Of a stretch of DNA of 42,961 bases, positions 1 through 42,961 are shown one piece after another. A program made the translations under genes and the position numbers. Position 1 is the stretch's first letter. Each line of letters begins with the position of its first letter. This DNA is from a virus, in the IMG/VR virus record IMGVR_UViG_3300042876_001159, positions 1-42,961 of that record. One strand, 5' to 3'. A model generated the notes under the pieces. It was not told the origin of the DNA and searched no databases. It saw only the letters and a list, made by a program, of their open reading frames with translations.

Positions 1-618
1 ATGGCGCTGGCCTTCACGAAGATCAAGATCAGCAAGAACGACGGCGTGCATCTCCATTGGACGGAGAAGCGCGACAACGGCCACGAGCTGGAGGCGAAGC
101 TCCGCTCCGCCGATGATCCGAGCCCGGAGTTCGTGACCGCGCTGCAGGCGCTGGCGCCGTGGGTGACCGACCTCCTTGGGCTGGGCAACACGTGGCTCGA
201 CGGACTCGTCGTGCTGTCCGTCTCCTTCACCGAAGAGGAGTCGGGCACGATCGGACTGGTGGTTACGTCCGCCAAGCAGATCAGCCTGGGGTCAAGCGTC
301 GTCGCGACCGCGATCCTCAACACCCCGTACTGCCCCGAAGAGCGCAACGAGGAGACGATCTGGCCCTCGTGGCTCTACAAGGCAGTCAAGGAGCTCGAGC
401 ACCAGGCGCGCGAGTTCCGCGAAGGGCGCGCTCGCGCGCAGGCCGATCTCTTCGGCGAGTCGACGTCGGGCGCTGGCACTGATCCCGCCACGATCGTGAC
501 GCTCACGGGCGAGAATCGGCGCGATATCGAGCGCGAACTGGCGCGCCATCGAAGCCTCGACGAGTACCGGGCCCAACGCACTGGTCGCGACGCCGCGGCT
601 GGCCGGGAGGACGAGTAA
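1..618 (+). CDS. Phage early-region protein of unknown function
   Basis: A 205-residue protein I do not recognise. The ATG is the first base of the window, so its ribosome site is unseen and the true start could lie further left. The N-terminal half looks like a compact alpha/beta domain; the C-terminal third (from about residue 130) is charged and helical, with an E/R-rich tail. Its TAA overlaps the next ATG by one base, so it belongs to the same rightward early operon. Position ahead of replication genes suggests a DNA-metabolism or accessory early role, but this is inference only. Confidence 0.6.
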   Translation: MALAFTKIKISKNDGVHLHWTEKRDNGHELEAKLRSADDPSPEFVTALQALAPWVTDLLGLGNTWLDGLVVLSVSFTEEESGTIGLVVTSAKQISLGSSVVATAILNTPYCPEERNEETIWPSWLYKAVKELEHQAREFREGRARAQADLFGESTSGAGTDPATIVTLTGENRRDIERELARHRSLDEYRAQRTGRDAAAGREDE

Positions 619-1043
619 TGGACGCCTACCTGCACGAGCTCGATCGCGGCCGCGCCCCGAAGCGGGCGCGCGAGACCGACCACAGCACCGGCGATCTGTT
701 CGCCGCTGCGGCGGTTGCGACCCCGCCGAAGCCGGAGCACCACGCCACGCGCGCGGCGGACTCCGTCCTCGGAAACAAGCTGCTCTCCCTCCTCACGCCG
801 ATCGCGGTCGAGCTGCTCGATCGAGAGCAAGCCGCGGGCGTCACCGTCGCCGAGGTCCGCCTCGAGGCCGATCGCCGCGGTCTGCTCGCAAACGACGGTA
901 AGGAATCGCTCGACGCGTTGGGCGCGCTGTTCCGTCGCATCCCCGGCGCGGTCGCCAGCGGCCGCACGCGCCGCGCGCCCGCAGGCCTCGAGGTCAGTCA
1001 CGGGAATCGGCACACGGTCTGGGTGTGGAGGAAGTTCGCATGA
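618..1043 (+). CDS. Early-region protein, possible winged-helix type
   Basis: A 141-residue protein. A GGGAGG ribosome site at 604-609 sits 8 nt before the ATG. After a disordered, charged N-terminus (residues 1-50), residues 51-135 contain helices followed by a basic stretch rich in Arg and a short strand ending HTVWVWRKF, a pattern seen in winged-helix DNA-binding folds. The family is unrecognised and DNA binding is a guess. It shares one base with the upstream stop and four with the downstream start. Confidence 0.6.
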   Translation: MDAYLHELDRGRAPKRARETDHSTGDLFAAAAVATPPKPEHHATRAADSVLGNKLLSLLTPIAVELLDREQAAGVTVAEVRLEADRRGLLANDGKESLDALGALFRRIPGAVASGRTRRAPAGLEVSHGNRHTVWVWRKFA

Positions 1044-1606
1044 GCGCCCCGACGCTGGACGAGTTGATCGCGGAAGCCGAGCGCCAAGAGTCTCTCGAGC
1101 GCAAGACGCTCGCGCAGTACGAAGCTGTTCTGCAGCCCGGGCATCCCGAGTTAGTTCGAGGGCGACTCTCCCTGCAGCACACCGTTGCCAAAAGCGCCGC
1201 CCTGGTCGCCGCCCTGTGCGAGCTGCGCAACGTGGTAACGGCGTGCGAGGACGTGGCACCCGACAACGTGGCACGCATCGCCGGAGCAACAGTCGATGAA
1301 GACCTCGATCGATACCTCATCATCGGGGAGAGCGGCGTCCCGATTCTTGAGGCGGATGAGCCGGCAGAGGTTGTGCGGCGCCTGAATGAGCTGTGGACAG
1401 AGGTGAGCGATCTCTTCGAACGCGAGTCCACACGGGCAAAGGCTGCCGAGGCTGAGCTGCAGCGACTGCAGAAGCTCCTGGCTGACGCGGCCAACGTCTT
1501 GGATCCCAACTTGGGCTCCACTTCGCTGAATCTGTCCAGCCCGGACGTGCGACAGCTTCGCGAGGGAATGCTGGCCGCCTCCCGAGGCGAGGTGGCCCGT
1601 GGCTGA
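1040..1606 (+). CDS. Hypothetical helical early protein
   Basis: A 188-residue protein, predicted mostly helical with a coiled-coil-like segment at about residues 125-160 (runs of Glu, Ala and Leu in heptad-like spacing). ATG 1040 is preferred over GTG 1025 because GGAGGAAG lies just upstream of it and it forms an ATGA overlap with the previous stop. No recognised domain; no cysteine pairs or membrane segment. It is part of the tightly packed early operon. Confidence 0.6.
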   Translation: MSAPTLDELIAEAERQESLERKTLAQYEAVLQPGHPELVRGRLSLQHTVAKSAALVAALCELRNVVTACEDVAPDNVARIAGATVDEDLDRYLIIGESGVPILEADEPAEVVRRLNELWTEVSDLFERESTRAKAAEAELQRLQKLLADAANVLDPNLGSTSLNLSSPDVRQLREGMLAASRGEVARG

Positions 1607-2300
1607 GCGCCCGATCCTGTTCAGCGGGCCGATGGTCCGCGCGATCCTCGCTGGCCGCAAGACGCAGACGCGGCGCGTGCCCGTGGTGACAAGCTGCGGT
1701 GTTCGCCTGCCGGCGCTGGTAGGCGCCGATGATCGCCCCGCACCGGCCCGGTGCCCCTACGGCTCTGTCGGCGATCTGCTGTGGGTGCGCGAGACGTGGC
1801 AGCAGTTCTTCGACGACGAGATGCCGACCGGTCGGCCACGCGGACCACGGGGCACGTTGGGATCCCCCGCAACGCCCTCGCGCACGTCGAGCGTCTTCTA
1901 TCGCGCAGACGGCGAGGATATCCCGCAGGACACGTTCGGGCATCCACGCTGGATGTCCTCGATCCATATGCCGCGCTGGGCGTCGCGGCTCACACTCGAA
2001 GTGACTGGCGTCCGCGTCGAGCGGTTGCAGGACATCACCGAAGCTGATGCCGAGGCAGAGGGGTTGTCGAAGCTGACCAAGGACGGCGGCCGTGTCTGGA
2101 AGTACGGCATTCCGGACTCCGACGGGTTGCCCGGCAACGACGACGACGGGTGGCCGTGGATCGACTGGCAGAAGGACCCGAGGGTCGCGTTCCGCCAACT
2201 ATGGGACTCCATCAACGCCGATCGCGGCGCCGGCTGGGACGCGCACCCGTGGGTGTGGGTGATCGAGTTCGCCAGCGTCTCGGAGGTGGTCCGTGGCTGA
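1599..2300 (+). CDS. ASCH-like phage protein ('morphogenetic' type)
   Basis: A 233-residue protein with a GTG start. It opens with the pattern RPILFSGPMVRAILAGRKTQ, followed by CPYGSVGDLLWVRETW at about residue 48, the hallmark of a large family of phage proteins variously annotated as ASCH-domain or morphogenetic proteins. ASCH folds are PUA-like and bind RNA or modified nucleotides, but no activity is established for this phage branch. A second conserved block (SIHMPRWASRLTLEVTGVRVERLQ) lies near residue 125, and the C-terminal W-rich segment ends WVWVIEF. Family assignment is confident, function is not. Confidence 0.75.
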   Translation: MAERPILFSGPMVRAILAGRKTQTRRVPVVTSCGVRLPALVGADDRPAPARCPYGSVGDLLWVRETWQQFFDDEMPTGRPRGPRGTLGSPATPSRTSSVFYRADGEDIPQDTFGHPRWMSSIHMPRWASRLTLEVTGVRVERLQDITEADAEAEGLSKLTKDGGRVWKYGIPDSDGLPGNDDDGWPWIDWQKDPRVAFRQLWDSINADRGAGWDAHPWVWVIEFASVSEVVRG

Positions 2301-2697
2301 GCGCCCGCACCTCTTCGCGGTCCCGAAGTCGAACGCGCGCGCCATCGAGATGCTGAAGGGCTTGCAGGAGTCCGATGAGGCGACCGCCCTCGTGAGCGGC
2401 GCGGTCGCGACCCTGCTGCGCGCCGACCTGTCGTCCGTCGTGCACACCACCTCGACCGAGCTCGAGGAGATCGGCGCCCTGGTCGATGAGCGGCTGATCC
2501 CGATGCACGACGTCGGCTACGCCGAGACGCTGCGCGCAGCCGATGCGCTCGTGCGGCTCTGGCCGGAGTACCTCGCGCTGCGCGCCGCCGTGTTCGGCGA
2601 TGTGACCGCCCCTGCCGCGGTGCCAGCGCCCCGCCCCTTCCTGCGCCCGTTGGGCGCGACCCCCCTCGATGCCGGTGACGCGCCGGCAGGAGTCTGA
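2293..2697 (+). CDS. Hypothetical early protein
   Basis: A 134-residue protein starting GTG, with GGAGGTGG a few bases upstream. Residues 10-105 are predicted helical; the C-terminal 30 residues are Pro/Ala-rich and look disordered. I do not recognise it. Its first codons and leader repeat those of the upstream ASCH-like gene almost exactly, which suggests a small junction duplication rather than homology of the proteins, since the rest differs. Confidence 0.55.
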   Translation: MAERPHLFAVPKSNARAIEMLKGLQESDEATALVSGAVATLLRADLSSVVHTTSTELEEIGALVDERLIPMHDVGYAETLRAADALVRLWPEYLALRAAVFGDVTAPAAVPAPRPFLRPLGATPLDAGDAPAGV

Positions 2698-2698
2698 C

Positions 2699-2896
2699 AT
2701 GCGTGTGAAGGTCCCCGGAGTGAAGCTGAGCGCAGCCGCTGCGCGCGAAGCGGCGTCGTGGCGCAGCCTGCGACCCAAGGGCATGAGCGGCCGTCAGTGG
2801 CGGAAGATGCGCAAGCGCGAGCAGCTGCTCACGCCGAAGAAGGCGCGCCGGGCGTGCTACGAGCGCCACGGCTTCTACGGCCGCACGGAGGGCTGA
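2699..2896 (+). CDS. Small basic protein
   Basis: A 65-residue, strongly basic protein (many Arg/Lys, ending near ERHGFYGR). The ATG at 2699 follows a GCAGGAG ribosome site; an in-frame ATG at 2669 has no comparable site. The composition suggests nucleic-acid binding, but there is no recognised motif. It lies between two other small early genes with short gaps. Confidence 0.5.
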   Translation: MRVKVPGVKLSAAAAREAASWRSLRPKGMSGRQWRKMRKREQLLTPKKARRACYERHGFYGRTEG

Positions 2897-2898
2897 CC

Positions 2899-3153
2899 AT
2901 GGATCCGCGTCCATTCGTTCGCCCCCTGATCGAGATCCCGCCTCAGATCTACACGCTCCTGTGGATCCTCGTGGCCGTGTTTGTCGGTTCCCTCGTGCAC
3001 TTGGCCTACACGGTCTGGCAGCGGCGCCAGGAGAAGCTGCAAGCGTACCGCGGCCTCACGCTGGATCGTGCCCGAGCCCGCGAGGAAGAGCGCGTGGCCC
3101 GGCTTCGCGCTGAGGCCGAGCGTCGCCGTCAGCTGGAGGGCCCTGCGCAATGA
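2899..3153 (+). CDS. Small membrane protein with coiled-coil tail
   Basis: An 84-residue protein. A single hydrophobic segment at about residues 16-38 (IYTLLWILVAVFVGSLVHLA) is followed by a long charged, Arg/Glu/Ala-rich helix. The layout resembles small phage inner-membrane proteins. GGAGGG at 2887-2892 sits 6 nt upstream of ATG. An earlier in-frame start is possible but would overlap the previous gene by over 100 nt. Function unknown. Confidence 0.55.
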   Translation: MDPRPFVRPLIEIPPQIYTLLWILVAVFVGSLVHLAYTVWQRRQEKLQAYRGLTLDRARAREEERVARLRAEAERRRQLEGPAQ

Positions 3154-3428
3154 GCTTCGTCCCCCAAGTGATTCAGAAGGATCTAGCCGTCGTGAAGGAC
3201 GACACCGGTCGGATCGTCGCGACGTGCGTCCTGCACGGTGGGCTGCGCTTCACGTCGGCAGCGCTCGCGCAGTTCGCGAAAGTCTGTGAGGGCGCGACGT
3301 GTCAGCCGGATCCTGTTGTGCGTCAGTCGCTAGAGGAATGGGCGAAGGCACAGCGCGCGCAGCGTATCGATCGGTTCGCTGATCCGAACGATCCGCCGTT
3401 TCACGAGTTCGCACAGGCGCGCCGCTGA
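3150..3428 (+). CDS. Hypothetical protein
   Basis: A 92-residue protein overlapping the upstream gene by four bases (ATGA) and sharing one base with the replication gene downstream. The N-terminal half reads as short strands around a single Cys (VATCVLHGGLRF); the C-terminal half is a charged helix. No family recognised. Its place directly before the replication gene suggests co-expression with it. Confidence 0.55.
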   Translation: MSFVPQVIQKDLAVVKDDTGRIVATCVLHGGLRFTSAALAQFAKVCEGATCQPDPVVRQSLEEWAKAQRAQRIDRFADPNDPPFHEFAQARR

Positions 3429-4387
3429 TGCCACCACGCAAGACCGCTAAGAAGCCCCCGCTGAGCTGGTTCCCGCTGGGCCCGCTCGACTGGTTGAAGC
3501 TGTCGGCCGGCCTGCTGCCGCAGGAGGCTGGCGCGCTGATGAACCTGATGATGGCCGCATTCGGTGAGATCGACGAGCCCTGCACGATCCCGGCAGAGCC
3601 CGCGCGCCTCCATCTGATGAGTGGGCTGGGTGCGTCCTGGGCGATGCACGCCGATCGCGTGCTGCACGGCTGGGAGCGCACCGAGTCGGGTCGGCTGCGG
3701 CACACCTGGCTGTATCAGCGCTGGCAGGAGCAGATGGAGAAGGCGAGCGCGCGGCGCACCGCCGGGAAGGCTGGCGCGGACCGGAAGTGGCGCGGCAAGC
3801 GGGCCCAGACCGAGCTCGAGCTGAGCCCCGAGCCTGCCGCGGCGCAGGCCTCGGCGCCGACGAACGCGGAGCTCGCGCGGGATAGCATTGCCATCCCAAA
3901 TGATGGCAATGCCATGCAAAACGATGGCATTGCCATCGATTTGGCATGCAGAGGTTTAAGAGGTGGTGCTCCTCCTTCGGAGGAGAGCACCACCCCCACG
4001 CACGCGAAGGCGCGCGAGGGGGCGCTTGAGGCGCCCCTCGCGGCCCTCGCGGCGCGGGGCCCCGACGACCCAGACGTGGCCGCGGCCGAGCGCTGGATCG
4101 CGGATCGTGCGGCCGACCGCGCGGATCTCGCGCAGGCGGTCGAGCAGGCGCTCACGGCGTTGCTCGGTCCACCACCCGCCGCGCACGGCAGCTCGGCCAG
4201 TGCGCGGCACGCCCATCGCAGTGCGCTCGCGTTTCGCGATCGCCGACGACGGGAGATTCGCCAGGAGCTGCTGCTCGAGCGACACGCCGAGTATCGCGCC
4301 GAGCGATCTCACGCGGGGCCACGTCACGCCAGCGGACCGGAGCCAACGCCGGTCGGGCGACTCGCGGTCGCCGGCGGTGCCCGATGA
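3428..4387 (+). CDS. DUF1376/YdaU-type phage replication protein
   Basis: A 319-residue protein. The N-terminal domain (residues 13-110) has the layout of DUF1376: SWFPLGPLDWLKL, then LLPQEAGALMNLMM, then a short wHTH-like block ending in a W-containing strand. It is followed by the family's typical RRTAGKAGADRKWRGK segment (about 107-122) and an Asn/Ala/Met-rich linker. Such proteins sit at replication initiator positions in many prophages. The linker DNA (3881-3994) carries inverted repeats and a strong hairpin and could be the phage origin, as lambda ori lies inside gene O. The C-terminus (about 195-319) is Ala/Arg-rich and divergent. Family likely, exact role inferred. Confidence 0.7.
   Translation: MPPRKTAKKPPLSWFPLGPLDWLKLSAGLLPQEAGALMNLMMAAFGEIDEPCTIPAEPARLHLMSGLGASWAMHADRVLHGWERTESGRLRHTWLYQRWQEQMEKASARRTAGKAGADRKWRGKRAQTELELSPEPAAAQASAPTNAELARDSIAIPNDGNAMQNDGIAIDLACRGLRGGAPPSEESTTPTHAKAREGALEAPLAALAARGPDDPDVAAAERWIADRAADRADLAQAVEQALTALLGPPPAAHGSSASARHAHRSALAFRDRRRREIRQELLLERHAEYRAERSHAGPRHASGPEPTPVGRLAVAGGAR
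3881..3994. repeat. Iteron-like inverted repeats and hairpin inside the replication gene (candidate ori)
   Basis: GATGGCAATGCCAT (3902-3915) and ATGGCATTGCCATC (3924-3937) are a perfect 14-bp inverted repeat with an 8-nt loop. A third related copy, GATAGCATTGCCATC, lies at 3881-3895 and a partial one (TTGGCATGC) at 3941-3949. Just after comes a hairpin with arms 3962-3975 and 3979-3994, 14 pairs with a 2-nt bulge (3986-3987) and a 3-nt loop. The repeat stretch is markedly A+T-richer than its surroundings. Origin function is inferred from the lambda O precedent. Confidence 0.5.
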
Positions 4388-4878
4388 GCGCCACGTCGAG
4401 CGTGATTAGTCACGCGATGATGTTCGCGGTCGGCGCTGTCGTCGGGATGGGCGGGCTGGTGCTGCTGTTCGCCGCAGAGGCGCGCGGCCTCCTGCACGAA
4501 CCGAGCGGCGAGATCCCGGAGGAGCCGGCGATTCGAGCAACAGCCACGGTCGATCGCCCGGACGCGCCTGAGCCCACGGAGGCGGATGACGACGTCGCCG
4601 CGCGCATGCTCGACGGAGTCGCAGTGGAGATCGCGCCTGGCGAAGTGCCGATCGTCGGCGATCGGCTCCGCTACGTGTTCCCGCTGAACACCGAGCCGAC
4701 GCGTCAGGCGTCGCATCAGCTCGCGGACCTCCTCGTCGTCCTGCTCACGCAGCTCGAGATTCACGGCAAGCGCCACGGCTACGGGCAGACGGCTGCGAAC
4801 ATGGTGCAGCTGCGGCTGCGCGCCGAAGCGCTGCGCGCTGAGCTCTCGCCGGCACAGCCCGAGGAGTCTCCGGTATGA
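4384..4878 (+). CDS. Membrane-anchored hypothetical protein
   Basis: A 164-residue protein with one hydrophobic segment at residues 8-31 (gly/ala/val-rich), a disordered acidic linker (about 35-75) and a helical C-terminal domain (about 95-155). It overlaps the genes on both sides by four bases (ATGA). Not recognised. The anchored topology in a replication-region operon is unusual but carries no clear functional message. Confidence 0.55.
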   Translation: MSATSSVISHAMMFAVGAVVGMGGLVLLFAAEARGLLHEPSGEIPEEPAIRATATVDRPDAPEPTEADDDVAARMLDGVAVEIAPGEVPIVGDRLRYVFPLNTEPTRQASHQLADLLVVLLTQLEIHGKRHGYGQTAANMVQLRLRAEALRAELSPAQPEESPV

Positions 4879-5447
4879 GGGGCGTCCGTCGACTGATCCC
4901 AGCCCCCGTGGTCGAAGGCCTGCAGCTCGGCCCTAACTCGCCACTGCTGCAGCACCCCACGCGTCGGCCCCAGACCCGCGAAGAGGACGAACAGATCGCC
5001 CTCGTGCGGATGATCTTCGGACCCGCGCGAAAGGGTGAACCGTACACGGAGCCGCTGCCGGGCCTGCCGCGTGATCTCCGATTCCTCGCCGCCGTGCCGA
5101 ACGGCGGCGGGCGATCCGCCGCGCAGGCGGGACGATTCAAAGCCCAAGGCGTGCGCCGTGGCTATCCGGATCTCATCCTCGATGTCGCGCGCGGCGGCTG
5201 GCACGGCTTGCGCCTCGAGTTCAAGCCGACAGATGGCCCGAAGCCGAGGCCTGAGCAGACCGGCTGGCTCGAGGAGCTGGGGGCGCAGGGCTATTGCGCC
5301 GCCAGTGCGCGAGGGGTCGACGCCGCGTTCGCGTTGCTACTGCGCTACGTGCAGCTCAGTTGCAGCGCGGTCGGCCCCTGCGAAGACTGCGCGGCGACGC
5401 TCGCCCAGCTCCCAGGCGTGACGCTGCACGGGATGGTGCGACCGTGA
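4875..5447 (+). CDS. VRR-NUC domain nuclease
   Basis: A 190-residue protein. Residues 72-155 match the VRR-NUC fold, a PD-(D/E)XK nuclease branch found in phage Holliday-junction resolvase-like enzymes: AVPNGGGRS, then GVRRGYPDLIL with the catalytic Asp, then LRLEFK supplying the Glu-x-Lys pair, then PEQTGWLEELGAQGY and a final helix. All expected catalytic residues are present. The likely role is cutting branched DNA during replication or before packaging. GAGGAG at 4861-4866 precedes the ATG. A C-terminal extension with three Cys (about 159-173) is not typical for the domain. Confidence 0.8.
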   Translation: MRGVRRLIPAPVVEGLQLGPNSPLLQHPTRRPQTREEDEQIALVRMIFGPARKGEPYTEPLPGLPRDLRFLAAVPNGGGRSAAQAGRFKAQGVRRGYPDLILDVARGGWHGLRLEFKPTDGPKPRPEQTGWLEELGAQGYCAASARGVDAAFALLLRYVQLSCSAVGPCEDCAATLAQLPGVTLHGMVRP

Positions 5448-5830
5448 GCCGCGGCCGTGCGTGGCCAACGCTCCGCCAGCACGCAGTCGTCGCCGGCGTG
5501 CTCGCGGACGTGATTGTCGACGGCAAGGTCGACGTGAGTCTGCGGGTCGCGCCTGGCGTGGTGCTGCCCTACCCGCTCGAGCCATTCGACGAGCCAACCG
5601 CTGTCGAGGCAATGGTGCGGACTGGCGCGGCGCTCAAGGCTCTCGCGCGCACCACCAACACGGACGAGTGGCCGACTGCCCTCGAGATGGACCGGGCGAT
5701 TGTGCAGGCCCGCGAGCGTGGCGATCTGCAAACGCTGCGCGTGGTGTCTGCACTGCGCCGGCTGACATCGGTGATGGCCGAGGCCTCGCTGCTCGCGCTA
5801 CCCGAGGAGGAGGACGCTCGTGCGGAGTAG
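5444..5830 (+). CDS. Hypothetical protein
   Basis: A 128-residue protein with a GTG start overlapping the nuclease stop by four bases. It has a central strand-rich part (ADVIVDGKVDVSLRVAPGVVLPY) and a helical C-terminal half. No family recognised. Starts further upstream would run deep into the nuclease gene and are unlikely. Confidence 0.5.
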   Translation: MSRGRAWPTLRQHAVVAGVLADVIVDGKVDVSLRVAPGVVLPYPLEPFDEPTAVEAMVRTGAALKALARTTNTDEWPTALEMDRAIVQARERGDLQTLRVVSALRRLTSVMAEASLLALPEEEDARAE

Positions 5831-6053
5831 TGGCCCACGCATCAAGGATCGCCAAGGTGACGCGATCACCCAAGCGGAGCGCGTCGAGTGGGCGATCGTC
5901 GCGGTGCTCGAGGCCGCACGCCGGCAAGCGGCGCGACCCGACGATCACGTGCTCGTGAGCGCGACCAACGCGCGCGTGAAGGAGCTCGACGACCTTGTGC
6001 AACTCTACCGACGCGTCACCGTTGTAGCTGTCTCCGTCCGCGAGGCCCCGTGA
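5820..6053 (+). CDS. Small hypothetical protein
   Basis: A 77-residue protein with a GTG start preceded by the very strong site GAGGAGGAGG (5804-5814 region). Two helices carry the core (residues 17-65), with a short strand at the end (VTVVAVSV). No family recognised. It overlaps its neighbours by 11 and 4 bases. Confidence 0.5.
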   Translation: MRSSGPRIKDRQGDAITQAERVEWAIVAVLEAARRQAARPDDHVLVSATNARVKELDDLVQLYRRVTVVAVSVREAP

Positions 6054-6787
6054 TCAGAATCGAGTTCGACACCTCGAAAGTCCTGCCGCACCTGCGCGAC
6101 CTACGGCGCAACCAGATCCCGTTCGCGATCGCGCTCACGCTCAACGGCATCGCTGCGGAATCCCTGCGCGGCGTGAAGCAGGTGGTCACGCAGCGTGGTG
6201 GCTACCGCTCCGAGCGCTCCCTCCGATGGGCCCTCGGTGCGCTGCAGTTCTTGCCCGTGCACCGCGCCACCAAAGACAAGCTCGAGGCGCAGATCGGCCT
6301 CTATCCGGGCCTGCGCCACCGCACGCTGCTGCTCCCACTGCGTGAGCGGGGTGGCACGCGCACGCCGGACTGGAGGAGTCCTGGCGTCGGCATCTACGGT
6401 CCACGTGTCGCCGTGCCGTTGCTGCGGCCGATGGACCGCAAGCTCTACCCGGTGAACCTCGGCCTGTCGGCGCGTCGAGCGATCGAGGGCGGGTATCGCG
6501 TGGGCAAGCGGCAGCTCAAGCCGGGCGACGCCTTCGAGCGGCAGCGTAGCCTGCGCGGCAAGCAGCGCACGTGGGTGATGAAGACGGCGAAGGGCCCCAT
6601 CGTGATGCAGCGCGTCGGCAGTGGCAACACGATCAGCGCCCGTCGCCCGCTGTTCGCGCTCAAGTCGACGGTGCCCGTGCCGAAGAAGCCGTTCTTCTTC
6701 GACACCGTGCGTCGAACGGTGCAGCAGCGCGGCGTCGAGATCGGCAACGCGGCGATCGCGCGCGCGTTGGGGACGGCGACGCGATGA
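6050..6787 (+). CDS. Phage structural-type protein (gp10/minor tail-like N-terminus)
   Basis: A 245-residue protein starting GTG in a four-base overlap. The N-terminus (IRIEFDTSKVLPHLRDL, then QIPFAIALTLNGIAAESLRGVK) resembles a family of phage proteins, often annotated as tail or virion assembly proteins, that begin with a strand and an Asn-containing helix of this form. The rest is basic with several Arg/Lys-rich strands. It is placed before the terminase genes, outside the main tail module, which is unusual. Specific function unknown. Confidence 0.5.
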   Translation: MIRIEFDTSKVLPHLRDLRRNQIPFAIALTLNGIAAESLRGVKQVVTQRGGYRSERSLRWALGALQFLPVHRATKDKLEAQIGLYPGLRHRTLLLPLRERGGTRTPDWRSPGVGIYGPRVAVPLLRPMDRKLYPVNLGLSARRAIEGGYRVGKRQLKPGDAFERQRSLRGKQRTWVMKTAKGPIVMQRVGSGNTISARRPLFALKSTVPVPKKPFFFDTVRRTVQQRGVEIGNAAIARALGTATR

Positions 6788-6951
6788 CGACAGGCACCTT
6801 CTGCCTATCACACGGCGGGCGGGTCCTCCCAAGAAAATGGGGGGGAGTGGGAGTCGAGGACCACCGTCCACGCGTAGACGCCAGCGCGCCGGGGGTCACT
6901 GCCGCTTCCGGTTGCCGCGCGACCGCGGGCCTGGGCGCCTGACGCTGGCCG
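6788..6951. other. Candidate cos / packaging initiation region
   Basis: A 164-bp gap immediately upstream of the terminase small subunit gene, where lambda carries cos. It contains GGGTCCTCCC (6821-6830), an A-rich spacer and a run of seven G (6839-6845), a layout I associate with cos regions of lambda-like prophages. A 52-codon frame starting at 6784 crosses it but looks like chance. Assignment is inferred from position and pattern. Confidence 0.4.
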
Positions 6952-7512
6952 GTGCCGACCGTCCCTGACGAGGTCACGCAGATGCAGCTCGCGGAGTGCC
7001 TCGGTCTGGAAGTGCGTCAGATCCGCAACCTCGAGAAGCAAGGCGTCGTCCAACATCTGCGCCGCCGCGGGAACGTCAAGCTCTACTCGCTCGGCGTGAG
7101 TGTACAGCGCTACATCAGTTTTCGGTCGTCAGCCGCCGCCGAGACGTCGCCAAAGGCGCGGATCGAGCGCGCGATGGCCGACGAGGCCGAGGCCCGCGCG
7201 GCGCTCGCGCGCCTTCGCCTCGCGCGCGAGCAGGAGGCCGCCGTCTCCCCCGAGTGGTCGCTGCGGCGCCTGCAGTCAGCGCTCAGCGTGTTCAGCGCGC
7301 AGGTGCTGCAGCTCGCCGGCCAGGCGGGGGTGGACCTGCTCAACCTCCCCGACACGCTGGCCGTCGAGCAAGCGCTGCAGCCGCACCTTGATCGGATCGT
7401 CCGCGACGCCGGCCACGCGCTGATCGCGGATCTCGATCGCGAGGACGACGAGGAGGACCTCGAGCCCGACGAGCCCGACGCCGGCGACGCTGAGGATGAC
7501 GCGGATGACTGA
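6952..7512 (+). CDS. Terminase small subunit (Nu1-like)
   Basis: A 186-residue protein with a GTG start; ATG 6982 is an alternative. Residues 10-50 form a Nu1-type winged helix-turn-helix (QLAECLGLEVRQIRNLEKQG, then KLYSLGVSVQRYI) that would bind cos DNA. The middle (about 60-145) is helical and suited to oligomerisation, and the C-terminus is very acidic (DREDDEEDLEPDEPD). It recognises phage DNA and presents it to the large subunit encoded directly downstream, with which it overlaps. Length agrees with Nu1 (about 180). Confidence 0.85.
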   Translation: MPTVPDEVTQMQLAECLGLEVRQIRNLEKQGVVQHLRRRGNVKLYSLGVSVQRYISFRSSAAAETSPKARIERAMADEAEARAALARLRLAREQEAAVSPEWSLRRLQSALSVFSAQVLQLAGQAGVDLLNLPDTLAVEQALQPHLDRIVRDAGHALIADLDREDDEEDLEPDEPDAGDAEDDADD

Positions 7513-9463
7513 GCCGTTCGTGATGCACGCGAGCGCAAAGCGAGCGTGGCGTCGCGAGGCCGCCGCGCACGTGCGGCGCATCTGCACGCCACCGCCGCGG
7601 ATGGCGGTCGCCGACTGGGCCGATGAGTTCCGCTACCTCGGCGACGGCACGCCCTGGCGCACCGATCGTGTGCCCTACGTGCGCGAGATCCTCGCGGCCG
7701 CCGATGATCCCCGGACCCGCCGGATTGTCGTGCGGAAGGCGGCACGAATGGGGATCACCGAGGGCGTGATCATGAATACCGTCGGGCACCGTATTCATCT
7801 CAAACCGTGCGCCATCATCTCGGCACTGCCCACGCGTGAAGACGCGGAGACGTTCAGCAAGACCAAGCTCGACCCGATGATCGAGGCCTCGCCGCAGCTC
7901 CGGCGGCGCGTGGCCTCGAGCCGCAGCAAATCGGCCGCGAGCCGGATCCTCTTCAAGCGCTTCGACGGCGGGAGCTGGTCGGGCATCGGGACCAACAGCG
8001 CTCGGATGCTCCGCATGCGCGAAGGGCGGCTGCTCACGGCCGACGAGGTCGACGCGATGCCCATGTCGGCCGGCCGCGAGGGCTCGGTCATCGACCTGCT
8101 CGAGAAGCGGGGCGAGACGTTCGCCGACTCGCTGCTGATCGAGATCAGTTCCCCGTCGATTGCGAAAGCCTCACTCATCGATCAGCACTACGAGCTCAGC
8201 GACCAGGGCGTGTGGTCAGTGCCGTGCCCGCACTGCGGGGAGCTGCAGCCGCTGCAGTTCGATCAGCTGCGGTGGGACAAGCGCGGGCTGCCCGACGGCC
8301 GCGAAGAGCCCGACCTCACGAGCGTGCGCTACGTCTGCCTGCACTGCGCGGCCGAGATCGAGGAGGCGTACAAGCCGAAGATGTCCGCGGCGGGGACCTA
8401 CGTCCGCCGGTACCCGGATCGTCCGATCCGCGGATTCGACGTCAACGCGCTGACCTCGACGTTCCCGGGCGCCGCGTGGCCCAAGATCGTGGCGAAGTGG
8501 TACGAGTGTCTGCAGGACGAGTCGGGCGAGTCCACGAAGGTGTTCGTCAACACGGTGCTCGCGCGCTCGTATGAAGTCGGCGGCGAGCGCCCAGATGCCG
8601 ACACGCTCGATGCCCGCCGCGAGCGGTACGTCGCCGAGGTACCCTCAGGGGTCGGCCTCCTCACGGCTTACGTCGACGTGCAAGGCGACCGCGTCGAGCT
8701 ACTCGTGCGCGGCTGGGGCGCACAACGGGAATCGTGGCTCATCGCGCACCATCGGATCTGGGGGGACCCGGCGGACCCGCAGGTCTGGGCGCTACTCGAT
8801 GCCGAGCTCCTGCGGCCGTATCAGCACGAGGACGGGGCCACCCTCACGATCGCCTGTACGCTCATCGACGCCGGCGACGGCAACACCCTCGACTACGTGC
8901 TCGCGTTCGTGCGGCCGCGGCAGCGGCGCAACGTGTTCGCGGCGCGCGGCGTGCTCGAAATGCCGAAGAAGGGGCGCAAGGGCGGCGATCGCGGGAAGAC
9001 GTGGCGGCAGACCAAAGCGACGAAGGGCGGCGTCAAGCTGGTGTTCGTCAACACCTACCTCACGAAGCGGACGCTCTTCGGCGAGCTGCGCATTGCGCCG
9101 CCCGGTCCAGGGGAAGCGGCGAAGCCGGGCTACATCCATTTGCCGCTGCCGGCGGACGGCGGCGGCTTCGATCGAGAGTTCTTCGACCAGTTCAGCCGCG
9201 AGCACGCGGTGCCTCGGCGCGGCGACGATGGCGTGATGCGGTACTATTTCAAGAAGACCGGCCGCAACGAAGCGATCGACCTGTGCGCCGGCGCCGACGC
9301 CGCGCTGCACTTCCTCGGTGAACCTGTGTGGCGGAACCTCGCGTCGATCGTCGAGCGCGTGCGCGCGGAAGGGCGCGAGCGGCGCGCGGTGGTCGCCTCG
9401 GCGCCTACCGCGACCGCGCGACCAGCGGGTCGCCGTGTGCTGTCGCGCGGCATCGAAACGTAG
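7505..9463 (+). CDS. Terminase large subunit (lambda gpA family)
   Basis: A packaging motor ATPase and cos-cutting nuclease of 652 residues. Start ATG 7505 is chosen because GAGG lies 9 nt upstream; ATG 7496 in frame adds three residues. From 7505: a Walker A-like RKAARMGIT at about 77-85, the gpA-type block SALPTREDAETFSKTKLDPMI at about 100-120, LLTADEVDAM (Walker B/C region) near 177, a zinc-binding pair CPHC and CLHC near 240 and 278, and a C-terminal RNase H-like nuclease domain beginning TAYVDVQGDRVELLVRGWG near 386. Length agrees with lambda gpA (641). It works with TerS and the portal at the capsid vertex. Confidence 0.95.
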   Translation: MTEPFVMHASAKRAWRREAAAHVRRICTPPPRMAVADWADEFRYLGDGTPWRTDRVPYVREILAAADDPRTRRIVVRKAARMGITEGVIMNTVGHRIHLKPCAIISALPTREDAETFSKTKLDPMIEASPQLRRRVASSRSKSAASRILFKRFDGGSWSGIGTNSARMLRMREGRLLTADEVDAMPMSAGREGSVIDLLEKRGETFADSLLIEISSPSIAKASLIDQHYELSDQGVWSVPCPHCGELQPLQFDQLRWDKRGLPDGREEPDLTSVRYVCLHCAAEIEEAYKPKMSAAGTYVRRYPDRPIRGFDVNALTSTFPGAAWPKIVAKWYECLQDESGESTKVFVNTVLARSYEVGGERPDADTLDARRERYVAEVPSGVGLLTAYVDVQGDRVELLVRGWGAQRESWLIAHHRIWGDPADPQVWALLDAELLRPYQHEDGATLTIACTLIDAGDGNTLDYVLAFVRPRQRRNVFAARGVLEMPKKGRKGGDRGKTWRQTKATKGGVKLVFVNTYLTKRTLFGELRIAPPGPGEAAKPGYIHLPLPADGGGFDREFFDQFSREHAVPRRGDDGVMRYYFKKTGRNEAIDLCAGADAALHFLGEPVWRNLASIVERVRAEGRERRAVVASAPTATARPAGRRVLSRGIET

Positions 9464-9653
9464 ATAGCAGTCGGCAAGTTCGCGGCATCCGAGCGCGCCG
9501 ACGCCGCGTTGTTGCAATGCCTATTTGATCGCTCGCGCGCGCGTTTCATAGGGAGGATTCGCGCACTGCCCGCCGTGGAACGGCAGACCGCTGGTCTAAC
9601 TCTTGGGCCCTCCTATGCTTGGCGCGTCTGCCCCACCTGCGCGCCGAGGCCCC
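9464..9653. other. Gap between terminase and gpW-like gene
   Basis: 190 bp without a convincing gene. It includes a locally A+T-rich patch (about 9508-9525) that might hold a promoter, an orphan TAGGGAGGA purine run at 9550-9558 with no good start after it, and a small AGACC-gct-GGTCT hairpin at about 9587-9599. No clear -35/-10 pair was found. Confidence 0.3.
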
Positions 9654-9857
9654 GTGACTGCCACCGAAGAGCTGGAGCTGATCAGCGACGCGATCCGTGA
9701 CATCCTCACGGTCGGGCAGTCCGCGTCGACGGGTAACAAGAGCTGGAGCAAGGCGGATCTGCCAACGCTCTACGCGCGGCAGCGCGAGCTCAACGCGCAG
9801 CTCGCCCGCGCGAATCGCGGCGGCGGGCTCCGTGTCACCCAGATCGTGCCGCGGTGA
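9654..9857 (+). CDS. gpW-like head-tail joining protein
   Basis: A 67-residue protein with a GTG start (ATG 9615 would add 13 unlikely residues). Size, position between TerL and portal, and layout match lambda gpW (68 residues): an N-terminal helix (TEELELISDAIRDILT), a short Gly/Ser/Lys turn, a second helix beginning SKADLPTLYARQRELNAQL, and a basic tail. gpW stabilises the DNA-filled head and forms the site for tail joining. It shares four bases with the portal start. Confidence 0.75.
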   Translation: MTATEELELISDAIRDILTVGQSASTGNKSWSKADLPTLYARQRELNAQLARANRGGGLRVTQIVPR

Positions 9858-11509
9858 GCGACACGCCGCGCTCCCCGCTGGCCGCACTCAATGCCGTCGG
9901 CACGGTGCGGCCAACGCTTCTTGATCGGGTCATCGGCTACGTCGCGCCGCAGGTGGCGCTCGACCGCTACGCGGCGCGCGTGCGACTCGCTAGCAGCCAG
10001 GCGCTCTGGGGGCCGCCGACCTACGACAGCGCATCCATTGAACGCGTCGCCACCAAGAACTGGCGCCCGCGGCGACAGAGCGCGAACGCCGACGTCGAGT
10101 CGAGCCGGGAGTTCACGACGGCGCGCACCCGCGACCTTGTGCGGAACACCGGTCTCGTCGCCGGCGCCGAGCACACGATCGTGACCAGCACGATCGGCGC
10201 TGGCTTGAGCGCGTACTCGGCGATCGACGCCGAGCTGCTTGGCCTATCCGACGACGAGGCCGACGCGTGGGAGCGTGATGCGGACCGGTACTTCGAGTTG
10301 TGGCAGGAGCAGGCCGACGTCGAAGGTCGGCACCATTTCAGCGAATTGTCTGCGCTCGCGATCCGGGCCGAGTTCCAGAGTGGCGACGTGTTCGCGATCC
10401 GCCGCGCGCAGCAGCGCACCGGCGACCTGTTCGCCACGCGGATCCAGCTCGTCGAAGGCGATCGGGTTTCCACGCCGCGCGAGAAGCAGGAGGGCGCCTC
10501 GCTCGTTGGTGGCATTGAGATCGACCAGGATGGGCGCCCGCTCAAGTACTACATCGCCGACGAGATCGATCCGCGGCGTCTCAGCTTCACGCCCACCAAG
10601 TGGTCCGAAGTGCCAGCCACCGACGCGCTGGGGCCGCTCGTGTTGCACCTGCTGCGCCCGGGCCGCCCTGGTCAGCGGCGGGGGATCTCGCCGCTCGCAC
10701 CGATCGTCGAGCAGTTGCGGCAGCTAACGCAATACAGCCAAGCCGAGCTGACCGCGGCGGTGGTTGCGTCGTTCTTCACGGTGTTCGTCAAGCGCGCGGC
10801 GCCCGTCGTCGATGACGCCCCCGTCTTCAACACCGGCGGGCCGCTCGACGCCGCGCCGCAGCTCGTGCCCCAGCCGGCGAGCCGTCAGGTGGATCTGGGG
10901 CACGGCTCAGTCGTGGAGCTCGACGAGGGCGAGTCGATCGAGATCGCCGACCCCAAGCGCCCGAACGCGAACTTCGATCCCTTCTTCCTGGCAATGTTAC
11001 GCCAAGTCGGTGTGGCGCTGGAGCTCCCATTCGAACTGCTGGTGAAGCACTTCACGGCGAGCTACTCGGCGAGCCGCGCAGCGATTCAGGAGGCGTACCG
11101 CGCGACACTCACGCGCCGCGTGCGGCACGTGCGCCAGTTCTGCCAGCCGGTGCGCGCCTGGGTGATCACCGAGGCCGTCGCGCGTGGCTACCTCCGCGCG
11201 CCCGGCTTCTTCACGAATCCGCTGCTGAGGCGCGCGTGGCTCGGCTGCGAGTGGTTCGGGCCGCCGATCAGCTCGCTCAATCCGGTGCACGAAATCGAAG
11301 CCGCCGGAATGCGCATCGATCGGGGCGTCTCGACGCTGGCCGAAGTCACCGCCGAGATGACCGGCGGCAGCTGGGAGCGCAAGCACCGCCAGCGCGTGAA
11401 GGAAGTCACGCGCCGCCGTGCCGATGGGCTGGAGCTTGTGGCCTCCACGCGGCCCGCGGCCGCGACCGTCGTGACCGACAGTGACGAGGAGGTCTCCGAT
11501 GCCGCGTGA
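9854..11509 (+). CDS. Portal protein (lambda gpB family)
   Basis: A 551-residue protein, close to lambda gpB (533). Family signs run in order: the N-terminal LLDRVIGYVAPQVALDRYAAR, then SREFTTARTRDLVRNTGLVAGA with the following TIGAGL, then GDVFAIRR and LVEGDRVSTP, then LHLLRPGRPGQRRGISPLAP, then FFLAMLRQVGVALELPFELL and KHFTASYSASRAAI. It forms the dodecameric ring at one capsid vertex through which DNA enters and to which tails attach. The C-terminus overlaps the protease gene by 11 bases. Confidence 0.93.
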   Translation: MSDTPRSPLAALNAVGTVRPTLLDRVIGYVAPQVALDRYAARVRLASSQALWGPPTYDSASIERVATKNWRPRRQSANADVESSREFTTARTRDLVRNTGLVAGAEHTIVTSTIGAGLSAYSAIDAELLGLSDDEADAWERDADRYFELWQEQADVEGRHHFSELSALAIRAEFQSGDVFAIRRAQQRTGDLFATRIQLVEGDRVSTPREKQEGASLVGGIEIDQDGRPLKYYIADEIDPRRLSFTPTKWSEVPATDALGPLVLHLLRPGRPGQRRGISPLAPIVEQLRQLTQYSQAELTAAVVASFFTVFVKRAAPVVDDAPVFNTGGPLDAAPQLVPQPASRQVDLGHGSVVELDEGESIEIADPKRPNANFDPFFLAMLRQVGVALELPFELLVKHFTASYSASRAAIQEAYRATLTRRVRHVRQFCQPVRAWVITEAVARGYLRAPGFFTNPLLRRAWLGCEWFGPPISSLNPVHEIEAAGMRIDRGVSTLAEVTAEMTGGSWERKHRQRVKEVTRRRADGLELVASTRPAAATVVTDSDEEVSDAA

Positions 11510-13109
11510 TCGCGTGCGTCAGTCGTTCGAATCGTTCGTCGCGGACGGTGGCGCGACGGTGCGGCGCGCGCTCGGCGATGCCGCGCCGGCCGGTGCCGCG
11601 CTGCAGGCGCTCGCGGCCGCGCCCTGGGCGATCACGCCCGAAGCGCTGCAGAACATGGTCGCGATCGCCGGCCGCACCCACGAGGTAACGCCCGAAGCGA
11701 TCGAGCGATTCCGCATGGAGCGTCACGAGGACGCCCCCACGTTGCAGCTGCACCAGGGCATCGCGGTGATCCGCGTGCAGGGGCCGATGTTTCGCCACGC
11801 CGGGCTGTTCGGTGCGATCAGCGGCGCGACGTCCTATGAGAGTGTCGCGCGCGCCCTCGGCATTGCGGAGCAGGATCGCAGCATCCGCGCGGTGCTCTTC
11901 GATTTCGACTCGCCGGGCGGTGAGGTCAACGGCTGCGTCGAGCTCGCACGCGTCATTCGCGAGGTCGGGGCCCGGGTGCCCGTGCACGCCTACGTGTCGG
12001 GCCTCGGCGCGAGCGCCGCGTACTGGCTTGCCTCGGCGACGTCGCGGATCTCGGCGAGCCCGACGGCGATCGTGGGCTCGATCGGCGTTCTGATGACCGC
12101 GATCGACGACTCCGCACTGATGGAGCGCGAGGGGCTCCGCGAGATCACTATCGTCTCGAGCCAGTCGCCGAACAAGGTGAGTGATCCCGCCACGCCCGAA
12201 GGGCGCTCCCGCGTGCAACGGATGGTGGACGACCTCGCGGCCGTCTTCGTCGCGGCCGTCGCGGAGCACCGCGGGATCACGCCAGCCGACGTCGTCACGC
12301 AGTTCGGCGGCGGCGATGTCTTCGTCGGCGAGGCCGCCCGTAGCGTCGGATTGGTCGACGCGATCGAGTCGTTCGAACAAGCCTTTGCCGCGCTGCAGGC
12401 CTCGCTCGCGCCGGGCGCGAGTGCTCGCCCCTCCCTCTCGGTGGCGAGCGCTGCCGAGCCGTCCTCCCCTGCCCCTGTCGCAATGAAGCCCACTCCCTCC
12501 CCTGACGCGTCGGTTGCGAGCGGCCTCGGCGCGCCGCGCGCCGCCGTGTTCGAGCTCGACCAGCGCGTGCGTGTGAAGGTCGCCAAGCAGACCGTGGTCG
12601 ACGAAGGCGCCGAAGGCGTCGTGCGCGAGATCCGCGAGGGCGCGCACTACGCGGTGTACTTCGAAGGCCAGGACGCGACGTTCGCGTTCGTGTCGGAAGA
12701 CGAGATCGAGCTCGTCGAGGCAAGCGCCGATCCGGCGCCGGCCAACGCGCCGTCGACCGATCCCGCGCCTGCGGGCCGCGGACTCGCCGCCGTGATTGCG
12801 GCGCGCGTGGAAGCGGCCACCACTGCCGAACGCGCGCGCATCCTGGGGATTCAGCGGCTCTTGCCCGCCGGCGCCCTGCGCGACGCCTGCATCGCCGATG
12901 CCACGGTGTCTCCCGACGCGGCCGCCGCGCGGCTGCTCGAAGCGGAGCACACCGCGCGGCAGCACGCGCTCGACACCCTATCTGCCACGGAGCAGAGCTT
13001 CACCGCTCCGTCGCCCGCCACGGGGGCGGACTCCCCCGATCCCGATGCCGAGCGCGCCGCTCACATCGTCGCCGCCCACCAGCGCCGCGTTCGCGGCCGC
13101 ACGAGGTAA
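11499..13109 (+). CDS. S49-family capsid maturation protease with C-terminal scaffold (gpC-like)
   Basis: A 536-residue protein. ATG 11499 follows GAGGAGGT at about 11486-11493. Residues 85-310 are an S49 (SppA-like) protease: FDFDSPGGEVNG, then GASAAYWLASA with likely catalytic Ser172, and Lys226 in QSPNKVSD, the expected Ser/Lys spacing. Residues about 350-405 form an SH3/KOW-like beta insert (RVRVKVAKQTVVDEGAEGVV, then AHYAVYFEG). The Ala/Glu-rich tail resembles scaffolding protein. In lambda, gpC also contains an internal start for scaffold Nu3; an in-frame ATG at 12483 is the only obvious candidate here but lacks a good ribosome site. Confidence 0.9.
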   Translation: MPRDRVRQSFESFVADGGATVRRALGDAAPAGAALQALAAAPWAITPEALQNMVAIAGRTHEVTPEAIERFRMERHEDAPTLQLHQGIAVIRVQGPMFRHAGLFGAISGATSYESVARALGIAEQDRSIRAVLFDFDSPGGEVNGCVELARVIREVGARVPVHAYVSGLGASAAYWLASATSRISASPTAIVGSIGVLMTAIDDSALMEREGLREITIVSSQSPNKVSDPATPEGRSRVQRMVDDLAAVFVAAVAEHRGITPADVVTQFGGGDVFVGEAARSVGLVDAIESFEQAFAALQASLAPGASARPSLSVASAAEPSSPAPVAMKPTPSPDASVASGLGAPRAAVFELDQRVRVKVAKQTVVDEGAEGVVREIREGAHYAVYFEGQDATFAFVSEDEIELVEASADPAPANAPSTDPAPAGRGLAAVIAARVEAATTAERARILGIQRLLPAGALRDACIADATVSPDAAAARLLEAEHTARQHALDTLSATEQSFTAPSPATGADSPDPDAERAAHIVAAHQRRVRGRTR

Positions 13110-13115
13110 CCCCGT

Positions 13116-13766
13116 ATGACGTTGCCCAGCGCTCTCCTCACCACGCTGTCGCGCCCCATTCTCGAGATGCCGGGGTACCCGGCGCTCACCCGACAGGCCA
13201 CCATCCTCGCCGGCGCGACCCTGGCGCCGGGAGCCGTGCTCGGCCGCGTGGCCGGTGCGATCAGCGCCCCGGTCGCTCTCGGCGTGAACACCGGCAACGG
13301 CACCTTTGCGGCCACGCCGACTGCCGCCGCCGGCATCCAGGAAGGCGACTACAAGCTCATCATCATCGAGCCCGCGGTGAATGGTGGCGTGTTCGCACTC
13401 TTCGCGCCCGACGGCCAGCTCGTCGGCAAGGGCGCGGTGGGCGTCGCCTACACGGGCGGCCACCTCGCGTTCACGCTGCAGGACGGCGCCACCGACTTCG
13501 TGTCGGGTGACGCGTTCACGATCACCGTGGCGCGCGGCACGACGTTCCGCCTGTGCGCGGCGAACGCGACCGACGGCTCCCACGTGCCGCGGGCGATTCT
13601 CGCCACGCCGGCCGAGGCCGCTGCCGCCAACAAGGACGCCGCGATCTATGTGACCGGCGTGTTCAACCGCGCGGCGCTGACGTTCGGCGCCGGCCACACG
13701 GCCAGCACGGTGGAAGCCGCGCTCGAAGCGGCCAGCATCTACCTCCGCGACGCGATCGCGGCCTGA
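13116..13766 (+). CDS. Head decoration protein (gpD-like) with a beta insertion
   Basis: A 216-residue protein, about twice lambda gpD (110). The ends match the family: an N-terminal LAGATLAPGAVLGRVA block and a C-terminal DGSHVPRAILATPAEAAAANK segment followed by AAIYVTGVFNRAAL. Between them, residues about 45-140 hold a Gly-rich beta domain (GIQEGDYKLIIIEP, GGVFALFAPDGQLVGKGAVG), an insertion seen in many decoration proteins of non-enteric phages. It would bind as trimers on the mature capsid to reinforce it. The gene lies directly before the major capsid gene, as in lambda. Confidence 0.88.
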   Translation: MTLPSALLTTLSRPILEMPGYPALTRQATILAGATLAPGAVLGRVAGAISAPVALGVNTGNGTFAATPTAAAGIQEGDYKLIIIEPAVNGGVFALFAPDGQLVGKGAVGVAYTGGHLAFTLQDGATDFVSGDAFTITVARGTTFRLCAANATDGSHVPRAILATPAEAAAANKDAAIYVTGVFNRAALTFGAGHTASTVEAALEAASIYLRDAIAA

Positions 13767-13787
13767 CCCCGACCCAGGACTCCTCCG

Positions 13788-14855
13788 ATGCCCATCGACG
13801 CCTTCAGCACCACCTCCCTCGCGCGCGCCGTCATGCAGATGACGCGACCGACGCGCTTCCTCCTCGACAACTTCTTCCCGTCGGAAGTGTTCTCGCAGGG
13901 GCGCGAGACCGTCTCGTTCGAGAAGGTGCGCGCGCGGCCGCGCATTGCCCCCTACGTCCACCCGGATGTGCAGGCCCGGCCGTTCTCGGCGTCGGGTCGC
14001 GAGCTCACCGAGATCACGCCGCCGACCGTCAAGCTGATCACGCCGATCAAGCCGTCGATGGTGCTCAAGCGCGCCCTCGGCGAGCAGATCGGTGGCGCGG
14101 ACCTCGATCCGGAACAGCGCGAAGCGGCCCTCACCGAGCAGATCATCGCGGAGCATCTCGCGGCCGTGACGTTCCGCGAGCAGCAGCAGGCGGGTGAGAT
14201 CCTCACCAGCGGCACCGTCACCGTCTCCGGCGACGGCTACGACACCGCGCAGGTGATCAACTTCCAGCGGGCCGCCGCGCTCACGATCGCGCTGGCGGGC
14301 AACGACCGGTGGAGCATCAGCGACCCGGCGTCGGACCCCGAAGGCGACGTCGAGAACGTCGCGACGCTCGTCGCGGAGAACGACGGCGGCATCGTGACGG
14401 ACCTCGTGTTCGGCCCGGATGCCTGGATGCTCTTCAAGGCCCGGCTTGTCGCCCTGAACAAGCTGATGCCGCTGTTCGACTACGCGCGCGCCGGCACGTC
14501 GAGCGTCGAAGTCGGGCCGCAGGGTGGCGTCGGGGGCCGGTTCCTCGGGACGCTCTCGGGCCAGTACCGCTGCTGGTGGTACTACGAGACCTTCATCAAC
14601 GCGTCGAACAACCGCGTGCCGATCATCCCGCGCAACGCGATGATCGCGGTCGCGGCCGGCGGCGAAGGCGTCGGGTTCGACGGGATGCGCGGCTACGGCT
14701 CGATCCCGAACGCCGAGCTGGGCTACGCCTCGCTGCCCTACGCGGTCACCGAGTTCTACGAGAAGAACCCGAGCCGCAAGAACATCATGACGGAGTCGAC
14801 GCCGCTCATGATGCCGGGCAATCCGAACAGCTCCGCCTGCATCACGGTGAGCTGA
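13788..14855 (+). CDS. Major capsid protein (gpE family)
   Basis: A 355-residue protein, near lambda gpE (341). Recognisable features are the N-terminal TRFLLDNFFPSEVFSQGRETVSFEKV, then ARPFSASGRELTEITPPTVKLITPI, and a C-terminal ITVS. It builds the icosahedral shell with an HK97-type fold. It follows the decoration gene by 21 bases and shares one base with the next gene. Unlike HK97, no separate prohead cleavage domain is visible, consistent with use of the upstream scaffold/protease. Confidence 0.95.
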   Translation: MPIDAFSTTSLARAVMQMTRPTRFLLDNFFPSEVFSQGRETVSFEKVRARPRIAPYVHPDVQARPFSASGRELTEITPPTVKLITPIKPSMVLKRALGEQIGGADLDPEQREAALTEQIIAEHLAAVTFREQQQAGEILTSGTVTVSGDGYDTAQVINFQRAAALTIALAGNDRWSISDPASDPEGDVENVATLVAENDGGIVTDLVFGPDAWMLFKARLVALNKLMPLFDYARAGTSSVEVGPQGGVGGRFLGTLSGQYRCWWYYETFINASNNRVPIIPRNAMIAVAAGGEGVGFDGMRGYGSIPNAELGYASLPYAVTEFYEKNPSRKNIMTESTPLMMPGNPNSSACITVS

Positions 14856-15199
14856 TGGCGACGATCCGAGCCCTCGTCACCCTCCAAGTCGGGCGGGCCC
14901 TCCTGCCGCCCGGCTCGGAGGTCACCATCGACGACGACGAGTCGGCGCGCCTCATCGCCGCCGGATTCGCCGAGTCGGTCACCGCACCTGCAGCCGCAGC
15001 TGCTGCCGGGTCCGCGGAGTCGGAAGACGTCCAGCTCTTCCGCGAGTGCAACGCGAAGGAGGCTGTCGAGCTCATCGATGGCACCACCGACGCCGCGCTC
15101 CTCGCGCAGTACCGCACGGTCGAGCAGGCCCGCAAGGAGCCGCGCAAGACCGTGCTCGAGGCCCTCGACGCGCGCGTCGCCGCGCTGGCGGCCGCGTGA
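14855..15199 (+). CDS. Head accessory protein in the FI position
   Basis: A 114-residue protein. Its N-terminal 45 residues look like a small domain seen in phage head genes (VTLQVGRALLPPGSEVTID, then ARLIAAGFAE), where a pocket of this form often ends a head-to-tail connector or packaging accessory protein. An Ala-rich linker leads to a C-terminal helical pair (about 65-112). Position between capsid and FII-like genes matches lambda FI, which helps terminase release cut DNA, but there is no strong sequence match. Confidence 0.6.
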   Translation: MATIRALVTLQVGRALLPPGSEVTIDDDESARLIAAGFAESVTAPAAAAAAGSAESEDVQLFRECNAKEAVELIDGTTDAALLAQYRTVEQARKEPRKTVLEALDARVAALAAA

Positions 15200-15522
15200 G
15201 CCTCGCCACGACTACCGCCGCGCTGTTTCGCCAGGTGCCGTTCACGCATCCGGTGCGCAGCGAGGCGGGGTCGTGTCGGGGGTTCCTCGAAATGCCTGGG
15301 CTTTCGATCGACCAGCAGGCCGGCATTGCGATGGAACGCACGGAGTACTCGCTGCGCGTCACGACGGCCGACGCGCAGCGGCTCAGGCTCGACGACGAAG
15401 TCCCGGTGCAAATCGGGACGCTCGGCGAGCCGGAGCTCCCCACCGATCCCCACTTCGTCGTGCGGCGCGTGCGGCCGATCGACGAGCTGGAGTCGCTCGT
15501 TCTCCTGGTCCCGGACCGCTGA
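15196..15522 (+). CDS. FII-like head-tail connector
   Basis: A 108-residue protein starting GTG in a four-base overlap. It shares the layout of lambda gpFII: a disordered N-terminus, then a strand pair (GFLEMPGLS, then TEYSLRVTTADAQRLRLDDEVPV), and a closing VVRRVRPIDELESLVLLV strand. gpFII-type proteins bind the gpW/portal surface and provide the tail attachment site. The middle VTTADAQRLRLDD resembles the family's RTDEVRQLRRGD. Function by analogy. Confidence 0.65.
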   Translation: MSLATTTAALFRQVPFTHPVRSEAGSCRGFLEMPGLSIDQQAGIAMERTEYSLRVTTADAQRLRLDDEVPVQIGTLGEPELPTDPHFVVRRVRPIDELESLVLLVPDR

Positions 15523-15764
15523 TGCGCCACTACACGCTGACCGCCGAACATCAGGCGGTGCTCAACACCGACCAGTCGCCGGCACGACTCCTCAGTGTGC
15601 CGGTCGCCGCGGTCTCTGGTATCGGCCCCGGGGATCTCATCTCGCATCCCGACGCGCCGGACGCGCTGCTCGTGCTCGAAGGCCAGCGCTGGATGGATGA
15701 GGCGCTGACCGTCCTTGCGATCCCCGTCGAAGTGATCTCACAGGCGCACGAGGCGGACGCGTGA
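15522..15764 (+). CDS. Small neck-region protein
   Basis: An 80-residue protein sharing one base with the FII-like gene. A strand-rich sequence with PVAAVSGIGPGDLI and LLVLEGQRW suggests a small beta domain. Not recognised. Its place in the head-tail joining block suggests a connector or tail-completion accessory. Confidence 0.5.
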   Translation: MRHYTLTAEHQAVLNTDQSPARLLSVPVAAVSGIGPGDLISHPDAPDALLVLEGQRWMDEALTVLAIPVEVISQAHEADA

Positions 15765-16306
15765 TCGACGTCGCCCTCGGCATCGTGAGCGAGTGGCTGC
15801 AGTTCAGCGAAGCGTCTGTGCCGGCGCTCCTCGCGGCGCTGCCGTCGCCGCCGCCGACGATGCCCGTCGGGGTCGAGATCTTCGACGAGAACAGCACCGG
15901 CTGGCTCGCCCGCCGCAGCGCGCCGGAGCACATCGGCGCGGATCGGCCGGCCCTTTGCCTGCTGCAGGCGCAGCCGCTCGTGATCGATCAGTTCGCGCGG
16001 CGCGACGCCGCCGGGGGGATGCACGGCGGCACACTCTCCCTCGCGGCGTGCGTCGTCGTGCAGGACGTCCTGACGGAGAACGGCAAGGGATACGCGCACC
16101 GCATCACGCGCTGCGTCATCGACTCGCTCGGCTCGCTCTTCCACTCGGCCGACGGCAAGGCCGCCCGCGCGGCGCAGCACGTCGTGCTCACCGAGTGCGT
16201 CAATCTCACCCTCGCCATCCCAGAGGAGCGGCTCGGCGATCTCCCGATTCTCGCCGCCGTCCTCTTCGACGTGCGATTCCGCGCGACCGCCAACCTGCTC
16301 ATCTGA
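15761..16306 (+). CDS. Tail completion/terminator candidate (Z/U position)
   Basis: A 181-residue protein with GTG start and GAGGCGG upstream. The fold pattern is a long N-terminal helical part followed by alternating strands; segments such as GGTLSLAACVVVQDVL and HVVLTECVNLTLAIPEER suggest paired beta strands. It sits between the connector genes and the tail tube gene, where lambda encodes Z and U, the proteins that complete tails. There is no motif-level match, so the role is positional inference. Confidence 0.5.
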   Translation: MIDVALGIVSEWLQFSEASVPALLAALPSPPPTMPVGVEIFDENSTGWLARRSAPEHIGADRPALCLLQAQPLVIDQFARRDAAGGMHGGTLSLAACVVVQDVLTENGKGYAHRITRCVIDSLGSLFHSADGKAARAAQHVVLTECVNLTLAIPEERLGDLPILAAVLFDVRFRATANLLI

Positions 16307-16313
16307 GGGCGCT

Positions 16314-16886
16314 ATGCCACTGACCGGATTTGCTGCCTCCACGATCACGAACGCGCTCACCGGCGCGGGCGTGCTGTACCACTCGGTGGCCGGTGTGGCC
16401 ACACTGCTCGGCGCGAGCCGCGGCGGATTCACGCTCGAGCCGAACCCGACCTTCCGGACGCTCAAGGTCGACGGCGTCCGCGAAGAGGTGGTCGGACAGC
16501 GCGAGGCCCCGACGTACAGCCCGGTGCTCAAGGGCAAGCTGCTCATCCTCACCGACACGGTCGCGCAGCGGTTCCTGCTGCCGGGCGGCACGTCCGCCGC
16601 GGGCGCCGTCGGTGAGGGGAACGTCATCACGCCCAAGGCCGCCGGCACGATGCTGGTGGACGGCGACTTCGTCACGAACCTCCGCTGGGTGATCGACAAG
16701 ACGGACCCGGCCGCGGTGCGGTTCGCGGAGGTCCACTTCCCGCGCGCGATCTGCGAGCAGTGGAGTGTCGCCGGCACCGACGAGGAGTACACGGTCGTCG
16801 ATGTCTCCTTCCGCGCGGTGAAGGCGGATCTCGCGACGCCGATCTTCAACCTCAAGCCGGTGCGCACGGCGCTGCCCACCACGTGA
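16314..16886 (+). CDS. Tail tube (major tail) protein
   Basis: A 190-residue protein with GAGGG upstream of ATG. A recurring siphophage tail-tube signature is seen: LLGASRGGFTLEPNPTFRTL, then KVDGVREEVVGQ, and a C-terminal beta-rich half (TVVDVSFRAVKADL). These proteins polymerise as hexamers around the tape measure to form the tube. The location right before the G/GT chaperone pair and tape measure agrees. Confidence 0.78.
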   Translation: MPLTGFAASTITNALTGAGVLYHSVAGVATLLGASRGGFTLEPNPTFRTLKVDGVREEVVGQREAPTYSPVLKGKLLILTDTVAQRFLLPGGTSAAGAVGEGNVITPKAAGTMLVDGDFVTNLRWVIDKTDPAAVRFAEVHFPRAICEQWSVAGTDEEYTVVDVSFRAVKADLATPIFNLKPVRTALPTT

Positions 16887-17278
16887 GCACCGCCCCGATC
16901 CGCCTCGCCGAGCTCGACGCACCGCTGCCGTCGATCGAGATGCCCGATGGGCGTCTCGTCACGGTGCGTCGCGCCCCAGCCTCGCTCATCGACACGCTGG
17001 CCCCGATCGCCGAGCAGCACGGCGACCGCTCATGGCAGTACTTCCGCGCGCTCCTCAAGACCGGCGCACCGGATCTCACGGATGCCGAGCTCGATGCGCT
17101 GTCGGTACAGCAGGCCACCGTGCTCGCGAAGCTGATTCTGCACGGGTACGAGGAGGCGCGCGCGCTGCTCGAGCGCGAGGCACCGCCGGCGGATCCGTCG
17201 GGAAACGCCGCCGAGGCGACGGGGACGACCCCGGCGCCGTCGACCTCGGACCTCTCAGTCTCCTCGCCGTCCGCGTAG
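16883..17278 (+). CDS. Tail assembly chaperone, short form (G-like)
   Basis: A 131-residue product made when the ribosome stays in the first frame. The N-terminal 100 residues are a compact helical domain (SLIDTLAPIAEQHGDR, then WQYFRALLKTG, then LDALSVQQATVLAKLILHG), the tail is Pro/Ser-rich. GTG start in a four-base overlap with the tail tube gene. Its 3' part carries the slippery site at 17200-17206. By analogy with lambda gpG it would bind the tape measure protein during tail assembly. Confidence 0.75.
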   Translation: MSTAPIRLAELDAPLPSIEMPDGRLVTVRRAPASLIDTLAPIAEQHGDRSWQYFRALLKTGAPDLTDAELDALSVQQATVLAKLILHGYEEARALLEREAPPADPSGNAAEATGTTPAPSTSDLSVSSPSA

Positions 17279-17574
17279 CACGCGAGATGCACACGCCTCT
17301 CGACACCGTGTATCGGCAGTGGCCGGCGGCCCTGCTCCTGGCGCTGGCGGCGGTGAGCCTGCGCGAGGAGCGGACGCGTGCGGTGCGTGAGGCGGAGGGG
17401 CGTCGCGAGCTCGCGCACCTGATGGCGTTGGCGTTTCACCAGCCGGGTGACCTGCACAAGCTGCCGCCGGTGACTGGTGGGGCGGCTGCGCTCCCGCCGA
17501 TCGATGCGGATCTCGCTCGGCTACGTGCGGCCGCGGCCACCCTGCCCGACGAGGCGGAGGCGCCGCCCGCGTGA
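16883..17574 (+). CDS. Tail assembly chaperone, frameshifted long form (GT-like, -1 at 17206)
   Basis: The -1 frameshift product, predicted at 230 residues: 108 from the first frame and 122 from the second. The join is at G GGA AAC (17200-17206), which lies exactly as X XXY YYZ in the zero frame; decoding resumes at CGC 17206 and runs through LDTVYRQWPAALLLAL to TGA 17572-17574. The downstream frame has no good ribosome site of its own, so fusion is the natural route. In lambda, GT recruits tail tube subunits to the G-coated tape measure. Read as one gene with two products. Confidence 0.75.
17200..17206 (+). promoter_or_regulatory. Programmed -1 ribosomal frameshift slippery site
   Basis: GGGAAAC, read G GGA AAC in the zero frame, at the G/T junction. 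Lambda uses GGGAAAG at the same junction. A small stem (C-GGGG, loop ACGA, CCCC-G, 17220-17233) begins 14 nt downstream and alternative G+C-rich pairings are possible. The site sits 70 bases before the zero-frame stop. Confidence 0.75.
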
Positions 17575-19112
17575 GCGCGCCGCCGATCGTCGTCCGGTTC
17601 ACGCCCGATGGGGCCGCCTCCGTCGAGGCGGCCATTGTGCGCACCGAGCAGGCCGCCGCGAAAGCGGCCGCCGCCACGAAGACGCAGATGGACAAGGTCG
17701 CGAAGGCGACCGCGGATGTTGCGGCGCAAGCGGCGAAGGCCTCCGATGCGATGGGGGCGCGCATCGCCGGCGGCGCGCGCCAGGCGTCGTTCGCGCTCGA
17801 GGGAATGGCCCGATCGGGGAACATCGCGGGCGAAGGCCTGCGGCAGTTGCTCGCGATCGGCGCGGACATCGCGTTCGCGTTCGGTCCGGCTGGTGCGGTG
17901 GCCGGCGCGATCGGTGCGACCGCGCTCGCGGTGGTGGCCGTCTTCAAGCGCGCCAACGACGAGCTCACGCAGACACGGCAGCGCTTCAACGATCAGCTGA
18001 GCGGACTGATCGACGACGGCAACCTCGCCGGTGTGCGCGATCAGGCCGCGAAGCTCTGGCGCGGCGTATTCGATCCGGCGACGGGCGCCTTCGAGAATGG
18101 GGTCGGCGCGCTGCTGCAGCGTCGGCAGCAGATCCAGTTCGACCCGAACCAGCTCTTCCGCGACGTCGTGCTCAAGAAGTTCGACGAGCGCATCGTCCGC
18201 ATCAACGGCGAGGAGATCGCGGTCAAGGATCTCATCGCGCGCTACGAGCAGCTCGCGGCTGTACTGCGGAATCCACCGCAGTTGCCGCGACCGCTCGGGA
18301 CGGCGCCGATCACGATCACGAGCGGCGGGGGCACGGGCTCGGGCACGAGCAGTGCGCCGCCCCCGCCGACCGCTGCCGAGTTGGCCTTGGCTCGTCGCGG
18401 CGCGCCGCGTGCGGGGTCGTTGCTCTCACTGCCGGCGCTCGACTTGACCGCCCTGAGCACGAGCGGGATTCCGGGACTCGAGGCTCTCCGCGCGAAGGGC
18501 CTCGAGCAGCTCACGGCGCTGCGTGACGACTGGGCGCGCGAGGCGCAGGCGATCGGCGGCGTGTTCACCAACGCGTTCGCGGATGGTCTCGCGACGGCGA
18601 TCGCGCAGCTCGACATCGGTGCGGGGTTCCGCGTGCTGACCGCTGGCGTGCTGGCGGGAATCGGGAGCCTGATGATCCAAACGGGTCAGGCGATGGTCAC
18701 GTTCGGCAAGCTCATCGAAGCGTTCAAGCGGGCAGTCCTCAGCCTGACGGGCGGCAACGTGATCGCGACGGGCCTGATCCTCGTCGCGTCAGGCGCCCTG
18801 CTGCAGGGATTCGCCGGTCGCCTCGGGAACGCCGCGCCGCGCATCGCTGGCGGCGGCGACCGCAATCTCGGCGGCGGATTCGGCGTCCCTGGCACCGCCG
18901 CTGGCGATCGCATTCCGGTCGGGTTGCCTCGGCAGCCGTGGGAGAATCAGGCGGCCGGGATGGGCCCGGTGACACCGCGGAGTAGCGTCGTCTGGGCTGG
19001 GAACGTCTTTGGCCCGAAGGACCCGTCGCTCCCGCGGTATCTGTTCGAGGCGATTGAAGAGGGCGTGCGCCGCGGCTTCAAGCTGCCGGCGGGCGCGGTG
19101 GCGACGGCGTAA
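17571..19112 (+). CDS. Tape measure protein
   Basis: A 513-residue protein directly after the G/GT genes. The N-terminus (about 20-70) is an Ala/Lys-rich long helix, followed by hydrophobic segments at about 85-125 (LAIGADIAFAFGPAGAVAGAIGAT) and a second one around 340-420 (VLAGIGSLMIQTGQAMVTFGKLI, then GLILVASGALLQG), with Gly/Pro-rich C-terminal stretches. This is the classic tape measure layout. Tail length scales with tape length; 513 residues at about 0.15 nm each would give a tail near 75 nm, shorter than lambda's. The start is GTG 17571, overlapping the GT stop. Confidence 0.85.
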   Translation: MSAPPIVVRFTPDGAASVEAAIVRTEQAAAKAAAATKTQMDKVAKATADVAAQAAKASDAMGARIAGGARQASFALEGMARSGNIAGEGLRQLLAIGADIAFAFGPAGAVAGAIGATALAVVAVFKRANDELTQTRQRFNDQLSGLIDDGNLAGVRDQAAKLWRGVFDPATGAFENGVGALLQRRQQIQFDPNQLFRDVVLKKFDERIVRINGEEIAVKDLIARYEQLAAVLRNPPQLPRPLGTAPITITSGGGTGSGTSSAPPPPTAAELALARRGAPRAGSLLSLPALDLTALSTSGIPGLEALRAKGLEQLTALRDDWAREAQAIGGVFTNAFADGLATAIAQLDIGAGFRVLTAGVLAGIGSLMIQTGQAMVTFGKLIEAFKRAVLSLTGGNVIATGLILVASGALLQGFAGRLGNAAPRIAGGGDRNLGGGFGVPGTAAGDRIPVGLPRQPWENQAAGMGPVTPRSSVVWAGNVFGPKDPSLPRYLFEAIEEGVRRGFKLPAGAVATA

Positions 19113-19540
19113 TGGCAAGCATCGCCTTCACCGACACTATCGGCGCCGTCACGATCACCAACGGGCGGTCGGCGCCGGCGGACCGCTTCGCGAACTGGAT
19201 CCCGATCACCGCGATGGATGGGGCGCGGCGCCAAGGGCCGGGAATGGATGCGCCCGCCGCGTTCATCCTGCGCGAGCACTACGGCGTGCAACTCGAGTTC
19301 CCGTACATCCCGGCGACCGAGTTCGCGAAGCTCGACCGTCTGAAGCGGCATCTCGAGTACCGCGGCGGCAGCTGCAGCCTGACGACGGGCGACAACGCCA
19401 ATCGCGTGTACGCGACGTGCTGCGTGTTCCCGGGGCGCGAAGTCAGCTGGTCCTTCGACGGCGAGACGCAGGAGTTCACGCTGTCGCTCGCCGTCGCCAA
19501 CCGCGCCGCCGTCCCGGGCCCGATGCTCTGCGTGTACTGA
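19112..19540 (+). CDS. Tail-tip protein following the tape measure
   Basis: A 142-residue, strand-rich protein (SIAFTDTIGAVTITN, then GVQLEFPYI, then GREVSWSFDGETQEFTLSLAVA). It lies between the tape measure and the large tip/fibre gene, where siphophages encode distal tail or minor tail proteins. Two adjacent Cys (TCC) occur near residue 108. No family match; a distal-tail-like role is inferred from place and strand content. Confidence 0.6.
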   Translation: MASIAFTDTIGAVTITNGRSAPADRFANWIPITAMDGARRQGPGMDAPAAFILREHYGVQLEFPYIPATEFAKLDRLKRHLEYRGGSCSLTTGDNANRVYATCCVFPGREVSWSFDGETQEFTLSLAVANRAAVPGPMLCVY

Positions 19541-19543
19541 CCG

Positions 19544-22500
19544 ATGCCACGCCGCGACGCGCAGCTCGTCATCCGTAACGCTTCGACGCCGGCGAATCCC
19601 GACGGGACCGCCGATGTGCTCGTGCTGTCGACGCGCGCCGGCGACGCCGCGCCGTACCTCGCCGAGTGGCCGCGCGGCGACGGGCAGGCCTTCGACCCGA
19701 TCACCGGCGAGACGCAGACCGGTTCCTACACCGTGCTGGTCATCGACGCGATCACCAGCGGCACGTCGCGCGTTCTGACGTCGCTGCTGGTCGACGCGAA
19801 CAATCGACAGCAGCTCCTGTCGCGCCGCGTGTACCTCCGCGTGTCGGAGGACGGCGGCGCCTGGCAGACCGTGTGGGCGGGGTACCTGCTCGACATCACG
19901 CTGATCGACAGCATCACGTATCAGCTCAGCCTGGGCGACTCACGCCGACTCGAACAGAGCCGCCGCCTGTGGCAGCAAAGCTCGACCGACTTCCCCGTGC
20001 GTGGGGCGCTCTTCGGCGGGCCGATCATCGGCGGCTGGCTGAACGGCGCGGCGGTCGATCGCGGCGGCTGGGAGTTCCAGGTGACGAGCGTCTCCGGCGG
20101 ACGCGTGTACGCCGAGTTCGTCGCGGGCTACCTGCCCGGCGGGCCGCGCCGCGCCGGCATCGCGGCGGCCAACGGCGAGCTCAAGCCGATCGTCGACGGG
20201 CTCGGCAATGCGGCGCTGCCCTACGATCTCGAATACCGCACCTATCCGGTCCGCTACGTGATCGCCGGGTACGGCACCTTCACCGCAGCGAACAACGACC
20301 CGGACGCGATCGGCGGCTACCTGCTCCGCCGCGACAACACGGTCGTGAAGATCGGCATCGTCTGGCCGTCGGGCGCGCCGTCGGTGGGCACGGTGCTGCG
20401 CGTCTCGGCGTATGCGGTGGCGGTGCAGCCGATGAGCCCGCTGTACTTCACCGAGCACCCGTGCGACCTGCTCGCGAAGATCTGGACGCAGGAGGGCTAC
20501 CCCTACGACGCCGCCGCGCTCGCGGCCGTGCGCGCCTCGGTCGGCGCCGATGTCCGGCTGTCGTGTCGGATCTCAGAGCCGCAGCCGATGCAGGAGTTCC
20601 TGTCGCGCGCGGTGTACGCGCCGTTCGGCATCGGCGTGCGCTACAACGTCAACGGCGCACTCGAAGCGTTCCGCACGCGCCTGCGCGAGGCCCCTGCCCC
20701 GTCCTTGACGATCGGTCCCGCCGACACGCTGACCGACGAGCCGGTGATCTTCAAGCTCGAGGAGTCGTCGGTCGTGACGCGCGTGTCGGTCCGCGCGAAG
20801 CAGTATCAGCAGTGGGCGCCGAGCTTCGGCGGTGACGTGCCGCCCGATGGCATCATCGAGACGCCGATCTCCTACGAGCCGGGCCCGAATCCGGACGCCA
20901 GCACCTACGGCACACGCGAAGTCGTCATCGACATCCCCGGGATGGTGCACACGGCGAGCTCGGTGACCGCCGATGCGACGGCGCTCACGCAGGCCGTCGC
21001 GCTCGAGATCTACGATCGCTGGGGCCGCGGTTGTCCGACCGGTAAAGTCGAAGTGCCCCTCGGCTCCGCCGCGTCGGCCGCGAAGCTCGGCGAGGAGGTG
21101 TATGTCGCGCTCGCCCAGGTCCCGAACGCCGGCAAGCGCATCGGCGACGACGGCAGTGTCGGGGCCCGCATTGCACAGGTCGTGCAGCGCACGCCGCTCC
21201 TCGATGGCGTCGTGCTCGGCCTGTCCGACGCTGGCACCGACGCGCAGCCGGTGGCACCGGCGCCGGTGCTCACGATCGCCGCGAGTGCGACCGCGCCGCG
21301 ATCGGTCGCGGTGGCCACGGTCACCAACGCGGCCGCGATCAACGCGACGGGCGTGCTCTCGCTCGCGCTCGAGTGGGCCGTGAGTGCGACCACGCCGAGC
21401 GGCGCCGGCGCGGATCTCGCGCGCTACGCGTCGGGTGCCGTGCCGACGGCCGCGATCGCGCTGCCGCCGGTGCCGGCGGGCTCGCGCGTGTGGGTCCGAG
21501 CGCGCACCGAGCAAGCGGGCCGCCGGCCGTCCGCCTGGACGGCGTGGGCGAACGTGACGCTCACGGGTCTCGCCGCGCCGACCGGTCTCACCGCGACCCC
21601 GGGCGAGGGCTCGACGATCGTGCTCACGTGGGCGCCGGTCTCGGCGACCAACGCGACCGAGGTGGCACTCGTGCAGAGTGCGAGTGTGCCGGCCGACTGG
21701 GCGCCGCATCTCGTGGTGACGCTGCCGCCTGGCGCACCACCGCGCGTCGATCTCCCGGTCGACCCCGGCGCGCTGCCGTATCAGTGGCGCGTGCGCCAGC
21801 TCGACGCCGACGGCACGCCGGGCGCGGCGGCGACGTCGAACTTCACGAGCGGCGCGGCGGTCGGCACTGACGGCTACTTCCTGCTCACCGCGGGTGGCGG
21901 CGAGTTCGAGCTGAGCTCGCTCTTCCGCCAAGTCGCGGGGCTGCTCGAGGCCGCCGCCGCGCTGGTCCCCGACATCACCGGCCGATCGCTCGGCTCGGCG
22001 ACGCGGCAGTGGGACGCGTATCTGCGCACGGCGCTGGTCAGTGCGTCGTTGATTGTGGGCGTCGACATCGGCGGCACGGCGGGGATCCGCACGTCAGGCG
22101 GCGCCGCCTTCGGCGCGGCGACCTCGTACCACGTCGGGGTTTGGGCGCCGACCGCGGCAAGCGGCGACATCTTCGCGGCGGGCATGTCGGGCGTCACGAA
22201 CGGACTGACCTACCGCCGGCTGCCCGGTGGCGCGTTCGAGTTCCGCGTGACCGACGGCGACCTCATCGTGCAGAACGGTGCGGTCAATGTGTCGAGCGCG
22301 AATGGACTCGCGATCGGCGACATCACGGGGCGACGGCGGCTGCGGTCGATCAATTCGCAAGAGTTCCAACTGCTCGCCGACGACAACGGGTACGCGGATC
22401 TCAATCTTCGGCGACTGATCGCCAACGATGCGACCGGCGCGATCCGTGTGCGGCGCACGTCGGACGTCAACAACTCCGACGACTTGGGTGTGTACCGCGG

Positions 22501-24184
22501 CGGCTCCACGTGGCGCCTCGCAGGGTGGACGACGGGCGTCGGCCTCCGGATCGACACTGTCGGCGGTGACGTCACGGTCGATCGCGATCTCGCGGTGAGC
22601 CGCTACCTCGTCCTCGGCACCGACATCGGCGGCACGGCGAGCATTCGCAGCGCCGGTGGCGCCGCCTTCGGTGCCAACACGAGCTTCTTCCTCGGCGCCT
22701 CAGTCGGCGCGGCGGCCGATGCCGACATCTTTGGCGTTGGGATGGCGGGCGTCACGAACGGGCTCACCTACCGCCGCATCGCCGGCGCGTTCGAGCTCCG
22801 CGTCACCGCCGGCAACGTGGTCGTGCCAAGCGGCACGGTCACGGCCACCGGGTTCAGCGGGAGCGGCGCGTCGCTCACCAGCCTGCAGGCCGACGCAATC
22901 AGCGCGGGTGTCATTCAATCGTCGGCGCGCCTCGGCTCGAGCGGTGCGTTGACGACGCAGTATCTCCGATGGGCGAGCGGCACCCCGGTCTGGCAGCAGA
23001 TCGCGTACAGCGACCTCACCGGCTCGCTGCCGGCGCACAACCAGAACGCGAGCACGATCCTCGCCGGGACATTCCCGGACCCGCTCTACACGTTCAGCGA
23101 CTCGGTCTCGATGTCGGGGACGATCAGCGCCGGCGCGGGGACGTTCAACACCGCGACGGTCGGCGGCCTCGCGGTGAGCGTCGCAGGGCACACGCATCCG
23201 TTCAGCGCGATCACCGGCATCGTGCCGATCGCCCAGGGCGGCCTCGGCAGCGTCACGTATCCCACGACCGGGCAGAGCGAGTTCCTGCTCGCCTATTCGC
23301 GATCGCTCGGCACGTTCTCCGCGATCACCCTTGGCGCGGCTGACGACACCTCGCTGTACTACACGGGGGGAGCGCTCCGCTTCGGCAAGCTGCCGATCGC
23401 GGTGCTCAACCTCCCTGGCGGCGCCGGCGTCTTCTTGAACGGCAACGGCGCCTTCGTGACGCCGTCGGTGGGATTGGTCACGGCCGACAACGTGCTCGCC
23501 GGCACGTTCTCGGGCGCGAGCTACAGCTACACGAACGCGGTGCGCTTCGACTCCGGAATCCGCATCCCCGACAACGAGTACCTGTACCGCTGGAACGGCT
23601 CTAGCGCGATCGGCGGCCTCCGCTACAACACCAGCATCTCGCGCTGGGAGTTCGGCGCGCTGCTCTCGCCCGCTTCGCTTGGCACGGGCACGGCCGACGC
23701 CAGCACCGTGCTCCACGGCGACAATGTGTGGCGCGTGCCGTCTGGCGGCAGCGGCGTCACGCTGGTCAAGAAGATCAACGACACGTCGCGCAGCGCGAAC
23801 ACGACCGCGACGTCGGATCCCGACCTGCAGTTCAATGTCAGCAGCGGTTTTCACTACAAGATCCGCTGCGTCGTGTACTTCAGCACCACGGCGACCGCCG
23901 ACTGGAAGTTCCGGTGGACGGGGCCTGCGGTCACGCTGCTGCGCACCGCGCGCCGCTGGATTGTCGGCGGCGGTGCGGCCTACGCCGGTGTCACGGTGCA
24001 GACCGCCTTTGACGCCGCCGACGTCGCCGTGGCGGGTGCGGGCGCCGAAGGCGTGCTCGAGATCGAGTGCACCGTGATTCCGTCGGCCGCTGGCACCATC
24101 GCGCTCAGCTGGGCGCAGAACACGTCTGACCCCGCCGCGACGATCGTGCGCCGCGGGTCCTTCATCGAGTACACGATCCTGTAG
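19544..24184 (+). CDS. Giant tail-tip / receptor-binding fibre protein
   Basis: A 1546-residue protein, the largest gene in the window. Residues about 1-600 are beta-rich and resemble a tail hub or tip domain. Residues about 675-770 look like a fibronectin type III domain (APTGLTATPGEGSTIVLTW, then LPYQWRVRQLDADG). Residues about 836-918 and 1022-1103 are two copies of one module (IGGTAGIR / IGGTASIR, GVTNGLTYRR). The C-terminal part includes GIVPIAQGGLG, then LGAADDTSLYY and other fibre-like repeats, ending in a beta-rich tip. It would bind the host surface. A lambda-type set of separate M, L, K, I and J genes is not visible, so this gene may combine several of their roles. Confidence 0.8.
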   Translation: MPRRDAQLVIRNASTPANPDGTADVLVLSTRAGDAAPYLAEWPRGDGQAFDPITGETQTGSYTVLVIDAITSGTSRVLTSLLVDANNRQQLLSRRVYLRVSEDGGAWQTVWAGYLLDITLIDSITYQLSLGDSRRLEQSRRLWQQSSTDFPVRGALFGGPIIGGWLNGAAVDRGGWEFQVTSVSGGRVYAEFVAGYLPGGPRRAGIAAANGELKPIVDGLGNAALPYDLEYRTYPVRYVIAGYGTFTAANNDPDAIGGYLLRRDNTVVKIGIVWPSGAPSVGTVLRVSAYAVAVQPMSPLYFTEHPCDLLAKIWTQEGYPYDAAALAAVRASVGADVRLSCRISEPQPMQEFLSRAVYAPFGIGVRYNVNGALEAFRTRLREAPAPSLTIGPADTLTDEPVIFKLEESSVVTRVSVRAKQYQQWAPSFGGDVPPDGIIETPISYEPGPNPDASTYGTREVVIDIPGMVHTASSVTADATALTQAVALEIYDRWGRGCPTGKVEVPLGSAASAAKLGEEVYVALAQVPNAGKRIGDDGSVGARIAQVVQRTPLLDGVVLGLSDAGTDAQPVAPAPVLTIAASATAPRSVAVATVTNAAAINATGVLSLALEWAVSATTPSGAGADLARYASGAVPTAAIALPPVPAGSRVWVRARTEQAGRRPSAWTAWANVTLTGLAAPTGLTATPGEGSTIVLTWAPVSATNATEVALVQSASVPADWAPHLVVTLPPGAPPRVDLPVDPGALPYQWRVRQLDADGTPGAAATSNFTSGAAVGTDGYFLLTAGGGEFELSSLFRQVAGLLEAAAALVPDITGRSLGSATRQWDAYLRTALVSASLIVGVDIGGTAGIRTSGGAAFGAATSYHVGVWAPTAASGDIFAAGMSGVTNGLTYRRLPGGAFEFRVTDGDLIVQNGAVNVSSANGLAIGDITGRRRLRSINSQEFQLLADDNGYADLNLRRLIANDATGAIRVRRTSDVNNSDDLGVYRGGSTWRLAGWTTGVGLRIDTVGGDVTVDRDLAVSRYLVLGTDIGGTASIRSAGGAAFGANTSFFLGASVGAAADADIFGVGMAGVTNGLTYRRIAGAFELRVTAGNVVVPSGTVTATGFSGSGASLTSLQADAISAGVIQSSARLGSSGALTTQYLRWASGTPVWQQIAYSDLTGSLPAHNQNASTILAGTFPDPLYTFSDSVSMSGTISAGAGTFNTATVGGLAVSVAGHTHPFSAITGIVPIAQGGLGSVTYPTTGQSEFLLAYSRSLGTFSAITLGAADDTSLYYTGGALRFGKLPIAVLNLPGGAGVFLNGNGAFVTPSVGLVTADNVLAGTFSGASYSYTNAVRFDSGIRIPDNEYLYRWNGSSAIGGLRYNTSISRWEFGALLSPASLGTGTADASTVLHGDNVWRVPSGGSGVTLVKKINDTSRSANTTATSDPDLQFNVSSGFHYKIRCVVYFSTTATADWKFRWTGPAVTLLRTARRWIVGGGAAYAGVTVQTAFDAADVAVAGAGAEGVLEIECTVIPSAAGTIALSWAQNTSDPAATIVRRGSFIEYTIL
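22049..22850 (+). repeat. Internal duplication in the fibre gene
   Basis: Two about 245-bp copies (about 22049-22295 and 22607-22850) encode homologous fibre modules, each with the sequence IGGTA-IR-(S/A)GGAAFGA and later DIF-(A/V)GM-GVTNGLTYRR. They are separated by a unique segment of about 310 bp. Divergence between the copies shows the duplication is not very recent. Confidence 0.75.
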
Positions 24185-24208
24185 TCCCATCCCCTCGCCG
24201 AGGTCGCA

Positions 24209-24415
24209 ATGAAGCAGCTCCGCATTCGCAGCATCGAACTGTCGCCGGACAACGCCGGCGCCTTTGTCACCGTCCGCCACGAGATCCGGGCGGCGGATGG
24301 GACGGTCACGCACCAGCATCAGGAGTCGCGCGTGTTCGTCGATGATCGCGAAGCGCTGCGGGCCTTCGTGGTCGGCGACGTGATCCAGCCGTTCACGCTC
24401 GAGCTGGTGGCCTGA
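24209..24415 (+). CDS. Small protein after the fibre gene
   Basis: A 68-residue protein, strand-rich throughout (RIRSIELSPDNAGAFVTVRHEIRA, then ESRVFVDDREALRAF). Not recognised. Shares one base with the next gene. The position after the fibre gene suggests a fibre-assembly or lysis-related accessory but nothing in the sequence confirms that. Confidence 0.5.
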   Translation: MKQLRIRSIELSPDNAGAFVTVRHEIRAADGTVTHQHQESRVFVDDREALRAFVVGDVIQPFTLELVA

Positions 24416-24879
24416 TGAAAAAGACCGCCAGTGCCGAGCCCGTGACGCGGCCGACGATCGCCCTCACCCGGCAGGATCTGTTGCGCGCGGCGCCAGCACT
24501 CCAGGCGCTGGGCAAGGCCTCGCTCGGCTGGAAGCAAACGATCCGGGTGACGCAGCTGCTGCGCGCCGCCGCTCCCGTGATCGAGGAGACGCAGCGGGGT
24601 CACGCCCAGATCGTGGAGGAGCACGCACGTCGCACCGAGGATGGCCAGCTGACGTATGCCCCCGGCGATGGCGACGTCGTGCTCATGGCCGACCCCAAGG
24701 CCGCTCGCGAGGCGCTGCAGCAACTGCTGACTGAGCCGGTCGAGCTGCCGGGCGCGCCGTTCGAGCTGAAGGACCTACGCGATCTCAAGACGCCGTCGCG
24801 CACGGTGCTCGACGGCGCGCAGCTCGCGGCGCTCGGCCCGCTCCTCATCATCCCCGACGACATCCCGGAGGCGTTGTGA
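24415..24879 (+). CDS. Hypothetical helical protein
   Basis: A 154-residue, mostly helical, cysteine-free protein with a Lys-rich start. It is flanked by one-base and four-base overlaps. The helix at about 95-110 (DPKAAREALQQLLTEPVEL) and the layout could suit a tail or fibre chaperone, but no family is recognised. Confidence 0.5.
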   Translation: MKKTASAEPVTRPTIALTRQDLLRAAPALQALGKASLGWKQTIRVTQLLRAAAPVIEETQRGHAQIVEEHARRTEDGQLTYAPGDGDVVLMADPKAAREALQQLLTEPVELPGAPFELKDLRDLKTPSRTVLDGAQLAALGPLLIIPDDIPEAL

Positions 24880-25148
24880 CTGACGTCGAAACGTGGTTGC
24901 GCCAGTGGCGTGGCATTCTCTCCCTCCTGACGATGCTGTTCGCGGCGGCCGCGTGGGGGCTTACCCTCCGCGCCGACGTGACCACGCTGCAGCGCGAGTT
25001 GGTGCGCATCGACACGGACGGCTCGACGCCGATGCGCAGTATGGTCCGGCGGATTGAGAACATCGAGCAGAACGTCGCGCGCACTGATTCTGCGGTGCGC
25101 GAGATCCGGCAATTCCTGTGCGGGTCGCGCCCGCTCTGCACCCGATGA
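24876..25148 (+). CDS. Membrane protein with coiled coil, lysis cassette
   Basis: A 90-residue protein with GTG start. One hydrophobic segment at about residues 11-28 (GILSLLTMLFAAAAWGLTL) is followed by a heptad-like coiled coil (about 31-80) and a tail with two Cys. It comes right before a holin-like gene and the endolysin, so it may be a holin accessory, antiholin or an inner-membrane spanin-type protein. The exact role cannot be settled from sequence. Confidence 0.55.
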   Translation: MTDVETWLRQWRGILSLLTMLFAAAAWGLTLRADVTTLQRELVRIDTDGSTPMRSMVRRIENIEQNVARTDSAVREIRQFLCGSRPLCTR

Positions 25149-25495
25149 GCTTCTCCGCCTTCTTTCGCCAGGGCACGCCACAGTCGATGAGTCGGCTGGT
25201 GGCGTTCCTCTACGCGCTCTGCGCGATCCTGCTCTGTGTGGCCATCGGCCTGGTCGCCGTGCTCGAGCCCGACGGCGAGCACGCCGCTGGGATCATCGCG
25301 GCGCTCGGCGTGCCATTCGCCGCAGTGGTCGGTGGCTCGTGGTCGGCGCTCGGTCAGCGGGTGAAGCAGCGTACAGCTGAGGGCGCAGGTGAGCCCTCGG
25401 TGCCGGGGTCTTCTGGGGACCGGGCGGGCCCGATCGGGCCACTGGCGGAGGTTGAGGCGGTGCACGGCGCCGGCGCACGGACGGCGACCGACTGA
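25145..25495 (+). CDS. Holin-like protein
   Basis: A 116-residue protein with two predicted membrane segments, about residues 14-38 (VAFLYALCAILLCVAIGLVAVL) and 45-64 (AAGIIAALGVPFAAVVGGSW), then a charged, flexible C-terminus. ATG overlaps the previous stop (ATGA) and its own stop shares a base with the endolysin start. A two-helix small membrane protein immediately before the endolysin is the standard position for a holin, which opens the inner membrane at lysis time. Confidence 0.65.
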   Translation: MSFSAFFRQGTPQSMSRLVAFLYALCAILLCVAIGLVAVLEPDGEHAAGIIAALGVPFAAVVGGSWSALGQRVKQRTAEGAGEPSVPGSSGDRAGPIGPLAEVEAVHGAGARTATD

Positions 25496-26022
25496 TGCCG
25501 CGCCTGCGCCGCCTCCCGTCGCCGCTCGGCTGGCCCGGTGCCTGCCCGTGGCTCGATGCGTCGAATTCCTCGGACCTTGAGCGGCGCGTCGCGTGGCGTG
25601 CGCACCAGGACATCGGGCTCGTCGAGGATCCGCTCGGCAGCAACCGCGGCACGCGCATCGATGCGATGGCGCGCCGCGGTGGTTCGCCGCTCGGTAGCTA
25701 CTGGTGTGCGCTGTGGGTCGGCGAAGTCATCGCCGACTGCGGGGTCGGCGTCCCCGATGGCTACGGCTCGTGCGACAACTGGTTGCCGTGGCTCGTGCCC
25801 GGCCTCCCGGACTCGCACGTCGCCGTGATCCTCTACGGCAGCGCGACCGATGCGAAGCACATTGGCATTCAGGTGCGGCGCACACCCGTTCGCCTCACCA
25901 TCGAAGGCAACCGCGGCCTCAAGGGCAGCGCCACCCGCAACGGCGTGGCCGTGGATCTCGATTCGATCGTCCGCTCCGACGTGCTCGGCCACATCCCATT
26001 GGACGCCCTGGTGCTGCCATGA
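25495..26022 (+). CDS. Endolysin, CHAP/NlpC-P60-like cysteine amidase
   Basis: A 175-residue peptidoglycan hydrolase candidate. The conserved run GSNRGTRIDAMARRGGSP leads into SYWCALWVG with likely nucleophile Cys71; His122 in KHIGIQV and the later EGN give a plausible catalytic triad. There is no signal peptide, so it depends on the holin for export. It sits between holin-like and spanin-like genes. The fold is assigned by motif, and CHAP versus NlpC/P60 cannot be distinguished. Confidence 0.75.
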   Translation: MPRLRRLPSPLGWPGACPWLDASNSSDLERRVAWRAHQDIGLVEDPLGSNRGTRIDAMARRGGSPLGSYWCALWVGEVIADCGVGVPDGYGSCDNWLPWLVPGLPDSHVAVILYGSATDAKHIGIQVRRTPVRLTIEGNRGLKGSATRNGVAVDLDSIVRSDVLGHIPLDALVLP

Positions 26023-26708
26023 GCCGCCGTCTCGAGCTGGTGCTTGTGGTGCTCGCCATCGCCCTCGGGTGCACGCTCGGCCTTCGTGCCTGCGTCGTCC
26101 CCTCGCCGCCCAGTGCGATGCTCCGCCAGGCGCAGGCCGCCGAGCTCCGCGCCGTGCTGCAGCGCCAAGCGGCCGAGCGCCGCGCCGACTCACTGCGCAC
26201 GGTGGCCTCGCGCGCGGCCGCGCGCGGCGACTCCTTGGCGCGCGTAGCGGCACGCCTCCGGGCCCAGCTCGTGCCGCTCGACACCCTCCCCACGCCGCCC
26301 GTCGTGCTTGAGCAGCTGCCGGCGGTGCGGCTCGGCTGGACCACCCTCGTCCTCGCCACCGATACCCTGCCGACGCCGCGACTCGTCGTCGGCGCGTTGT
26401 GGCAGACACGCGAGGCCCTCACCGCGGCGACCGCGGCGCTCACCGCGCGTGAGGCCGAGCTCGCCGCGCGCGTGCAGATCGACACGGCGCAGCGGCGCGC
26501 GGCCGCGCACGCCGAAAGCGCGATCGCCGCGCTGCGCGCGCAGGTCACCGCGCTCACGCCTCGGCGCTGCACGCTCGCGCGGCTCTTGGGGCCGCTCGCG
26601 TGTCCCACGATCGGCGTCGGGCCCGCCGTGATTCTCTCCTCCACCGGCGCCGTGCAGGCAGGCGTCGGTGTGTCCTTGCAGTTCCCTCTCTCCCGGAGTC
26701 ACCCCTGA
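26019..26708 (+). CDS. Spanin-like membrane protein (Rz-type candidate)
   Basis: A 229-residue protein with one N-terminal membrane segment (residues 5-20, LVLVVLAIALGCTLGL), then long Ala/Arg/Leu-rich coiled-coil stretches (about 30-75 and 125-175), then a C-terminal hydrophobic beta-like part ending VGVSLQFPLSRSHP. This is the layout of an inner-membrane spanin subunit directly after the endolysin, though longer than lambda Rz (153). No separate outer-membrane lipoprotein (Rz1) was found; the N-terminal Cys pattern is not a lipobox, and an embedded frame was not convincing. Confidence 0.55.
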   Translation: MSRRLELVLVVLAIALGCTLGLRACVVPSPPSAMLRQAQAAELRAVLQRQAAERRADSLRTVASRAAARGDSLARVAARLRAQLVPLDTLPTPPVVLEQLPAVRLGWTTLVLATDTLPTPRLVVGALWQTREALTAATAALTAREAELAARVQIDTAQRRAAAHAESAIAALRAQVTALTPRRCTLARLLGPLACPTIGVGPAVILSSTGAVQAGVGVSLQFPLSRSHP

Positions 26709-27160
26709 TGACCGCGCCCCTCATCCCGACGCGTCCCGCGACGCTCGCGGACCACATCGCGCACCGTAACGCTGAGGTCGCGAGCACGTGGCCCGACGCG
26801 GCGGCCGCTGCCTATCTCCCCGTCCTCGAGGCCCGCGCCGCCGCGTTTGCGGCGCACGTCGCCTCGATGGAGATCGCGCCCGAAGTCGCCGTGTGGGCGC
26901 TCGCGATGGCGCGTCAGTTCGGGTCCTACGTGCGCGTGCATCACTTCGTCGCCGACTGGATCACCGCGCTGCTCATCCTGCGCTACGGCGAGGAGCCGGA
27001 TGCGAGCAAGAGCACCGACCCGAACTTCGCCGGCTGGCCGAAGGCCTTCACGGCGGACGATCTCGTGCGGGCGCAGCAGATCCTCGCCGGCGAGGATTGG
27101 CCGCGCCGCGTGTTTCGCCTGCTCCCGCGGGAGCTCCCTGTCACCAGTGAGGACGCGTAA
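26708..27160 (+). CDS. Hypothetical helical protein
   Basis: A 150-residue, Trp/Ala-rich, helical protein (segments about 45-95, WALAMARQFGSYVRVHHFVADWITALLILRY is the hydrophobic core). One-base overlap upstream; TAA is immediately followed by the next ATG. Not recognised. Could be a lysis-cassette end or the first of the following presumed virion genes. Confidence 0.5.
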   Translation: MTAPLIPTRPATLADHIAHRNAEVASTWPDAAAAAYLPVLEARAAAFAAHVASMEIAPEVAVWALAMARQFGSYVRVHHFVADWITALLILRYGEEPDASKSTDPNFAGWPKAFTADDLVRAQQILAGEDWPRRVFRLLPRELPVTSEDA

Positions 27161-27598
27161 ATGTCGCAGCTCACCGATTTCGCCGAGAATGCGCTGATCG
27201 ACTGCCTGTTCCGCGGGCAGGCGTTGGGCAATCCCGCCACGTGGTTCCTCGCGCTGTACACCGCCGCCCCGGGTGAGACTGGCGGCGGCACGGAGGTCAC
27301 CGGCGGCAGCTACACCCGGCCGTCGCTCGCCGCCTCACTGGCGAACTTTGCGGGCACCCAGGGCGCCGGCACCACCGTCGCAAGCTCGGGCTCGTCGGGG
27401 CAGACCAGCAACAACGTCGTGCTGACCTATCCGGCACCGACGGCCAACTGGGGGACGATCACCCACTTCTCGTGGATGAGTGCCGTCAGCGCGGGCAGCA
27501 TGTGGATCTACGGTGCGCTCGCGGCCGCACGTGTCATCAGCAATGGCGACGCCGCGCCGTCCTTCGCCGCCGGTGCCCTGACCGCTACGGCCGCGTAG
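27161..27598 (+). CDS. Phage structural protein, fibre-associated type
   Basis: A 145-residue protein of a family often found near tail fibres: TWFLALYTAAPGETGGGTEV, then GGSYTRPSL, then ITHFSWMSAVSAGSMWIYGAL. The N-terminal helix (FAENALIDCLFRG) is also typical. Annotated members are called tail fibre or structural proteins, but their role is not firmly known. GTGAGGA upstream of the ATG. The stop shares one base with the next gene. Confidence 0.65.
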   Translation: MSQLTDFAENALIDCLFRGQALGNPATWFLALYTAAPGETGGGTEVTGGSYTRPSLAASLANFAGTQGAGTTVASSGSSGQTSNNVVLTYPAPTANWGTITHFSWMSAVSAGSMWIYGALAAARVISNGDAAPSFAAGALTATAA

Positions 27599-28233
27599 TG
27601 GACACGCACCGCCTGCCCCCCGGCGCGGTCGTGCTGGAAGGCCCCGGTCCCTCGTGGACCGGGCGCCTGCTCCGGTGGCGACTGGGCTCGCCGTGGGGGC
27701 ATTGCTGGACATTGCTCGATGCCCACACCGCGATCGAGGCGGTGGGTGGCGGCGTGGTGCTGTTCGATCCGCGCGAGCGGTTTGCCTCGCTCGAGCAGGG
27801 CCGCGCGTTCGTGATCTGTAATCCCCGGATCTCGGAGCCGCAGCGCCTGCGCTACGCCGACGTCGCGCCCTCGTTCGTCGGCACGACGTACCGCCGCTGG
27901 CAGGTGGTCGCGTGGGCGCTCACGCGCTGGTTCTTCCGCGACCGCGCCACTGATGGCGTCATCTGCTCGCACCTGTGCGCCCGGCTCGCGTTCTGGGCGG
28001 CCGGCGTGCACGGCTTCGAGCAGTCGCCGGGCGACGGCCACGCCGCCGCGATGCGACGCCAGGGCTACGTCACGCCCGACGAGTATCTCCGCTCGCCGCA
28101 CTACGACGTCATCGGCGCCGTGCAGGGCCTCGGCCGCTGGGCGGTGCCCGATCTCCCGCTGATTCGCGCCGTGAACCCGTGGGCGGATCGCTACCCTGTC
28201 GGATCGCCGCGGCCGCCGCGGCAGGAGTCGTGA
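27598..28233 (+). CDS. Permuted papain-fold (YiiX/NlpC-P60-like) hydrolase
   Basis: A 211-residue protein. The order of catalytic residues is circularly permuted relative to normal NlpC/P60: His35 in PWGHCWTLLD comes first, followed by a strand with VVLFDPRE, then the candidate nucleophile Cys123 in VICSHLCARLAFW (Cys127 also possible), then GYVTPDEYLRSPHY. This matches YiiX/YebB-type enzymes, whose substrates include peptidoglycan and lipids. It is separate from the endolysin and lies among presumed virion genes, so a virion-associated or envelope-modifying enzyme is plausible. GTG start. Confidence 0.6.
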   Translation: MDTHRLPPGAVVLEGPGPSWTGRLLRWRLGSPWGHCWTLLDAHTAIEAVGGGVVLFDPRERFASLEQGRAFVICNPRISEPQRLRYADVAPSFVGTTYRRWQVVAWALTRWFFRDRATDGVICSHLCARLAFWAAGVHGFEQSPGDGHAAAMRRQGYVTPDEYLRSPHYDVIGAVQGLGRWAVPDLPLIRAVNPWADRYPVGSPRPPRQES

Positions 28234-28637
28234 TGTTCTACGTGTACGCGGTGGCAACGGGCGCGCTCGTCTCGGTGGCGAGCGTCGTCGAACTGCCCCT
28301 GCCCGACGGCCTCGCCGCGAAAGAGCGCCCAGAGGCCGACTGGGCGACGCAGGTGTGGGATGCAGCGACGGCAGATCTGATCGCGCGCCCGGTCGCCGTG
28401 CGTCGCACGATCGACAAGACCGAGTTTCTGCGTCGACTGACGCTGCCCACGCTCGCCACCGTCCTGGCGCGGGAGGGCACGGACCCGTTGATCGCCGCGC
28501 TCCGGGTGTGGATCGACAACGTGACGCGCGTGGATCTCGACACCGTCGAGGTGCAGCAGGGGATCGCCTATCTGCAAAGCCTCGGCGTCCTCACCGCGAC
28601 GCACGCCGCAGCGATCCTCGCGGACGGTGCCGCGTGA
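28233..28637 (+). CDS. Hypothetical virion-region protein
   Basis: A 134-residue protein. ATG 28233 follows GCAGGAG; GTG 28230 adds one residue. The N-terminus reads YVYAVATGALVSVASV, a strand pair; the C-terminal half is helical and includes KTEFLRRLTLPTLATVLAREG, which resembles a small domain common in phage tail-fibre assembly or virion proteins. No firm family call. Confidence 0.5.
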   Translation: MFYVYAVATGALVSVASVVELPLPDGLAAKERPEADWATQVWDAATADLIARPVAVRRTIDKTEFLRRLTLPTLATVLAREGTDPLIAALRVWIDNVTRVDLDTVEVQQGIAYLQSLGVLTATHAAAILADGAA

Positions 28638-29446
28638 GCAACTGGGCACCCCCCGCGGAAAGCACCGGCGCGATGACCGGGGTGAACCCGGACAACTACG
28701 TGTTCCTGATGGGCGCGGGGGGCGGGCGCGCGTGGGTGACGGCCAACACCAAGAGCGCGTGGTACGAGCTGACGCCGGCGATCCCCTTTGCGATCTCTGC
28801 GATCACGATTCGCACGCTGACCGATCGCGGCGATCCGGGCTCCCCGCGGATCATGTTCGACATCGCCACGGGGGCCTCGGGGAGCGAGCGCGTGCTGATT
28901 CCCAACGTCACGCTCGGCACGACCATCCTCTACACGCGGCGCGTGGGCGCGGCGCGGGTGCCGTTGGCGCTCCCTCGGGGCGCACGGATCGCGATCCGCT
29001 GGCAGGGCACGGTCGACTGGCCTGCGTTCGGGCGTCCGTTGCTGGGATTGGAGATTCAGCTCCATCGCTCGACCGGACAGGGCGAGGGGCCAGTTGGCGG
29101 GCCGGTGACAGCGATCGGCCCGCAAACGTCCGACACTACCTCGACGTTGCCACTGATGAATCTCGGCTACGGTACGACGGCGTGGACCGAAGTGACCGCG
29201 GCCGCGCCGCACGACGTGCGCACCTTGATGCTGTCCGGCTACGAGGAGGCCACCGGCAACTCGTTTCACGGGCACATTCGCGTCGGCGTCGGAGCCGCAG
29301 GTTCCGAGCGCGCGCTCGCGCAGTTGCAGATCCCCGATGGCCCGACCCTACACGCCGCTGACGTGCGCATCCCTCGCGGCAGCCGCATCGCGCTGCAGGC
29401 CGTGAACGTCACGCAGTATCGGCCCGTTGTTCACCTTTTCGGGTAA
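28634..29446 (+). CDS. Duplicated beta-domain protein, likely virion/receptor-binding
   Basis: A 270-residue protein with GTG start, made of two related domains: residues 42-125 (AWYELTP ... GSERVLIP ... PRGARIAIRWQG) and 183-258 (AWTEVTA ... GSERALAQLQIP ... PRGSRIALQAVN). Each has the pattern of a carbohydrate-binding-like beta sandwich. It follows the presumed fibre-associated genes and so may decorate the tail or bind host surface. No family assigned. Confidence 0.6.
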   Translation: MSNWAPPAESTGAMTGVNPDNYVFLMGAGGGRAWVTANTKSAWYELTPAIPFAISAITIRTLTDRGDPGSPRIMFDIATGASGSERVLIPNVTLGTTILYTRRVGAARVPLALPRGARIAIRWQGTVDWPAFGRPLLGLEIQLHRSTGQGEGPVGGPVTAIGPQTSDTTSTLPLMNLGYGTTAWTEVTAAAPHDVRTLMLSGYEEATGNSFHGHIRVGVGAAGSERALAQLQIPDGPTLHAADVRIPRGSRIALQAVNVTQYRPVVHLFG

Positions 29447-29452
29447 CTCACC

Positions 29453-29797
29453 GTGCCAGTGTCCATTGCCGCCAGCGGATTGCAAGCCGCGACCCTCGCC
29501 ACGGACCACACACTCGTCACGCAGGCCGGACCTGCGGGGGGCGCAGCCTACGTGCTCGTCGTCGACATCGCGGCGCTCGTGGCCGACGAACGCGTCGAGG
29601 TCCGCCTGCGGTCCCGTGCTCGCGCCGGCGATACGACGCGTGACGCGTTCACCCTCACCGGCTCTGCGGATTCACCGGACCTGCTCCTTTCGCCGGTGGT
29701 CCCGGTGGAGAGCGGCAACGAGCTCGTGGCCATCCTGCGCCAGGACGGGGGCACGGGTCGCTCGTTCCCGTGGTCGCTCAAGCGGATTGACGGCTAG
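29453..29797 (+). CDS. Hypothetical beta-rich protein
   Basis: A 114-residue protein with GTG start. Strand-rich throughout (YVLVVDIAALVADERVEVRLRSRA, then LVAILRQDGGTGRSFPWSLKRI). It resembles small phage virion accessory proteins in which a single beta sandwich ends with WSLKRID-like strands. Family not recognised; position within the virion block supports a structural role. Confidence 0.5.
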   Translation: MPVSIAASGLQAATLATDHTLVTQAGPAGGAAYVLVVDIAALVADERVEVRLRSRARAGDTTRDAFTLTGSADSPDLLLSPVVPVESGNELVAILRQDGGTGRSFPWSLKRIDG

Positions 29798-29804
29798 GTA
29801 GCCG

Positions 29805-30554
29805 ATGTACGGCGCGTTCGGGAACGCCACGTATGTCGCCGCCGCGTCGCTGCCTGCGGGCGGTGGCTCGGGCGCCGCGCTCGAGGCCGCGGCGGCGCTC
29901 TCGGTTGGCAGCACGGCCGCGCTCACGGTCGCGAAACCGCTGGTGGGCGCGGCCGCGATCGCCCTGGCGTCAACGGCCGCGCTGTCCGTTCCGAAGCCGC
30001 TCGCGGGATCCGCCGCACTCAGCGTAAGCAGCACGGCGTCGCTCTCCGTCCCGAAGCCGTTGACCGGTGCGGCTGCGATCGCGATCACCACGGCGGCGGC
30101 GCTCACGGTGTCCAAGCCGCTCGCCGGCGCGACGGCGCTTTCCGTCGCGTCGACGGCCGCACTGTCGGTGCCGAAGCCACTCGCCGCGTCGGCGCAGCTC
30201 GCGCTCACCGCGACGGCGGCGCTGGCCTCGCCGGCCGCGGCGCTCGGTGGCGATGCGGTGATGACGGTGAGCAGCTCGGCCGCGCTCAGCGTCCCGAAGC
30301 CGCTCAGTGCGGCGGCCGCGATCGCAGTCACGAGTAGCGCCGCACTCGGGATCCCGAAGCCGCTTGCGGGGGCCGCGGCGTTCGGCCTCACCGCGACCGC
30401 CGCTCTCACCGGCGGTGCCGCGCCGCCGCTCATCGTCGCGATCCGCGGCCGCTGGTTGTCGGGGGCTACGGTCGCTCTCACGCGCCGCAGTGCTGCGACC
30501 GTGCTCGCCGATCGGCTGAGCGCACCCACCGTTCACGTTCAGGAGATCCACTGA
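29805..30554 (+). CDS. Protein with about nine 20-residue repeats
   Basis: A 249-residue protein. Residues about 28-205 are nine tandem 20-residue repeats of the form (G/A)AAAIALASTAALSVPKPLA; KPL occurs at residues 44, 64, 84, 104, 124, 165 and 185, with one divergent copy near 144 and a single inserted residue after it. DNA period is 60 nt. Ala/Ser/Thr/Val composition with a Pro-Lys-Pro hinge per repeat suggests a stiff beta or helical rod. The C-terminal 40 residues differ (LSGATVALTRRSAATVLADRL). It could be a fibre or spike shaft in the virion; no family assigned. Confidence 0.65.
   Translation: MYGAFGNATYVAAASLPAGGGSGAALEAAAALSVGSTAALTVAKPLVGAAAIALASTAALSVPKPLAGSAALSVSSTASLSVPKPLTGAAAIAITTAAALTVSKPLAGATALSVASTAALSVPKPLAASAQLALTATAALASPAAALGGDAVMTVSSSAALSVPKPLSAAAAIAVTSSAALGIPKPLAGAAAFGLTATAALTGGAAPPLIVAIRGRWLSGATVALTRRSAATVLADRLSAPTVHVQEIH
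29886..30422 (+). repeat. Tandem 60-bp coding repeats
   Basis: Nine imperfect 60-bp units inside the repeat-protein gene, each ending in a CCGAAGCCGCT-like stretch. Copies differ at many synonymous and a few non-synonymous positions, so they are old rather than freshly amplified. Confidence 0.65.
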
Positions 30555-30898
30555 TGCCGCGCCCCACCCTCTCCCCTGGCAACGCGCACACGATCCGCTA
30601 CCTGCTCACGCAGCTGGTGCTCGCCACCGGGGCACACGGCGCGTTGAGCGGCCGCACCGACGGGCTCGGCTGGATCAGTGCCACCGACGGCGGCGAGCCC
30701 CTCGCGGGGCACCAGAAGGTCGATCTCGTTGAACGCGCCGCCGGCACGGCGGATTACGTCGCGTCACTGCCCGGCGACGTCATCACCACGATCACGACGG
30801 GCCTCGCCGATCGCACGACGCTCTACGAGGTCGTGAGCTTCGGGACGGCGGTGCGGGTCAGCAACCCGATCGATCTGCGGCTGGTGCGGCGGAGCTGA
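30554..30898 (+). CDS. Last gene of the virion block, unknown
   Basis: A 114-residue protein sharing one base with the repeat protein, with AGGAG before its ATG. It has a helix followed by strands (DGLGWISATDGGE, then VASLPGDVITTITTGL, then VVSFGTAVRVSNPIDLRLV). It may fold as a small beta-rich cap on the preceding rod-like protein, but this is a guess. Confidence 0.5.
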   Translation: MPRPTLSPGNAHTIRYLLTQLVLATGAHGALSGRTDGLGWISATDGGEPLAGHQKVDLVERAAGTADYVASLPGDVITTITTGLADRTTLYEVVSFGTAVRVSNPIDLRLVRRS

Positions 30899-31055
30899 GG
30901 CGCGCGACTGTAACGAAAGCCGAGAAGTGACACCATCCGCCCGTGGTGTAATAGCGTGGTATTCGCCCCTACCCTAGACTCTCCCCCGTGACGCGGGACT
31001 GGCGAGCTGACCCGACCGGGCAGCCGCGCAGGACCGGACACCAGAGGACAGGACA
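30899..31055. other. Intergenic region after the virion block
   Basis: 157 bp without a gene. It holds a weak possible -10 (TAGACT, 30975-30980), a minor CCCG/CGGG stem near 30995-31007, and direct AGGAC-type repeats around the ribosome site of the next gene. No convincing terminator or consensus promoter was seen, although a promoter for the two following accessory genes would be expected here. Confidence 0.3.
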
Positions 31056-31328
31056 ATGACGAAGACCACGACGACCCGCCAGCAGCTACTCGACGCTCTC
31101 GACACGATGGTGGGCGATGAGTTCACGATCCCCAGCACCGGCGAGCACCTTCAGGCGGCGCTCCGCGAGCACTCGGACGACGTGATTGCCGACGGATTCG
31201 ACAAGGTCCGCTATCGCGTCGGTGATCTGTGGGTGACGGTCGCGGGTGACGCGTGGGACTACGGCTACGCGACGTGCTACTGCTGGCAGGGCGCGGGGCA
31301 CAGCGACGACTGCGAGGCGAGCCTGTGA
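31056..31328 (+). CDS. Small accessory protein
   Basis: A 90-residue protein with AGAGGACAGGA before ATG. Acidic, with three Cys near the C-terminus (ATCYCWQGAGHSDDCEASL), which could bind a metal together with His. Not recognised. Separated from the virion genes by its own leader, so it may be an independently expressed accessory (moron-like) gene. Confidence 0.5.
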   Translation: MTKTTTTRQQLLDALDTMVGDEFTIPSTGEHLQAALREHSDDVIADGFDKVRYRVGDLWVTVAGDAWDYGYATCYCWQGAGHSDDCEASL

Positions 31329-31957
31329 CCGCTGCCCCACGGCTCGCTGTCTACGGAGCGCCGCCGATCCTGGCGGCGCTCGACGCGGTCTCCGCTGGCA
31401 CCGACGGCGAGCAGTCGCGCACCGCGCGCCTCGCCACCGTGTGCGAGCGCTACCTGACGATCGTGCGCGAGCACTGCCCACTACTGACGCTGCCGCAGTG
31501 GGGCGCCGTGCTCGACGTGCGCAACGGGGCCCGGCTGCTCGAGGAGGCTGGCAGTGGCATCGGCCCCGATACGATCGCCGCCGAGCTCGACGACCTCCGG
31601 CGTGAGGACCCCCTTTGGCAGGCGCGGCACCCCGAGCTGACGCCACAGGCGCTGGACGACCTCGTCTCCATGCTACTGACGGCTGACCCGGCGGCACGGA
31701 CCGCGGTCGTCGAGGTCGCCGACCGGTGGTGGGCGCTGCCCAGCCGGTCGGTCGTCGGGCTCGAGCAATCGCTGGCGGCAGCTGGGGCGCGTATCGCCCC
31801 GGGGTTCGCGATCGAGCGGGCGATCCCAGCTGGCGCCGTGTCGGCGTGGATGCGCCATCTTGAGCAAGCCGCAGACGGCGCACTCGACGATCTCCGTGAC
31901 GAGGTCCGTCTCGTCGTGGCGGGGATGTGGGCCATGCTGCATCGGCGAGTCGAGTAG
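31325..31957 (+). CDS. Helical accessory protein
   Basis: A 210-residue, mostly helical protein with GTG start in a four-base overlap. Several Trp/Leu-rich helices (PLLTLPQWGAVLDVRNGARLLEEAG; EVADRWWALPS) are visible. No recognised motif. It is the last rightward gene before a strong terminator and the convergent cargo genes. Confidence 0.55.
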   Translation: MTAAPRLAVYGAPPILAALDAVSAGTDGEQSRTARLATVCERYLTIVREHCPLLTLPQWGAVLDVRNGARLLEEAGSGIGPDTIAAELDDLRREDPLWQARHPELTPQALDDLVSMLLTADPAARTAVVEVADRWWALPSRSVVGLEQSLAAAGARIAPGFAIERAIPAGAVSAWMRHLEQAADGALDDLRDEVRLVVAGMWAMLHRRVE

Positions 31958-31997
31958 GTGCCGCGCTGATTGCTCGATCTGGTGCCACGAAAGGAAC

Positions 31998-32026
31998 GGG
32001 GGGATCATCCGTCAGGATGTCCCCCC
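31998..32026. terminator. Strong bidirectional intrinsic terminator
   Basis: Arms 31998-32010 and 32015-32026 (GGGGGGA-CATCC with one bulged T, loop GTCA, GGATG-TCCCCCC) form a 12-pair hairpin between convergent genes. There is no long T run on either side, so it may act partly as a transcription block; position between convergent operons supports the call. Confidence 0.7.
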
Positions 32027-32078
32027 GCCGTCATTTCAGCGTCAGCCACCACCTTACACGTGCGCCGGAGCCGCGTGA

Positions 32079-32705
32079 CTACCCCGACAGCGCCACGGAT
32101 TGAGTTGGGGTTTCGCCTCGGCGAGTCTCGCGCGCCGACATGTGGTGTAACCGACGCGCAGCGGCGGCGAGCTCGCGCTCATCAGCAAAAAGTGCCGCCC
32201 ACCTACGCTGTGCACGCTCGCTTTGTGGCACATTTGCGGCTAGCCACCGATCGAAGCGCGAGGTCGCCGGCGCGTGATTCTGCAGGTAATCCATCGCAAG
32301 CGCAATCTGCTCTACAAGCACGCGAATCGGCCGAGACCAGCCAAGCGACTCGCGGGCGAGTGGCGGCAGGGTCTCCGGTCCATCATCCTCGCTTTCCGCT
32401 ATGCGCGACCACCGCAGCATGTCCCCCTCCTGTGCATAGTTCCACGGGTGCCGGACATAGTGACTTGTGAGGTCCCAGAGCACCGTAAAGGTTGCGGAGC
32501 TCACGTCGAGCTTCCCTTGGGACGCTAGCACACTGAGCTGATGTCGCGGGACGGCAAAGCGCGAACGAATAGAGTCGACTAGTGCGACATGCTCAGCGCG
32601 CCGAGCGGCGCGAAGCGAAGCAACGCCCGAGACCAAGGCATACACGATCAGCGCGATGACGATCAGCAAAACCAGACCGGTCATAGATCCCCCCCCGAGG
32701 CTCAT
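32079..32705 (-). CDS. Membrane protein of the cargo island
   Basis: A 208-residue protein. One N-terminal membrane segment (about residues 9-28, GLVLLIVIALIVYALVSG) is followed by a cytoplasmic-type helical domain with several conserved-looking Trp/Tyr (HYVRHPWNYAQEGDMLRW). ATG 32705 overlaps the stop of the upstream gene (ATGA) with AAGAAGGGGAG beside it; ATG 32684 is an alternative. With the adjacent gene it forms a two-membrane-protein pair. Candidate roles are superinfection exclusion or abortive infection, but no family is recognised. Confidence 0.6.
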   Translation of the reverse strand: MSLGGGSMTGLVLLIVIALIVYALVSGVASLRAARRAEHVALVDSIRSRFAVPRHQLSVLASQGKLDVSSATFTVLWDLTSHYVRHPWNYAQEGDMLRWSRIAESEDDGPETLPPLARESLGWSRPIRVLVEQIALAMDYLQNHAPATSRFDRWLAANVPQSERAQRRWAALFADERELAAAARRLHHMSARETRRGETPTQSVALSG

Positions 32706-33106
32706 CTCCCCTTCTTTTGGTCAGGCTTCAGTCTTGCCACTCTGTCTTCTGCCGTCTCCCGAAGGTCGTCTTCGTCCCCGAGCAACTTCTCTACCTGAGC
32801 AACTTGAAGCTTCTGCTTGTCAGAAATGAACATGACGCGCCAGGCCCGCTCCTGCTGGGCAAGACGTTGCACTGTGCGCTCTTTCTCGTCAATCGCTAGT
32901 TGCCATCCTCTTTCACGGCGGCGATCAGCCATCCAGCGAAAGAAGAGCGAGGCCGCCAGAACAGCGACGATCACCCCCACCGTCGGCCAAGGTCCCAACA
33001 AACCGACCAACCGCGAGAGCATTCCCTCAAGAACGGGTAATGCTTCGAGTATCGCATCAGGAGTCTGTGTAGAGTAGGCCGAAACCGGTCCAAAGGTTCC
33101 CGTCAT
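32702..33106 (-). CDS. Membrane protein with coiled-coil tail
   Basis: A 134-residue protein. One membrane segment (about residues 45-60, PTVGVIVAVLAASLFF) follows a 40-residue leader, then a long charged coiled-coil (about 60-125, with ERTVQRLAQQERAW and EKLLGDEDDLRETAEDR). ATG 33106 is chosen; GTG 33133 would add nine residues. Codons and base composition are less G+C-rich than in the virion genes. Partner to the overlapping downstream membrane protein. Confidence 0.55.
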   Translation of the reverse strand: MTGTFGPVSAYSTQTPDAILEALPVLEGMLSRLVGLLGPWPTVGVIVAVLAASLFFRWMADRRRERGWQLAIDEKERTVQRLAQQERAWRVMFISDKQKLQVAQVEKLLGDEDDLRETAEDRVARLKPDQKKGR

Positions 33107-33146
33107 GCGATGCACTCGGTTACCCGGGGCCAAGGCAAGTACAAGC

Positions 33147-33362
33147 TCATCGCGAGAACGACGTCATTTGAGCGCCGCCGCCGCGCGGTCCGAGCTTGTT
33201 CGCAATCTCTTCGAACTGCTCGGTGACGAGGCGCGATGTCCCATCCGCGAGTAGCAGAAGCGTTCCAGTCGGGTCGCCAAGCGGCGAAACCGCGAGGACG
33301 TGGTCCAAGTTGACGAGCAGGGCTGCCCCCGTGCTCTCTGTGAGTCGCATCCAGTTAGACAT
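33147..33362 (-). CDS. Small FlbD-like hypothetical protein
   Basis: A 71-residue protein. The pattern WMRLTESTGAALLVNLDHV, then LLLLADGTSRLVTEQFEEI resembles FlbD-type small proteins (a strand-turn-strand plus helix), a loose likeness only. ATG 33362 is chosen; a longer frame from 33512 gives an unconvincing basic N-terminus. Function unknown. Confidence 0.45.
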   Translation of the reverse strand: MSNWMRLTESTGAALLVNLDHVLAVSPLGDPTGTLLLLADGTSRLVTEQFEEIANKLGPRGGGAQMTSFSR

Positions 33363-33520
33363 GTGAGAACCGTTTAGGTAGGTGAAGGGTTTCTTGTTGG
33401 CATCGCACTGGGCTGTGCCCATGGGTCCAGATCTCGTTCTTCGGGCAGGCGTCCGGGGACTCCGACACCTCTGGACTGCACTCCCCGCGGGCGACGAGGG
33501 GCCTTTCTGCACCCAGCTTC
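33363..33520. other. Gap within the cargo island
   Basis: 158 bp between two minus-strand genes. It contains CCCC/GGGG self-complementary sequence (about 33482-33500) but no clear promoter or T tract. Nothing further can be supported. Confidence 0.3.
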
Positions 33521-33844
33521 CTACTCATCCAGCGGAGCGGCCTGATTCCACCCCACTTCCGCGTTGAAGTCGCACGCGTCCATCGTCAGCCCGAAGCTGA
33601 GCAGCAGGCGTCGTGCGACGTCCTGCAGTTCGGTTCGTGACTGCTCGACAACGGACACGACACGGGGCTCGCCGGACTCGCGGTAACCATCCGCCGTCTG
33701 CAGACGCAGAATCCACCAAGCCTCGTCTGGCGGATAACCTGCCCGCAGCTCCCACTGGTGGATGGGATCGTTAGTGGTGCCGCGAAGATGCCAGTCGTGG
33801 CTCTTCAGAAGGTCAGAAATGCGTACCGGATCCGATTGTCTCAT
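33521..33844 (-). CDS. Hypothetical cargo protein
   Basis: A 107-residue protein with GAGGAG 6 nt before ATG. Strand-rich N-terminal half (WHLRGTTNDPIHQWELRAG, then WWILRLQTADGY), then a helix. Not recognised. The good ribosome site argues it is a real gene. Confidence 0.5.
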   Translation of the reverse strand: MRQSDPVRISDLLKSHDWHLRGTTNDPIHQWELRAGYPPDEAWWILRLQTADGYRESGEPRVVSVVEQSRTELQDVARRLLLSFGLTMDACDFNAEVGWNQAAPLDE

Positions 33845-33874
33845 GTGGGGCTCCTCGCCGTCGTCCGCGGCTCA

Positions 33875-34102
33875 CTACACAGTGGGGTTGTCGCGCTGAC
33901 ACCGCGGGCACACGATCGCCTTCGGATCGATGAGCTCCCGGCAGAACCGGCACGGCTTCCGATTTCCTGACGACACGGCCACGATGATCACGCCGACCGG
34001 GCCAAGTATGAGGCTCAGCAAAGCCCCGGCGCAGCCTTGCCCTTTGCGGCTGCCGATGATGGCTCCGATGACGCCGCACGCAAGCCAGAACACAAAGAGC
34101 AT
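33875..34102 (-). CDS. Two-helix membrane protein with C-terminal zinc ribbon
   Basis: A 75-residue protein. Two hydrophobic segments (about residues 1-18 and 25-43, FWLACGVIGAIIGS and GALLSLILGPVGVIIVAV) with a short SRKGQG turn are followed by a CRFC-CPRC zinc ribbon (residues 51-68). This is a widespread bacterial small-protein layout (TM hairpin plus zinc ribbon) with no proven function. GGAGAG precedes ATG. It lies 4 nt downstream of the HsdR-N-like gene, so the two are probably co-transcribed. Confidence 0.65.
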   Translation of the reverse strand: MLFVFWLACGVIGAIIGSRKGQGCAGALLSLILGPVGVIIVAVSSGNRKPCRFCRELIDPKAIVCPRCQRDNPTV

Positions 34103-34106
34103 CGCT

Positions 34107-34931
34107 CTACTCTCCGCTGTCGACTGCGATCGCTGCGGATGCGGCGTCCGCGCTGTCGGCCGTCGTCGCGGCGCCGACCGTCGCAGCCTTCTTCACGGCA
34201 CGCGCTGCGGCGCGGTTCACTGCGCGCCGCGCCGCCTCCGCGCGCTCGCCCTCGAGGCACTCGCGCTTGATCACCTCGGTGGTCAGCACCTGCGCGATCT
34301 CTTCTGTGGCGACCTTGGCGTCTGGCGAGACCTTCCGGATCTCACGGCGGAGCAGATCAAGCACCGGATCCGACTGCAGCAGCGCCGCGATCGCAAAGCG
34401 GCTCAGTGCCTCGCGCTGCGCGTGGTAGTCGGCAAGGCCGGCCTTCGCGAGCCCCTCACGGCTCAGCAGCCACAGGCGCTCAATGTCGGCATCCTTCCGG
34501 TGCGAGAGATCGAGGAGCGGCAGGTCGACGACGAGCGCGGCAGAGATCGGCTTGGCGAAGCTGATGCGATATGCCTGCCATTGCAGTCCGTTCGTCAGCA
34601 CGACCCACTCGCAGCCCTGGTTTGCGGCGTAGTCGACGGCCTGCTTCACGTGCTGCTCCTTTAGCGAGCTCCCGATCGCCTTCACTTCGATCAGCAGCGC
34701 AAGCGCGCTATCGATCTTGATCGCGAGATCGCAGTAGGTGCCCCGGATTGCGTACTCGCTGGTGATCTCAGTGTACTTGTCGAACCCGAAGAGGTCGGCA
34801 AGCAAGTCGGTCACGATCACGACCGTATCCGACTCGTTCACATCGCGAGCCTTCGCAGCTTCTAGGATAGGCTGGAAACGCTTCAGGGCCGCGCTGATGC
34901 GCTCGGCGGTCTTCTTTGCAACGGGTGGCAT
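34107..34931 (-). CDS. Stand-alone HsdR N-terminal-type nuclease
   Basis: A 274-residue protein. Residues about 15-145 match the N-terminal domain of type I restriction HsdR subunits (HSDR_N): VTDLLADLFGFDKYTEITSEY, then RGTYCDLAIKI with a catalytic Asp, then ALLIEVKAIG with the Glu-x-Lys pair, then HVKQAVDYAANQGCEWVVLTNG. The helicase part, HsdM and HsdS are absent. The C-terminus is helical with an Ala-rich, possibly disordered tail. Stand-alone members occur in cargo and defence regions; here it could act on incoming DNA or have lost activity. PD-(D/E)XK residues look intact. Confidence 0.75.
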   Translation of the reverse strand: MPPVAKKTAERISAALKRFQPILEAAKARDVNESDTVVIVTDLLADLFGFDKYTEITSEYAIRGTYCDLAIKIDSALALLIEVKAIGSSLKEQHVKQAVDYAANQGCEWVVLTNGLQWQAYRISFAKPISAALVVDLPLLDLSHRKDADIERLWLLSREGLAKAGLADYHAQREALSRFAIAALLQSDPVLDLLRREIRKVSPDAKVATEEIAQVLTTEVIKRECLEGERAEAARRAVNRAAARAVKKAATVGAATTADSADAASAAIAVDSGE

Positions 34932-34972
34932 AGAGTGGGTGAGGGTTCAATGATCCGTGCGGCGAACGTGAT

Positions 34973-35527
34973 CTACGGCAGGGCCTTGCCGCCGCAGTCT
35001 TGGTAGAACTGCGCGAAGGTCTGACCCGCGTCGGCAGGCACTGCGAAGCGAGGAAAAACAGCGCGGCCCGTCACTACCGGGTACTTCATGCGCACCGTGT
35101 CGCCAGCAGCACCCAGAACGTTGCGCGTGAATCCGTTCTGGTCGTTCAACTGCAGATAGGTCTCACGCACGGTGTCACTGCGCTTCGCGGACCGGTCACC
35201 GCCGGAGGACATCGGCGAGCTGCCCAGTAACTGCCACGAATCCCTAGGCGCCTTACCGAACTTCAGGCGCAGATCCGTGTCTGCGGTACCGCGCGGGTCC
35301 GCGAGATAGACGAAAACAACTAGCGCAGATCCCGTGAGTGGCGTGCACACCCATTCGAGCGTCGCGCCGTCGTCCGCTGTCAGCACGAGCTGCCGACGTG
35401 CGGCTTCAGGGACGGTGAAGTCCGGCACTGCCACACTCTTCAGCTGCGCCGCGAGCCGCGCGGGAGCCAGAGCCACAGATGCGAGCGCGCTGAATGCAAG
35501 CGCGCGTGCGCGGTGTGAGTTCAACAA
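34973..35527 (-). CDS. Secreted protein of the cargo island
   Basis: A 184-residue protein with a signal peptide: basic start, hydrophobic core (about residues 9-20, LAFSALASVALAP), then ARLAAQ as a likely cleavage site near residue 27. The mature part is beta-rich (QLVLTADDGATLEWVCTPLTG) with two Cys that could pair. The only available start is TTG 35527 (or TTG 35524), as a stop lies 19 nt upstream; the start is therefore uncertain. A periplasmic or surface lysogenic-conversion role is possible. Confidence 0.6.
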   Translation of the reverse strand: MLNSHRARALAFSALASVALAPARLAAQLKSVAVPDFTVPEAARRQLVLTADDGATLEWVCTPLTGSALVVFVYLADPRGTADTDLRLKFGKAPRDSWQLLGSSPMSSGGDRSAKRSDTVRETYLQLNDQNGFTRNVLGAAGDTVRMKYPVVTGRAVFPRFAVPADAGQTFAQFYQDCGGKALP

Positions 35528-35691
35528 TGTCGTCGTTCGCGAGAGTCATCACTCCCGCCGGCACCTTGTGTGCCGACGGGTGGAGCTCAATCGCGGCCCA
35601 GCGTCGAGGCGCGAGTCCTGCCGTTTCGGAGCGCGACTGTCAGACCCCCGACGGGGTAAGTCAATGTCGCGCAACACGATACGTACTGCTC

Positions 35692-35719
35692 TGGACGACC
35701 GCCGGAAACCGAATAAAAT
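35692..35719 (+). promoter_or_regulatory. Candidate rightward promoter
   Basis: TGGACG (35692-35697), 16 nt, then TAAAAT (35714-35719), which matches a sigma-70 -10 at five of six positions. Expected transcript start is near 35726. It would drive the small gene at 35788 and then run against the 3' end of the HTH regulator gene. Lies in the 260-bp gap between the cargo island and that gene; no other signal was found there. Confidence 0.4.
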
Positions 35720-35787
35720 CCGAACCAGTACAGACCCGCCCGCGTTGGCGGTCCGGCCGTCTAACCTCCCTGCTCTACATCACTGCC

Positions 35788-36015
35788 GTGGCTGCCGAAC
35801 CCATCGTCCTCGTCGCCCGCACGGACATCCTGCAACCGAGGGTGCGCGCGGGTGAACACGTGATCTGGAACCCGGTGACGGGAGAAATAACTGCGGTGCG
35901 TGAGCTTGCAACTACCCCCGGCGTCCTCGCGGGCCTGCTGGCGGACGACGTGCTCATCCCGCTTTCGGTCGGCGACGCGATCCAGGCGGGGCAGCTGCTG
36001 GCTGATGCGGGGTAG
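35788..36015 (+). CDS. Small protein convergent with the regulator
   Basis: A 75-residue protein starting GTG; the frame is open further upstream but less protein-like. Residues read as strands and helices in a plausible order (PIVLVARTDILQPRVRAGEHV, then LLADDVLIPLSVGDAI). It overlaps the 3' end of the regulator gene on the other strand by 62 bp. No ribosome site is visible, so it could be weakly or leaderless-translated. Not recognised. Confidence 0.4.
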   Translation: MAAEPIVLVARTDILQPRVRAGEHVIWNPVTGEITAVRELATTPGVLAGLLADDVLIPLSVGDAIQAGQLLADAG

Positions 36016-36418
36016 CCGCCTCCGCTCGACGCACGGCCTCTACGGCCGCGATTGATCGGGCTCGCTTCTTCAACACTTCGGGTGAGTCAGCCAGCGGCGT
36101 CGCCTTCGATCGAGCATCGCCGGCCGCGCCGGCGCTCGCGAGCTGCTCGTCCATCGTACTGACGATCGCTCGCAACGTGTTGCGGTGAGTTGCTAGCACC
36201 CCGCGCCAGTAGTCCGCGGACTCTTCGACACCTCCCGCCAGGTAGCGCTCGAGCTGCAGTCGCTGCGGTGCCCGCACCTGCACCGTCTGGCCGTCGCGGA
36301 GCTCTGCACGCCACCGCCGGACCGAGCCCTCCGACACGCCCAGCGCGCCGCCGGCTCGCTCGTCGCTCAATTCCGCGACGCGCGCGAGTGCCGTTGCCAC
36401 CAGTTCCGAGTCGGTCAT
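35954..36418 (-). CDS. HTH regulator, candidate phage repressor
   Basis: A 154-residue protein. An N-terminal helix-turn-helix occupies about residues 4-45 (LVATALARVAELSDERAGGALGVSEGSVRRWRAEL, with the GVSEGSVRRWR recognition part), followed by RLQLERYLAGG, a motif common after small repressor HTHs, and a long helical C-terminal part suited to oligomerisation; the tail is basic. ATG 36418 follows AAGGGG at good spacing. It is divergent from a ribbon-helix-helix gene with palindromes between them, so it is the best candidate for the repressor of the rightward early genes. Confidence 0.6.
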   Translation of the reverse strand: MTDSELVATALARVAELSDERAGGALGVSEGSVRRWRAELRDGQTVQVRAPQRLQLERYLAGGVEESADYWRGVLATHRNTLRAIVSTMDEQLASAGAAGDARSKATPLADSPEVLKKRARSIAAVEAVRRAEAATPHQPAAAPPGSRRRPKAG

Positions 36419-36430
36419 CCCAAAATCCCC

Positions 36431-36463
36431 TTGACAGGCGCAAGTTGCGCCCACAACTTGCGC
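36431..36463. promoter_or_regulatory. Palindromic operators and -35 between divergent regulators
   Basis: A consensus -35 TTGACA (36431-36436, rightward) is directly followed by GGCGCAAGTTGCGCC (36437-36451), a 7-1-7 palindrome. GCGCAAGTTG (36438-36447) also pairs with CAACTTGCGC (36454-36463), a perfect 10-bp inverted repeat with 6-nt spacer. Occupancy would block the rightward promoter. No good -10 is visible, so the promoter is likely activated or only partly consensus. Confidence 0.6.
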
Positions 36464-36489
36464 TCTGTTCACACCTCACCACACCGAAG

Positions 36490-36669
36490 ATGGCCGACGA
36501 CCAGACCCCGAACAAGCCGCGCGTGACGACGAAGACCTCGATCGCGTTCCCGCCGGATCTCCTGGAGGCGGTGAAGCGTGCCGCCGGGAAGCGGCAGGTG
36601 TCGACGTCGCGCGTGGTGCGCGATGCGCTGCTGCGCTACCCGGCGGTGAAGCGGGAGCTCGTGGCGTGA
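36490..36669 (+). CDS. Ribbon-helix-helix (CopG/Arc-type) regulator
   Basis: A 59-residue protein. After a short flexible start, KTSIAFPPDLLEAVKRAAGKRQVSTSRVVRDALLRYP fits the RHH pattern: a strand that inserts in the major groove, then two helices. These dimers bind palindromic sites, and the operators at 36437-36463 lie just upstream. It is likely an early regulator acting opposite to the divergent HTH protein, in a Cro-like position. Confidence 0.65.
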   Translation: MADDQTPNKPRVTTKTSIAFPPDLLEAVKRAAGKRQVSTSRVVRDALLRYPAVKRELVA

Positions 36670-36779
36670 GGTGATGGTGGTCCGCGCGCGTGGCACATGG
36701 GCTCACGATGGCGCGGAAGCAGCGAGGCAACAGGGGGATCATTTGTAACGTCGGCCGAGGCCGGCGGGGAGACCGGACG

Positions 36780-37151
36780 ATGCGCACCACTCACTACCTC
36801 ACGCTCAGCGACGGCGGCCGTGCACGAGCACGCGCCAGTCGCGTTGACCAGGACGCGGCGCTCGCCAGCGCGGTCGCGGTCTGCATTCGGCGGGCCCCAG
36901 GCACGAAGAGCCGCCACCTGCACCGCTTGAGCAGCGGTGAGAAGCCGATTGCGCGCGGGGTCTTCGCCGCCGTCGAGGAGTTGGCGGAGTGCGGCGTAAT
37001 CCTTGATGACGCGCAGCAGCTCGAGCTCCGCGACGCCATCGCCGAGTTCTCGACGACGCTCTCCTCCGCCCTGCTGGCGATCGTCGATCGCCGCTGGGGC
37101 CGTCCGACCCCCCCGACGACGCCGGCCCCGGCGGTGAGGCGCGTCGCGTGA
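36780..37151 (+). CDS. Early hypothetical protein
   Basis: A 123-residue protein with GGGGAGA before ATG. Helical, with several Arg/Ala/Leu helices (EELAECGVILDDAQQLELRDAIAEFSTTL). The 110-bp gap upstream (36670-36779) contains no clear signal beyond a small GGCC-GA-GGCC stem. Not recognised. Leads the operon of early genes that ends with int. Confidence 0.5.
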   Translation: MRTTHYLTLSDGGRARARASRVDQDAALASAVAVCIRRAPGTKSRHLHRLSSGEKPIARGVFAAVEELAECGVILDDAQQLELRDAIAEFSTTLSSALLAIVDRRWGRPTPPTTPAPAVRRVA

Positions 37152-37492
37152 GCGCCCCATTGAGCCTGATCGATCCGCCAAGCTACGGCGCGGCCGCAGC
37201 GTTCAGTGAGCCTCTGCCGGGCTGGGTCGACGTCGAGATCCCGCTCGCGTGGGATGATGCTGCCCTGACGCTGAGCGGTCGTACACCGACCGCCGACTGT
37301 CCGTTCGCGATCGTGGGCGCGTGGCGCCTCGAGTGGGAGACGGGCACTGTGCAACAGTCGACGACGCAGTTCGTCGTGGTGCGGCGCGCGACCAATCTGG
37401 TGATCGGCGGGCCGTTGCCGCTCACTGCGGCCGAGTCCCTGCTCAAGAGCCGACTGCGCGCCCTGACGAGCGCTGCGGCGCGGGAGCGCTGA
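37148..37492 (+). CDS. Early hypothetical protein
   Basis: A 114-residue protein with GTG start in a four-base overlap. Strand-rich (GWVDVEIPLAW, then CPFAIVGAWRLEWETG, then TQFVVVRRATNLVIGG), followed by a C-terminal helix. Not recognised. It lies directly before the J-domain-like gene and shares one base with it. Confidence 0.5.
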   Translation: MSAPLSLIDPPSYGAAAAFSEPLPGWVDVEIPLAWDDAALTLSGRTPTADCPFAIVGAWRLEWETGTVQQSTTQFVVVRRATNLVIGGPLPLTAAESLLKSRLRALTSAAARER

Positions 37493-38223
37493 TGGCTGCG
37501 CGTGCCCTGAACCGCCTCGTGCTGCCCGTGGCACGACTCACGAGCTACCCGCAGGCCGAGACCACGAACCGCCGGCGCGGCGTGTTCCGCGTGTCGCCCG
37601 GCCGCGCGATCGATGATCTGCGGCAGGAGCTGGAGCGCGCCGGTGCGTTGCGCGCAACCCTCGAGCTCGACGTGCGGGATGGTGACATCAAGAACGACGG
37701 CCAGCTGCGCGCGAACTCGCGGCCGTTCTCTCCGCGCGTCGTGGTGAGCTTTGAGCACCCGACCGCCGGCTGGCTGCGCTACCCGTGCGACACGTTCAGC
37801 GATCACCTGGACAACATCCGGGCGATCGCGCTCGCCCTCGAGGCGCTGCGCGCGGTCGAGCGGTACGGGGTCGTGCGGCGCGCGGAGCAGTACGCCGGCT
37901 GGAAGGCGCTGCCGGCGAGCACGGCGCCGACGCTGACGACGGAGGCGGCCGCCGCGGTTCTTGCCGAGTACGGCTACCCGGGCGCGCCGGCGGGGACGAT
38001 TTTTGCGCCGAGCACGCACATAAGCCTGCGTCAGCAGTTGCGGAACGCCATTCTCGCCAGCCGCGACGAGTACGATGCGGCGCGGCGGATCGCGCGCAAG
38101 CGTGCGCATCCTGACGTCGCGGCGTCGCAGGGTGTGGTGTCGGCCCACGACCCGCGCGCCGCCTGGGATCAGGTCGAAGCCGCGTGCGCCGTGCTCGATG
38201 CCCTCCATGGGATCCGTCGATGA
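37492..38223 (+). CDS. J-domain-like protein
   Basis: A 243-residue protein. The C-terminal 60 residues have a J-domain pattern with the HPD triad at residues 206-208 (RKRAHPDVAAS), preceded by a helix (DEYDAARRIA) and followed by WDQVEAACAVL. The N-terminal part (residues 10-150) includes DNIRAIALALEALRAVERYG and GWKALPA, blocks I associate with phage/prophage J-domain-containing proteins. It could recruit DnaK to phage assembly or replication. The pairing with a ParB-like gene one gene further on is notable. Confidence 0.65.
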   Translation: MAARALNRLVLPVARLTSYPQAETTNRRRGVFRVSPGRAIDDLRQELERAGALRATLELDVRDGDIKNDGQLRANSRPFSPRVVVSFEHPTAGWLRYPCDTFSDHLDNIRAIALALEALRAVERYGVVRRAEQYAGWKALPASTAPTLTTEAAAAVLAEYGYPGAPAGTIFAPSTHISLRQQLRNAILASRDEYDAARRIARKRAHPDVAASQGVVSAHDPRAAWDQVEAACAVLDALHGIRR

Positions 38224-38483
38224 GAGCGGAGTACATCCTGCACCGCTCCGTTCCCGAGGGCTTCGCCATCCTCGGCACTGTCGAGGCCGACAGCTACGAC
38301 GAGGCCCGCACGCTCGGCCGCGTGATGCACGGCGGCACCGTGCTCGCGGCCCACAGCAAGATCGCGCCGCCGCCGGTGCTCCAGGCGGGCCGTCGCGTCG
38401 ACCTCCGGGCGGATGCCGGCGAGGTCGCGACTCTCTCCACCTACTACATCCGGGCGCACGCGCGCCACCGGAGGAACTCGTGA
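38220..38483 (+). CDS. Small protein between J-domain and ParB-like genes
   Basis: An 87-residue protein overlapping both neighbours by four bases. Strand and helix order (MRAEYILHR, then VEADSYDEARTLGRVMHG) suggests a small alpha/beta fold. The tail is basic (RAHARHRRN). Not recognised. Confidence 0.5.
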   Translation: MRAEYILHRSVPEGFAILGTVEADSYDEARTLGRVMHGGTVLAAHSKIAPPPVLQAGRRVDLRADAGEVATLSTYYIRAHARHRRNS

Positions 38484-39988
38484 GCCAGCCCGACACCCTG
38501 CGCTTCCTCGCGATCGAGCGCTTGCGCCCGTCGCCCTTCAACCCGCGGCGCACGTTCGCGGCCGAGCAGCTCGCCGACCTGCGGAGCTCGATCAATGCCG
38601 TCGGGATCCTGACGCCGTTGATCGCGCGGCCGCATCCCACGGAAGACGGCGCGTATGAGCTCGCCGCAGGCCATCGGCGATTCGCCGTCGCCTCCGAGAT
38701 CGGCCTGCCGACGGTGCCGGTGATCGTGCGCGAGTACTCGGACGACGAGCTGCGCGAGGTCCTGATCATCGAGAACCTCCAGCGGGCCGACGTGCACCCG
38801 CTCGAGGAAGCCGACGCGTTGCAGGCGCTGGTCGACGGCGGGCGCACAGTCGGGCAGATCGCCGAGCGGATCGGGCGCGACGTGCGGTTCGTGAAGCGGC
38901 GGCTTGCGCTGCGGAACCTGTCGCCGGCGGCACGGCAGCTGCTCGCCGACGAGAAGATCAGCCTCGGCGTCGCCCAGGTGCTCGCGAGCGCCAGCGCGGA
39001 GCAGCAGGCCGAGATCCTCAATGATCTGTCGTGGGAGATCGAGGAGGAAGACGTCGGCATCACGGTCTCCGATGTCACCCGAGCGCTCACCGGCGGCGCC
39101 GTGCAGCTGTCGAAGGCCCCGTGGGACCTCACCGATGCGACGCTGCACAAGCAGGCCGGGGCGTGCAGCGTGTGTCCGAAGCGGACCGGCGCGCAGGTCG
39201 AGCTGCTGCCGGAGCTCGGCGGCGACGATCGCTGCCTCGACCGCGAGTGCTACGAGACGAAGGGCGCGAAGCACTCCGCGCGGGTGCTGGTGGAGCTGCA
39301 GCGCTCGCACAAGCGCGTCCTGCAGATCGTGAAGCCCAACTCCGAGGCGGCGAAGGCCAAGGCGCCGGATGCGATCCCGAGCTACGGGAGGGTCCCCAGC
39401 TATGGCGTGAACGGCTGGTACCCCGCGAAGAAGGATGCGCCTGGCGCGGTGCCGGCCGTCATCCGCGATGGGAGCGATGTCGGCACGGTGCAGTGGCTGA
39501 CGCGCACGAAGCCGAAGGCGTCGGCGAGCGCCGGCGCATCGGGCAGCGGGTTCGATCAGGACGAGTACAACCGGAAGCAGAAGGCGCGTGACACGACGAG
39601 CGCGGCGCTCAAGAAGGCGCTGCTCGCCAAGCTGCCGATGGATCTGGTGAAGTCGAGCGTCATCCTCCCGTTGTTTCGGACCCGCGTCTACTGCCAAGCC
39701 GATCTGCGCAAGGCACCGGACGTCAACGGCGTGCTGCACGCGCTAGCGGCGGACGTGATCGCGCGCGTGACCACCCTCTACGGCGACGTGAAGCTCGCGA
39801 AGGATCGCGATCTCGTCGCCGTCGCGAAGGTGCTCAAAGTCGACCTCGCGCCGTTCCAGGCGCAGTACGACGAGCTGGTGAAGCCGCCGGCACCGAAGCC
39901 CGCCGCCAAGCCCGCGGCGAAGTCGAAGGCGAAGTCCGGCGCCAAGAGCAGCCCCTCGAAGGCGAAGACCCGGAAGGTGCCGGCGTGA
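38480..39988 (+). CDS. ParB/Spo0J-like nuclease-domain protein
   Basis: A 502-residue protein. Residues 8-100 match the ParB N-terminal domain: IERLRPSPFNPRR, then VGILTPLIARP, then LAAGHRRFAVA with the CTP-binding-type GxRRF motif, and VLIIENLQRADVHPLEEADAL. An HTH follows (about 110-140, TVGQIAERIGRDVRFVKRRL). A Cys-rich part (CSVCPK, then CLDREC, about 230-255) may bind a metal. The C-terminus is Lys/Ala/Pro-rich. Chromosome-partition ParBs are shorter, so this is the longer phage/mobile-element type, which may act in DNA processing or partition. No parA neighbour is present. Confidence 0.8.
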   Translation: MSQPDTLRFLAIERLRPSPFNPRRTFAAEQLADLRSSINAVGILTPLIARPHPTEDGAYELAAGHRRFAVASEIGLPTVPVIVREYSDDELREVLIIENLQRADVHPLEEADALQALVDGGRTVGQIAERIGRDVRFVKRRLALRNLSPAARQLLADEKISLGVAQVLASASAEQQAEILNDLSWEIEEEDVGITVSDVTRALTGGAVQLSKAPWDLTDATLHKQAGACSVCPKRTGAQVELLPELGGDDRCLDRECYETKGAKHSARVLVELQRSHKRVLQIVKPNSEAAKAKAPDAIPSYGRVPSYGVNGWYPAKKDAPGAVPAVIRDGSDVGTVQWLTRTKPKASASAGASGSGFDQDEYNRKQKARDTTSAALKKALLAKLPMDLVKSSVILPLFRTRVYCQADLRKAPDVNGVLHALAADVIARVTTLYGDVKLAKDRDLVAVAKVLKVDLAPFQAQYDELVKPPAPKPAAKPAAKSKAKSGAKSSPSKAKTRKVPA

Positions 39989-40362
39989 GCACGTCGCCTC
40001 GTCGCGCCCTCGCGCCGCGTCGGCAGGCGGCACCGCGCCGTAGCACAGTGGTGCTGCGCGACGTGGTGCTCGCCTTGGCCGATTCGTGGGAGCGTGAAGC
40101 GCGGCAGCGGAAGCGCGTGAGCCAGCACGACCAGCAGGCCGACACCCTGTCCTACTGCGCGCGCGAGCTCCGCGATCGCGTCGACGAAGCGTTGGGCCCG
40201 GGCACGCTGCTCTCCGTCGCCGAGTACGCGGCGCAGATCGGCAAGCACCGCAACACCGTGCTCAAGTGGGTGAAGCGGGGCGAGCTCCTCGCGCGCCCAA
40301 CCGAGGCCGGCGTGATGATTCCCGTCGGCGCTCGTCGCACGCTCACGGCTGGGGACGGATAA
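39985..40362 (+). CDS. Excisionase-like HTH protein
   Basis: A 125-residue protein with GTG start. The last 45 residues fit a MerR/Xis-type winged helix (LLSVAEYAAQIGKHRNTVLKWVKRGEL, then ARPTEAGVMIPV). Position directly upstream of, and overlapping by one base with, the integrase gene supports an excisionase or recombination directionality factor. The N-terminus is basic and flexible. Confidence 0.65.
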   Translation: MSTSPRRALAPRRQAAPRRSTVVLRDVVLALADSWEREARQRKRVSQHDQQADTLSYCARELRDRVDEALGPGTLLSVAEYAAQIGKHRNTVLKWVKRGELLARPTEAGVMIPVGARRTLTAGDG

Positions 40363-41684
40363 TGGCGCGCTCGAAGAAAGCCTGGGAGATTCGCGTCGGG
40401 GTGCGCCCCTACGTCGTGATCGCGTATGAGCGCGCCGACAAGGAAGGCACGGTCTACCTGCGCTGGTGGCCGCCGGAGGCCACGAACTGGCGGAAGAAGA
40501 GCCTCGGCGTGAAGGTGCGCGACGCCGCGGGTCGGGTGCTGCGCGCGCAGGAGCTGCTCATCGAGGCGGCCGCGCGGGAGCAGTACGCGCAGCTGACGGG
40601 CACCGGTGCTGTCGCCACCACGCCGGCGACCGAGCCCGTGCGCGCGACGCCGCTCACGCTCGGCGAGGCGTGGGCCCTGATCAGCGATCGTGGGCGTGGG
40701 CTCTATCCGACCGACACGGCGCACCGTCGCGAGGTGAAGGCCGCGCTCGCGCACGCCGGCCGCATTCTGGGCCCGGCGCTGCCGTGGGCGGAGGTTCGCC
40801 CTGGCACGATTCGCCAGCTCGGTCGCACCCGCTGTGATGAGGTCCGCGCGAAGGGGGGCCGCGGCCTGCGCGCGGCGGAGGTCACGGTCGGTCGCGTGCT
40901 CACGGTGGGCGCGTGGCTCCGCGATGAAGGCCACATCCCCGCGGATGCGGCGCTGATCGGCCGGCGCTGGCGCGAGGAGATCCGCCGCTACTGGCGCGAG
41001 GCGAGCAACGCGCCGACCGAGTACGAGCCGTCGCGGCCGCGGTACACGCTCGACGAGATGCGGAAGATCCTGCGCTGCTCGGCCGAGCAGGATCCGCGGC
41101 TCGAGCTGGTGCTGGGGCTGGGGGCAGAGCTGCGGCTCGGCCAGGTGCGGCACGCGTACCGCTCGATGCTCACGCTCGCGCCTGACTTTTCGCACGGCAC
41201 CTTCACGCCCCCGACCCGGGGGAAGAAGCGCGCCGCCCCGATCGCGCTGACCCCGGGCCAGCTCGCCCTGGTGCGGCGTGCCCTGACGACCGGCTACCTG
41301 CGGCTCTGTGAGCGCACGCTGCCCGACTACCCGCTGTTCCCGGGTGGGCCGCTGTTGGGCCAGCGCACCGCCGATCCGCACGCCGAGCCGACGCGCGTCG
41401 TGACGCGTGGGGTGATCGACACGACGACGCTGCGCGAGCAGTACCGCCGTTGTGAGGCGGCCGCCGGCATCACGCGCTTGCCTGGGCGTGGCTGGTACGG
41501 CATTCGCCGGCAGAGCACCGACGCCTTCCTCGATGCGGGGGCGACGATGGAGGCGCTGCAGAACTCTGGCGGCTGGGCGGACGAGAAGATGCCGCTCGGC
41601 ACGTACCGCGACTTCACGCGCTCGAAGGCGCGCGATGAGGCTGCTGAGATCCGCGCCAAGGTGCGCGGGGAGGAGTCGGAATGA
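40362..41684 (+). CDS. int: Tyrosine integrase
   Basis: A 440-residue site-specific recombinase. The N-terminal part (about 1-70) includes VRPYVVIAYERADKEGTVYLRWW and reads as an arm-type or core-binding beta domain; residues about 95-200 are the core-binding helical domain. The catalytic part begins near 225: LRLGQVRHAYRSML holds Arg I, GWYGIRRQSTDAF holds Arg II, and Tyr415 in LGTYRDFT is the nucleophile, preceded by GGWADEKM. The box II His is Tyr here (Y-G-I-R instead of H-x-x-R). It faces the tRNA-Ser genes, whose 3' end is the likely integration site. Confidence 0.85.
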   Translation: MARSKKAWEIRVGVRPYVVIAYERADKEGTVYLRWWPPEATNWRKKSLGVKVRDAAGRVLRAQELLIEAAAREQYAQLTGTGAVATTPATEPVRATPLTLGEAWALISDRGRGLYPTDTAHRREVKAALAHAGRILGPALPWAEVRPGTIRQLGRTRCDEVRAKGGRGLRAAEVTVGRVLTVGAWLRDEGHIPADAALIGRRWREEIRRYWREASNAPTEYEPSRPRYTLDEMRKILRCSAEQDPRLELVLGLGAELRLGQVRHAYRSMLTLAPDFSHGTFTPPTRGKKRAAPIALTPGQLALVRRALTTGYLRLCERTLPDYPLFPGGPLLGQRTADPHAEPTRVVTRGVIDTTTLREQYRRCEAAAGITRLPGRGWYGIRRQSTDAFLDAGATMEALQNSGGWADEKMPLGTYRDFTRSKARDEAAEIRAKVRGEESE

Positions 41685-41814
41685 GGGGCATCACGCCACG
41701 CACCGTGTGCCACGTGGCACACCGTGTCCGTACCCTGACCGTACCCCGTGTCCACAGTGGAGAACTTCTGGCCACGTGTGGAGATCGGGCGGTGTTGTCG
41801 GACAACAACTTAGA
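41685..41814. other. Candidate attachment region with palindromes and direct repeats
   Basis: 130 bp between int and the tRNA. It contains a perfect 18-bp palindrome GTGTGCCACGTGGCACAC (41705-41722), direct repeats CACCGTGT (41701-41708 and 41720-41727) and CCGTACCC (41728-41735 and 41739-41746), and a GTTGTC-G-GACAAC palindrome (41794-41806). This is what integrase arm and excisionase sites look like. The crossover core is probably in the tRNA 3' end just to the right; the partner site would lie left of the window. Confidence 0.5.
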
Positions 41815-41901
41815 CGGACAGGGCGGGATTCGAACCCGCGAGGGCCTTGCGACCCCACACGCTTTCCAGGCGTGCTCCTTAAACCACTCGGACACCTGTC
41901 C
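41815..41901 (-). tRNA. tRNA-Ser (anticodon GGA)
   Basis: 87 nt including discriminator G. Acceptor GGACAGG pairs with CCTGTCC; D-arm CCGAGTGGTTTAAGG, anticodon loop CTGGAAA (anticodon at 41865-41867), a long variable arm and TTCGAAT T-loop give a class II tRNA. No CCA is encoded. Its 3' end faces the prophage and is the likely attB. Confidence 0.93.
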
Positions 41902-41953
41902 CCGAAACGTCGTCGCGCCGACGCGGCGGGAAGCCGCGCCGGCGCGAGCAAGA

Positions 41954-42040
41954 CGGACAGGGAGAGATTCGAACTCTCGATACCGTTGCCGGTATGCCGG
42001 TTTTCGAGACCGGTGCCTTCAACCACTCGGCCACCTGTCC
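41954..42040 (-). tRNA. tRNA-Ser (anticodon CGA)
   Basis: 87 nt with discriminator G. Acceptor GGACAGG/CCTGTCC, anticodon loop CTCGAAA in a GGT-GACC-type stem, long variable arm and TTCGAAT T-loop. It is transcribed first, 52 nt ahead of tRNA-Ser(GGA), with which it shares acceptor stem and 3' flank (AGACGGACAGG on the + strand). Confidence 0.93.
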
Positions 42041-42107
42041 TGCTGACCATCACAAGGATCGGACGAACCACAACTCCAGTTCACTGCCAACCCCGCGACA
42101 GCCCACA

Positions 42108-42136
42108 AGTATAGCAACGCAGTCCAAGGGGTTCAA
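42108..42136 (-). promoter_or_regulatory. Sigma-70-type promoter of the tRNA-Ser operon
   Basis: On the minus strand, TTGAAC (42131-42136), exactly 17 nt, then TATACT (42108-42113). Transcription would start near 42101, about 60 nt before the first tRNA. A near-consensus promoter in a very G+C-rich genome is a good match for stable RNA genes. Confidence 0.7.
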
Positions 42137-42211
42137 GCGCACCAAATGCCTTGCCACGGCTGCCAGTACGGTGCCCGTCGGCACTGTAGCGACCGATTAG
42201 CGTTGGTCGGT

Positions 42212-42961
42212 ATGCGCCACCTTCGTGCCCCCCTCGCAGCCGTCCTCCTCGTCGGCTGCCTCGATGCCCGATCCGAGCAGTCCCAGAACAGCGTCGTCGA
42301 TATCCGCGCTGACACCACTGTGGTCGGGCGTGTGACATTCCTCGAGGCATCGACGTCCGACCCGGCGTCGCCGAACAGCCTCGACCAGCTCAAATACACC
42401 AACACCACGACGCGCACATATTCGCGCCTCAGCCTGGCCGTGGCCGAGAATCTCACGCAGTCGGCCGACGCCTGTGTGCCGCCGCGCGCACCCTTCGTGG
42501 ATTCGGTCTTCACGAACGTGGTGCCAGGCACCGAGAAGACCGTGGTGCGCGGCATCCTGCCGGGCAGTATGGTGGTCTACGTGACCGAGGCGGTGTCGGC
42601 GGGCACCGGTCTCACGAATATCGTCGCCGGCCGCTGGACGGGCACCTACACCGAGTTCACCGGGACGACGACGAAGGTGTACCCCACCCTCGCGTGGTCG
42701 CAGAGCGGCGGGCGCGTGGTGACGCGCTCGGTGCTCGGCGGCGACTCGCTGATCTTCGCGGCGCAGCTCGCGAACCCGCGCCCGCTCTCGCTCACGGCCT
42801 TCCCGGGAACCTGCGGCGCATCGTATGTGGCAGACCCGGCCTTGGCGCGGGTGAGCGTCACCGCGGATTCGATGGTCATTGCCGGAGCCGCCGTCCCGAG
42901 CGCCGCCACCACGGGGAGCGTGCCCGACTCGTTCCGCTTGCGGCTCTCGCGCCGGCCCTAA
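42212..42961 (+). CDS. Host lipoprotein of unknown function
   Basis: A 249-residue protein with a lipoprotein signal: MRHLRAPLAAVLLVGC, with lipobox LVGC and Cys16 as the lipid-bearing residue. The mature protein is beta-rich (TVVGRVTFLEASTSD; SMVVYVTEAVSAGTG) with two further Cys. ATG 42212 is chosen because an earlier frame (from 42146) would place a hydrophilic, unlikely N-terminus before the signal. No family recognised. It lies beyond the tRNA genes and is chromosomal, not phage. Confidence 0.65.
   Translation: MRHLRAPLAAVLLVGCLDARSEQSQNSVVDIRADTTVVGRVTFLEASTSDPASPNSLDQLKYTNTTTRTYSRLSLAVAENLTQSADACVPPRAPFVDSVFTNVVPGTEKTVVRGILPGSMVVYVTEAVSAGTGLTNIVAGRWTGTYTEFTGTTTKVYPTLAWSQSGGRVVTRSVLGGDSLIFAAQLANPRPLSLTAFPGTCGASYVADPALARVSVTADSMVIAGAAVPSAATTGSVPDSFRLRLSRRP

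Follow-up and report, generated by a model that had tools for sequence, protein, structure and literature searches.

The locus and its genes

The window analyzed here is the whole of an IMG/VR virus record, a stretch of 42,961 bases with a GC content of 69.6%. In the linker DNA of a divergent DUF1376 gene of this record lie three near-palindromes of 15 bp (GATGGCAWTGCCATC), which start at 3881, 3902 and 3923 and follow each other at steps of exactly 21 bp. The features of the locus are as follows.

3428..4387, plus strand: putative replication-initiator gene, 319 aa, with an N-terminal divergent DUF1376 domain (open reading frame)
3467..3709, plus strand: DUF1376 domain, a predicted winged helix and probable iteron-binding domain, the DNA-binding role being inferred (HMM match; AF2)
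3881..3895, no strand: iteron 1, GATAGCATTGCCATC, a near-palindrome (sequence scan)
3881..3964, no strand: the 84-nt window with the lowest GC in the contig (composition scan)
3902..3916, no strand: iteron 2, GATGGCAATGCCATG, 21 bp from iteron 1 (sequence scan)
3923..3937, no strand: iteron 3, GATGGCATTGCCATC, 21 bp from iteron 2, with which it forms a 14-bp perfect inverted repeat
3938..3949, no strand: weak partial fourth copy, GATTTGGCATGC, doubtful (read from the sequence)
3938..3961, no strand: AT-richer spacer, 42% GC, candidate unwinding element (role inferred)
3962..3994, no strand: hairpin of 14 pairs, GGTGGTGCTCCTCC-TTCG-GAGGAGAGCACCACC, with one bulged A (folding)
4001..4312, plus strand: C-terminal helical region, residues 192-295, possibly a replisome-recruiting part (AF2 model; role inferred)

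The 319-aa product matches the Pfam DUF1376 profile (PF07120) with only 19 bits (E = 0.0019) and so misses the curated cut-off of 30.1, while a profile-profile comparison (hhalign) meets the criterion set for it, with Prob 91 and E = 1e-6 over 113 columns. The product also matches PHROG 9327, a primosomal protein (E = 3.8e-5). In the AF2 model the DUF1376 domain reaches a pLDDT of ~95, and the predicted order of its elements, H-(E)-H-H-E-E-H, fits a winged helix. The top viral Foldseek matches of this model are DUF1376 proteins (E = 5e-7), as the same fold would require, with the caveat that the AF2 alignment included DUF1376 rows, which means that the match is not fully independent. Fold matches in the PDB are weak (E >0.6) and are mostly winged-helix proteins, plasmid initiators among them, and a PDB sequence search with the initiator protein found no solved relative. 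Residues 146-198, which span the repeats, have a pLDDT <50; according to the model, then, the iterons encode a disordered linker adjoining a confident winged-helix-like domain.

No helicase loader was recognized by Pfam or PHROG in the genes that follow the initiator, and the adjoining ORF at 4384-4878 has no match in either collection that would indicate one. A VRR-NUC / Holliday-junction-resolvase-like protein is encoded at 4875-5447. Elsewhere, 38075-39988 encodes a 637-aa ParB-like protein (PHROG 6218, E = 6e-38), and a weak integrase match at 40266-41684 (PHROG 1, E = 7e-5) suggests a temperate phage. The region 32000-36000 is lower in GC (62-65%) than the other parts of the contig, and family matches are lacking for the ORFs tested there.

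Iterons, spacer and hairpin in the linker

A preliminary description of the locus had proposed a perfect 14-bp inverted repeat, with related copies at 3881 and 3941, followed by a 14-pair hairpin, the repeats being richer in A+T than their flanks. The inverted repeat held, as 3902-3915 (GATGGCAATGCCAT) and 3924-3937 (ATGGCATTGCCATC) are exact reverse complements, and 3881-3895 proved to be a nearly equal third copy with one mismatch; the copy at 3941 failed as a full copy, the similarity at 3938-3949 being only partial. Three near-palindromes in regular steps describe these repeats better than a single inverted repeat does. The hairpin held as a structure, composed of 10 + 4 pairs around its TTCG loop, but its excess over chance is weak and it is not family-wide. 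The compositional claim held as well, since no 84-nt window of the contig has a lower GC content than the one that falls on the repeats, with 46% against 69.6% for the contig.

Each iteron contains the core GCAWTGC, and these three copies in 21-nt steps meet the two marks of the linker-origin class described below, namely helical phase and core. The step corresponds to a whole number of helical turns, yet it is not one of the 11, 22 or 33 nt that are common in the family. It also equals seven codons, so that the three copies are in frame and read DSIAIPN DGNAMQN DGIAIDL. No 6/7-nt tandem array is found 3' of the iterons of the window, where the AT-richer spacer and the hairpin stand in its place. 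This spacer, which uses TTG, TTA and AGA codons, is read as a candidate unwinding element because of lambda and of the tandem arrays found 3' in the family. The low-GC region uses AGA and ATA codons, which three large structural genes never use, and the poorest codon adaptation of the gene (in windows of 28 codons) falls in 3881-3964.

Excess of the repeats over chance

A 15-mer scan of the entire window returned six sites at <=3 mismatches, where 0.87 were expected, and those at <=1 mismatch were only the three iterons. The density of 9-mer repeats reaches its contig-wide peak in the 115-nt window at 3881, and DNA folding of 3870-4005 gave z = -8.2.

The coding constraint was taken into account by a null of synonymous-codon shuffles, in which the protein and the codon usage are preserved. 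When the whole gene was shuffled, 17 inverted pairs were observed against 5.3 expected, a number that none of 2000 shuffles reached, and total repeats were also in excess (p = 0.0015). With shuffling restricted to the linker, inverted pairs were as high in 0 of 5000 shuffles and the total gave p = 0.0002. Against the synonymous null, the triple repeat gave p = 0.003 to 0.028 and the 14-nt arm p = 0.01. The stability of the hairpin was only marginal by this measure (p = 0.04 to 0.10), because genes of 70% GC form strong hairpins by chance.

Repeats across the DUF1376 family

The preliminary description had suggested that the conservation of the repeats at the DNA level be checked in relatives. 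No close relative of the phage or of the gene was found in the viral contigs, genomes, phages and plasmids searched, and therefore the DUF1376 family was tested instead. The exact iteron-pair patterns of the window returned chance matches only, in unrelated genes, and the FastTree placement of the window is unreliable, with an end branch of 4.18.

The sample comprised 158 non-redundant DUF1376 genes, drawn from phages, from genomes and from viral contigs, and 188 neighboring ORFs at these loci served as controls. Pairs of identical 9-mers no more than 120 nt apart were counted and set against the numbers obtained in synonymous shuffles. Off-frame direct repeats numbered 504 in the DUF1376 genes against 67 expected (7.5x), and 61 in the controls against 47 expected (1.3x); when only the linker was shuffled, the DUF1376 genes gave 437 against 44 (~10x). 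Protein constraint cannot explain off-frame repeats, given that different frames encode different amino acids. In-frame repeats, on the other hand, were 3.1x the null in the control genes too.

The repeats cluster 300-480 nt from the domain start, just past the DUF1376 domain, with maxima of spacing at 11 nt (60 genes against 4.6), 22 nt (21 against 3.2) and 33 nt (27 against 9.2) and separate maxima at 6, 7 and 14 nt. Of the 60 genes that carry both phased iterons and a tandem array of 5-8-nt units, 57 have the array on the 3' side of the iterons (sign test, 6e-14). The family thus has a fixed order, in which the DUF1376 domain is followed by phased iterons, a short tandem array and the C-terminal region. 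It is possible that the short arrays act as an unwinding or loading element.

The 7-nt array ACCAATA/ACCAAGA, which is read in three frames as NNQEPIT, occurs after the iterons in many DUF1376 genes (loci L010, L191, L217, L238 and L257 among others), at ~340-390 nt from the domain start, and in other DUF1376 genes it is replaced by 6-nt arrays of CAGTCA, CTTCAC or ACAGAT. The hairpin was also considered as a feature of the family, a possibility that was rejected by local folding against the codon null.

Two iteron cores are dominant, GTTSAAC in 45 genes and GCAWTGC in 13, the latter counted at >=2 copies per gene and including the window. The cores cluster on the DUF1376 tree, where 22 changes are needed against 52 when shuffled.

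The core in other initiator families

The 11-bp-phased form of the GCAWTGC core, AGCAATGCNNNAGCAATGCNNNAGC, was used for a blind, DNA-only scan of all viral contigs. At least 120 loci were obtained, and 62 of them had the site inside a DUF1376 ORF, at a median of 66 nt past the domain end and on the coding strand in 65 of 66 cases. A scrambled pattern, used as a control, returned two loci, neither with DUF1376. Ten genes taken from the remaining matches all belonged to replication-initiation or primosomal families: three were further DUF1376 genes, three were Lin1244_N, and the rest were DnaD-like, O-like or replication-initiation genes. Given these results, the iteron core of the window is a recurrent motif of phage initiators rather than a private repeat.

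The linker iterons of Lin1244_N proteins, DnaD-like replisome organizers and O-like initiators share the GCAATGC core of the window, but they differ from it in their N-terminal domains, in their 11-bp phasing and in the absence of its palindromic extension. That these sites are origins is inferred. The 11-bp-phased iteron AGCAATGC was likewise observed in Lin1244_N, DnaD-like and O-like linkers of viral contigs (L282-L401). Some AGCAATGC sites have no long gene or lie opposite the start of a terminase gene, and these intergenic and terminase-side matches are unexplained.

Comparison with known origins

In-gene origins have been known since lambda. The lambda origin occupies the middle of gene O, where several iterons with imperfect inverted symmetry lie beside an AT-rich tract, and lambda O binds its own iterons (PMC7466680). 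Lambda O served as the positive control for the codon-null test, in which it gave p < 0.001 with repeats at the annotated iterons, and lambda P gave nothing in the same test. The window resembles this arrangement in having three iterons between the N- and C-terminal parts of the protein, an adjacent AT-rich tract (the 42% GC of 3938-3961), although shorter than that of lambda, and a spacing near two helical turns (21 bp, against 20-23 bp in lambda). It differs from lambda in that the iteron sequences are unrelated, DUF1376 replaces the N-terminal domain of O, no P-like gene is recognized next to it, and a strong hairpin follows the iterons.

The ydaU gene of the Rac prophage of E. coli also has a DUF1376 domain followed by a linker with TGTTCAAACA-type iterons and an AT-rich stretch, but its core is different, being of the GTTSAAC type. 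Rac has an active origin, oriJ (PMC3945230), whose identity with the iteron site of ydaU is unconfirmed. Alleles of ydaU in E. coli have the domain and linker in common up to ~nt 461-469, after which the C-terminal part is swapped, as would be expected if the domain and the iterons form a single module. No extra third-position conservation was seen in the iterons of close ydaU alleles (9/24 variable against 12/34).

Of ten Bartonella genomes, nine have a Toprim/DnaB-type helicase-like ORF immediately downstream of the DUF1376 gene, with a Pfam check made for two of these ORFs; in the remaining genome (L277) the frame that follows is not intact as read. Gene 4 of the run-off replication (ROR) region, which we take from the gene order to be the DUF1376 gene of Bartonella, lies at an experimentally mapped amplification peak, and the palindromes and GC dip inside this gene were compared with lambda O by the authors (PMC3610622, PMC2697382). 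The name DUF1376 is absent for this gene from the relevant passages of both papers. Where residues are invariant in Bartonella, their codons are also invariant at 8 of 11 linker positions against 6 of 60 domain positions (p = 3.6e-5), and this conservation of codons in the iteron linker is seen only in the more diverged Bartonella set, unlike in the close ydaU alleles. For most of the ten Bartonella genes the 9-mer test fell short of significance, and therefore it misses origins with diverged repeats. The Bartonella gene differs from that of the window in its motifs (TTCAAC boxes and GAAACACCNNNNGGTGTTTC) and in belonging to a domesticated prophage remnant. The GAAACACCNNNNGGTGTTTC inverted repeat is kept near-invariant in the Bartonella linker (L271-L280). 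DUF1376 genes were observed in 24 of 31 genomes of the genus (that of genome G001), and the seven without them are genomes of 2.2-2.7 Mb.

A probable origin inside the initiator gene

The region 3881-3961, perhaps extending to 3994, is likely to be the replication origin of the phage, located inside the gene of its own initiator, the winged-helix DUF1376 protein. Such a lambda-like origin, already put forward in the preliminary description, is supported by the statistics of the element and by nearly every family-wide test, and neither binding nor the start of replication has been tested. The analysis shows that the repeats are present and exceed the codon null, that the GC content of the contig is lowest there, and that iterons at the DNA level occur family-wide; the domain and its disordered linker are predicted by the model.

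In the mechanism that we infer, the winged-helix DUF1376 domain would bind the three palindromic iterons, which would be presented on one face of the DNA because they are two helical turns apart, and the resulting complex would open the adjacent AT-richer spacer. Recruitment of the replicative helicase, or of its loader, would then fall to the C-terminal helical part. Being disordered, the linker would tolerate the amino acids dictated by the origin, and the hairpin may either stabilize the opened state or act on the RNA.

Some observations count against this reading. The cumulative GC skew has its minimum near 38 kb and not at 3.9 kb, bearing in mind that in phage contigs the skew depends on gene content. 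The DUF1376 match lies below the cut-off, no loader is recognized, the 6/7-nt array is absent, the steps are of 21 bp and not 11 bp, and the PDB fold matches are weak. In addition, the iterons of close ydaU alleles lack extra conservation at third positions, and no relative is close enough for the conservation of the window's own repeats to be assessed.

Alternative explanations

The repeats may belong to an in-gene origin and yet be bound by a host protein or by another phage protein rather than by the DUF1376 domain. A shared outside factor would explain why the same 11-bp GCAATGC iteron occurs in DUF1376, Lin1244_N, DnaD-like and O-like linkers and also at some sites without a long gene. 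However, the cores cluster on the DUF1376 tree and the ydaU domain and its iterons travel as one module, both of which point to the cognate domain, and lambda O binds the iterons of its own gene; an outside binder is unlikely. Less likely still is a partition or regulatory operator, unrelated to the initiation of replication and recognized, for instance, by the ParB-like protein of 38075-39988 or by a repressor. The phage does encode such a ParB-like protein, and three successive palindromes resemble operator or centromere clusters, but the position in the linker and the GCAWTGC core are common to many DUF1376 genes, and within the contig the GC content is lowest at this site.

Another possibility is that a protein linker of low complexity expanded by slippage, in which case the DNA repeats would be a by-product of repeated amino acids. 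The three copies of the window are indeed in frame, and in-frame repeats exceed the null even in control genes. Nevertheless, protein repeats do not yield palindromes or inverted copies, none of the 5000 synonymous shuffles reaches the window, the strongest excess in the family is that of off-frame repeats, and the codon choice deviates sharply from the usage of the phage; this explanation can be practically discarded. A more serious alternative concerns only the hairpin, which may act on the RNA as an attenuator, a stability element or a translational element, separately from the origin. It is strong, lies within a transcribed gene and is not general among DUF1376 linkers. On the other hand, the lack of a T-run after it rules out an intrinsic terminator, palindromes are present in the linker of the Bartonella origin gene as well (PMC3610622), and the excess of the hairpin over chance is itself weak; we lean slightly against a role on the RNA.

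Implications for phage replication

The preferred reading remains an origin inside the DUF1376 gene that is recognized by the product of this gene. The literature searched, which did not include subscription papers, yielded no account of DUF1376 genes that contain an origin; the five papers in which DUF1376 is mentioned, once in each, have titles on subjects other than replication origins. A bolder reading, which we would neither favor nor dismiss, is that DUF1376 and several other families of winged-helix initiators share a single kind of in-gene origin, made up of an iteron in 11-bp phase, built on a quasi-palindromic heptamer of the form 3+1+3 (GCAWTGC or GTTSAAC), and then a short tandem array, and exchanged among initiators that are otherwise different. 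To our knowledge, there is no earlier account of an 11-bp-phased core common to several initiator families. If this is true, it would represent a widespread and undescribed class of phage origins, of which the window would be a palindromic 21-bp variant.

DUF1376 is a common domain of phages and prophages whose function is unknown; should the genes that encode it contain their own origins, it would be an origin-binding initiator. Many prophage origins could then be located from sequence alone, and the mosaic swapping of replication modules would be readable from the linker DNA. Linker origins of this type would also offer a sequence basis for the origin of Rac and the run-off origin of Bartonella and, beyond phages, would provide a clear case of a protein whose sequence has yielded to the needs of a DNA signal.
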